DNA from: Chloroflexota bacterium
GTDB lineage: Bacteria; Chloroflexota; Dehalococcoidia; UBA2247; RBG-13-53-26
NCBI GenBank assembly: GCA_026389585.1
Contig: JAPLHP010000011.1
Location: 1-42,483 of the forward strand
Length of the DNA stretch: 42,483 nt
Direction of reading: 5' to 3'
The notes beneath the pieces were generated by a model, which was not told where the DNA came from, ran no database searches, and saw only the letters and a program-made list of their open reading frames with translations. Shown here one piece after another: positions 1 to 42,483 of the stretch. Both the position numbers and the translations under genes were made by a program. Numbering within the stretch: position 1 is the stretch's first letter; every line of letters begins with the position of its first letter.

Positions 1-65
1 CCGACGGTATTTCGTTGGAAACACCAGATGATACAACAATACGCTTACATTGTGGCTCTTGTGTA

Positions 66-87
66 AATAGATGCTCATGCATCTATT
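66..87. repeat. Perfect 9-bp inverted repeat upstream of the first flavoprotein gene
   Basis: AATAGATGC (66-74), a TCAT loop and GCATCTATT (79-87) form a perfect hairpin. A second, GC-rich hairpin (CGCCG, loop CAAG, CGGCG) follows at about 98-111. No U-run follows either, so a rho-independent terminator is not obvious. They could end a gene lying to the left of the window or act as an operator for the gene starting at 313. Nothing else recognisable is seen in 1-312, and no coding region there is convincing. Confidence 0.45.
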
Positions 88-312
88 CTAATTCATTCGC
101 CGCAAGCGGCGGGGTATCAGACCCTAAAAGAGAATGACACGTGTCGGTTGTCGGCTTTATGCATTGCATAACTCAGGCATGGCAAGTAATCACCTCCATG
201 GCCCATAATGATACTGAAGTCCGGTGCAGTTATCCTATTGAAGACGCGGATAACGAGAGAGTAGAATTGAGGGAAATGGGCGGGCGACGCCGGTGACACC
301 AGGAGGTACGTA

Positions 313-2379
313 GTGACTTCTCTGCAAAAGCTTTTCAGCCCGGTCAGTATCGGATCGATGGAGGTAAAGAACCGCCTTGTGATGGCACCAATGACTACTC
401 AGTGGGCAGGCCCGGGTGATACCATCACTCAGCGATTGATAGACTATCATGTGGCCCGAGCCAGGGGCGGCGTCGGGTTGATCACTTTTGAAGTCTGCAC
501 TGTGGACCGCCAGTACCCCTACCAACTGCACACGGTGGGGTTGTGGGGTGACGAACTTATCGCCAATCACCGGGAATTGACCAAGGCCGTGCATGCCCAC
601 GGCGCCAAGATAGTGCCGCAGATCTCGCATGCCGGGCCGGAGTCATTCGCACCGTTTATCAACAAGCTGCAACCCCTGGGGCCATCGCCGTTCCAGTCTG
701 CAGTAACCGCGCAGATGTGCCGTGAGGTCACGCTCGAAGAGATCGAATTGATCATCGAGCAGTACGGTGAGGCGGCCAGGCGGGCCAGAGAAGCCGGCTA
801 CGATGGGATGGAGTTGCACTGCGCCCATGCCTACATGATGTGCGGGTCGTTCATCTCGGCTTTGCGCAACAAACGGACGGATGCATACAACGGCAGCACG
901 GTCGAAGGGCGGCTGCGGTTCCCCATAGAAGTCATCAAGAGGATGAAGGCCAAGGCAGGGAAAGACTTCCCTTTGACCATCCGCATCTCGGGTGACGAGC
1001 GGACGCCTGGCGGCCGCGACGTAGAAGGGACAAAGGAGATAGCCCCGAAGCTGGTTGAGGCCGGGGTAGATGCCTTTCACATCTCCGGAGGCGTTATCGA
1101 CAGGCTCAGCACAGGTATTATCGCAGGTTCGAGCTTCGGACCTGGTTTCAACGCGCCGACTGCCGCGGCCATAAAGAAAGCGGTGAATGTGCCCGTGATG
1201 GTTGTGGGCAGAATCCACGACCCGGTCCTGGCAGAGAGGATACTGCAAGCTGATCAGGCAGACCTGATAGTCATGGGGCGCCCGCTGCTGGCAGACCCCG
1301 ATCTGCCGAACAAAGCCCTGAAGGGAGAACTCCAGCATATCAGGAGATGTATCTCCTGCGAGAACTGCTTCGATTCGATAGCCGAGGGTGATTTCACCAA
1401 CATGCACTGTGCAGTAAATGCTGCTACGGGAAAAGAGCGTCAGCTCAACACCGAGCGGGCGGCGAAGACCAAGAAAGTGATGGTGGTCGGCGGCGGGCCG
1501 GCGGGAATGGAAGCGGCGCGGGTCGCGGCCTTGAGAGGACACTCCGTCACACTGTATGAGAAGCAGGGGCGACTGGGCGGGTCGCTCCTCTTCGCTGACA
1601 CTGTTCATAGCGACAACGACAATCTGCTCAACCACCTCACCACGGAGGTCAAGAGTCTGCCAATAGAGGTCAAGCTGCGGCATGATGTCACTCCTGCCCT
1701 GGTCAGTGCCGCCAAACCGGATGCAGTCATCCTGGCGTTGGGTCCGAACCTGTCCGTACCCTCCATAAGGGGGTCGGACGGCCGCAATGTGCTGAGTGGC
1801 CCGGAGCTGAAGAAAATGCTGGGCGGCAATCTGCAGGGGGCCGCCATCAAGAAGCTGCCTGCCTGGCAGAGACTGGGGCTGCAACTGGGCGGTCCGCTGA
1901 TGCGGCGTTGCCTGAATCCTCCGCGTATAAGGAGGCTGACGCGGTTGTGGATGCCACTGGGAAAGAGGGTCACAGTCATAGGAGGTGACCTGGCAGGCTG
2001 CGAGCTGGCTTTGTTTCTGGCAGAGAGAGGCAGAAAAGTCACCCTTTTGGATAGCGGAGGGAAGATCGCCCCCGACGTCGGAAGCAAGCGAAGGGCGGAG
2101 GTGAGGCAGAGTCTACAGGAATCGGAAGTCACCGTCGTTACCGGGGCGGTGTACGAAGAGATAACCCCGAAGGGGGTCGTTTTCAGCACAAAAGATGGGG
2201 GCAAGAAGACCGTGGGAAGCGAAACTGTGGTAATTGCCGGCAATGTCGAGCCGAATATGGATCTGCAGAAGACGCTCGAGGGGAAGGTCCCCGAGCTGTA
2301 TGTGATAGGTGACTGCAAGAAGCTGGGCTTGATAAGGGGGGCTATTGGTGATGGCATGACCATCGCCTGTAAAATATAG
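313..2379 (+). CDS. Old-yellow-enzyme family NADH:flavin oxidoreductase, 2,4-dienoyl-CoA reductase-like (FMN/[4Fe-4S]/FAD)
   Basis: This 688-residue protein has the three-part layout of 2,4-dienoyl-CoA reductase, trimethylamine dehydrogenase and BaiCD/BaiH enzymes. An N-terminal FMN TIM barrel (about 1-340) is followed by an Fe-S cysteine cluster, an FAD Rossmann domain (GGGPAGMEAARVAA from residue 393) and a nested NAD(P) domain (GGDLAGCE from residue 557). The barrel has the RNKRTDAYNG strand typical of the family. Reduction of an unsaturated, perhaps CoA-linked or cyclic, substrate is likely; the substrate is unknown. The GTG start is fixed by AGGAGG at 301-306. Oddities: the cysteines are C346-x2-C349-x2-C352-x13-C366 rather than C-x2-C-x3-C-x11-C as in the neighbour, and the NAD(P) loop is GGDLAG instead of GGGxVG. 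It lies 71 bp upstream of a paralogue and is probably co-transcribed with it. Confidence 0.9.
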   Translation: MTSLQKLFSPVSIGSMEVKNRLVMAPMTTQWAGPGDTITQRLIDYHVARARGGVGLITFEVCTVDRQYPYQLHTVGLWGDELIANHRELTKAVHAHGAKIVPQISHAGPESFAPFINKLQPLGPSPFQSAVTAQMCREVTLEEIELIIEQYGEAARRAREAGYDGMELHCAHAYMMCGSFISALRNKRTDAYNGSTVEGRLRFPIEVIKRMKAKAGKDFPLTIRISGDERTPGGRDVEGTKEIAPKLVEAGVDAFHISGGVIDRLSTGIIAGSSFGPGFNAPTAAAIKKAVNVPVMVVGRIHDPVLAERILQADQADLIVMGRPLLADPDLPNKALKGELQHIRRCISCENCFDSIAEGDFTNMHCAVNAATGKERQLNTERAAKTKKVMVVGGGPAGMEAARVAALRGHSVTLYEKQGRLGGSLLFADTVHSDNDNLLNHLTTEVKSLPIEVKLRHDVTPALVSAAKPDAVILALGPNLSVPSIRGSDGRNVLSGPELKKMLGGNLQGAAIKKLPAWQRLGLQLGGPLMRRCLNPPRIRRLTRLWMPLGKRVTVIGGDLAGCELALFLAERGRKVTLLDSGGKIAPDVGSKRRAEVRQSLQESEVTVVTGAVYEEITPKGVVFSTKDGGKKTVGSETVVIAGNVEPNMDLQKTLEGKVPELYVIGDCKKLGLIRGAIGDGMTIACKI

Positions 2380-2450
2380 ACCAACCCGCGCAGAAGGGTT
2401 GTGGTTTATTACCACTCTACATAGAGTTATTAGGAAGAGGAGGGTCATCC

Positions 2451-4409
2451 ATGAAGCCGCTGAAGAAGCTATTCACACCCATCAAGATCGGAGCAATGGA
2501 GCTGAAGAACCGTATCGTTATGGCTCCCATGACCACCACCTGGGCACCTACCGACGGTACTGTGCCACAGCAGATGATCGACTACTGGGAGGCCCGGGCG
2601 AAGGGAGGGGTGGGGCTGATCATATTCGAAACTGTGGTCATCGATGCCGCTTTCCCGTATATAGTCCAGAGCGTCGGACTCTGGGATGACAAGCTCATCC
2701 CCAGCTTCAAGAGGTGGGTTGACGCCATGCATGCCCACGGCGCTAAGGTGGCACCGCAGATCAGCCATCCAGGACCGGAGTCATTCTCCTGGATATTTGG
2801 AGTACAGCCCGTAGGGCCTTCTGTATTGGTCAGCAGAAGACACGGGCAGGCCTGCCGCGAGCTCACTGTGGATGAAATAAAGAAGATCATAGAGCAGTAC
2901 GGCGATGCAGCAAGACGGGCGAGAGAGGCCGGCTGCGACTGCATGGAATTGCACGCCGGTCACCGATATATGCTGGCTGCCTCGTTCCTGTCACCATTGC
3001 GCAACCAGAGAACTGATGAGTACGGGGGCACCATCGACGGCCGACTGAGATTCGTTCTGGAAGTGGTGGATAACATCAAGAGGAAGGCCGGGAAGGACTT
3101 CCCGGTGATCATCCGCATCTCGGGCGATGAGCATGTGCCCGGCGGGAGAGACCTGATGGACACGCTGTACATAGCCCCCAAGCTGGTAGAGGCCGGTGTA
3201 GATGCCATCGAAATCTCCGGCGGGGTAGATCCTGAACATACCTACCGGGTGCTGCCATGCATGGGGATGCCCCCAGGGTTAAATGTGCCTGCCGCGGCTG
3301 CTGTGAAGCAGATGGTGAATGTGCCGGTTATAGTGGTAGGAAAGATCACCGATCCCCGTTTTGCAGATGACATTCTCGTTAAGGAATATGCCGACATCAT
3401 AATGATGGGGCGAGCCCTCCTGGCCGATCCCGAGCTACCCAACAAGGCAAAGGCCGGCAGGTTCGAAGATATCGCTCCCTGCACTAGCTGCGGGCAGGGA
3501 TGTCTTCGGATGCCATTGACGTTCGAGGGCTTCACCTGCGTCATCAATCCCACAATCGGCAAGGAGAAGGAGATGGTCATCACCCCTGCAGCCAAGCCGA
3601 AGAAGGTGCTGGTGATCGGGGGTGGCCCCGGAGGCCTGGAGGCAGCCCGTGTGGCTGCAATCAGGGGGCACGATGTCACCCTGTGGGAGAAGGCCTCCAA
3701 GATGGGAGGACAATTGAACCTGGCGCCCATTCCACCCACAAAGCAGGACATGGCCAGATGGGTCATCTATCTCACCACTCAGGTGAAGAAGGCTAAGGTC
3801 AAGGTGGAATTGAACAAGGAGGCTACGCCGGAGTTGATCGAGCAGTTCAAGCCGGACGTGGTTATTGTGGCCACCGGAGGCAAGCCTCTCATTCCGCCCA
3901 TACCAGGTGTGCAGGGGAAGAAGGTGGCTACGGGAGCCGATGTGCTCACGGGTAAGGTCGCTATATCCCGCGGGAACGTGGTCATCATCGGAGGTGGCAT
4001 GGTGGGCTGCGAAGTAGCTGACTGGATAGCCAACCCCGGCCTGGACCAGACCTCAGGATGCACCAACATCACTATCATTGAAATGTTGCAGGACATCGCT
4101 CTGGACGAGATCCCACAATCGAGAATGGTGCTTCTGCCAAGGTTGAGAGAAAATGGCATCAAGGCCATAACCTCAGCCACAGTGAAGGAGATTCTGGAGG
4201 ATGGGGTGGTCTATACCAAGAACGGCCGCGACGAGACCATCCGCGGCATGGACTTTATCATACTGACCTGCGGCGCCACATCGGTGGATGAGCTGAGCGA
4301 GAAGATCAAGGGCAAGGTGCCGGAGGTCTATGTTATCGGCGATGCCAAGAAGGCCCGCAAGGTACTCGAAGCCATCGCCGAAGGCGCAGAACTAGCCAGA
4401 AAGATCTGA
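2451..4409 (+). CDS. Old-yellow-enzyme family NADH:flavin oxidoreductase, 2,4-dienoyl-CoA reductase-like
   Basis: This 652-residue paralogue of the preceding gene has the same order: FMN TIM barrel, [4Fe-4S] site, FAD domain and nested NAD(P) domain. The cluster ligands follow the family spacing exactly: C344-x2-C347-x3-C351-x11-C363. The nucleotide-binding loops are canonical (GGGPGGLEAARVAA; IIGGGMVGCE). The barrel strand SPLRNQRTDEYGG is a family signature. A GAGGAGG-type ribosome site precedes the ATG. The likely role is NAD(P)H-dependent reduction of an enoate or dienoyl-CoA-like substrate in the cytoplasm. The pair could be two subunits or two specificities of one pathway, as BaiCD and BaiH are in bile-acid metabolism, but the substrate cannot be read from sequence. 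A strong hairpin follows at 4439. Confidence 0.92.
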   Translation: MKPLKKLFTPIKIGAMELKNRIVMAPMTTTWAPTDGTVPQQMIDYWEARAKGGVGLIIFETVVIDAAFPYIVQSVGLWDDKLIPSFKRWVDAMHAHGAKVAPQISHPGPESFSWIFGVQPVGPSVLVSRRHGQACRELTVDEIKKIIEQYGDAARRAREAGCDCMELHAGHRYMLAASFLSPLRNQRTDEYGGTIDGRLRFVLEVVDNIKRKAGKDFPVIIRISGDEHVPGGRDLMDTLYIAPKLVEAGVDAIEISGGVDPEHTYRVLPCMGMPPGLNVPAAAAVKQMVNVPVIVVGKITDPRFADDILVKEYADIIMMGRALLADPELPNKAKAGRFEDIAPCTSCGQGCLRMPLTFEGFTCVINPTIGKEKEMVITPAAKPKKVLVIGGGPGGLEAARVAAIRGHDVTLWEKASKMGGQLNLAPIPPTKQDMARWVIYLTTQVKKAKVKVELNKEATPELIEQFKPDVVIVATGGKPLIPPIPGVQGKKVATGADVLTGKVAISRGNVVIIGGGMVGCEVADWIANPGLDQTSGCTNITIIEMLQDIALDEIPQSRMVLLPRLRENGIKAITSATVKEILEDGVVYTKNGRDETIRGMDFIILTCGATSVDELSEKIKGKVPEVYVIGDAKKARKVLEAIAEGAELARKI

Positions 4410-4438
4410 TTCTATCCTTCTGGAGCGAGATCCTTAAA

Positions 4439-4466
4439 GGGGACAGCCCCGTGCGAGGCTGTCCCC
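4439..4466. terminator. Bidirectional rho-independent terminator
   Basis: GGGGACAGCC (4439-4448) pairs perfectly with GGCTGTCCCC (4457-4466) across an 8-nt loop. It sits between two convergent genes (stop at 4409 on +, stop at 4505 on -). The + side is followed by a pyrimidine-rich stretch and the - side by CTTTAAGG, so it can serve both transcripts. Confidence 0.8.
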
Positions 4467-4504
4467 CTGTTCTTCCCCCGTGCGGATTGCGGCGGCAAAA
4501 TGTC

Positions 4505-7246
4505 TCAGAATTCCCACTCCTTCAACGGCTCAAACCTGCCCTGGAAGAACCGCAGGACTTTTGGCTCATAAGCTAACTTCAACCCTGTGATCCTGTCGCG
4601 CTTCTGATAAAGTCCCGCTATCCCTTCCACCGCATAGTCTATGTGCGAATTGGTGTACACCCTGCGCGGGATGGTGCACCGGACCAGTTCCAGCTTTGGC
4701 CTGTAGTTCTGGCCGGTCTTCGGCTCGCGACCCTTGGAGACGTTCCCGCGCTCCATCGTCCTCACCCCAGAATCAATGTAGATGGCCGCAGTCAAGGCCT
4801 GCGCCGGGTATTCTTCCTGGTCTATATGGGGCAGGAATCGTTTGGCATCAATGAAGACGGCATGTGAGCCCGGAGGTACCACAATCGGCACACCGGCCTC
4901 CTGAAGCTTGCGGCCGAATTCCTGGGTTTGGGCAACTCTCATCTTGATATAGTCATCGTCCAGTGAATCCATCAAGCCTCGATGGAGCGCCTCGATGTCC
5001 TTGGAATCCAGACCACCGTTGGTCACATCCCCCTCCCAGACCCTCAGCATCCTCAAGAAGGCACGGTTCAAGTCGGGGCTGTTGCACGCGATCAATCCGC
5101 CCATGTTGACCAGGAAATCCTTCTTGGCGCTGATGGTGCAGCCGTCGCCGTAACTCAGCAGTTCGCGCAGGATCTCCTTGACGGGTTTGTCGCTGTATTG
5201 AGGGTCCTTCCACTTGATCATATAGGCGTTCTCAACGCACCTGGTGGCGTCGTACATGTTCGGGATGCCGTATTTGTGAAGCAGTTTCGCCACGTCTTTG
5301 GCGTTCTGCATGGATATCGGCTGCCCGCCCGCCATGTTCACGCAGGTCTCGAAACTCACGTAAGCCACATTCTCCGGACCAGCGCGCAGAATCTCGCCCT
5401 CCAGCTTCTTCAAGTCTATGTTGCCCTTCCACGGAAACGGATTGGTGGGATCGTGCGCTTCGTCCACAATGACGTCCACAAAAACCCCGCCGGCCATCTC
5501 CTGATGAAGCTTGGTCGTGGTGAAGTACATGTTTCCGGGCACGATCTGCCCCAGCTTGATCATGCACTGGGACATGATGTGTTCCGCGGCCCGGCCCTGG
5601 TGTGTCGGAATGATGTAGTTGTAGCCCAGGATCTCCCGGAACTCTTCCACCATCTTCAGGTAATGGCGGCTGCTGTATGGAGTGTCGCCGGTGTTGGTCA
5701 TCCCCTCCCACTGGTAGCAGCTCATGGCCGAAGTTCCGCTGTCGGTCAGGAGATCCAGATAAACGTCTTCCGATTTGAGCAGGAAGGTGTTGTATCCGGC
5801 TTCCGCCATGGCCTTTTTGCGGTATGCTTTGTCCACCATCCTTACCGGTTCGAAAATGGCGATCTTGTACGGCTCGTACATCCGCTTCTCTGAGCGCTCC
5901 ACCCGCGGAAACGAAACAAACAGGCGTTGCTTCAGGGGCTCAAACTGGGCCTCGTCCACAAATTCAGGATCGTTCTTCAGCGAAAGGCCGGTCAAGTCGT
6001 CTCGATTCTTGTACACCGCCACCACCACGTCCGCGACCTCTCTCAGATGGTTTATCGTATATGCGCACCGGGGAAGCTCGAACATCAGTGTCCTGGCCCC
6101 CTCGCCTTTCGCGTGATAGTCCCACAGCCCTTCTATCTTGCCGCGCATGCCGCCCTGGATATACAGGGAAGCCGCCAGGGCGAACTTGGGAGATTCCTCA
6201 CTCGGAATGTGGGGCAGGAACTGCTTTACATTCAGCGCGAAGCCCCTGGTGCCCTTGAACACCGGCACGCCTTCGGCCTGGATCATGTTGTAAAGTGTGC
6301 CAATTTGCTCCTGATACCATTCGGTGTATTCCGTTTTCCTCATTTCTGCAACGCCGACGGCAAAAACCTCCATGGCCCTGCCCGACACGCCACCATACGT
6401 GTGCAGACCTTCAAAAACTACGACCTCGTTTCGGAGTTTCTCGAAGCACTCGTCGTGGCGGCTGGCGATGAAACCGCCTACGTCCGATCTGGGGTCCTGG
6501 CTGGCATCCATCAGAACGACGTCCGCCAGTTGAATGATCTTTTTCGCTATGTCTACTATTTCTTGATCCGAGGCCTCTACATTCCTGATCCAATAAGCAT
6601 TTTCGAGAACGTTTGAAATGTCCACGACCAGCGGGAGCGAGTAGGCGGTCGCGAGCTTTCTCACCGCCTCGATGTTGGGCAGCGATACAGGCTGGCCATT
6701 CCAGGCGTCGGGGCACGTTTCAATCTGGATGTAGGCGGCTCCATCTCTTCCGAGTTCCTTCAGCAGCCGCTTCAGTTTCGCCACATCCAGATTCCCGCCG
6801 AACTTCTCCGGCTCTCCGTACTTGGCGGCATCTTTGACACTAACGTCAACGCTCTTTCCCTTGTTGGCAAGGACCAGCCCTTCGCACCGCCCGCGGTTGT
6901 GCAGAACAGTCTGGCCCGGTTGAATCATCGTCGCTGCCAGGAGCTTCTCTGAACCGATTCCATTGTGCGTTGGCACCAGCCGGTCAATGCCCAGGACTTC
7001 CTGGACGGCACTCTCCAGTCGCAGGAAGCTTCTGGCGCCGGCATAGGCTTCATCGCCAATCATCAGCCCGGCCTTCTGGAAGTGGGACCACGCCGACATC
7101 CCCCGCGCCACCATGTCAAAGGCCACATGATCGGAACAAACGTGAAACGTATTGAAATGCGCTTGCTTCAGGATGTTCCACCGTTCGTAGGGCCTGAGCG
7201 CCGTGATCTTCTTGACTTCCTTAATCTTGAAAGGCTCGCTTCTCAT
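4505..7246 (-). CDS. Tandem-fused tyrosine phenol-lyase/tryptophanase-family protein, N-terminal half degenerate
   Basis: Each half of this 913-residue protein resembles a complete ~456-residue PLP beta-eliminating lyase (TPL/TnaA family), so it is about twice normal length. From about residue 455 on, the C-terminal half follows Citrobacter TPL closely: THQGR with R552 (TPL R100), DATRCVENAY with D666 and R669 (TPL D214, R217), the Schiff-base lysine K709 in SAKKDFLVN (TPL K257) and the VRTMERG segment. The N-terminal half aligns throughout but has I97 for the phosphate-contact arginine, N212 for R217 and Q250 for the PLP lysine, so it should not form the aldimine. It does keep D209 and Y68 (TPL Y71, which reaches into the neighbouring subunit's active site). 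Probable role: PLP-dependent C-C beta-elimination from an aromatic amino acid such as tyrosine or tryptophan; specificity is unknown. A GGAG-type ribosome site precedes the ATG. The gene stands alone. Confidence 0.9.
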   Translation of the reverse strand: MRSEPFKIKEVKKITALRPYERWNILKQAHFNTFHVCSDHVAFDMVARGMSAWSHFQKAGLMIGDEAYAGARSFLRLESAVQEVLGIDRLVPTHNGIGSEKLLAATMIQPGQTVLHNRGRCEGLVLANKGKSVDVSVKDAAKYGEPEKFGGNLDVAKLKRLLKELGRDGAAYIQIETCPDAWNGQPVSLPNIEAVRKLATAYSLPLVVDISNVLENAYWIRNVEASDQEIVDIAKKIIQLADVVLMDASQDPRSDVGGFIASRHDECFEKLRNEVVVFEGLHTYGGVSGRAMEVFAVGVAEMRKTEYTEWYQEQIGTLYNMIQAEGVPVFKGTRGFALNVKQFLPHIPSEESPKFALAASLYIQGGMRGKIEGLWDYHAKGEGARTLMFELPRCAYTINHLREVADVVVAVYKNRDDLTGLSLKNDPEFVDEAQFEPLKQRLFVSFPRVERSEKRMYEPYKIAIFEPVRMVDKAYRKKAMAEAGYNTFLLKSEDVYLDLLTDSGTSAMSCYQWEGMTNTGDTPYSSRHYLKMVEEFREILGYNYIIPTHQGRAAEHIMSQCMIKLGQIVPGNMYFTTTKLHQEMAGGVFVDVIVDEAHDPTNPFPWKGNIDLKKLEGEILRAGPENVAYVSFETCVNMAGGQPISMQNAKDVAKLLHKYGIPNMYDATRCVENAYMIKWKDPQYSDKPVKEILRELLSYGDGCTISAKKDFLVNMGGLIACNSPDLNRAFLRMLRVWEGDVTNGGLDSKDIEALHRGLMDSLDDDYIKMRVAQTQEFGRKLQEAGVPIVVPPGSHAVFIDAKRFLPHIDQEEYPAQALTAAIYIDSGVRTMERGNVSKGREPKTGQNYRPKLELVRCTIPRRVYTNSHIDYAVEGIAGLYQKRDRITGLKLAYEPKVLRFFQGRFEPLKEWEF

Positions 7247-7776
7247 CTGTCTTCACTCCGTAGGTTTGCTTCCCGTCGTTAAGTTTATCCGATACCCCCG
7301 CCTATTGTATCACCTCAATAGTTGGGCCTGCTGTCAGGTAGAACGCGGGCTGGGTAGCCTCTGGAGCAGGGGGTCGCGCGGAAGAGCATGAAGGATGAAA
7401 GGCAAAATCCGTGCTGTCTTCGTATGTAGCGTTCAAGCCGGGGGTCCGAAGATCGCCAGCGGCCTCTTGTTGCACAGATTGGGGTGTCCACCCTTCCTAT
7501 TTGCCATACAGGCAACCACCCCAGCACCACCTTGTGGAACTTCAAGCTGTCCTGCGCCATTGCTCTAGGCTCAAGTCTCCCGGAAGCACTTGAGCGTGCA
7601 TAGACCACAGTTCTTAAGAGACGATGGTCTCACACCAGAACCGGGTGACTCTGGCCGATGGTTGGCTTGAGTGATGTCAGCGCTGGCTGGCTTGGGTGAG
7701 CCGCTTGCACAAAAGCAGCATTCGATTCGGCTCGCCAGGAGCGTCATCGTCAACTAACTTGGTGGCAGGCACCCCT
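7247..7776. other. Non-coding region with one copy of a dispersed 22-bp repeat
   Basis: No gene is convincing in these 530 bases. It must hold the promoter of the fused lyase (leaving leftwards). Positions 7530-7551 carry a 22-bp sequence that recurs at 33525-33546 with one mismatch and at 34831-34852 with three. Open frames here have no ribosome site or recognisable motif. Confidence 0.6.
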
Positions 7777-9423
7777 TCACGTCAAATATGTCTTGACGTA
7801 CTTCTCCATCTCCGGCGTCGGTTTCCACCACTTCTTGACGCCCAGGTCCTCAGCCACCTTGTTGGCGCCGAGGTATCCCGGCCCTCCCAACACCAGCCCT
7901 CCCGGATAGGTGGACACGCCGCACACGTAGAGGCCCTCGATGGGCGTCCTGGTGGATGAACATTCCTGGTTGGGGCGGAAGCAGCCCATCTGCACCGGCC
8001 GGTAATCGCCGTGCTTTATGGCCCCGCGGCGCATGTTGGGGAAGCGGATGGCGATATCCTCGGGCGTCTCGTTATTGGTGCCGATGATGTTCGCCTTCTT
8101 CATGTTGGGCGCCACGCGTTGCCATTTGGCCAGAATGGCCTCATCCAGTTCCTTGGCCCTTTTCTCCCAGCCGCCCTCGATCTCGTAGGGAGCGTGCATC
8201 TGGAAGAAGGACACGTGCTTGCCGGGCTTGCGGCTGAGATGGGGATCGAAGAGGCTCTCGCAGGTCGAGTGACCGCCGAAGTTGCTGCCGATCTTGCCTT
8301 TCACCACGTTGTCCCAGTGGGCCAGCAGTTGCCCGGTGCTCTCGAAACCGAAGACAGTCATGAAGGCCTCATTCACCCAAGTGTCATCGCAGGCATAGTG
8401 AGGGGCTTCCTCAGAGGCAACGTGCAGGGTGTAGAAGCTCCACTTATCATACTTCCAGCCCTCTACGGCGTCCTTCAGAGAGGCAGGCAGATTGTCCTTG
8501 CCCACCAGATCGAAGAAGGTGGTCTGGGGGTCCAGGGTGGACATGACCACTTTGGCTCGCAGAGTCCTCTCTTCATACCCGATGAGAACGCCCTCCACCC
8601 GTCCGTTGTTCATCAGGATCTTGGTGGCTTCGGCGGCCTCCAGAATCATGCCTCCGTTCCGCACGATCTCTCTGGCCATGGCGGCGGCGAACTTGTGCGA
8701 GCCGCCGTAGCAGAGGCACTTGTTCATCCCTCTGTCCAGAAGCAGGGGCACGAAGAAACCGATGCCGGTCTCCATGGGGTCCAGCCCCCACATGCAACTG
8801 GAGTAGAGCATAAGAGCGCGCACCCGGTCGTTCTCGAAGACATCGTTGATGATCTCCAGTGGACTGCGGTCGACCATCTCCAGCATCTCCGCGCCGATGG
8901 GGGTGCGCTGCATGGCCACGGACAGGTCGATGGGGGACATGGGAGGTATGTAGGTGGCCGGAGCCACTATCTCGTTGACGATGCGCCGCCAGGTGCGCAT
9001 GACCTTGCCGAAGGCGATGGCATCCTTGAACGAGAACTTGCTGATGGAATCCTTGGTGTCCTCTATCATGCGGGTCAGCACCAGCGACTTGCCGTCTTCG
9101 AACACCATGGCCGTCTGAGAGTTGGGCTTGACCCAGACCAGGGCATGGTCGTCGAGGTTGAAGTCCTTGATCACCGGCATGTAGTCCACCATCATGTGAT
9201 AGACAACGTGCGGGTTGGAGGAATACAGAGGGAAGATGATCTCCTCCGTGGCCAGCCCGCCTCCGACTTCGAAGCGGCGCTCCACCACGGCCACCTTCAG
9301 TCCGGCCTTGGCCAGATACGCTCCGGCCATCAGACCGTTGGGGCCGCCTCCGATGATAACGACGTCCCAGGTGGTTTCGTCGGGGAACTCGTCGAACATC
9401 TTGAAGATAGGTTGCTCTCGCAT
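7777..9423 (-). CDS. Phytoene-desaturase-like NAD(P)/FAD-dependent oxidoreductase
   Basis: This 548-residue flavoprotein of the amine-oxidase/phytoene dehydrogenase (CrtI-like) superfamily starts with an FAD-binding Rossmann motif ([20 protein letters not shown], about residues 16-35), then ERRFEVGGG. It ends with the family's C-terminal FAD segment ([16 protein letters not shown] ... GPGYLGA). The ATG at 9423 is chosen because GGAGG lies 5 nt upstream; the frame runs open further upstream but only inside the preceding gene. It is the second gene of an operon, 17 bp after the paralogue at 9441-11159. The substrate is unknown: these neighbours carry no carotenoid genes, and proteins of this type in anaerobes act on varied hydrophobic or cyclic substrates. 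Both are probably cytoplasmic or membrane-associated. Confidence 0.85.
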
Positions 9424-9440
9424 GACGTCCTCCTCTTCCC

Positions 9441-11159
9441 CTACCTCGGGGGTATGGCCGAGATCTTGCCCTGCTGGGGTATATACCAAGGCGACGGGTA
9501 CCACCATTTGCCCGGCTGGGCGATCCCGTCCTCGATCAGGATGTGCATCAGGTTGTACGGGATAGCCATCAGGCACAGCGCGCCCGGATGCCCGGAAGTT
9601 TGATGGCAATGGTAGAGTCCGTCGATGGGCGTCCGGTAGCGGGCCAGCTCGGGCAGCGGGCGCTGCGTCCATAGCTGGTCACGGCAGTGCCGGGTGCCGC
9701 ACCAGGTCCCGCCGACCAGGCCGCTGTGGCGGAACTCAGCTTCGTACGGTGTCGCTGCCCAGTGGTGAATGATATTATCCGAGTCCAGGCCATCCAGCGC
9801 TTGAGAGAAGGCTTCGCGCATGTAGGCATTGAGCTTATCCTTGATCTTATCGATGGCATCTGGCCCTTCGATGTGGTACTCTGGCGGGGGAACATTGACC
9901 TCAAAAGCTGCCGATATGTACCCCTTGGGATGATAACCCTGGCAATCAGTGGGGTCGAACGCCTGCGATGGGGTGAGAAACCACATCAGTCTCTCCGGCG
10001 GCACGGTCGGGTTGCCTTTGCGACCATCCACATCCATCACGTTCTCGTAGTAGATCTGTCGCGAATCCGAGGGGTAGACGGCCCCACAGGGAGTCTTGTT
10101 AGGGCCTAGCCCCACCTCATCCATCACTCTGAACTTCTCACGCCAGCGGATGGGCCTACGCGTGTGCAAGGTGGACACATAGAGACTCCCTCCCTTAAGA
10201 CTGATGTCCTTTATGCGCTGGACGAAACCGGGGTCCAGGTGCTGCTTCCCGATCAACTTCAGGAAGGTCTGCTTGTAGTCCACCGCGGCGATCACGGCCT
10301 TGTTGGCCCATAGTGTCTTCGCGCCCGAAGCAGCGTTATCCCTCAGTCGCACCCCCACGGCCCGGCCATCCCGGATGATAATTTCATCAACGGGACAGCA
10401 GGTGCGCACCACGACGCCATTGGCCACGTCCGCACGATGTATAGCGTGGAAATAGCCGTGCAGGCCGCCGCGTGGCACGCTCAACTTCCCTGCTATCAAG
10501 ATGAGGATGTCTGAAAGAAAAGAAGGAATGGCCACACCCTCCCAGTGGCCGGCCGCCCCTGAGGCCCACGCTGCGAATGCCAGCATAGTCTTGACCGACT
10601 CGGTCTTCATGTGCTCGTCCATGAGGTCAAACATGGTCATCTCACGCAGTTCCGGGGTCCACACATCCGGCTGCCGCTCTTTGTACACCTGCATGTAGGG
10701 TACGTTCTCGTCCGTGACCTCCACCTCAGGCGGATGGGGCGGGCACCAGAATGTGGCCCGCAGAAGCTCCTGCACAAAGGGAGTCGCGCTGGCCAAGCCG
10801 CTCAACTTGGCAAACCCCTCCATGTCCTTCGGGTTGGGCGCCTCGATACCGGCCGTGGTCGGCTGGCCTATGGCACCCATGGACTTCATAAGATCCATCG
10901 GACTCCAGGACATGCGGAAGCCGTGCTTCCAAAGCTCCAGTTGCTCGAAGCCCGGAGATGGAGCTCCGTACATGAGCATGGCATGGGGATAGATACGCAC
11001 CCCGGCCATGGGTTCCACGGTCTCACAGGGCCCGCCGGACTCTGTCCTCTCCTCCAATACGCAGACGCTCAGCTTGCACTTGGCCAGATATGCCGCCGTT
11101 GTCATGCCGTTGTGCCCACCACCCACAATCACCACATCGTATCTTTCGTCCTTGCTCAT
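9441..11159 (-). CDS. Phytoene-desaturase-like NAD(P)/FAD-dependent oxidoreductase
   Basis: This 572-residue paralogue of the downstream gene shows an N-terminal dinucleotide-binding loop ([19 protein letters not shown]) followed by [13 protein letters not shown], where the family has ER..xGG. The C-terminal FAD motif is [23 protein letters not shown] lies 5 nt before the ATG. It is first in a two-gene operon; the 17-bp spacing and shared fold suggest the two flavoproteins act in one pathway or as a heteromer. No ferredoxin, CoA-ligase or prenyl gene is adjacent, so the reaction (desaturation, saturation or isomerisation of a hydrophobic compound) cannot be assigned. Confidence 0.85.
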
Positions 11160-11505
11160 GTTTTCCTCCTATCTGGCTGACTAGCGAGCATGTCTCTGCT
11201 CCCACCCTTTGCGGATCCCTGATCAGAAGATTGCTGTCCTATGTAGCTATCCGTCAACTGGCTTCAGAACATCTGTGCAGAAAACACCATTCGGGCACTT
11301 CGGCCCGGATCAACGAGTCAGGCCCCATGCTAAAGCAGTACGGCACGGTTCCCATATCCCCCCTTGGCACGCTAGCACAAGAAGGCAGAGGATGTCAACT
11401 GTTTTCATAATCCGGTAGTGTTCGGTAGAGGTGGATGGCTTCTGAAAAATAAAACTATCCATCTCATATGATGCCTAACCATGGTTTTTACATAAAGTTC
11501 CCTCG
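11160..11505. other. Non-coding region upstream of the FAD oxidoreductase operon
   Basis: No supported gene lies in these 346 bases. It must contain the leftward promoter of the flavoprotein operon and lies just past the stop codon of the gene split by the transposon (stop at 11506-11508). Short frames here lack ribosome sites. Confidence 0.5.
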
Positions 11506-11553
11506 TCAATCGTAGTGCTGTCGGCCAATAGGTTGCACCTTGAATTCACCTGT
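11506..11553 (-). pseudogene. 3' end of a resident gene split by the transposon
   Basis: Read on the minus strand, removing the element and one copy of the 8-bp duplication joins the frame at 13606-13878 directly to this segment. The segment adds TGEFKVQPIGRQHYD and a TGA stop. The frame stays open across the junction with no missing base. In the present arrangement these 15 codons are disconnected from any start. Confidence 0.65.
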
Positions 11554-11561
11554 TTCGTCTA
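11554..11561. repeat. Left 8-bp target-site duplication (TTCGTCTA)
   Basis: TTCGTCTA directly abuts the left terminal inverted repeat and recurs in direct orientation at 13606-13613 directly outside the right one. Eight bases is the duplication size usual for the IS1595 family, so it marks the insertion point of the element. Confidence 0.85.
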
Positions 11562-11586
11562 CGCCATTATCCCTTGACATTTCGTA
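11562..11586 (+). repeat. Left terminal inverted repeat of the transposon
   Basis: Starts CGCCATTATCCC and ends TTTCGTA. It matches the reverse complement of 13581-13605 at 24 of 25 positions. It contains the TTGACA -35 box of the passenger-gene promoter. Confidence 0.85.
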
Positions 11587-11601
11587 GGGGTGTGGTATAA
11601 T
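11574..11601 (+). promoter_or_regulatory. Sigma-70-type promoter for the transposon passenger genes
   Basis: TTGACA at 11574-11579 and TATAAT at 11596-11601 are perfect consensus boxes with a 16-bp spacer. The -35 lies inside the terminal repeat and the -10 just inside the element. An ATG overlapping the -10 (11600) cannot be the start of the protease, so the start is placed at 11675. Confidence 0.8.
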
Positions 11602-11674
11602 GCTAAGTACATATGTCGAACGAAGGTTGGGGAATACTGTCATATACTATCTTTCCCAAAGGAGTGACGCTAAC

Positions 11675-12562
11675 ATGCGTGTTCCTGATGAAGTTAGACA
11701 GTGTGTTGTATTTGTAGGTTTGCCAGTTTCTCAACCTAATGGACAGGTAGCCTTATCATTTAAGGGAACTGCCTTTTTTGTTGCAGTTCCCTCGGCTGTG
11801 ATTCCGGGGAACAGTTATATGTGCCTAGTAACGGCTAAACATGTGGCTGTTGCACTTGAGGGTAAACCATTCCTAGTCCGAGTCAATACAAAAGATGGAG
11901 GTTCACAGTTAATAAGAGGCGAGGGGGCAAAATGGTGGTATCATCCCATTGACTCATCTGTGGATGTTGCTGTTATCCCTTGGGTGCCCCCTGAACAGGT
12001 TGAATACATTCCAATCCCAGATACCATGTTCCTTTCCGATGAAATAATTCGGAGCAAGGGTATTGGAACTGGGGACGAAGTTTTTATCACAGGGCTTTTT
12101 GCGTATCTCGCTGGGTCTTCAAGGAATCAACCAATAATACGTATGGGGAATATTGCAATGATGCCGGGCGAGCCAGTTGTAACCAAGGAATTTGGCAATA
12201 TTGAGGCATATTTGATTGAAGCTAGGTCTATTGGTGGGTTAAGTGGGTCGCCAGCATTTGTTAGAGAGACAAGTCCGTTCGGCAGGGTCGGCGCCTTTTA
12301 TTTCCTCGGATTGATGCATGGGCACTGGGATATCCCACCTGAGTCCAAGAATGACCAGTTAGTAATGGACAGTGACAAAAATGGTCAGGTAAATATAGGT
12401 ATAGCCATTGTGATACCGGCGAAGAAAATTCTGGAGGTTCTTAATCAGCCAGCTTTGGTTCAAGCGAGAAAACAGAACGATGAAAACTGGCAAAAGCAAC
12501 ACACGCCAACTCTGGATGACCAAATTAAGTTGTCGGAGCAAAAAGAAGAAACACCAAAGTAG
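11675..12562 (+). CDS. Trypsin-like serine protease domain protein, transposon passenger
   Basis: This 295-residue protein shows the three signatures of a chymotrypsin-fold peptidase in the right order: His56 in LVTAKHV, Asp97 in SVDVAVIPW and Ser190 in GGLSGSPAF (family GDSGGP; the glycine after the nucleophile pair is replaced by serine). No signal peptide or membrane segment is visible, so a cytoplasmic role is likely. The tail (about 265-295) is charged and glutamine-rich. The ATG at 11675 is preceded by AAAGGAGTG and lies about 75 bp after the -10 box; the frame is open further upstream but that would overlap the promoter. It lies inside the transposon and is followed 29 bp later by a small gene. 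Its job is unknown; host takeover, defence or simple cargo are all possible. Confidence 0.8.
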   Translation: MRVPDEVRQCVVFVGLPVSQPNGQVALSFKGTAFFVAVPSAVIPGNSYMCLVTAKHVAVALEGKPFLVRVNTKDGGSQLIRGEGAKWWYHPIDSSVDVAVIPWVPPEQVEYIPIPDTMFLSDEIIRSKGIGTGDEVFITGLFAYLAGSSRNQPIIRMGNIAMMPGEPVVTKEFGNIEAYLIEARSIGGLSGSPAFVRETSPFGRVGAFYFLGLMHGHWDIPPESKNDQLVMDSDKNGQVNIGIAIVIPAKKILEVLNQPALVQARKQNDENWQKQHTPTLDDQIKLSEQKEETPK

Positions 12563-12591
12563 CTTTCTTATCACACTAATGGAGGGCGCTA

Positions 12592-12783
12592 ATGGCCAAG
12601 CATCCTTTGATGAAGCAACCCCTAACTAAGAAGCGGTTTGAAAGTCTCCTAAAGAAGGCTGCTCAACCTGTTTCAGAGTGGCAACACGCTCCAAAAGAGA
12701 CAGGAATAGTGGAGTCTCGTCCTTCCGATGATTGTAGCGGTAAACGTAAGAGTCGAGGTAAGACTGAAGATAAAGAGGGCTGA
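12592..12783 (+). CDS. Small hypothetical protein, transposon passenger
   Basis: A 63-residue basic protein. GGAGGG lies 5 nt before the ATG, and it starts 29 bp after the protease stop, which argues for an operon. The first half (KKRFESLLKKAAQPVSE) looks like a small helical domain; the second half is charged and low in complexity. Its last 158 bases are antisense to the 3' end of the transposase gene, so the C-terminal part may be only a by-product of that overlap. I do not recognise a family. It could be a partner or inhibitor of the protease, by position only. Confidence 0.5.
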   Translation: MAKHPLMKQPLTKKRFESLLKKAAQPVSEWQHAPKETGIVESRPSDDCSGKRKSRGKTEDKEG

Positions 12784-13534
12784 CCGAGTGATTAACGCCA
12801 CTGATACCACGCTTGATGTTACTCCAGAGCGATTCAATAGTGTTGACGTGGGCAGTCCCATTAACATACTGTTTGGCAGCATGTTGAACTATTTCATGGG
12901 CATATCCCAATCTTTCGATATGATTGTAGCTGGCAAGTTCATCCGTAAAGATAACTGTCTTGCCCTCTCTGGCAATCCTAGCTTCAATCATGGGCAGCAA
13001 TGTTCGGGCTTGAACATTGGGAACTACCTTGGTGATTGCATTTCCGTCACGCTCCACCATGCCCATGACAATCGCCTTGCCAGATGCACCACGGCCACGC
13101 TTACCTGGTTTTCTACCACCAAAATAGGACTCGTCAACTTCAACCTGTCCAGTAAGCGGATTAACATTCTCGGACATGAGTTTGCGAATCTGATTGAATA
13201 TACGCCATGCTGTTTTGTAGGTGACACCCAGTTCCCTCTGAAGTTGTTTGGCAGAGATCCCCGTCTTAGTAGAGGACATTAGGAAGATAGCATGGAACCA
13301 AGAGCAGAGAGGCGTATCGGATTTGTGGAAGATAGTCCCCGCAGTCGGAGAGATACCCCTACCACAAAACTCACAGGCGTAGAATTTTCCTCCAGACCTC
13401 TTGTAGTGTTTAGTTACCTTCACGCATTTATCGCAATAAACGCCATTTGGAAAGCGAAGTTTGAAAAGGAAATCAAGACAAGCATCATCATTCGGGAATT
13501 GTTCATTAAAGTTTTTTGTAGTATAGGTTTTCAT
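12626..13534 (-). CDS. IS1595-family transposase
   Basis: A 302-residue transposase with the family's N-terminal zinc ribbon (CDKC and, 15 residues on, CEFC) followed by a DDE-type catalytic core. Acidic candidates sit in VEVDESYFGG, VIFTDELASYNH and the final NTIESLWSNIKRG block, which is typical of IS1595/ISXO2-like enzymes. GGAG lies 7 nt before the ATG. Its promoter overlaps the right terminal repeat. Length and motifs look intact, so the element may still be mobile. Its 3' end overlaps the small passenger gene on the other strand. Confidence 0.93.
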   Translation of the reverse strand: MKTYTTKNFNEQFPNDDACLDFLFKLRFPNGVYCDKCVKVTKHYKRSGGKFYACEFCGRGISPTAGTIFHKSDTPLCSWFHAIFLMSSTKTGISAKQLQRELGVTYKTAWRIFNQIRKLMSENVNPLTGQVEVDESYFGGRKPGKRGRGASGKAIVMGMVERDGNAITKVVPNVQARTLLPMIEARIAREGKTVIFTDELASYNHIERLGYAHEIVQHAAKQYVNGTAHVNTIESLWSNIKRGISGVNHSVSPLYLQSYLDSYVYRYNHRKDETPLFLSLLERVATLKQVEQPSLGDFQTAS

Positions 13535-13564
13535 CTCTTTTCTCCAATCTCATCTTATACCTAC

Positions 13565-13593
13565 ACTATAGCATAAACAATACGAAATGTCAA
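13565..13593 (-). promoter_or_regulatory. Promoter of the transposase gene
   Basis: On the minus strand TTGACA (13588-13593) is followed, after 17 bp, by TATAGT (13565-13570). As on the left side, the -35 is part of the terminal inverted repeat and the -10 lies just inside the element. Confidence 0.7.
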
Positions 13594-13605
13594 GGGATAA
13601 TTGCG
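13581..13605 (-). repeat. Right terminal inverted repeat of the transposon
   Basis: The reverse complement matches 11562-11586 at 24 of 25 positions (A instead of C at the fourth base). It abuts the second copy of TTCGTCTA. Confidence 0.85.
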
Positions 13606-13613
13606 TTCGTCTA
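13606..13613. repeat. Right 8-bp target-site duplication (TTCGTCTA)
   Basis: Direct repeat of 11554-11561, lying immediately outside the right terminal repeat. The match ends exactly after eight bases on both sides. Confidence 0.85.
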
Positions 13614-13878
13614 TGAAAGCACGGTAGATTTGATCAATGGATTCTGTTGGCACATCTGCCCGAATACTTACAGTAGAAACAAAGCCATCTTTCCTCATGT
13701 CCTGTGGCGTGTTGTTACGTGGAATGGGAAAGACATATTGATCTCCTCCGAGGTCTCTGGCATAGGGGAGATCACTCCTATAGAGGAATAACTTGGTTCT
13801 GGTCGTATCCATGGCAATAACATCAATCAGTAATTGTTCACCATAAGTCAAAGACCATGACTTCCTATATGGTGGCAC
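13606..13878 (-). pseudogene. 5' part of a hypothetical gene split by the transposon
   Basis: From the GTG at 13876-13878 the minus-strand frame reads MPPYRKSWSLTYG and continues to FIDE, then enters the transposon end and stops inside it. Joined to 11506-11553 it would give a 106-residue protein. Features such as PYARDLGGDQYVFPIPR and IRADVPTES look like real protein, but I do not recognise a family. The true 5' end is uncertain: the frame is open back to a TGA inside the 3' end of the PAS gene without another good start, so the gene may itself have lost its beginning. Confidence 0.55.
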
Positions 13879-13930
13879 ATTATCGTGGGTTCCTTGTAGT
13901 GCTACCGGAAGGATGTTGGTTAAGTCTGGG

Positions 13931-14521
13931 TTAGATTGAGAGTGAGGTAAGATGGATGAATTCCGTAAATGTCCTGGTGTTCATATCCTTCTCTGAATAG
14001 CCCGTGAACTCCACGGCTTTGGGGTTAGCAAACTTCAGCATCCCATCCTGTACCACAACGACGGCTTCATCGGAGTTTTGCATCAGCAAGTGCCTCTCCT
14101 CTTCTGATGCCTGCAGCCTCGTCTCCGCCAGCTTCTGGGCGGTGATATCCCTGACGGAAATCAAGCCGGCGAGCCTTCCCTGATACTCTATTCTCACACC
14201 AAGGGCGCTGAGCCATATCTCCCTGCCGTCCCTGGTTATGGCCCTGAGTTCCATGACCCGCCGCATGTTCTTCTGGAACATATCTTCGGCTATCATCCTG
14301 GCTACCCGGTCTCTGTCTTCTGTGGGGATGTGGTTCAGTGGATTCAGGCCGATCATCTCCGTCGGGAACGTAAACCCGAAGATCTTGGCCATAGCTTGGT
14401 TGGCCAGTACCACCCTCCCCGTCTCAGCATCGATAACCTCCAAACCATCAAGGGTGGCCTCGAAAATGACTCTATACAGAAGCTCGCTATCCCTCTCTGC
14501 TATTTCCTTGTGTACTATCAT
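13931..14521 (-). CDS. PAS-domain sensor fragment, output domain missing
   Basis: A 196-residue protein with a complete N-terminal PAS/PAC unit (about 12-130: DGLEVIDAETGRVVLANQ ... GLISVRDITAQ), a short helical linker (QKLAETRLQASEEER) and a second PAS domain that begins at about 145 and breaks off after KDMNTRTFTEFIH. The last residues (LTSLSI) do not look like PAS, where a PxDR motif would be expected. No histidine kinase, GGDEF or other output domain follows, so it is probably the front part of a sensor kinase or cyclase cut by a rearrangement near 13965. The start is the ATG at 14521 with a weak GAGGG upstream. It lies in a decayed region beside the split gene and a truncated transporter. 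Confidence 0.7.
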   Translation of the reverse strand: MIVHKEIAERDSELLYRVIFEATLDGLEVIDAETGRVVLANQAMAKIFGFTFPTEMIGLNPLNHIPTEDRDRVARMIAEDMFQKNMRRVMELRAITRDGREIWLSALGVRIEYQGRLAGLISVRDITAQKLAETRLQASEEERHLLMQNSDEAVVVVQDGMLKFANPKAVEFTGYSEKDMNTRTFTEFIHLTSLSI

Positions 14522-14796
14522 GGTCAGATCCCTCTTCCCTTCAGTGGCCTATGAGGATTTGCCTTCATCACAGTGTTAGTCGGCTTAGATATTACATACA
14601 CGATATGATCTCGTATCTCATTTATCAATAACTCTATTTTCCGCCCTGGCCACCACCCTGACAAGATACAAATGGCCCAATAAGATGACCCAAAGGGTTC
14701 ATAGTTGTCTCCGGCAAGGCTTTCTATGGAGTGCCCGCATCAGGCAAGTCTTAATGAATAGGAGCATGAGCGATGGTCTATCATCTGGAGGAGTGG

Positions 14797-15069
14797 ATGA
14801 CCGACACGGCGGCACCCGGGCCAAAGGAAGATATCAAGACCAAGTGGCTTATCCTGGCGGTAGTGATGCTGGGGAGCATTATGGGGCCTCTCGATAGCAG
14901 CATCGTCAATACCGTCCTTCCATCCATTACAGGGTACTTCAATACCGAGATATCGATAGCGCAGTGGGTACCGACAGTCTATCTGTTGACCATTAGCTGC
15001 CTCATTCTGCTCTATGGCCGTCTGGGGGACATGATAGGATACCGGAGGGTTTTACTGGGTGTGTTTTGA
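14797..15069 (+). pseudogene. Truncated MFS drug-efflux transporter (DHA2/EmrB-QacA type), N-terminal fragment
   Basis: 90 codons encode the beginning of a 14-TM efflux transporter: a first membrane helix, the DHA2 signature LDSSIVNTVLPSI, a second helix and the loop GRLGDMIGYRR, then a stop. The normal length is about 450-500 residues, and no remaining part follows. The ATG at 14797 has GGAGG 5 nt upstream; an in-frame ATG at 14773 is less likely. The fragment would not transport anything, so it is treated as a pseudogene. Confidence 0.75.
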
Positions 15070-15206
15070 CAATGGGGCCGGGGGTGGACTATCATTTTGA
15101 GCTTGGAGTAACACTGGCAGGCGCATGAAATCTTGAAACCAGACTCTCTCTGCTCTATCCCTGGCGTCAACCATTTGGTAGATACGATTCACAGGACTTC
15201 GAAGTA

Positions 15207-16778
15207 TTGAATACTGCTGCACGCCCTGGCGGCAGGCGCAACCCGCCCCCCCTCGACTACATCTTCCATCCCCGCTCGGTGGCCGTTGTGGGCATCTCGG
15301 CTGACTTGCCCAAGATGTGGATCAAACAGCTATACCTCGACTCTCTGCTCCAGAGTGGATACCCCGGCCAGATCTACCTGGTGAATCCGAAGGGGGGAGA
15401 GATGGCGGGTTTTCCCATCTACCGCAGCTTGAAGGACATCCCGGGACCGGTGGATCATGTCGTTATCTCTGTTCCTGCTCTGCACACCCCAAAAGTCATG
15501 GAAGACTGTCGGGATATTGGAGTCAAGGTGGTGCATGTCTTCGCATCTGGCTATGCCGAGACCGGTGAACCTGATCGTGTCGAGGTTCAGAACAGGCTGG
15601 TGGAGATAGCCCGACAGGGTAACATCCGCATTATCGGTCCCAATTGCCTGGGCATCTACTACCCCAAGGGTAAGATTGGTCTATGTCCGGACTTCCCAAT
15701 AGAGGTGGGACCTGTAGGATATCTTTGCCAGAGCGGTGGCAATGTCACCTATATGGTGCGGCAAGCAGTGGCTCGCGGCCTGCGTTTCAGCAAGGTTGTC
15801 AGCTATGGCAATGCCTGCGACATCAACGAATGTGATTTGTTGGACTATTTTGCAGAGGACCCTGAAACCAAGGTGATTGCAGCCTACATTGAGGGTGTCA
15901 AAGACGGTCGCCGCCTGGTCAAGGCGTTGAACAGAGCAGCCTCTGCCAAGCCGGTGGTGGTTTTCAAAGGAGGCTTTACTGCTGGTGGACTGAGGGCTGC
16001 GGCTTCACATACAGGGTCTCTGGCAGGGACCGATGTGGTCTGGGATAGCCTCCTCAGACAGGCTGGGGCTATCAGGGTATACAGTATTGAAGAGATGGTG
16101 GACATGCTGGTGGCGTTGCTCCGTGCCAAACCTCCCAAAGGTCTGAACACCTGTGTTGTGGGACACGGAGGCGGCGCCAGTGTCATGGCTACTGATGAAT
16201 TGGAGCGAGTGGGGTTGCGACTTGTCCCTATGCCGGAGGAGACAAGGTCGAAGTTAAAGGAGTTCATTGATCTGGCAAACAGTATGCTCCGCAATCCGAT
16301 CGACGCTAGCCCAGTGCCGGCGCTGGATGTGATGGAGTTTTTGAATAGCCTGGGAAACCGCAAGTGGGTTGACCTGCTGCGGGAGAAGGCAGGCACAGGA
16401 GCCATGGGCCATTGGAGCCGGCTGAATGCCGTGTTAAGGGAGTGGAGTGGCCTCGATCTGGTGGTCTACCAGCACGGCTTCGACATAAGCCCAATGCCAG
16501 TGGGCGAGTGGGACATTGCCTTCGTGGTGGGTCCAATGGTTTTGGCTGCTAAAGCATGTGAATTGCCCAGCGTTGTTGTTCTCCACTCCATGGGAAATGA
16601 TGATACCTGGCGGGCTTCGGCTGAATTGCGGGCACTCTGCGTAGAGTTTGGCCTCCCTCTATTCCTCTCCATGAGGGGGGCGGCTGTGGCAATCCGGAAG
16701 TTGATCGATTACTACCAGGCCTATCCAGATAGGCTTCCCAGCATCAGTGGTGGTTTTCCGCCCGCACCCTGCGGATAG
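15207..16778 (+). CDS. NDP-forming acyl-CoA synthetase, alpha subunit only (CoA-binding/CoA-ligase domains)
   Basis: A 523-residue protein with an N-terminal CoA-binding Rossmann domain (IFHPRSVAVVGIS; NPKGGEMAGFPIYRSL) and succinyl-CoA-synthetase-alpha-like ligase domains. The phosphohistidine motif SHTGSLAGTD is present with His268, the residue phosphorylated in ADP-forming acetyl-CoA synthetases. The ATP-grasp (beta) half found in fused enzymes is absent and no beta gene is adjacent. It may pair with a beta subunit encoded elsewhere to convert an acyl-CoA to acid plus ATP or the reverse. The start is uncertain: the TTG at 15207 gives an N-terminus matching the paralogue at 17652-19220, but the ribosome site is weak. 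Confidence 0.85.
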   Translation: MNTAARPGGRRNPPPLDYIFHPRSVAVVGISADLPKMWIKQLYLDSLLQSGYPGQIYLVNPKGGEMAGFPIYRSLKDIPGPVDHVVISVPALHTPKVMEDCRDIGVKVVHVFASGYAETGEPDRVEVQNRLVEIARQGNIRIIGPNCLGIYYPKGKIGLCPDFPIEVGPVGYLCQSGGNVTYMVRQAVARGLRFSKVVSYGNACDINECDLLDYFAEDPETKVIAAYIEGVKDGRRLVKALNRAASAKPVVVFKGGFTAGGLRAAASHTGSLAGTDVVWDSLLRQAGAIRVYSIEEMVDMLVALLRAKPPKGLNTCVVGHGGGASVMATDELERVGLRLVPMPEETRSKLKEFIDLANSMLRNPIDASPVPALDVMEFLNSLGNRKWVDLLREKAGTGAMGHWSRLNAVLREWSGLDLVVYQHGFDISPMPVGEWDIAFVVGPMVLAAKACELPSVVVLHSMGNDDTWRASAELRALCVEFGLPLFLSMRGAAVAIRKLIDYYQAYPDRLPSISGGFPPAPCG

Positions 16779-16856
16779 CCATCTTGTTCTGGCTTTCACA
16801 ATCAGGCACGCTGCTGGATTATCTTGCTGAGTGGATGGTGTGGCACAGCTTCGCCT

Positions 16857-17288
16857 TCAGATATGCTTCTCGGCGAACTCACCGGCTATGGGAAGTTTGT
16901 ATCTCTCGCCCTGATAGGCCTTGACCATGAGCACGATCCAGAGGACAACCGCCAGGATACATGCGATCACGTAGAGGGCTGCAAACAGGGCGCCAACAAG
17001 CCACAGCTCACGAAGAACGGAAAGCACAACCATCACGGCTGTGATTGCTCCAAATGTGACTATGGACTGCATGGCATGGAAACGGATGAAATGGTTCTCC
17101 TTCTCCAAGAGTATGAATATGAGTCCGGTTACCCAACCCAGTACGTAGCAGAGCAGTCCAGCGATGTTTGGCTCCAGGCCGGTGCTGGTCCCGGTGGGCT
17201 TAGGGGCATCTGGAGCGAGAACTGAGCCACACTTCTGGCAGAATTTGCTGATTTCATCGTTTTCGGCCCCACACTTTGGACAGAACAT
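16857..17288 (-). CDS. Zinc-ribbon plus DUF4870-like membrane protein
   Basis: A 143-residue protein that begins with a double CxxC zinc ribbon (MFCPKCG and FCQKCG), a proline-rich linker, then three hydrophobic segments (about 50-70, 80-105, 110-135) with the ENHFIRFHAMQS motif of DUF4870 proteins. The ATG is fixed by AAGGAGG 5 nt upstream. It is probably a small inner-membrane protein of unknown role. It sits between the two convergent acyl-CoA synthetase alpha genes without functional link. Confidence 0.8.
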   Translation of the reverse strand: MFCPKCGAENDEISKFCQKCGSVLAPDAPKPTGTSTGLEPNIAGLLCYVLGWVTGLIFILLEKENHFIRFHAMQSIVTFGAITAVMVVLSVLRELWLVGALFAALYVIACILAVVLWIVLMVKAYQGERYKLPIAGEFAEKHI

Positions 17289-17385
17289 TTTTGCCTCCTT
17301 AGTACCCCGGCGTGGCTGGGAGATAAGCTCTTCAGTTCCGAGGTGAAATAGACATGGCATGGTCAGCAGAGAGCCTGCCGATGGG

Positions 17386-17592
17386 CTACTTCTTGTAGGG
17401 ATGCCTCCATTCCAGCTCTCCTGCATAGGCTGTGGCGAAAGCACCGACCGTGGCAATGTACACGCCCTCACGGATGGTGCCATCGTTGTCCTCTATATAG
17501 TACATGGTCTGGAAAATCAGCGCCAGTGCCAGGGCACTCAACAGAATCATGACTAGGCCCCATGCCCCGGGAGTGCCGCTCCGGGATAACAC
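17386..17592 (-). CDS. Small hypothetical membrane protein
   Basis: A 68-residue protein with one or two hydrophobic stretches (WGLVMILLSALALALIF and YIATVGAFATAYAG) and a basic end (WRHPYKK). A stop lies just upstream in frame, so the start must be the GTG at 17592 or the ATG 14 codons later; neither has a strong ribosome site. Opposite-strand frames here have no better claim. I do not recognise the family. Confidence 0.45.
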   Translation of the reverse strand: MLSRSGTPGAWGLVMILLSALALALIFQTMYYIEDNDGTIREGVYIATVGAFATAYAGELEWRHPYKK

Positions 17593-17651
17593 CAGCTGTC
17601 AAGACTCTTTAGAAATGACCTCCTTCTTGACTCAGTAGCGGCCCGAAAACG

Positions 17652-19220
17652 TTAATGGCTGGGCAATGCATAGCTTCCCGTGTTCCCTTGGTCACCGCCG
17701 GGCTCTTGCAGGCTGGCAAGCTTCGCTGGATATGCCTTGTTGAATTCTATCAGCTTCCGGATAGCTTGAGCCGCCCCTCTTAGTGTGAGGAAAAAGGGGA
17801 TTCTTTCTTTCAGACACAATTCCTGTATCGTCAATGATACCTGCCATGAAGCATTGGTGGCCATGGAGTGGAAAACCACGGCCATAGGCAGTTTGCATTC
17901 CATGACAGCAGCTAATGTTGGCTCCACAGTAGTTGCAACCCAATCACCCGCGGGAATGGGCGGCGTGTCGAAGGCAAAGTGAAATATTACCAGATCCAAT
18001 CCTTGCCAGTCCTCGATTGCCTCCAGGAAATCACCCCATCCTCTATCTCCCAGTGCCGCCGCCGCAACGGGGGATTCTTCCCCGGCAGGTGCGGGTTGTT
18101 CAACAAGAGAACGGTTCAGCAGTACTCCAACAAGGGGGAAAGCATCGATGGGGTTACAGAGCATACCGCCAGCCAGTGGGATGATCTCTTTCATTCTGTT
18201 TTCTGTCCCTGCTGGTATAGAGGGCAGTTTCAATCCAGCACGCTCCAGCTCATCTGTGGCGAGAACGCTGGCGCCGCCGCCGATACCCACGGCGCACGCA
18301 TTCAATCCCTGTGGCGGTTTCATACGCAGCAGTGCCACCAGTACATCTGCCATTTCCTCCACGCTGTAGACTCTGATGGCCCCGGTTTGCCTTAGAAGAC
18401 CCTCCCAGACACTGTCGGTCCCGGCGAGGGATCCGGTGTGGGAGGCAGTAGCCCTGCCCCCGCCCTCGGTATAACCGCCTTTGAATACTACAACAGGCTT
18501 CTTCGAAGCTGCCTTGGTGAGCGTTCTGACCAGGCGTCGACCGTCAGTGGTGCCTTCAATGTACGCGGCGATAACCCTGGTATTGGGGTCATCGGCCAGG
18601 TATTCCAGGAGGTCACACTCGTTGATATCGCAGGCGTTGCCATAGCTGATAGCTTTGCTGAAACGAAGTCCCCGCACAAGAGCGCTGCGGATGATGTATG
18701 CGGTATTGCCACCACTCTGGCAGAGAATCCCGAGAGGGCCACTCTCTCTGGGGAAGTCCATGGAGAAGTTTATCCCTGAATCGGGACAATAGATTCCCAT
18801 GCAATTGGGCCCAATGATGGGTATGCCGCTGCTGCGGGCGATCTCCAGCAACCTCTTCTGCAGATCAATACCTTGCGGCTCTCCTGTCTCAGCAAATCCG
18901 GCAGTATAGAGTTGCATCACCTTGACACCGGCGTCGCGACAGTCCTCCATCAACTTTGGGGTGTGTCGGGCAGGAATGCAGGAGATGACGTAATCCACAG
19001 GGCCAGGGACATCTTTCAAACTGGCGTACACGGGAAGCCTTCCGATGTGTCCTCCTTTGGGGTTTATGGGGTAGATTGGCCCCTTGAATCCCATTTTCAG
19101 AGGCGAATCGAGGTAGACCTGATTGAGCCATGTCCCATATGGGTCTGGGGAAAGACCGGCCACTGCTATCGATCGAGGGTGAAAGATGTACTCCAGACCT
19201 GGCTGGTTCATCATGATCAT
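17652..19220 (-). CDS. NDP-forming acyl-CoA synthetase, alpha subunit only
   Basis: This 522-residue paralogue of the gene at 15207 points towards it. The N-terminal CoA-binding domain reads YIFHPRSIAVAGLS, and the phosphohistidine motif SHTGSLAGTD is present with His261. The C-terminal third diverges more from the paralogue, which suggests different acyl groups or partners. There is no ATP-grasp domain and no beta-subunit gene nearby. It may share an operon with the PHP gene 16 bp upstream. Several ATGs at the start (MIMMNQ) leave a few codons of uncertainty; the ribosome site is weak. Confidence 0.85.
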   Translation of the reverse strand: MIMMNQPGLEYIFHPRSIAVAGLSPDPYGTWLNQVYLDSPLKMGFKGPIYPINPKGGHIGRLPVYASLKDVPGPVDYVISCIPARHTPKLMEDCRDAGVKVMQLYTAGFAETGEPQGIDLQKRLLEIARSSGIPIIGPNCMGIYCPDSGINFSMDFPRESGPLGILCQSGGNTAYIIRSALVRGLRFSKAISYGNACDINECDLLEYLADDPNTRVIAAYIEGTTDGRRLVRTLTKAASKKPVVVFKGGYTEGGGRATASHTGSLAGTDSVWEGLLRQTGAIRVYSVEEMADVLVALLRMKPPQGLNACAVGIGGGASVLATDELERAGLKLPSIPAGTENRMKEIIPLAGGMLCNPIDAFPLVGVLLNRSLVEQPAPAGEESPVAAAALGDRGWGDFLEAIEDWQGLDLVIFHFAFDTPPIPAGDWVATTVEPTLAAVMECKLPMAVVFHSMATNASWQVSLTIQELCLKERIPFFLTLRGAAQAIRKLIEFNKAYPAKLASLQEPGGDQGNTGSYALPSH

Positions 19221-19236
19221 TTCAGAAGTGGATAGG

Positions 19237-19785
19237 CTATGTTTGATTTACCCTGGCTCGGGCACAGAGCAAATCAATGTCGATCTCATTATGATATGTG
19301 CCGATATCTGCCAGTGAATGGGCATCGCTGTTGGTCAGCAGTACAAGGTCGTGCTTCTTGGCCAACTCCATTATCATCGTGTCATCCATCTCATCATCGT
19401 GTGCAGGGTTTCTGAATTCGATACCGTGAATAGTGCTATCTATATAAGAACCAAGGTTTCTGATACACGGGTGGCCGGGGTGGGCGATGAACCTGAAGGT
19501 GACATCGCCGGGAAGGTACAACTCCACTAGGTGAAACAGCGCCTTGTCAATCTTCAGGAATACCTTATCGATCTCCTTGCCGGGGATGATCAGGATCTCA
19601 TCATTGAAATAGCGATGGACTATTTCCTTCACTTCATAAGCGTAGGTATCGGTGTAATGCTCTGTGATGGCGATGCCGTCCAATCCCTGAGCTTTGACTG
19701 CGGAGACGATCTGCCTCACGATGTCTGGGGTCGGATGCGGACAGGCTGTTGCCTCGCGACAATGGGTATGCAGATCCAGCTTCAA
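19237..19785 (-). CDS. PHP-domain phosphoesterase-like protein
   Basis: A 182-residue metal-dependent PHP-fold protein. The usual metal ligands are visible: DLHTHC near the N-terminus, TEHYTD at about 41, AHPGHP at about 101 and the terminal NSDAHS block. Proteins of this size and kind act as histidinol-phosphatase-like or nucleic-acid phosphoesterases; the substrate is unknown. The start is a TTG at 19783-19785, because an in-frame TAG lies two codons upstream and no ATG fits. It is 16 bp ahead of the acyl-CoA synthetase gene and probably co-transcribed with it. Confidence 0.82.
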   Translation of the reverse strand: MKLDLHTHCREATACPHPTPDIVRQIVSAVKAQGLDGIAITEHYTDTYAYEVKEIVHRYFNDEILIIPGKEIDKVFLKIDKALFHLVELYLPGDVTFRFIAHPGHPCIRNLGSYIDSTIHGIEFRNPAHDDEMDDTMIMELAKKHDLVLLTNSDAHSLADIGTYHNEIDIDLLCARARVNQT

Positions 19786-19926
19786 ATGCTATACCTTACT
19801 CACTCTAGCATTGACCAAATAGATCACCTATCTTGTTCACAGCGCGATGTAATTGGGAGATCTGTTATTGGCCAGAGCGGCCATACAGGAAAGCCTTGGC
19901 TCTGGGATTGTGTTGGATGTGCCGAC

Positions 19927-20256
19927 CTACCAGATCTCTACCCGGGCGCCCGGGTATTTCTTCAGTAAAGACTGTGTGAGATTATTGCGGATCTCCTTGT
20001 CTTGGATGGTTTCCACTTCTGAAACTATTGGGGCGGTTCCCCCACCTCGCAATTGCCTTTTCACCAGAAATCCAGGGACCTGAATATAGCTCCAACTGGC
20101 TACGCCGCAGCAGGAGGCCTCAATGCACGCATCTCCTACAATGTAGAGTACCTCCCGGCCGTCATATGGTATGGTATGTTCCTCACGTGGTATGTAATAG
20201 CCGGATATTGAGCTCACTTCCTGGTTCAATTCGGGATGAGTGAATTCTGTTGTCAT
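19927..20256 (-). CDS. Conserved-looking hypothetical protein with a Cys-Cys motif
   Basis: A 109-residue soluble protein. A central segment (REVLYIVGDACIEASCCGV) has three cysteines and a beta-strand character, followed by a basic stretch (LVKRQLRGGG) and a C-terminal helix. GGAGG lies 7 nt before the ATG at 20256; the frame is open further upstream but without a ribosome site. No family is assigned. The ACIEASCCG cysteines might bind metal or form a redox pair, which is a guess. It is divergent from the CoA-transferase genes. Confidence 0.7.
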   Translation of the reverse strand: MTTEFTHPELNQEVSSISGYYIPREEHTIPYDGREVLYIVGDACIEASCCGVASWSYIQVPGFLVKRQLRGGGTAPIVSEVETIQDKEIRNNLTQSLLKKYPGARVEIW

Positions 20257-20532
20257 CTCTCTTCCTCCGGTTAACAGCCGTGAGATTATTATAACATACC
20301 CTATAGGCTGTAGCGGTTTTCCTCCCCGTTGGCTGGCGCATCTGACTATGGACATGGACAGTTTTCTATCTTCGGAAGGGCTGCTATGCCAGCTAACTTA
20401 AGTTGCTGTGAACTGTGGCAAAATGGATAATGCCAGCGGGTGACAGAATCCGAGAGATGCTATAGAATAGGTTGGCTACCAGAACCCCATAGTTGCTGTG
20501 TGCTCATGATGAAAATGAAAGGAGGTGTTACT

Positions 20533-21750
20533 ATGGCAGAGCAACAGGAAGGGGCATTGACTGGGTATCGTGTACTTGATCTGGCTGACAAGAAGGGTGG
20601 GTATTGTACCAAGCTGCTGGCAGATCTTGGAGCTGATGTGATCAAAGTCGAGAGCCCGGAAGGTGACCCCAGCCGGAGGATACCACCTTTCGCAGGTGAT
20701 GTCCCTCATATGGAGAAAAGCCTGCATTTTCTCTATCGGCATGCCAACAAGCGGGGAATTACCTTGAATATCGAGGACCCTGCTGGCAAGACGATTTTCA
20801 AGAAACTGGTTAAGAAAGCAGATGTACTGGTGGAGACATATCCACCAGGATATATGGCAAGCCTGGGACTGGACTATGAGGCACTGAAGAAGATAAACCC
20901 GGGCCTCATAATGGCAAGCATTACCGAGTTCGGTCAGACCGGCCCGTATAAGGACTGGAAGGGTTCTGCAATAGTTGACTATGCTATGAGCAACACGATG
21001 ATCACCAGCGGCTTCCAGGATGGGGCACCGATCAACCTGCCTGGCCTGGCATCGTATGATGCTGCTTCTCTGATAGCTGCCATACAAGTGGTTTTATCAC
21101 TCTATCTTCGCGGAAGCAAAGGACATGGTCAATACATTGATGTCTCTGTGCATGAATGCTCACGCATTGGCCTCTATCCCTGGATGCTGCCTATGTACTC
21201 GTATAACATCAACCCCGGCAGCCCGCCGCCACCCCCCGAGGGGCGCCTCGGCGCTGCAATATACCCCGTCTACCCCTGCAAGGACGGAATGATCCGGATT
21301 GTTGCCCTTACGCCGAGACAGTGGGATGCCCTGGTTAAAGTGCTTGATGAGCCTGAGGTATTAAAACTGCCTCAATGGCGCGAGTTTTACTATCGCATTG
21401 GGAATGCTGCCGATCTGTATGCTCTCATGATAGAGTTCACCATGAAATATACCATGCTCGAGCTGTTTGAGAGGGGGCATAATGAGGGTGTTCCTGTTGT
21501 GCCGATCTATGATGTAGGCGGGTTTGTCAACAGCCCTCAGACAAAGGCGAGGAAGTTCTTTGTTGACATGGATCATCCTGTGGTGGGCAAGTTCAAGTAC
21601 CCCGCCCCCCCCTATAAATGGACTGGTACATTCTGTGGCATGAGGCGTCCGGCCCCATGCCTGGGCCAGCATAACGAGGAGATCTATTACGGTGAGCTGG
21701 GTTTTTCCAAATATGATCTGGTCGCCCTCAGGCGTGCCGGGGTCGCGTAG
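20533..21750 (+). CDS. CaiB/BaiF family (type III) CoA-transferase
   Basis: A 405-residue class III CoA-transferase. The N-terminal GYRVLDLAD..GGYCTKLLADLGADVIKVE is the family start. The aspartate that forms the acyl anhydride is expected in GQYIDVSVHE, about residue 200. C-terminal features such as GMRRPAPCLGQHNEEI are also typical. It moves CoA between an acyl-CoA donor and a carboxylic acid in the cytoplasm; the substrates are unknown. The ATG at 20533 follows AAGGAGGTG at the right distance. It is first in a two-gene operon, 16 bp before a paralogue of the same length, so the two may form a heteromer. Confidence 0.93.
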   Translation: MAEQQEGALTGYRVLDLADKKGGYCTKLLADLGADVIKVESPEGDPSRRIPPFAGDVPHMEKSLHFLYRHANKRGITLNIEDPAGKTIFKKLVKKADVLVETYPPGYMASLGLDYEALKKINPGLIMASITEFGQTGPYKDWKGSAIVDYAMSNTMITSGFQDGAPINLPGLASYDAASLIAAIQVVLSLYLRGSKGHGQYIDVSVHECSRIGLYPWMLPMYSYNINPGSPPPPPEGRLGAAIYPVYPCKDGMIRIVALTPRQWDALVKVLDEPEVLKLPQWREFYYRIGNAADLYALMIEFTMKYTMLELFERGHNEGVPVVPIYDVGGFVNSPQTKARKFFVDMDHPVVGKFKYPAPPYKWTGTFCGMRRPAPCLGQHNEEIYYGELGFSKYDLVALRRAGVA

Positions 21751-21766
21751 GAAGGAGGTCAAGAAA

Positions 21767-22984
21767 ATGCCAAACACTCCTCTGGAAGGAATACGGGTTC
21801 TGAGTTTTAGCCAAGGTGCTGTAATACCTGATTTCGGCAAGATTCTCGGTGAGTTCGGAGCCGATGTCATCAAGATAGAGTCCAAAGAAGGCATGGATTT
21901 CATGAGGACTATTGGAGCGGATCCGAACAACATCGCTGGTTTCAATGAGTCGAACCGCAGTACGCGGAGTTTTGGGGTAAACCTGAAGAAGGAGGAGGGG
22001 AGGGAGATTGTCAGAAAGCTGATCAAGATGACTGACATCATAGGGGAAAACTTCCGCGGCGATGTTATGAAGAGCCATGACCTGGATTACGAGAATGTAC
22101 GCCGGATCAAACCCGATATCATCTACGTTAGCAGTCAGGGTTTTGGTCGTGGCGGACCATATGCCGATTACCAGGCTTATGGGCCTATGCTGGCGGCTGC
22201 CTCTGGTCTGCTGGCGCTCTGGGCTCATCCTACTGACCCCTACCCTGTAGGAGCCAATGTGCCGCTTCCCGACCATATGGCAAGCAAGCAGGCGGTGGTG
22301 GCGGCACTAGCTGCCCTCGACTACAGACGACGCACGGGGAAGGGGCAATTCATTGACATGTCTCAGGTAGAGATGGCAGCCGGCCTGATTGGGGAGGCTT
22401 GCCTAGACTATACCATAAACGGACGGGTTCAGAAGCCGGTGGGGAACCGCAGTCCTTATGCTGCGCCCTACGGCTGCTATCGTTGCAAGGGCAATGATGA
22501 GTGGTGTGCCGTCAGTGTGTTTACCAGTGACGAATGGGAGAAATTCTGTAAGGCGATCGGCAACCCATCCTGGACGAAGGATCACAAATTCGCTGACGTT
22601 GTCAGCCGATTGAGGAACGTTGATGAGCTGGATAAGCTGATTGGAGAATGGACTATTCAACATGGCCCTCGTGAAGTGATGAATGTTCTGCAATCTGCAG
22701 GAGTGGCAGCCGGTGTGTGCCAGCGGCCTGCCGACATTCTGGATGATCTGCAGCTTAAGTGGCTGAATGCCTTCGTAGAGATTGATCATCCCGTGTCAGG
22801 CAAGAGGATGTATCCGGCCATACCCTTCAGGATGTCAGAGGTGAAGCTGCCTCCGAGCAGGCCGGCACCGCTTCTTGGCCAGCACACTGCAGAGATTTGC
22901 CGTGAGCTGCTGAAAATGTCAGACGGCGAGATAGAGCAGCTAAAAGGGCAGGGCGCACTGGAGATTGCGGCCAAAGCCAAGTGA
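21767..22984 (+). CDS. CaiB/BaiF family (type III) CoA-transferase
   Basis: This second 405-residue class III CoA-transferase starts with GIRVLSFSQGAVIPDFGKIL and has the catalytic aspartate candidate in GQFIDMSQVE. The C-terminal RPAPLLGQHTAEI is the family ending. GGAGG lies about 8 nt before the ATG at 21767. Although the length equals that of the upstream gene, the sequences differ widely, so this is not a recent duplication. Joint work on one CoA-transfer step is likely from the 16-bp spacing. A hairpin at 23112 ends the operon. Confidence 0.93.
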   Translation: MPNTPLEGIRVLSFSQGAVIPDFGKILGEFGADVIKIESKEGMDFMRTIGADPNNIAGFNESNRSTRSFGVNLKKEEGREIVRKLIKMTDIIGENFRGDVMKSHDLDYENVRRIKPDIIYVSSQGFGRGGPYADYQAYGPMLAAASGLLALWAHPTDPYPVGANVPLPDHMASKQAVVAALAALDYRRRTGKGQFIDMSQVEMAAGLIGEACLDYTINGRVQKPVGNRSPYAAPYGCYRCKGNDEWCAVSVFTSDEWEKFCKAIGNPSWTKDHKFADVVSRLRNVDELDKLIGEWTIQHGPREVMNVLQSAGVAAGVCQRPADILDDLQLKWLNAFVEIDHPVSGKRMYPAIPFRMSEVKLPPSRPAPLLGQHTAEICRELLKMSDGEIEQLKGQGALEIAAKAK

Positions 22985-23111
22985 GATTCAAGGCCGTGAC
23001 GCGTATCTGAGGAGCAGGACTTCAGCTCTCAAGGATGGAGGGTTGATAAGGGATAAGACTCAGGTGAAGTAAGGACAATCTGCCCTCACCATTCTGCCGG
23101 TGAAATAAAAT

Positions 23112-23146
23112 GCGGTGCCAGCGATTAACATTGTTGCTGACACCGC
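23112..23146 (+). terminator. Terminator-like hairpin after the CoA-transferase operon
   Basis: GCGGTGCCAGC (23112-23122) pairs with GCTGACACCGC (23136-23146) with one mismatch across a 13-nt loop, followed by TACTTTTATG. The stretch 22985-23300 otherwise shows no gene. Confidence 0.6.
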
Positions 23147-23300
23147 TACTTTTATGTAAGTTATCTTCGGAAAATGTGCTCATGTGGCAACATCGGCCGT
23201 ATTAGTATGACCAGAATCACGCCTTGTCAATGACTGGGAAGCAATTCTGGAGAGGCAAGTCCTATATGTGGACACACAGTGGGCAGATCTAATTCAGTAA

Positions 23301-23687
23301 TCAGCTCGTACCCCTTTTGTTGCCCTTCCTGGCTTCAATACTGCGCAGTGAATCATCATCGAATCCAAAATGATGGGCTATCTCGTGGCGGACTACTCTT
23401 TGTACCTCTTCTGCGATCTCCTTCGTGGAACGGCATCTGGACTCAATTGGCTTTTGGAAAATGATGATCTTGTCCGGGAGCGCCATGCTATATGCCCTGG
23501 TGCGTTCGGTATGGGGGATCCCTTCGTAGAGACCCAATAGAGTCATGCCGGGGCCCAAATTGGCTAGTTGCCTGCGGGTAGGAGAGTCTTGTACTACCAC
23601 ATCGATGTTCTCCAGTTGACTCAGGAACTCCCCCGGCAGGTCGCCAACCGCCCTGGCTACCAGATCTTCAAACTCTGCTCTTTCCAA
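23301..23687 (-). CDS. Metallopeptidase family protein (minimal zincin, HExxH)
   Basis: A 128-residue protein of the small zincin-like metallopeptidase group (DUF1025-type). The C-terminal block VRHEIAHHFGFDDDSL contains HEIAH plus a third histidine and an aspartate, the family's zinc site. The rest (ERTRAYSMALPDKIIIFQ) matches the typical strand before the catalytic helix. The start is a TTG at 23685-23687, since an in-frame TAG precedes it directly. No signal peptide, so cytoplasmic. Substrate unknown; single gene. Confidence 0.85.
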   Translation of the reverse strand: MERAEFEDLVARAVGDLPGEFLSQLENIDVVVQDSPTRRQLANLGPGMTLLGLYEGIPHTERTRAYSMALPDKIIIFQKPIESRCRSTKEIAEEVQRVVRHEIAHHFGFDDDSLRSIEARKGNKRGTS

Positions 23688-23871
23688 CTAAGTTGTCTCT
23701 CCCATGGCCCAGCTGCTCTGTTGTGACACTACCCGGTTCGCTTCCTCCATCATGTTCCTTCAGCCTGGTCTAACCGGGCGGACTCTGATGACATTATAGC
23801 ATTGTGTGCTTATCTTGAATGCAGAGTCTGCTGCTTAGTTGCAAGAATAGGCCTCATCCCCTTTGTGAGGA

Positions 23872-23897
23872 GGAGACCCTTCGGCTTCGCTCAGGGT
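23872..23897. repeat. Dispersed 26-bp repeat, family 1 (copy 1)
   Basis: Begins GGAGACCC and ends CTCAGGGT, with a CCTTCGGCTTCGC core. It is identical over 26 bp to 27755-27780 on the same strand. Confidence 0.8.
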
Positions 23898-24086
23898 AAT
23901 AGCATGTAATTGGCTGGTGGCTGTCGGGTACCCTGACCCGACAGCCAGTTGTTTTGCACGAGCCGCAGGCCAGGTCGGGACTTGACACCCACATGGGGTC
24001 AGGGCACTCGTGGTTGATGGTCACGAAGGTATGGTAGATCAAGACAAAACTGCTGGCTGTTCTAGGACGAGGCTAAGGCTGGTTTC

Positions 24087-24108
24087 GGACAGAGCTAAAG
24101 CTCTGTCC
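24087..24108. repeat. Dispersed hairpin, family 2 (copy 1)
   Basis: GGACAGAGC, loop TAAA, GCTCTGTCC, then CTAC. A related hairpin with GGACAGACCT/AGGTCTGTCC lies at 27724-27745 and is also followed by CTAC. Could act as a terminator but recurs away from gene ends. Confidence 0.6.
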
Positions 24109-24263
24109 CTACAACTACACCTACACCCAACCCTACAACTACAACAAAGCCTATAACCGAGATTTGACTTAACACCGAATCAACCGTTGATCCGGGGGGA
24201 GTGCCTGGGGCAGGTCTGAAGACCTGCGCTACATTTGTGATGCCGACAGGCCGTGGGCGCCAC

Positions 24264-24291
24264 CTGGATTCCCGTTTGCACGGGAATCACA
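24264..24291. repeat. Dispersed 28-bp palindromic repeat, family 3 (copy 1)
   Basis: CTGGATTCCCGTTTGCACGG followed by GAATCACA. Related copies: 27475-27502, 39839-39866 and, inverted, 41831-41858. The ends CTGGATTC and GGAATGACA are conserved while the middle varies but keeps its self-complementarity. Confidence 0.75.
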
Positions 24292-24306
24292 TGGTGTGGG
24301 GCGGTT

Positions 24307-24327
24307 CGTCCTTCCGCAGAAGGATGG
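24307..24327. repeat. Dispersed hairpin, family 4 (copy 1)
   Basis: CGTCCTTCCGCAGAAGGATG. Related copies: 27543-27560, 27851-27874 and 41892-41912. The core CCTTCYGCRGAAGG is palindromic. Confidence 0.7.
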
Positions 24328-24445
24328 CTCGTAGCTGATAGCTGATGGCTGATTGTTCATGGCTCACAGCCTTGGTTGGCAAGGGGGCCAGATTATACGG
24401 GTATGTGACCAGGGGTTATGTTATTGACACAGGGACGATGGAAAA

Positions 24446-25057
24446 CTACCGCAGGGCTGAGCGAGATGCGCTGGGAGGCAGGTTTGTTCCAAAGAGGGCG
24501 GTCTCCACGAGGTAACAGATAATATGCCCGGCAACGATGTGGGCTTCCTGGACCCGCGGTGTGTCAGTTGAGGGAATCGAGAGGACGTATTCGGCAATTT
24601 CCTTGAGCTTACCTCCCTGGCCGGTAAGAGCTACAGTGACAGCACCATTTTTCTTTGCTTCCTCTATTGCCTTGATGACATTGGGGGAGTTGCCACTGGT
24701 GCTAATGCCGATGACTACGTCACCTTTGTTCAGCAGCCCCCGGAGTTGTCTGGCGAAGACCTCGTCATAGCCAAAGTCGTTGGCAATGGCAGTCAGGGAA
24801 GAGGTGTTGGTGGTGAGTGCGATGGCTGGTAAGGGATCCCGATAGAGGGTGAATTTGCCAGCCAGCTCACAGGCGATGTGCTCGGCATCAGCAGCGCTGC
24901 CACCATTCCCGAAAAGAAGCACTTTGTTGCCGCGGCGGAAGGCCTCAACCATTTGGGTGGCTATCTTAATGATGGTGCCTGCCCGGGTGATCAGGTCTTT
25001 CTGCAGAACAACGCTGTCCTCGATTTGCTTTATTACTACATCCGTCTTGTTTTCCAT
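24446..25057 (-). CDS. gmhA: D-sedoheptulose-7-phosphate isomerase (GmhA)
   Basis: A 203-residue SIS-domain isomerase that converts sedoheptulose 7-phosphate to D-glycero-D-manno-heptose 7-phosphate, the first step of heptose-nucleotide synthesis. LLFGNGGSAADAEHIACELAGKF and VVIGISTSGNSPNVIKA are GmhA hallmarks; ALTGQGGKL and QEAHIVAGHIICYLVE complete the active site. It is the last gene of a four-gene operon, 5 bp after the heptose kinase, with GAGGA about 10 nt before the ATG. The operon also has a second, more divergent SIS isomerase at 26673-27260. Confidence 0.92.
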   Translation of the reverse strand: MENKTDVVIKQIEDSVVLQKDLITRAGTIIKIATQMVEAFRRGNKVLLFGNGGSAADAEHIACELAGKFTLYRDPLPAIALTTNTSSLTAIANDFGYDEVFARQLRGLLNKGDVVIGISTSGNSPNVIKAIEEAKKNGAVTVALTGQGGKLKEIAEYVLSIPSTDTPRVQEAHIVAGHIICYLVETALFGTNLPPSASRSALR

Positions 25058-25062
25058 GGTTT

Positions 25063-26076
25063 TCAGTCCTCGCTGACCTCCCAGCTTTGCATGCCACGGA
25101 GGTCGAAAGCAAAGCCAACGATCTTGCCGCCAGCTTGCTCCAGCTTCTCAGCCACAACGTGCCACTTGTCAAATTCGCAGAGGAAAAGTAGGTAACCACC
25201 ACCTCCTGCTCCCAGCAACTTACCACCTATAGCCCCACTTTGTCTGGCCAATTCGTAAAGCTTGTCGATGCGATCATCTGTTATCTTTCCAGAGAACTGC
25301 TTCTTGCAGCACCAGGCATCGTGCAATAGAAGCCCAAATTCGTTGATTCTTCCCAGGAGAAGGGAATTCTTCATGCGATAGGCCAGTTCCTTCGTTTCCT
25401 GTAGGGCTTGAACCACCTTCTCCTTCTTCTCAATGTAAGCAGTTACCTGGTCATGGAGAATACCAGCAGAGACTCTAGTCCCTCCGGTGTAACAAATCAT
25501 CAACCGATACTGAAGCTCATTGATGGTATCCCAGTCTATCCGCAGCGGATTGACTATGGTTGTCTTGCCGAGAAACTCGATAAAGTTAAATCCGCCGAAT
25601 GTAGCTGCATACTGATCCTGTCTTCCTCCTTTAATGCCGGCTTCATCCCGTTCGATGCGGTAAGCCATCTCGGCAATATCATAATCTGTGAGGGGCAGTT
25701 TGAGCCACTGTGTGAAAGCACCGACAATGGCCACTACCAGCGCCGAAGAGGTTCCCAGGCCTGAGCCCGGTGGCGAATCGCTGTGCAGGAAAAGGTCGAA
25801 ACCAGTCTTCACGTCCATGGTACGGATAGCCGCTTTAACTAAATCCAGCTTGCCGTCGTACTTCAATTCACCGTTGATCTGGTATCTGGCAACGAGGTCG
25901 TAGTCCAGGGATTTGACGTTGATGGAGTCATCATCACGCCCCACCAGTGTGCAATAGGCATATTTATCAATGGTGGTACTGAGGACTGCGCCCCCCTTTT
26001 CTTCCGGATAAGGGGGAACGTCGGTGCCACCGCCGCCGAAGCTAATCCTCAAAGGTGCCCTGCTTCTAATGATCAT
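25063..26076 (-). CDS. hddA: D-glycero-alpha-D-manno-heptose 7-phosphate kinase (HddA-type GHMP kinase)
   Basis: A 337-residue GHMP kinase. The N-terminal RAPLRISFGGGGTD is the HddA/FucK-like start, the ATP loop is PPGSGLGTSSALVV (about 107-120) and the C-terminal GAGGGGYLLFLC is GHMP motif 3. HddA phosphorylates heptose 7-phosphate at C1 to the alpha 1,7-bisphosphate, the route to GDP-heptose used for S-layer and capsule glycans. Flanked by gmhB and gmhA, which supports the assignment over fucose/galactokinase-like relatives. No nucleotidyltransferase (HddC) is present here. Confidence 0.9.
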   Translation of the reverse strand: MIIRSRAPLRISFGGGGTDVPPYPEEKGGAVLSTTIDKYAYCTLVGRDDDSINVKSLDYDLVARYQINGELKYDGKLDLVKAAIRTMDVKTGFDLFLHSDSPPGSGLGTSSALVVAIVGAFTQWLKLPLTDYDIAEMAYRIERDEAGIKGGRQDQYAATFGGFNFIEFLGKTTIVNPLRIDWDTINELQYRLMICYTGGTRVSAGILHDQVTAYIEKKEKVVQALQETKELAYRMKNSLLLGRINEFGLLLHDAWCCKKQFSGKITDDRIDKLYELARQSGAIGGKLLGAGGGGYLLFLCEFDKWHVVAEKLEQAGGKIVGFAFDLRGMQSWEVSED

Positions 26077-26103
26077 GATGGCGGTCCCTTATTTGCCTCT
26101 CAC

Positions 26104-26664
26104 TCATTGAATGGGCCTCGATTTTGCGTCCTCTACCACCCATTCTACTGCCTCGTACAGGCTGCCAGCAATATGATCGGGTAATTGATGCTGTTGCTTG
26201 TTTTCTGTCTGGCTTGGATCTGTAGTCAACCAGACTGTCCGACAACCGGCGGCATTACCTGCCTCCACGTCCTTGGCATCATCGCCGATCATGTATGACA
26301 TCTCTAAGGCTATGCCCATATCCTTTGCCGCTTGCAGGAGAAGTGCAGGCTTTGGCTTGCGGCAATCACATCCATCATCGGGATGGTGGGGGCAAAAATA
26401 GATAGCGTCCACAAAGGCATGATGTTTGTGCAATTCCTGCTTCATCTTTTGGTGAATGAGGGACAATGTCTCCTCTGTGAAGTAACCCCGAGCTATTCCT
26501 GATTGATTGGTGATCACCACAGTCTTGAAACCATGTTGATTCACCATTCGAATTCCCTGCGGTGCATGGGGCAGAATCTCAAAGTCTTCCACACGGCGGC
26601 AATAGGGGACATCTTTGGCGATGGTGCCATCCCTGTCAAGGAATACGGCTCTGTCCAATGCCAT
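26104..26664 (-). CDS. gmhB: D-glycero-D-manno-heptose 1,7-bisphosphate 7-phosphatase (GmhB)
   Basis: A 186-residue HAD-superfamily phosphatase. Catalytic aspartates in FLDRDGTI (about 8-15), ITNQSGIARG for the second HAD motif, the GmhB zinc-loop cysteines and histidines in CPHHPDDGCDCRKPKP, and the acidic motif MIGDDAKDVEAG. It removes the 7-phosphate from heptose 1,7-bisphosphate. It lies between the SIS gene (8-bp gap) and the kinase (27-bp gap). Length is normal. Confidence 0.92.
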   Translation of the reverse strand: MALDRAVFLDRDGTIAKDVPYCRRVEDFEILPHAPQGIRMVNQHGFKTVVITNQSGIARGYFTEETLSLIHQKMKQELHKHHAFVDAIYFCPHHPDDGCDCRKPKPALLLQAAKDMGIALEMSYMIGDDAKDVEAGNAAGCRTVWLTTDPSQTENKQQHQLPDHIAGSLYEAVEWVVEDAKSRPIQ

Positions 26665-26672
26665 AGTCCCTT

Positions 26673-27260
26673 TCAGCCATCTGCTCTAAGGCATGAGGTC
26701 ATCACGTGACCCAGCATGAGGTGTACATCCTCGACCTGCTCCATGGAGTTGTCAGGCACGATAACGCAGAGGTCAACGAGGTCCTTCATTTTCCCTCCGT
26801 CGAAGCCGGTGAGCCCAATAGTGATAGCGCCAACGGACTTTGCCAGCTTCAGTGCCTTGAGCACATTGGGTGACCTGCCGCTTCCACTAATGCCAATGAC
26901 CACATCCCCTGGCTCAACCTGGGTTTGCAGTTGTTGAGAGAAGATATCCTCGTACGAGGTATCATTGGCCCAGGCAGAGATAAGAGGCACGTTGTCAGTC
27001 AGGGCGATGGCTCGCAGGCGGGGTTTATCTGGAGCGATAGTTCCCTTAGTTAGATCAACAGCGAGGTGAGAAGCAGTGGCAGCGCTGCCTCCATTACCGA
27101 AAAGGAAAACCTGTTTCTTCTGAGCGCGTGCACTCCTCAAAACCTGAACCATCTGTTCTATGGTCTCTAGAGGCAACTTGGTCAAAGTAGCGCGCATTTC
27201 GTCCAGATAAGCTTTTATGATTTGGCTGCTTCTAGTCATTGGAACCACCTCGCTTGTCAT
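26673..27260 (-). CDS. Second SIS-domain sugar-phosphate isomerase (GmhA-like)
   Basis: A 195-residue SIS protein with the same core as GmhA: VFLFGNGGSAATASHLAVDL, VVIGISGSGRSPNVLKAL, GLTGFDGGKMKDLVD and MLGHVMTS. Differences from the gene at 24446 are wide, including SGSGRSP for STSGNSP and a shorter C-terminus, so it may be a second isomerase subunit or act on another sugar phosphate. It is first in the operon. The ATG at 27260 has GGGAG 6 nt upstream; an ATG seven codons on, with its own AGGTGG, is the alternative. Confidence 0.85.
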   Translation of the reverse strand: MTSEVVPMTRSSQIIKAYLDEMRATLTKLPLETIEQMVQVLRSARAQKKQVFLFGNGGSAATASHLAVDLTKGTIAPDKPRLRAIALTDNVPLISAWANDTSYEDIFSQQLQTQVEPGDVVIGISGSGRSPNVLKALKLAKSVGAITIGLTGFDGGKMKDLVDLCVIVPDNSMEQVEDVHLMLGHVMTSCLRADG

Positions 27261-27474
27261 TTTGCTCTCCCTATAACCCCCCATTTGCCTCATGACCTTC
27301 GCGGCTTGAATGGAACTGTCCAATAGCCAGACACAAGAATACTTTTGGGAGTTCACTTTGTCAATTTTTATTGAGAGTCCTTCACAAAGCGAAGGATTCT
27401 CAGAAGGACGACGCGGCAATCCCTACATCGGTATTCGCGTAGCAATGACATTCGCCATATGACGGCAATCGTTT

Positions 27475-27502
27475 CTGGATTCCCTTTTGCACGGGAATGA
27501 CA
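27475..27502. repeat. Dispersed 28-bp palindromic repeat, family 3 (copy 2)
   Basis: CTGGATTCCCTTTTGCACGG followed by GAATGACA; 26 of 28 positions match the copy at 24264-24291. Confidence 0.75.
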
Positions 27503-27542
27503 GATGAGCGAAGTTGTCATTGCGAGTCCTTCGCTCTGGGAA

Positions 27543-27560
27543 GTCCTTCCGCAGAAGGAC
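27543..27560. repeat. Dispersed hairpin, family 4 (copy 2)
   Basis: GTCCTTCCGCAGAAGGAC, a near-perfect palindrome shared with 24307-24327. Confidence 0.7.
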
Positions 27561-27723
27561 GACGAAGCAATCCCGGGGTGGTGTGATGCGGCCAGGCGAA
27601 TGTAGGGATTGCCGCGCCTTCTCCTAGCCCGGATTGGAGAATGGCTCGCAATGACATGATGCGGCGTGCATGGTCACTCCAGCCTGTAGGGACTCTGTCC
27701 GAAGTCCGAAACCGGAGATTAGT

Positions 27724-27745
27724 GGACAGACCTTTAGGTCTGTCC
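27724..27745. repeat. Dispersed hairpin, family 2 (copy 2)
   Basis: GGACAGACCT, TT, AGGTCTGTCC, followed by CTAC as in the copy at 24087-24108. The stem has changed on both sides together. Confidence 0.6.
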
Positions 27746-27754
27746 CTACTGGAG

Positions 27755-27780
27755 GGAGACCCTTCGGCTTCGCTCAGGGT
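27755..27780. repeat. Dispersed 26-bp repeat, family 1 (copy 2)
   Basis: Identical to 23872-23897 over 26 bp and in the same orientation. Confidence 0.8.
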
Positions 27781-27850
27781 GACATATTGCATAAAAGTCG
27801 GGGGGACAAACCGCACAAAAGTCAGGGTGACATATTGCCCACTGCGTCGG

Positions 27851-27874
27851 GTCATCCTTCTGCGGAAGGACGAC
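27851..27874. repeat. Dispersed hairpin, family 4 (copy 3)
   Basis: Contains CATCCTTCTGCGGAAGGACG, with the CCTTCYGCRGAAGG core. Confidence 0.65.
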
Positions 27875-27994
27875 AGCCACCAGGGTGTATTTGGAGCTCA
27901 TAGTGCATAGTTCATAGCTCATGGGCATAGAGGGCAGCTCATGAATCAGAGAGATTGCATGGGGTACAACAAAGGCAGCCACTACTTGTAGATA

Positions 27995-28579
27995 TCAAGA
28001 TGCCATGGAAAGAGCTACTACAAGCGGCGGAAGGACGATTACCAAGAAGACAGGAATAAGACAGGCAGCAGCGGCCCTGGCAGGTGAGAGGCTGTAATTA
28101 TGGCGCACGGCGATTATGCACAGTGTCAAAATCCAGAGAGAGAGAATGAAGCAACAAGTGAAGTAGACAGTCTGTCCAGTGGCTGAGCTAAGGAAGGCGC
28201 GCAGGAGAGCCAGTGGCCCAACGAACACTGCAGGAAAGGAAGCAAAGCCTACTCCACATAGTATTCCCAGGTAGCTGCCCTTGCCCCGGAAGAGGAGGGC
28301 GAGCATGTGGAAAAGCCCGGCCATCACGATCAGGACTGCCAGAAACATAAGGACCCAGATAGATACCACGGGGGCAAGCTGCAGGGTGCCTCTCCCTGAC
28401 CCAAGTATGACCTCGACGAGTTGAGGAGGATTGGGGAGTAAATCAAAAGCAAATATTAGAGAAACGGATGTGGCTATGAGCAGTGCCCAATGCCAGGGTT
28501 TCTTCCTGGTCACGGTGGAAAATGCCTTTGATGGTGATACCAGAACCTGATAGAGAATGTCCAGTATTAGCGGTTGCAT
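27995..28579 (-). CDS. Yip1-like integral membrane protein
   Basis: A 194-residue membrane protein with about five hydrophobic helices (about 31-48, 68-95, 100-125, 135-155, 165-190). The N-terminal ILYQVLVSPSKAFSTV, a helix with a proline before the first membrane segment, is typical of bacterial Yip1/YIF1 (PF04893) proteins. Role unknown. The ATG at 28579 has only a weak ribosome site. It is divergent from hrcA and shares the 256-bp intergenic region with it. Confidence 0.7.
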   Translation of the reverse strand: MQPLILDILYQVLVSPSKAFSTVTRKKPWHWALLIATSVSLIFAFDLLPNPPQLVEVILGSGRGTLQLAPVVSIWVLMFLAVLIVMAGLFHMLALLFRGKGSYLGILCGVGFASFPAVFVGPLALLRAFLSSATGQTVYFTCCFILSLWILTLCIIAVRHNYSLSPARAAAACLIPVFLVIVLPPLVVALSMAS

Positions 28580-28759
28580 TAGTTGCTACCCACGATAACA
28601 AGCTTAAGCGGCGCAGAAAAATGCTTTGTTGTGGCCAATCTGTCGCCGGACGGGAGTGATCTGCGCTGCGCTTGCCTCTGGCGTCTCATTATGGGTTATA
28701 TAATCTTCAAAGGCAAATGATGTGTAATGATGTGTGTTGAGCTATCCGTGTCAACTCAT

Positions 28760-28788
28760 TTGACAGGCAGAAGAACCAGTGATAGAGT
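28760..28788 (+). promoter_or_regulatory. Likely promoter of the hrcA-grpE-dnaK operon
   Basis: TTGACA (28760-28765) and TAGAGT (28783-28788, four of six consensus bases) are separated by 17 bp. Transcription would start near 28795, at the first base of the CIRCE-like operator. Confidence 0.6.
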
Positions 28789-28794
28789 AAGTAA

Positions 28795-28821
28795 TTAGCA
28801 GTCTCGGTAGGAGACTGCTAA
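28795..28821. promoter_or_regulatory. Variant CIRCE operator (HrcA binding site)
   Basis: TTAGCAGTC (28795-28803), nine bases, then GACTGCTAA (28813-28821). This is the 9-9-9 arrangement of CIRCE (TTAGCACTC-N9-GAGTGCTAA) with one compensated change per arm (C to G on the left, G to C on the right). The palindrome extends two bases outward (AA/TT) and into the spacer (TC/GA), leaving a GGTAG centre. It lies 14 bp before hrcA, so the repressor would control its own operon. Confidence 0.85.
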
Positions 28822-28835
28822 TTTGCAGGGGAAAG

Positions 28836-29861
28836 ATGGATCGTTTGTTAGAAAGAAGGGCAACTATTCTCAGTATCGTTGTAGGGGAGTACATAGACTC
28901 TGGTACTCCGGTAGCTTCTGAGAGTATGGCACGGTGCTATTCTTTGAAGGTTAGTCCGGCGACCATACGCAACGACATGGCTTCTCTTGAAGAGGAAGGG
29001 TACATTCGCCGTCCCCATACGTCTGCCGGGGCTATACCTTCTGACAGGGGTTATCGTTACTACGTTGAATGCCTGATGAAGGAAGCGGAGATCAGCCGGA
29101 AGGATAGACGGGGTATACAAGAGTTCTTCTATCAGGCGGAGCAGGAACCCGACGAGTGGGCGCGATTGGCGGTATCAGTGCTTACCCAGAGGCTGAGGAG
29201 CATTGCTCTGGCCACCCCACCGCGGGCTTCAGGCTGCCACTTCAGACGTTTGGATCTCATAGCCCTTCAAGATTTGCTTATCATGCTGGTGCTGGTTCTA
29301 CAGGAGGGGGGGATCAAACAGCGGCTCATTGCGGTGGAGAAAGTTATCTCTCAGGATGAACTCACTGCTGTGGCTAATAAGATGAATGAGGTTTATCAGG
29401 GACTGGATTATGCTGAGATCCGCGCCGAGGCGACTGATTTGTACCTGTCTCTGCTTGAGGAATCGATTACCGGGGTGATAGTGCACATGATGGAGGCAGA
29501 AAACAAAAGGCGACATGGGCAATTCTATATTGATGGATGGCGTTACCTGTTAGGTCAAGGGGAAATCACCAGGAGCAGGAGGCTGCTCGATCTGGTCGAG
29601 GCCCTGGAGGAGAGGAGCATCCTCAGCACCCTTATTGGTAATCTGGATCATGGGTCAGGAATCAAGATTATCATAGGCAATGAGAACGAAAACGAGGCTT
29701 TACGGGAGTGCAGTGTAATTTTGAGCAACTATGGGGCTTGTGGCAGGACGGGAACTATCGGGATCATCGGCCCCACGCGCATGTCCTACAGTCGAGCGAT
29801 TCCTATGATAAACTATCTGTCTAATCTTATGAGTGATTTGCTAGTTGAGGTATACTCTTGA
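28836..29861 (+). CDS. hrcA: Heat-inducible transcription repressor HrcA
   Basis: A 341-residue HrcA of normal length. The N-terminal winged helix is clear: ERRATILSIVVGEYIDSGTP at about 5-25, then ATIRNDMASLEEEGYI and RRPHTSAGAIPSDRGYR. The C-terminal GAF-like domain ends with GIIGPTRMSYSRAIPMINYL. It binds CIRCE and represses chaperone genes until heat stress titrates GroEL. AGGGGAAAG precedes the ATG. It is first in the operon, just downstream of its own presumed operator. Confidence 0.95.
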   Translation: MDRLLERRATILSIVVGEYIDSGTPVASESMARCYSLKVSPATIRNDMASLEEEGYIRRPHTSAGAIPSDRGYRYYVECLMKEAEISRKDRRGIQEFFYQAEQEPDEWARLAVSVLTQRLRSIALATPPRASGCHFRRLDLIALQDLLIMLVLVLQEGGIKQRLIAVEKVISQDELTAVANKMNEVYQGLDYAEIRAEATDLYLSLLEESITGVIVHMMEAENKRRHGQFYIDGWRYLLGQGEITRSRRLLDLVEALEERSILSTLIGNLDHGSGIKIIIGNENENEALRECSVILSNYGACGRTGTIGIIGPTRMSYSRAIPMINYLSNLMSDLLVEVYS

Positions 29862-29875
29862 ACCAAGAGGCTTAC

Positions 29876-30427
29876 ATGGAAGAGAATAGGCAGGAAGAAA
29901 TCGTAGAGGTGGCAGCTGAGGGTAAAGAAGAGCTGAACAAGGCTCTGGAGGAAGAAAAGGCCAAGGCAGAAAAGTATCTGGGCAACTGGCAAAGAGCAGA
30001 AGCTGATTTCGATAATTACCGGAAACGGGTTGAGCAGGAGAAGAGTGACCTCGTCAGATTTGCCAATACATCGCTTATTCTTAACCTGTTGCCGGTGCTC
30101 GACGATATGGAACGTGCCTTCAGGTCGCTTCCCGACAAGCTGGCGCAGATGACGTGGACGGACGGCATTCGGCTTATTCATCGTAAGCTCCAGGCCACTT
30201 TGGAAGCGCAGGGAGTCTCTGAGATCAAGGCAGTAGTGGAGCCCTTCGATCCCGCTGTTCATGAGGCAGTGGCTCAGGGTGTAGGGGAGGAAGGGAAGAT
30301 AGTTGAGGAGTTACAGAAAGGATACAAATTGCACGGTCGAGTAATTCGGCCCGCCTATGTGGTCGTTGGCAATGGTACACAGCAAAAAGAAAATGAGACG
30401 GACCAGCCTAATGGTTCCGGAGATTGA
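29876..30427 (+). CDS. grpE: Nucleotide exchange factor GrpE
   Basis: A 183-residue GrpE. The acidic N-terminus and the long coiled coil (about 10-60, [20 protein letters not shown]) lead to [11 protein letters not shown]. The beta domain ends with the GrpE signature [17 protein letters not shown]. It drives ADP release from DnaK. AGAGG lies 5 nt before the ATG at 29876; a TTG at 29858 overlapping the hrcA stop is an alternative that would add six residues. Its stop lies 12 bp before dnaK. Confidence 0.95.
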
Positions 30428-30438
30428 GGAGGACAAAT

Positions 30439-32364
30439 ATGGGTAGAGCAGTAGGGATAGACCTGGGAACGACGTTTAGTGAGATAGCGACGATGGAGGG
30501 AGGTCAGCCAAAGATCATTCCTTCCGTGGAGGGCAGCACCCTGTTCCCCTCAGTGGTAGCGATGGGAAACACGGGTGAACGCCTTGTGGGGCAACTGGCA
30601 AGGCGTCAGGCGATCGTCAACCCTGAGAATACTATCTACAGCATAAAGAGATTCATGGGTCGGAAATGGGGGGAGCCAGCGGGGCGAGAATTACCGGTGG
30701 AAGAGGATGCCCGGCGCAAGACATACAAGGTGACGAAGGGGCCAAACAACGAGGTTCGGGTGGTCATGGGAGGGAAGGAGTACAGGCCGGAGGAGATCTC
30801 GGCCGTGATTCTGCAGAAGCTTAAGGCTGATGCCGAGACATATCTTGGTGAGAAGGTAACTGATGCCGTAATCACTGTCCCGGCCTACTTCAACGATGCT
30901 CAGCGGCAGGCGACCAAAGACGCAGGGGCCATTGCCGGACTCAACGTGTTGCGAATAATCAACGAGCCGACGGCTGCTGCCTTGGCCTATGGACTGGATA
31001 AGAAGAAGGAACAGACTATCGCCGTATACGACCTTGGAGGCGGGACTTTTGACGTATCCATACTCGAGCTAGGTGAAGGGACATTCCAGGTGAAATCCAC
31101 CGCCGGGGATACTCACCTGGGTGGTGATGATTTCGACCAGAGAATCATGGATTGGATTTGTGATGAATTCAAACGAGGGCAGGGGATAGATCTGCGCCAG
31201 GACCGGATTGCGCTGCAGCGAATCAGGGAAGCGGCTGAGAAGGCCAAGATAGAACTATCCACCATGCAGCAAACAGAGATAAGCCTCCCTTACGTCACTG
31301 CAGACGCAAGCGGTCCTAAACACCTCAGCATGAGTCTGACGAGAGCAAAGCTGGAACAACTGGTAATGGATTTGGCAGAAAAAACGTTAGAGCCCTGCCG
31401 GCAGGCACTAGCGGATTCTGGCAAGACAGCAGCACAGATTGATGAGGTGATACTGGTTGGTGGGCAAACGAGGATGCCGCTTGTTCAACAAAAAGTAAAG
31501 GGGTTGTTTGGTAAGGAACCTCATAAAGGGGTGAATGCAGATGAGGTGGTGGCTAGCGGAGCGGCCATTCAGTCCGGCGTACTCAAGGGTGAAGTGAGAG
31601 AGGTACTCCTTCTGGATGTTACGCCGCTGACCCTGGGTATCGAGACTCTGGGTGGCGTGGCCACACCCCTGATCCCGCGCAATACCACTATTCCCAGCAG
31701 CAAGAGCCAGGTCTTTTCCACTGCTGCTGACAACCAGCCCAGTGTAGAGGTCCATGTCATACAGGGCGAGCGCCCCATGGCGACTGACAATAAGACGCTG
31801 GGGAGGTTCATGCTCGATGGTATTCTTCCTGCACCGCGCGGCATGCCGCAGGTCGAAGTCACCTTTGACATTGATGCCAATGGCATCCTCAAGGTAAGTG
31901 CCAAAGATAAAGGTACCGGCAGAGAGCAGAAAATCACTATTACTGCCTCCAGCGGCCTCAACAAGGATGAAGTAGAGCGGATGAAGAAAGAGGCAGAGGT
32001 GCATGCTGCAGATGATCAGAAGAGGAAGGATGAGGTCGAAGCCCGCAACACTGCTGATACGTTGGTCTACACTGCTGAGAAGACGATGCGGGAGCATGGA
32101 GACAAGGTGCCGGCCGACGTGAAGCAGCAAGTCGAAGGCAAGATCGCCGCTGTCCGCTCAGCGATGCAGGGTCAGGACATAAGCTATCTTCGCCGCACCG
32201 TTCAGGAGCTTTCTGAGGTTCTGCAGCGGGTCGGCGCCAGTGTTTATCAGCAACCAGGAGCGCCGCCGCCAGGTGGTGAGGCCCCACCTCCACCAGGAGG
32301 CCAGGGTCCCGCCGGGGGCAAACCTGACGAGGGCAGTGTCGATGGTGAGTTCCGAGAGGTATAA
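30439..32364 (+). CDS. dnaK: Chaperone DnaK (Hsp70)
   Basis: A 641-residue Hsp70 of usual length. The ATPase domain has [12 protein letters not shown] at the N-terminus (the common GTTNS is GTTFS here), [13 protein letters not shown], and [14 protein letters not shown]. The substrate domain has [14 protein letters not shown]. The C-terminal tail is rich in Pro and Gly ([16 protein letters not shown]) and ends in EFREV. GAGGAGG precedes the ATG at 30439. It folds and protects proteins with GrpE and a DnaJ partner. No dnaJ follows, although hrcA-grpE-dnaK-dnaJ is a common order; the next gene is a tRNA. Confidence 0.97.
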
Positions 32365-32444
32365 TATCCCACATCAGCCCTGATTTTTGGCTCCTTACGA
32401 ACTTGCAGTCAGGGAACTGAAAGTCGTATCCTGTTGATGTTGTT

Positions 32445-32521
32445 CGGGGTGTAGCGCAGTCTGGTAGCGCACCTGAATGGGGTTCAGGTGGTCGTGCGTT
32501 CGAATCGCACCACCCCGACCA
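32445..32521 (+). tRNA. tRNA-Pro (anticodon GGG)
   Basis: The cloverleaf can be drawn fully: acceptor CGGGGTG/CACCCCG, D arm GCGC-GCGC, anticodon stem CCTGA/TCAGG with loop ATGGGGT (anticodon GGG, G37), T arm GTGCG-TTCGAAT-CGCAC, discriminator A and an encoded CCA. The anticodon pairs with CCC and CCU proline codons. The minus-strand tail of a broken integrase reads into its 3' half, which is the usual geometry for an integration site in a tRNA. Confidence 0.95.
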
Positions 32522-32684
32522 TCTTCTGAGCGTCAGTTGGCACTATTTTGGCACCATTTGTTCTGGAACCTCCCTTTTCCAGGAAGTCGTCAAACCTCTG
32601 GGCTGCCTCTTTTTGCTGTGTTGGCAAAACATGGACATAGGTATCGAGTGTCGTCCTGACCGAGCTGTGACCTAGGAGCCTGGG
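32484..32684 (-). pseudogene. C-terminal remnant of a tyrosine recombinase/integrase at tRNA-Pro
   Basis: The minus-strand frame reads LLGHSSVRTTLDTYVHVLPT, then AAQRFDDFLEKGG, and stops inside the tRNA gene. LGHSS...T.DTYVH holds the last catalytic histidine and the nucleophilic tyrosine of phage-type integrases. A TGA cuts the frame just upstream of PRLLGHSS and the rest of the gene is gone, so it is a fragment of about 66 codons. Confidence 0.8.
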
Positions 32685-33040
32685 TCACGAGTATTTGCCC
32701 AAAGCTAGGCTGGGCGCAAGCCAACGGTTGTTTTGTGTCTAACTTATCCGCGTTGTCCGAGTGGTGACCCACCCTCCTAGATTGCTGGCCTGGCCTCTCT
32801 ATCACATAATGCCGGCACTCCAAGGCTTGTGCCGTATGAAGGCCCCCTTTGTATCCAAGCTGAGGTTGGCTGACTCTACCACATATCCAACCAGTGAGGT
32901 AGCATAGCCAATTTGACTTTGCCATAATCTTCGTGATATTGTCCCATTAGTTTTTCCACACGGTACACAATTCGGTCAGCCTTCTGTATATGATGCCCGA
33001 GCGGGGCAGGTCGGAATCGAATCGATAGGAGGTCTAGGCA
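32685..33040. other. Non-coding region after the integrase remnant
   Basis: No supported gene in these 356 bases. Positions 32851-32870 (GTATCCAAGCTGAGGTTGGC) repeat at 33551-33570 with one change, and the first part (TTTGTATCCAAG) repeats again near 34896-34907. Confidence 0.5.
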
Positions 33041-33388
33041 ATGGGAGGAGTCTTCTGGATCATCTACATCGCAGTGATCGTCTTCATGATAGCGTGTATG
33101 TGGACCGTCTTCGGGAAAGCCGGGAAACCCGGTTGGGGTTGCATCGTTCCGATATACAACATCATGCTTCTATGTGACATTGCCGGAAAATCACGCTGGT
33201 GGACATTGCTATGTTGCATTCCATTAGTCAACATTGTCGCCATCATAATTCTGAGCCTTGGTGTGGCCAAGAACTTCGGTAGGAGTGATGGATTTGGAGT
33301 GGGCCTCTGGCTTCTCGCCCCTATCTTCTATGGAATATTGGCGTTCGGGTCTTCTCAGTATTCTCGACTCCCTGGGAAACAGGTGTAG
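33041..33388 (+). CDS. DUF5684-like small membrane protein
   Basis: A 115-residue protein with four hydrophobic helices. The first (WIIYIAVIVFMIACMWTVFG) is followed by KAGKPGWGCIVPIYNIMLLC, where KAGxPGW...PIYN is the mark of DUF5684 proteins, often found near signal peptidases. The third and fourth helices are at about 59-78 and 85-103. AGGAGG lies 8 nt before the ATG. Function unknown. It lies between two integrase remnants. Confidence 0.75.
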   Translation: MGGVFWIIYIAVIVFMIACMWTVFGKAGKPGWGCIVPIYNIMLLCDIAGKSRWWTLLCCIPLVNIVAIIILSLGVAKNFGRSDGFGVGLWLLAPIFYGILAFGSSQYSRLPGKQV

Positions 33389-33524
33389 GTCACCACAGAC
33401 TATAGACCGTGGATTAGGGCAAAAGACATAAGGCCTGTAGTCATTGAATCCGCTTGGCCCCGTGTCCACACTTAGGGGATTCGGCTTGGCCCGCGTTAAA
33501 TTCCACCATCGCATTCCACCATCG

Positions 33525-33546
33525 CCTTGTAGAACTTCAAGCTGTC
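33525..33546. repeat. Dispersed 22-bp repeat (copy 2)
   Basis: CCTTGTAGAACTTCAAGCTG plus TC. It matches 7530-7551 at 21 of 22 positions and 34831-34852 at 19 of 22. All copies are in gene-free sequence and in the same orientation. Confidence 0.65.
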
Positions 33547-33641
33547 ATCTGTATCCAAGCTGAGGTTGACAGCCACTGTTGGCTGGGTGGTATTATCCTA
33601 GTCGAGCCATTTCAACTGGTTATCATCAAGGGAGGATTCAA

Positions 33642-34340
33642 ATGAAACGTCTTCTAGTTCTTACAGTACTCCTTCTAGGTATAGCAGTGGTTTTTGTAGG
33701 GTGTGGGGCTAAGAGCGATTCTGCTGCAGTGGAGGACACGATAAGAGGGTACATTTCTGCGTACAATTCTGGAGACTATGAGAAATGCGTGAGCTATTTC
33801 GATAACCTCAGTGAAGAGGAAAGAAGTGCCATGTTGTCTGAGCTAGAACAGAGCGGGGGATCGTCTGAGGAAATCACGATAGAGAGCATTGACAACATAA
33901 CTGTCAGTGACTCAATAGCAACAGCCACTGTGAAGATGACCTGGGCAGGTGATACAGAGACGTCCGAAATAAGCCTGGTAAAGAAGGATGGGGAATGGAA
34001 ACTCAGTACGGAAGATGTCGGGCCTGCCAATAACCTGCAGGCAGCCAATGCCGAGATATACAATGCCAAGACGGCAGTCGCTGCATGTATGGCCGAAGCT
34101 AATAAATGGACGCTCACGCTGCATGCTGCTTGGAATGGCACTGCAGGCAAGGTAACAGCTACGGCCGACGACTTGTCGACAATAGATGCGGCCAGCTTTC
34201 TAAACGATGCGTTCAGGGCTACTTACACGTTCGATGTGGATGGCAACCTTGTGAGCGCCACCCTCACCCCAGCTCCAGGCAATACGGCTTGGACTGGTAT
34301 TAAGTGGGATCACAGTACCCTGAGTTGGGTGCAGGCCTAA
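33642..34340 (+). CDS. Lipoprotein with an NTF2-like domain
   Basis: A 232-residue secreted lipoprotein. The signal peptide MKRLLVLTVLLLGIAVVFVG is followed by the lipobox cysteine at about 21 (VGCG). The following part (about 30-125: VEDTIRGYISAYNSGDYEKC ... TATVKMTWAGD ... VKKDGEWKLS) looks like a DUF4878/NTF2-like ligand fold. The C-terminal ~90 residues, with TATADDLSTIDAASFLND, are a second, unrecognised beta-rich domain. GGGAGG lies 6 nt before the ATG at 33642. Function unknown; 52 bp upstream of the zinc-ribbon gene, perhaps an operon. Confidence 0.78.
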   Translation: MKRLLVLTVLLLGIAVVFVGCGAKSDSAAVEDTIRGYISAYNSGDYEKCVSYFDNLSEEERSAMLSELEQSGGSSEEITIESIDNITVSDSIATATVKMTWAGDTETSEISLVKKDGEWKLSTEDVGPANNLQAANAEIYNAKTAVAACMAEANKWTLTLHAAWNGTAGKVTATADDLSTIDAASFLNDAFRATYTFDVDGNLVSATLTPAPGNTAWTGIKWDHSTLSWVQA

Positions 34341-34392
34341 ATAGGAGTCACCTGAAGCCGGCAAAGAAGACCAACCAGAAGAGGAGGCAAAG

Positions 34393-34809
34393 ATGTTCTG
34401 TCCGAAGTGTGGCAAGGAAACCCCAGAGAACCAAGCCTTTTGTTCTGGCTGTGGTGCTCCTCGTCAGGGACTTGGCACAACAAATACATCTGGCATGGGA
34501 CCACTCGCACAGATCCCGCCCGAGATCAAAGGCTGGAACTGGGGAGCCTTCTTTCTGGGATGGATATGGGGGCTGGGCAACAGCGTTTGGATTGCACTAA
34601 TTGAGTGGGTACCCTATGTGGGCTGGGTCATGGCGTTCGTGCTTGGAGCGAAAGGAAGCGAGTGGGCGTGGGCTGCGAAGAAATGGGACAGCGTTGAAGA
34701 CTTCAAGAGAACCCAGAGAACGTGGGCACTGTGGGGGCTGGGCTGGTGGATCGCTGTGGCTGCAATACTTGTATTGATTATTGCGCTCGTTGTGCTGATA
34801 TCAGACTGA
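34393..34809 (+). CDS. Zinc-ribbon membrane protein
   Basis: A 138-residue protein. The N-terminal zinc ribbon has two CxxC pairs (MFCPKCGK and FCSGCGAP), then a glycine-rich linker. A tryptophan-rich membrane part follows (GWNWGAFFLGWIWGLGNSVW and a final helix VAAILVLIIALVVLI). The WNWGAFFLGWIWG motif resembles small membrane proteins with DUF2628-type folds. GAGGAGG lies 5 nt before the ATG. Function unknown. It shares only its zinc-ribbon design with the gene at 16857. Confidence 0.78.
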   Translation: MFCPKCGKETPENQAFCSGCGAPRQGLGTTNTSGMGPLAQIPPEIKGWNWGAFFLGWIWGLGNSVWIALIEWVPYVGWVMAFVLGAKGSEWAWAAKKWDSVEDFKRTQRTWALWGLGWWIAVAAILVLIIALVVLISD

Positions 34810-34830
34810 ACGGCAAGAGTCCCATCAACG

Positions 34831-34852
34831 CCTTGTAGAACTTCAGCCTATC
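34831..34852. repeat. Dispersed 22-bp repeat (copy 3, degenerate)
   Basis: CCTTGTAGAACTTCAGCCTA plus TC; 19 of 22 positions match 33525-33546. It follows the zinc-ribbon gene. Confidence 0.55.
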
Positions 34853-34857
34853 CTCCC

Positions 34858-34891
34858 CTACCCCGTCAGCCCCAGATGGTCACATGGGGCG
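34858..34891. repeat. 34-bp direct repeat, copy A
   Basis: Contains CAGCCCCAGATGGTCACA. It matches 35158-35191 at 32 of 34 positions, exactly 300 bp apart. Copy B is the 3' end of the integrase remnant, so copy A appears to be a second, shorter trace of the same gene end. Confidence 0.75.
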
Positions 34892-35157
34892 CCCCTTTGT
34901 ATCCAAGGCGTGAAAACCTTGTGATTCAGCCACATCAGTCTGAGATTCTCTGGTGAAGTGCCGGTGGTAGCTTGATAGATAACTCCCTATCCTCCATGGG
35001 TGGCTGGGGCAGCACTGATGAGGGGCTGGCTGCCCTGGTCACCAAATGAGGCTGGTTATGATGGTAGAGGGGGGACGCTTGGTCAAGAGCGCGGCTCTAC
35101 GGATCATGCCAGCCTCACCAATATGATACACTAGAAACCCAGTTGTGTCTCTGGCCG

Positions 35158-35490
35158 CTACCCCATCAGCCCCAGATGGTCACACGGGGCGTCTGTGAGA
35201 TTCTGAGAGACTCCCAGATACCTCTCCGTGGTCTGGATGCTGGAATGCCCCAGACTCATCTGAATTTGATTGAGCCCCGCATTCCCTTTGTGCGCCAACT
35301 TGGCGAATGTCCGCCTGAGGTCGTGTGCCGCTATGCCCTTGGGAGCGTAGGTGGTGACCACATCAGCTATCGCCTGATCGGTCAGACTATCCCTCATTAT
35401 CCTACCACCTTTGTTGATGGGGCGGAAGATACGGCCATTGTCTACGAGCACACCTACCTTGACCCCAGAAGCAGTCGATGTTAACATCAT
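35158..35490 (-). pseudogene. C-terminal remnant of a XerC/D-like tyrosine recombinase
   Basis: About 110 codons: GRIFRPINKGGR, then box II HDLRRTFAKLAHKG (His-x-x-Arg), LGHSSIQTTERYLG (His and catalytic Tyr), and the end PCDHLGLMG. The N-terminal SAM-like domain and the first catalytic Arg are missing; upstream sequence turns into the promoter and start of the next gene on the other strand. A full enzyme would be about 300-350 residues. It differs in sequence from the remnant at 32484-32684, so there were at least two recombinases here. Confidence 0.8.
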
Positions 35491-35526
35491 CTTTGGTTTG
35501 TTGAATAGGGAGGAGCATACAAGAGC

Positions 35527-36852
35527 GTGAATTGGAAAGAAGATTATAAACGGAAGCTGGTTTCCCCTGAAGATGCCGTTAAGGCAGTGAAGTCCGGAGA
35601 CTACGTCGTCTTCGCCCAGCCGGAAACCCTGGCCCTGGGACTGGCGTTGATCAGCCGCGCCGATGAGCTGAAGGGAATAAGGATCATGGGCGGTGGCGGC
35701 AGCGACCTTCCTGTGTACGACCCTTCCTGGTATGAAGTCTATCCGGACTCCTTCCAACTGGAAACGTCCTACGTCCTGCCCCTGGTAAGGGCGCTCGTTG
35801 CCGAAAGGAAGTCGGATTTCACCGTCAGCGGGCTCTTCGGAGTACCCGATATCACCGAAAAGAAGCCCATGGACGTCTTCATGGTGCAGGTATCACCTCC
35901 GGATGAACATGGTTTCTGCAGCTTCGGCGCCTCGCTCTGGATGAAGAGGGAATGGGTAAAAATGGCCAAGGTGGTCATGGCCGAAGCGAATGAGAGGATG
36001 ATCCGCACCTACGGCGATAACTTCGTCCACGTCTCTGAGATAGATTACATTGTGGAGCACACTCCCTCCGGAAAGGTCCCCGGCGGCACCGACATCCTGG
36101 GGAGGAGAACCTCCGGGCCAGGCGAGCTGGAGAAGACCATTGCCGGATACGTTGGCAGCATCATCAAGGATGGCGACTGTCTGGAGATCGGCGTGGGTGG
36201 CACTGCCGAATGGGTGGCTCAGCTCGGCGTCCTGGACAACAGGCATGATCTGGGCTGGCATTCGGAGAACACTGTCAGGGGGATCGCCACCCTGGTAATG
36301 AACGGCGTCATCAGTGGCAAACACAAGAACATTCATGCGGGAAAGGCAGTAGCCACCGCCGTCGGCGGCGGCACCAAAGAGGAAATGGATTTCATCAATG
36401 ATAATCCCCTCTTTGAGGTCTATTCCTCGAACTATATTCTCAACCCGCTAGTGATTGCTTCCCACGATAATATGGTGGCCATCAACAGCGCCATTGCCCT
36501 GGACCTTACCGGCCAGATCGCGGCCGAATCCGTAGGGCCGGTGATGACCAGCGGTTCGGGAGGACAGCTTTCCTTCGCCATCGGAGCTTACCTCTCAAAG
36601 GGAGGACGCAGCGTCGTGGCTATTCCTTCGACTGCAAAGGATGGCGCCCTATCGCGCATCGTGCCTATGCTCGAACAGGGGACAGTGGTGAGTACCCCCC
36701 GCACCTTGGCTGACATCGTGATCACCGAATACGGCATCGCCCATCTCAAGGGCAAGACGCAGAGAGAGCGGGCCCTGGAGCTTATTTCTATCGCCCACCC
36801 CAATTTCCGGGCCGAGCTCAAGAAACAGGCAGAAAGGCTTTACTGGCCTTAA
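35527..36852 (+). CDS. Acetyl-CoA hydrolase/transferase family CoA-transferase (4-hydroxybutyrate CoA-transferase-like)
   Basis: A 441-residue class I-type CoA-transferase. The first domain has SPEDAVKAVKSGDYVVFAQP and FMVQVSPPDEHGFCSFG. The second has the catalytic glutamate E247 in LGWHSEN, SVGPVMTSGSGGQ, and ADIVITEYGIAHLKGK. Usual members transfer CoA from acetyl-CoA to 4-hydroxybutyrate, butyrate or succinate; the acceptor here is unknown. The GTG at 35527 has GGAGG rather far upstream (about 13 nt). The next gene starts on the base after its stop codon, so it is probably expressed with fabF and recJ. Confidence 0.88.
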   Translation: MNWKEDYKRKLVSPEDAVKAVKSGDYVVFAQPETLALGLALISRADELKGIRIMGGGGSDLPVYDPSWYEVYPDSFQLETSYVLPLVRALVAERKSDFTVSGLFGVPDITEKKPMDVFMVQVSPPDEHGFCSFGASLWMKREWVKMAKVVMAEANERMIRTYGDNFVHVSEIDYIVEHTPSGKVPGGTDILGRRTSGPGELEKTIAGYVGSIIKDGDCLEIGVGGTAEWVAQLGVLDNRHDLGWHSENTVRGIATLVMNGVISGKHKNIHAGKAVATAVGGGTKEEMDFINDNPLFEVYSSNYILNPLVIASHDNMVAINSAIALDLTGQIAAESVGPVMTSGSGGQLSFAIGAYLSKGGRSVVAIPSTAKDGALSRIVPMLEQGTVVSTPRTLADIVITEYGIAHLKGKTQRERALELISIAHPNFRAELKKQAERLYWP

Positions 36853-38109
36853 ATGACCAGTGATCGCATTGTTGTCACCGGCATGGGGGTGGTGAGCCCC
36901 CTCGGCCTTGATGTCCCTTCACTCTGGGAAGCCCTCAAGGCCGGGAAGTCGGGCGTTGACCGCATTACCTTCTTTGATGCCGGGCCCTTTGAGACCCAGA
37001 TCGCTGCCGAGGTAAAGGGATTCAATCCCACCGACCACCTGGAACACCGCGAGGCTCGCCGCATGGACCGCTACACCCAGTTTGCGGTGGTGGCCAGCCT
37101 TCAAGCGGTAGCCCAGGCCAAAATTGATCTTGCCAACAACCCCTCGGAAGCCGGAGACGTCGGCGTACTTATCGGCAGCGGCATCGGAGGGCTGACCACC
37201 CTCAGCGCCCAGATGGCTGTGCTGGCTGAGAAAGGACCTCAACGGGTGAGCCCCCTGCTGGTTCCCATGATGATCTCCGACGCTGCCTCGGGACAGGTAT
37301 CCATAATGCTGGGCGCCAAAGGCCTGAATTTCTGCGCTACCTCTGCCTGCTCCAGCGGCGCCGACGCCGTCGGCGAAGCCTGCGAGGTTATCAAGCGCGG
37401 TGACGCGCGGGTGATGCTGGCCGGTGGTGCCGAAGCAGCCATCACTCCCATCGGTATTGCCGGCTTCAATTCCGCCGGCGCCCTTTCCAGGCGCAACGAT
37501 GAGCCTCAGAAGGCTTCCCGCCCCTTCGACTCTGAGCGTGACGGCTTTGTCATGGGAGAAGGGGCAGCCGTGCTCGTCCTCGAAAGCCTGCCCCATGCCC
37601 TGAAGCACAACGCCAATATCCTGGCCGAGGTCGTAGCTTACGGAGCTACCTCCGATGCCTACCACATCACCAAGCCGTCAACAAAGGGAGAAGGCGGGGC
37701 CAAGGCGATGCAGGTCGCCCTGAAAAAGGCCGCGATGCAGCCCGCCGAGATCGAGTACATTAACGCGCATGGCACTTCCACTACATTGAACGACAGGTGC
37801 GAGACCATGGCCATCAAAACCGTCTTCGGCGACTACGCCTACCATGTCCCCATCAGCTCTACCAAATCCATGATGGGGCACCTCATCGGCGCAGCCGGCG
37901 CCATTGAGGCCATAATATGCGTCCTCGCTATTCAGCATGGAGTCATCCCACCCACGATTAACCTGACCCATCCCGATCCGGAGTGCGATCTTGATTACGT
38001 ACCCAACACAGCCCGTCAGAAAAAGGTAAGGACAGCGCTGTCAAATTCCTTCGGCTTCGGAGGCCATAACTCCGTCCTTATCTTCAGAGAATATAGTGAA
38101 GGCAGATAG
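36853..38109 (+). CDS. fabF: Beta-ketoacyl-ACP synthase II (FabF/KASII)
   Basis: A 418-residue condensing enzyme with an intact Cys-His-His site: Cys166 in TSACSSG, His306 in NAHGTST and His343 in GHLIGAAG. It condenses malonyl-ACP with acyl-ACP in fatty-acid elongation. The N-terminal RIVVTGMGVVSPLG and C-terminal SNSFGFGGHN are canonical. It starts directly after the CoA-transferase stop with no gap and ends directly before recJ. No other fab genes or acp are here, so it may serve a special role rather than the main fatty-acid cluster. Confidence 0.95.
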   Translation: MTSDRIVVTGMGVVSPLGLDVPSLWEALKAGKSGVDRITFFDAGPFETQIAAEVKGFNPTDHLEHREARRMDRYTQFAVVASLQAVAQAKIDLANNPSEAGDVGVLIGSGIGGLTTLSAQMAVLAEKGPQRVSPLLVPMMISDAASGQVSIMLGAKGLNFCATSACSSGADAVGEACEVIKRGDARVMLAGGAEAAITPIGIAGFNSAGALSRRNDEPQKASRPFDSERDGFVMGEGAAVLVLESLPHALKHNANILAEVVAYGATSDAYHITKPSTKGEGGAKAMQVALKKAAMQPAEIEYINAHGTSTTLNDRCETMAIKTVFGDYAYHVPISSTKSMMGHLIGAAGAIEAIICVLAIQHGVIPPTINLTHPDPECDLDYVPNTARQKKVRTALSNSFGFGGHNSVLIFREYSEGR

Positions 38110-39789
38110 TTGAATCACCGCCGGTGGAAGATACTTCCGCCCCCTCCCGCCGCATGTCTGGCGGGAATGGGGGTGCCGCCTTTGGTGGCCCAACTCCTCT
38201 ATAACCGTTCCCTCACAGAGCCCCAGCAGGCCGAAGCCTTCCTCAACATAGAAGATAGTCTTCAGGGCGACCCCTTCCTCCTCCCCGATATGGACAAGGC
38301 GGTAGCCAGGATATATCGTGCCCTGCTCTCAGGTGAGATCATTGCCGTCTACGGCGACTATGATGCCGATGGCGTCTGCGGCACCGCTACTCTCATTAAG
38401 GGACTTTCCCATCTCGGAGGGAAAGTCATCCCTTATCTCACACACCGTCTCCAGGACGGCTATGGGCTTAACCTGGACTCTCTGGAAGACCTGAGGAAAC
38501 AGGGCGCTACCCTGGTGATCACCGTTGACTGCGGCATCAGCAATATCTCCGAGGTGGAACATGCCCAGAAGAGAGGCCTGGACATCATTGTCACAGACCA
38601 CCACTCAATTACTCACGGCCTTCCACCGGCGTTAGCGGTGATCAATCCAAAGCGGACCGATCCCTCTTATCCCTTCTACCAGCTTGCCGGTGTTGGAGTG
38701 GCTTTCAAGCTCCTCCAGGCACTGTTCCAGGCACTGGGCAGGAAGGATCACCTCGATGAGCTGCTGGACCTGGTGGCCATCGGAACCGTGGCGGACATGG
38801 TGCCCCTCGTGGGGGAAAACCGCTATCTGGTGGAAAAGGGGCTGGATATACTGGGCCGGACCAGTTGCATCGGTCTTCAGGAGATGGCACATATCGCCGG
38901 ACTGGAGTTGAGCGACCTGAACCCTGAGATCATCTCCTGGGCTATAACGCCCCGCCTCAATGCCCCGGGGAGAGTAGATCATGCCCTCATCAGCTACAGG
39001 CTGCTGGTGACCGATTCGCCCGATGAGGCCCGCTACCTGGCTGAGGAACTGGAGAGGAAGAATACCCAGCGCCAGAAGCTGACCGAAGAGTTTCTGTCCC
39101 GGGCCAGGGGGCAGCTACCCGCCGACGTTGCTGATTCCCCTCTCATCATGGTGGGAGGCAAGGACTATCCCTCGGGAATCGTGGGGCTCATAGCCGGCAG
39201 ACTCTCGGATGAATTCTACCGCCCGGCATTCGTCTTCGAAATGGGGGACAATACCATAAGCGGCAGCGCCCGCAGCATCCCCGAGTTTGACGTTGTCAGC
39301 GCGCTACAGGAATGTCGCCATCTCCTGCTGCGGTTTGGCGGGCACCCCACGGCAGCAGGATTCGCCCTGCCCGCTGAGAATCTGGAATACTTCCAGCAAT
39401 GCCTGCTCGATATGGCCACCCGCCAGTTATCCTCCGTAGACCTCCGGCCTTCTCTGACCGTCGAGGCTGATATACCGCTTTCCAGCATCCAGGGCAGAAC
39501 CTTCAAACTTGTGGAAAGACTTGCCCCTTTTGGCCGCGGCAATCCTGTGCCTGCCTTACTCTCCCGGCGGGTAAGGGTACTGGACAGCTACACAGTAGGT
39601 GGTGGGAGCCAACACCTGAAAATGAAGGTCAGGGACGGAGAGATTACCTGGAAAGCCCTCGGCTTCGACCTGGGCCACCTCGCCGCCGAGGTGACCTCTG
39701 AAATTGATGTGGTCTACAACCTGGTGGTCGACCGCTGGAACGGAGAGGAGATGCTGGCGCTGAATATCCTGGATTTTGCCCCTGCCTGA
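38110..39789 (+). CDS. recJ: Single-stranded-DNA-specific exonuclease RecJ
   Basis: A 559-residue DHH/DHHA1 nuclease of normal length. DHH motifs: VYGDYDADGVCGTATL (about 79-94), VDCGISN, TDHHSI (about 162), and VAIGTVADMVPL. The DHHA1 domain has SGSARSIPEFDV and LLRFGGHPTAAGF; an OB-fold end follows (PFGRGNPVP, then QHLKMKV). It degrades ssDNA 5'-3' in recombination and repair. The TTG start at 38110 follows the fabF stop codon directly, so translation is probably coupled. Confidence 0.95.
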   Translation: MNHRRWKILPPPPAACLAGMGVPPLVAQLLYNRSLTEPQQAEAFLNIEDSLQGDPFLLPDMDKAVARIYRALLSGEIIAVYGDYDADGVCGTATLIKGLSHLGGKVIPYLTHRLQDGYGLNLDSLEDLRKQGATLVITVDCGISNISEVEHAQKRGLDIIVTDHHSITHGLPPALAVINPKRTDPSYPFYQLAGVGVAFKLLQALFQALGRKDHLDELLDLVAIGTVADMVPLVGENRYLVEKGLDILGRTSCIGLQEMAHIAGLELSDLNPEIISWAITPRLNAPGRVDHALISYRLLVTDSPDEARYLAEELERKNTQRQKLTEEFLSRARGQLPADVADSPLIMVGGKDYPSGIVGLIAGRLSDEFYRPAFVFEMGDNTISGSARSIPEFDVVSALQECRHLLLRFGGHPTAAGFALPAENLEYFQQCLLDMATRQLSSVDLRPSLTVEADIPLSSIQGRTFKLVERLAPFGRGNPVPALLSRRVRVLDSYTVGGGSQHLKMKVRDGEITWKALGFDLGHLAAEVTSEIDVVYNLVVDRWNGEEMLALNILDFAPA

Positions 39790-39838
39790 TAACGCCCGAC
39801 TAAGTTCGGGTACTGGTTGATCGGTCACATCACTCTAA

Positions 39839-39866
39839 CTGGATTCCTGCCTACGCAGGAATGACA
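39839..39866. repeat. Dispersed 28-bp palindromic repeat, family 3 (copy 3)
   Basis: CTGGATTCCTGCCTACGCAG followed by GAATGACA. The middle differs from the other copies but stays self-complementary (ATTCCTGC and GCAGGAAT). Confidence 0.75.
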
Positions 39867-39956
39867 TATGGAAGGACCCACGGATTTTGGCCCCCCCGGG
39901 GGGATTGACAGGGGGGTATATAATATTCAGCGAACTGGAGAAAGAGGGTGTCGAGT

Positions 39957-40535
39957 ATGCGGAATACACTCAGAAGACGGTTATGGCACGTATCGGGCGG
40001 ATTATCTATCGCAGTGGCTGCCTGGTTTTTGCCAGAGACAGCCATGCTCATGTCTCTAGGGCTGGTGACCTTCCTTTTCCTGGGATTTGAGTTCACCAGG
40101 CTCAGGGTTCCGCTCATAAACAGGTGGTTTGTCTCGCGTTTCGGGCCGATATTGAGGGAGGAAGAGGCATCACGTGTCACTCCCTCCAGTTATGTGCTTA
40201 TTTCGGCGCTGGTGGCATATCTGGCCTTCGGCAGGGAAATTGCAGTGCTTTCGGTGTGTTTCCTCGCTGTAGGTGATGTAGCGGCTGGTATTGTTGGCCG
40301 ACACCTGGGCAGAACGAAACTCTTCGGCAAGGCGTTGGAAGGGGACTTGGCTTGCTTTGTCGCCTGCCTCGCAGCCGGATTTGTCCTCCACCATGCAGGT
40401 TTGGAGGTTGGACTGGTGGCCGTACTGGTAGGCTCCCTAGCTGCGACCGTTGGTCAGGCCATACGAAGCCCGGTGGATGACAATCTAACCTTGCCTCTGT
40501 TTGCCGGAATGGCCATGGCAGCTATGCCTCGCTAG
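39957..40535 (+). CDS. Dolichol/polyprenol-kinase-like (SEC59/CTP-transferase type) membrane protein
   Basis: A 192-residue integral membrane protein with about five to six helices. The N-terminal RRRLWHVSGG and the loop AVGDVAAGIVGRHLGRTKLF followed by GKALEGDLACFV match the GD.aA...G...G..K..G.KtleGs pattern of phosphatidate cytidylyltransferase, diacylglycerol kinase and dolichol kinase relatives. It probably phosphorylates a lipid alcohol in the inner membrane; the substrate is unknown. The ATG at 39957 is chosen on GAGGG upstream; a GTG three codons earlier is possible. Its last 14 bases overlap the convergent gene at 40522. Confidence 0.82.
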   Translation: MRNTLRRRLWHVSGGLSIAVAAWFLPETAMLMSLGLVTFLFLGFEFTRLRVPLINRWFVSRFGPILREEEASRVTPSSYVLISALVAYLAFGREIAVLSVCFLAVGDVAAGIVGRHLGRTKLFGKALEGDLACFVACLAAGFVLHHAGLEVGLVAVLVGSLAATVGQAIRSPVDDNLTLPLFAGMAMAAMPR

Positions 40536-41718
40536 CTGCGAAGTCAGTGGGAGAGGATTGCAGTGTTCCCAACATACTCTGTTCTACCATTTCTTTCACG
40601 ATTCTCAAACTAGCCAACTGGTCTTCCATTGTGCCTTGATCTGTGCCGGACGCGAAGAACCCCGTGCCTTTGAGGAATCTATTGGCGAGTGAGAGACGTC
40701 TCTTGGCATGTTGCAGCCACGGCATGTAGTCAACCAGGTCTCTCGAAGGCACTTCCAAAGTAACATAGCCCTGTTTCTCAACCCCTGTGTGTTCCATGAT
40801 CTGCTTGAGGTTATCTCGAAGACACTGCAGCTTGCTCTGAGGAATCTTCGACAATGGAGCATGAGCGTGTCGTATTGTGTGATCGACCTCCGGCGAATAA
40901 TGGAGATGCAGGTTGACTATATCATCACCCATTTTGCCATCCCTTAGTTCATTCGACAGCCTGTCCCACTCCCCGTCCACGGTAAGGATATGGCCATAGT
41001 CCAGGGTGAGTTTGACCTCGTCCGTGAACCCCAGTGTTTCTTGCTTCCATTCATCAATTGTCTGGCAGAGCCACAGCCTGTCATTCGGACTGTTCTCGAT
41101 GGTTGGAATGATCTTGCGATCGCGGCCGTACTCTTCGTACAGGCGCTTGTTGGTGACAGCGATGAATTCAATGCTCTCTCTCGACCTGGCAAGAGCCTTT
41201 TCCCTGTCCTCACCATCCCTGGCGATTCCAGCATGAAAAACGAGGACGGGATTGTCAGTCACAACCAGATTGGGGTCAGCATACATTATCCTGTATGCTA
41301 CCTCAAGTTGACTTTCTATTGCCCTTTTCACTCTCGCCGATATTTCACTAAGGTTGAAGGTGTATCTGCCCAGCAGAGGACTCCTCTCGATGTGTGCATG
41401 GAACGAGGCGATAGGTTCTCCAATGAGGTCTATCATCTTGTCACTTATCTTCCATTCAAACGGATTACAGAACATGCGCGGGTCTGTCAGATGAAGTTCG
41501 ATGGCATCGAAGAGATGAGGCCCGACCAGCTTGGTGTTCAGGGCAGTTTTTGCCAGGAACAGAAGAGAATCGTTGAAGCGCTTTTCGGCTCTCCTCAACA
41601 AGGTCACCGAATTGGCCAGCTTCTCGAACCCGGACCTCAACATGAGGTATGTGAAGCAGGTACCACTGAAGGTCGTTGCGTGGTGTGAAGAAATAGCATA
41701 TCTCATTTCTTTTTCCAT
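40522..41718 (-). CDS. TIM-barrel sugar-isomerase/endonuclease-IV-like protein
   Basis: A 398-residue protein with the pattern of xylose-isomerase-like TIM barrels. Metal-ligand candidates lie at strand ends: SFHAHI, VFHAGIARDG, IPTIENSP, TLDYGHI, and NLHLHYSPEVDHTIRHAHA. A helical C-terminal part (about 310-398) follows. Sugar epimerase/isomerase or a nuclease of the AP-endonuclease-2 superfamily are both possible; no neighbour decides. The start is uncertain: ATG at 41718, ATG at 41706 or TTG at 41727, none with a good ribosome site. Confidence 0.7.
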   Translation of the reverse strand: MEKEMRYAISSHHATTFSGTCFTYLMLRSGFEKLANSVTLLRRAEKRFNDSLLFLAKTALNTKLVGPHLFDAIELHLTDPRMFCNPFEWKISDKMIDLIGEPIASFHAHIERSPLLGRYTFNLSEISARVKRAIESQLEVAYRIMYADPNLVVTDNPVLVFHAGIARDGEDREKALARSRESIEFIAVTNKRLYEEYGRDRKIIPTIENSPNDRLWLCQTIDEWKQETLGFTDEVKLTLDYGHILTVDGEWDRLSNELRDGKMGDDIVNLHLHYSPEVDHTIRHAHAPLSKIPQSKLQCLRDNLKQIMEHTGVEKQGYVTLEVPSRDLVDYMPWLQHAKRRLSLANRFLKGTGFFASGTDQGTMEDQLASLRIVKEMVEQSMLGTLQSSPTDFAASEA

Positions 41719-41830
41719 GTAAGGCAATACTAAGATTTTGCTATGGGCACACGGCCCACGGCAAACTTATTATCAATGATGAAGGGGGATGCTCACAGTA
41801 TCACGGCAGGTCATTGTTGTCAACTTCCTA

Positions 41831-41858
41831 TGTCATTCCCGCGAAAGCGTGAATCCAG
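41831..41858. repeat. Dispersed 28-bp palindromic repeat, family 3 (copy 4, inverted)
   Basis: TGTCATTCCCGCGAAAGCGT followed by GAATCCAG; the reverse complement carries the same ends as the copies at 24264, 27475 and 39839. Confidence 0.7.
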
Positions 41859-41891
41859 TTCCCCATGAGCTACGAGCTATGAGCCATGAGC

Positions 41892-41912
41892 CATCCTTCT
41901 GCAGAAGGACGG
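41892..41912. repeat. Dispersed hairpin, family 4 (copy 4)
   Basis: CATCCTTCTGCAGAAGGACG. It is preceded by a GAGCTACGAGCTATGAGCC-like cluster, the same pairing of repeats as in the intergenic regions at 24.3 kb and 27.9 kb. Confidence 0.65.
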
Positions 41913-41925
41913 CCTGCCCCTGTCT

Positions 41926-42483
41926 CTACCCTTCGAAAGCAAACCCTTTCTCAGAAAAGACCCCCAGGCAAGCACTGACCACATTGGGGTCATACAGGAT
42001 ACCGCTGTTGCATGAAATCTCTTCGAGTGCCTTGTCTATACCCAGTGGGGGACGGTAGGGCCGATGGGAGGTCATGGCCTCAACAACATCCGCCACGCCC
42101 AGTATTCGGGCCTCTATGAGGAGCTTGTCTTCCCGGATGCCCGAAGGATAGCCGGAGCCGTTCATCCTTTCGTGGTGCTGAACTACAATGTCGGCAATCG
42201 GCCAGGGGAATTCTACAGTCTTCAATATATCGTAACCAACCTGGCTGTGGACCTTGATCAACTGGAACTCGATATCGGTCAGGATGCCGGGCTTGCTGAG
42301 GATTTCTTGCGGCACAGAGATCTTGCCGATATCGTGAAGGAGCCCGGCTATGCGGATCGCCTGGGTCTGATCAGGGGTGAAGCCCATTTCCCGGGCTATG
42401 GCACAGCCAAGCTGGGCCACCCGCCTCTGGTGGCCGGCGGTATAGCGGTCCCTCGATTCCGACGTCAGTGCTATGGCCTGGAT
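41926..42483 (-). CDS. HD-GYP domain protein (cyclic-di-GMP phosphodiesterase type), 5' end outside the window
   Basis: 185 codons up to the window edge. HD motif in GLLHDIGKISVPQEIL, the HHERMNGSGYPSGI signature that names HD-GYP domains, and the preceding RDRYTAGHQRR where the domain starts. ARILGVADVVEAMTSHRPYR completes the metal site. Such proteins hydrolyse cyclic di-GMP and usually carry an N-terminal PAS, GAF or receiver domain, which would lie beyond 42483. The frame stays open to the last base of the window. Confidence 0.92.
   Translation of the reverse strand: MQAIALTSESRDRYTAGHQRRVAQLGCAIAREMGFTPDQTQAIRIAGLLHDIGKISVPQEILSKPGILTDIEFQLIKVHSQVGYDILKTVEFPWPIADIVVQHHERMNGSGYPSGIREDKLLIEARILGVADVVEAMTSHRPYRPPLGIDKALEEISCNSGILYDPNVVSACLGVFSEKGFAFEG

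Follow-up and report, generated by a model that had tools for sequence, protein, structure and literature searches.

Here, we report that positions 11562-13605 of a 42,483-nucleotide stretch of Chloroflexota DNA (the window) are a complete passenger-carrying IS1595-family transposon (a "tIS"). The element belongs to a clade whose cargo slot is interchangeable, and in the window this slot is filled by a PDC-S45-type trypsin-like protease. Genes that simple transposons carry as passengers are mostly regarded as accidental cargo; this clade combines a fixed cargo slot, many alternative fillings (several of them defence-like) and a short tail recurring on unrelated cargos, and raises the question of whether a small transposon couples its cargo to its transposase physically. 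Taken jointly, the boundaries of the element, the identity of its cargo, the swapping of cargos and the clade-specific, protein-level tail are very probably right as described below.

The transposon and its insertion site

The element is intact, precisely inserted and 2044 bp long, and it contains only a protease gene, a small open reading frame (ORF) and a transposase gene. Its left (cargo-side) terminal inverted repeat, CGCCATTATCCCTTGACATTTCGTA (11562..11586, plus strand), is complementary at 24 of 25 positions to the right (transposase-side) repeat (13581..13605, minus strand; 25 bp, 1 mismatch), and the two ends are flanked by copies of a target-site duplication, TTCGTCTA, that agree at all 8 positions (11554..11561 and 13606..13613). 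The initial annotation had proposed a transposon with such ends and a perfect 8-bp duplication; both are confirmed, and removing the element restores an open frame. Joined in silico, the flanks give a minus-strand frame that ends in DQIYRAFIDETGEFKVQPIGRQHYD and a stop codon, the main part of the interrupted ORF lying at 13614..13932. No matching empty site was found in family relatives of the source genome, because the interrupted ORF itself was not found there. Nor does the protease stand at the same place without transposase or repeats: all nine family relatives lack it altogether (9/9), and the ends of related elements lie outside the cargo rather than within it. The G+C content is about 45% inside the element vs 55-60% to its left. 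The element is present as a single copy in its genome, and the exact terminal-repeat pattern had no match among the genome contigs searched.

The transposase gene (12626..13534, minus strand) encodes a 302-residue DDE transposase with an N-terminal zinc ribbon. It matches Pfam DDE_Tnp_IS1595 (PF12762, 9e-41, above cut-off), Pfam Zn_ribbon_IS1595 (PF12760, 3.6e-8) and NCBIfam IS1595 (NF033547, 3.9e-63, above cut-off). The DDE domain, inverted ends of about 25 bp and 8-bp duplication are those of the IS1595 family, and a gene without a part in transposition, the protease, lies inside the ends of this single-transposase element, as in other tIS. The earlier proposal of an IS1595-family transposon with a protease passenger is thus supported by the transposase domains, the ends, the duplication and the position of the protease.

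An interchangeable cargo slot

The clade can be delimited by transposase relatedness, ends of the form GGnnnTTATCCCtTGACA..AGTA, 8-bp duplications and one conserved layout, in which cargo is encoded on one strand and a convergent transposase on the other, with their 3' ends meeting. Exact 8-bp duplications were found in about 40 related elements, and the core TTATCCC of the window left repeat is common to about 50. The transposases are 37-59% identical, and the elements hold different cargo. By Pfam, the cargos include type I-like N6 methyltransferases (L042, L043), an N6/N4 methyltransferase (L102), a D12 methyltransferase (L107), DUF3800 proteins (L091, L104), a PAPS-reductase-like protein (L089), a DUF6941 protein with a HicB-like one (L057), DUF4145 (L067), P63C (L125), an IrrE-like protein (L130), NYN proteins and a second, unrelated Trypsin_2 protease (L146, element positions 1160-1942, 7.8e-18); membrane proteins and others also occur. 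A further cargo, L117, was at one point read from its N-terminus as a caspase-like protein; this reading was dropped, as the full sequence reads by eye as a type I restriction-modification (R-M)-like methyltransferase.

On a maximum-likelihood tree of the transposases (88 rows), carriage of the protease of the window family needs at least 7 changes, and its clustering is not above that of shuffled labels. The sampled transposases closest to that of the window (L082, L083 and L153 on the tree, with L042 next by identity) come from elements that are not protease carriers in the sequence recovered. That the clade was recently mobile is shown by three identical 1925-bp copies in one genome of the same phylum (L058-L060), which have three different 8-bp duplications and carry as cargo a membrane protein with the tail fused to it. 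As a separate observation, one reading frame of the left terminal repeat encodes GNYP in L010, L064, L065, L067 and L069, and in L010 and L064 the cargo frame is open through the left repeat into the flanking DNA.

The protease and its relatives

The cargo gene of the window element (11675..12562, plus strand) is preceded by a good ribosome-binding site, AAAGGAG, and encodes a trypsin-like serine protease of 295 residues. The triad His56-Asp97-Ser190, which the initial annotation had given for its serine protease, is intact and identical in all 14 aligned protease sequences. The protein matches the PADLOC model PDC-S45 (3.1e-14) over residues 30-255 against profile positions 38-279 of 293, and this match over most of the profile length assigns it to that family. 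To our knowledge, PDC-S45 is a candidate phage-defence family (single gene) in which function has been shown for no member. Searched alone, the window protease has no Pfam match, while its relatives match Pfam Trypsin_2, and a sequence search of the PDB returned nothing meaningful. An AlphaFold2 model built from four homologues (pLDDT 72, pTM 0.74) matches the protease domain of DegS/HtrA and other trypsin-like proteases (Foldseek E 2e-8), and places Ser, His and Asp in the right order on a predicted chymotrypsin fold.

An alternative protease start at 11600, with an in-frame leader, was ruled out, since a -10 box overlaps 11600 and a strong ribosome site precedes 11675. The leader that it would give (RRLGNTVIYYL...) resembles an in-frame leader (RRIGGSVSYLL...) of a phage-contig homologue (L011, below), a likeness that suggests conserved leader coding or sequence.

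A protease passenger is general in this clade and not a one-off. PDC-S45-type proteases lie inside seven other elements with related transposases, on unrelated contigs, making eight elements with that of the window. One of these, L010, came from a scan of viral contigs (IMG/VR contigs being automatic predictions, some of which may be host DNA) and has a protease and a convergent IS1595 transposase between perfect ends, GGTAATTATCCCTTGACAGTAGGTA, with the duplication ATATATAT. L064 is in a genome of the same phylum as the window (its protease is also L005), L046 is a further protease-carrying element of the clade, and L112, L144, L148 and L158 were found with a protease-family profile in a wider transposase scan. 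Each of them has ends with an 8-bp duplication, apart from L158, whose ends match and whose duplication is unclear. The triad is intact in the proteases of all eight elements and PDC-S45 is the best PADLOC match of every transposon protease (1e-19 to 3e-7), those of L158 and L010 also matching LmuA weakly (5e-6 and 1e-4). Identities to the window protease are only 27-46%, so one function for all element proteases is an assumption; the divergent proteases, once aligned, were too diverse to yield patterns. Two observations concern the neighbours of these proteases. In L064, an NYN-domain gene lies beside the protease on the opposite strand (element positions 1165-1899) and could be a nuclease partner, and in L010 a terminator-like hairpin is followed by an extra 55-residue ORF with its own ribosome site (element positions 1136-1303), placed between the genes for the tailed protease and the transposase.

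The family also occurs outside transposons, where PDC-S45 is again the best PADLOC match of the phage and plasmid homologues. One homologue (L011, 3318-4337) has HNH and terminase-like genes on either side in a tailed-phage contig (gene names by eye), and a distant one (L079) is on an Acetobacter plasmid beside R-M genes, its neighbours being a methyltransferase, a YeeB-type helicase and a GIY-YIG nuclease. No IS1595 transposase was found near either of these two. Further homologues outside transposons are in other genomes (L006-L009), and a second genome scan returned no relatives.

In light of these contexts, what might the protease do? A defence role is plausible from the PDC-S45 match and the distant plasmid homologue beside R-M genes. 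Based on PDC-S45 membership, the one R-M neighbourhood and the presence of trypsin-like proteases in the Hachiman, Avs and Lamassu systems (PMC12799240), we tentatively predict, at a little under an even chance, that the protease, taken to be cytosolic, has an anti-phage or anti-element role. A serious competitor, which could well be correct and which we rate short of an even chance, is that it is an HtrA-type housekeeping or stress protease picked up by chance and without a defence role. Its fold is closest to DegS/HtrA, and the L146 element shows that an unrelated Trypsin_2 protease can also be carried. However, the same protease family has been taken up repeatedly by different transposase lineages, the defence-candidate model is matched in all members tested, the distant plasmid member adjoins three genes of the kind listed above, and no obvious signal peptide is seen by eye in the window ORF, in contrast to periplasmic HtrA proteins.

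A tail shared by unrelated cargos

The small ORF between the protease and the transposase (12592..12783, plus strand; 63 residues) has a ribosome-binding site, GGAGG, before its ATG. The initial annotation had taken it for a small gene with its own ribosome site, and both ORF and site are present; from 12626 on, however, it overlaps the transposase gene on the opposite strand. The conserved C-terminus of the transposase is mirrored in the second half of the small ORF, which is antisense to conserved transposase codons and should not be taken as protein conserved in its own right; this rules out a wholly independent gene. What the ORF carries is a motif, T-[KR]-x-x-F-x-x-L-L-x-K-A, found in most elements of the clade on the strand opposite the transposase 3' end. 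Its core in the window, LTKKRFESLLKKAAQP (12622..12669, plus strand), scores 37.6 with a matrix trained without the protease elements. Where present, the tail takes one of two forms. It is a stand-alone small ORF in the window, L056, L089, L092, L104, L107 and others, and a fusion at the cargo C-terminus in L010, L042, L043, L046, L058, L064, L112, L117, L144, L148, L158 and others.

As the first instances had been read by eye, including those used for training, the motif was tested statistically, with 52 further loci that had not been read beforehand. In six-frame translations searched with leave-one-out matrices, the top match fell where it should in 28 of the 39 elements vs 2.5 expected, and three of the 11 misses are the same motif fused farther from the transposase. 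Column-shuffled matrices gave expected-place matches in 1-11 of the 39. At the 52 unread loci the motif was in the expected place in 34 vs 3.9 expected. Binomial tails are about 1e-25, in tests that ignore relatedness among the loci. At IS1595 loci outside the clade, the motif occurs at the level of chance (2 of 27 vs 2.0 expected). All eight transposon proteases have the tail, which is fused in seven and split off as the small ORF in the window; with the matrix trained without protease elements, the best tail score of the seven fused proteases falls within 13 residues of the C-terminus (those of L046 and L158 scoring weakly), and the tail is absent from all six free proteases. The 63-residue ORF, searched against phages and plasmids, had no match.

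The motif is short, and part of the small-ORF sequence is constrained by the opposite strand where it overlaps the transposase 3' end. Could the tail, then, be no functional protein but the side effect of DNA conserved where the 3' ends converge, such as a bidirectional terminator or the constraint on the transposase C-terminus read antisense? In most elements the phase of the motif is fixed relative to the transposase, within tens of bases of its stop, and many small ORFs, like that of the window, mirror the conserved C-terminus of the transposase in their second half. We nevertheless consider this quite unlikely. The motif is separated from the end of the transposase gene by about 990 bases in L064, about 300 in L117 and about 200 in L010, always in frame with the cargo, and it occurs only at chance level in IS1595 loci outside the clade. 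Among 54 non-redundant instances, information per codon position 1/2/3 is 0.46/0.70/0.16 bits, with Phe in 52/54 and Leu in 47/54; the first and second positions are conserved and the third is free, which is conservation at the protein level.

With a tail that could bring cargo and transposase together, and a protease encoded in the element itself, the protease might instead act on the transposition machinery, for example by cleaving the transposase. This is very unlikely: unrelated proteins fill the slot in most elements, which means that the clade needs no protease to transpose, and homologues occur in the phage and plasmid contigs with no IS1595 transposase nearby. About as unlikely is the earlier view of the protease and the 63-residue gene as a functional pair (for example inhibitor/activator or toxin-antitoxin like), mobilised by the transposase and always travelling together. 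The two window genes are adjacent, on the same strand and each with its own ribosome-binding site. However, the motif goes with many unrelated cargos across the clade, is often fused to the cargo C-terminus (in seven of the eight protease elements) and is lacking in proteases outside transposons, and a large part of the small ORF overlaps the transposase gene in antisense. The 63-residue gene is the stand-alone form of the clade tail and not a partner of the protease.

A working model of the element

Both ends of the window element carry promoter-like sites. On the plus strand, a TTGACA-16-TATAAT site with a TG before the second hexamer (11574..11601; 12/12 consensus positions) has its first hexamer inside the left repeat and reads into the protease. 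On the minus strand, a TTGACA-17-TATAGT site (13565..13593; 11/12 consensus positions) has its first hexamer inside the right repeat and reads into the transposase. The candidate left promoter would drive the protease and then the tail, and its mirror in the right repeat would drive the transposase. By binding the element ends, the transposase would cover the two -35 boxes, could dampen both promoters and might in this way couple them. Across 52 elements, TTGACA is present in the right (transposase-side) repeat of 33 and in the left (cargo-side) repeat of only 8, where the -35-like hexamer is mostly degenerate; the window element has it in both.

In the reading that we prefer, the protease would cut a phage- or invader-related target, to the benefit of the host or of the element. 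The tail probably serves the element and not the cargo, because it is what the clade shares besides its ends and transposase and because it goes with the element, whatever the cargo. Contact with the transposase, or control over its use, would be the likeliest means, a role that we advance with low confidence. We are similarly doubtful of, but find worth stating, the idea that the clade tags its passengers, with the T[KR]xxFxxLLxKA peptide probably a site at which the transposase or a shared host factor docks. If tagging were true, cargo including the protease would be coupled physically or regulatorily to the transposase, and a simple bacterial transposon would have a general cargo-adapter system.

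The combination of transposase, ends and tail makes a cheap handle with which to search uncultured bacteria and phages for candidate defence genes. In addition, PDC-S45 gains transposon and phage contexts, and these support its having a part in the conflicts of mobile elements with their hosts.

Comparison with known systems

The window protease and DegS/HtrA have in common a chymotrypsin fold (predicted for the window protein) and a Ser-His-Asp triad, with TM values of about 0.5 by query and 0.7 by target. They differ in sequence (16% identity), and the window protein has no identified PDZ domain.

Trypsin-like proteases are part of bacterial immunity in Hachiman, Avs/AVAST and Lamassu, where the protease forms a fusion with a defence enzyme and has an MBL-fold nuclease upstream as its partner (PMC12799240). 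The window element differs in having neither an MBL-fold nuclease upstream nor a fusion to a defence enzyme. A nuclease-protease pair of the Hachiman/Avs type was rejected for it, as a nuclease partner was sought inside the element and is absent; the NYN-domain gene beside the L064 protease is not an MBL nuclease. PDC-S45 has also been described in a Sinorhizobium prophage (PMC12429752), whereas the members in the elements described here are transposon cargo bearing the tail.

In the open literature, Siguier 2009 and ISfinder aside, we found no protease passenger or shared C-terminal tail in IS1595 elements, and the novelty of both is provisional. Passenger-carrying IS1595 members (tIS) are known, namely the lincomycin resistance element tISCpe8 and the mobilisable MTnSag1/tISSag10 (PMC5704250). 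These and the window element have alike an IS1595 transposase, inverted ends of about 25 bp, a target duplication and an internal passenger. The window element differs from tISCpe8 and MTnSag1 in carrying a protease that belongs to a candidate defence family, and in that unrelated cargos of its clade share a C-terminal tail.
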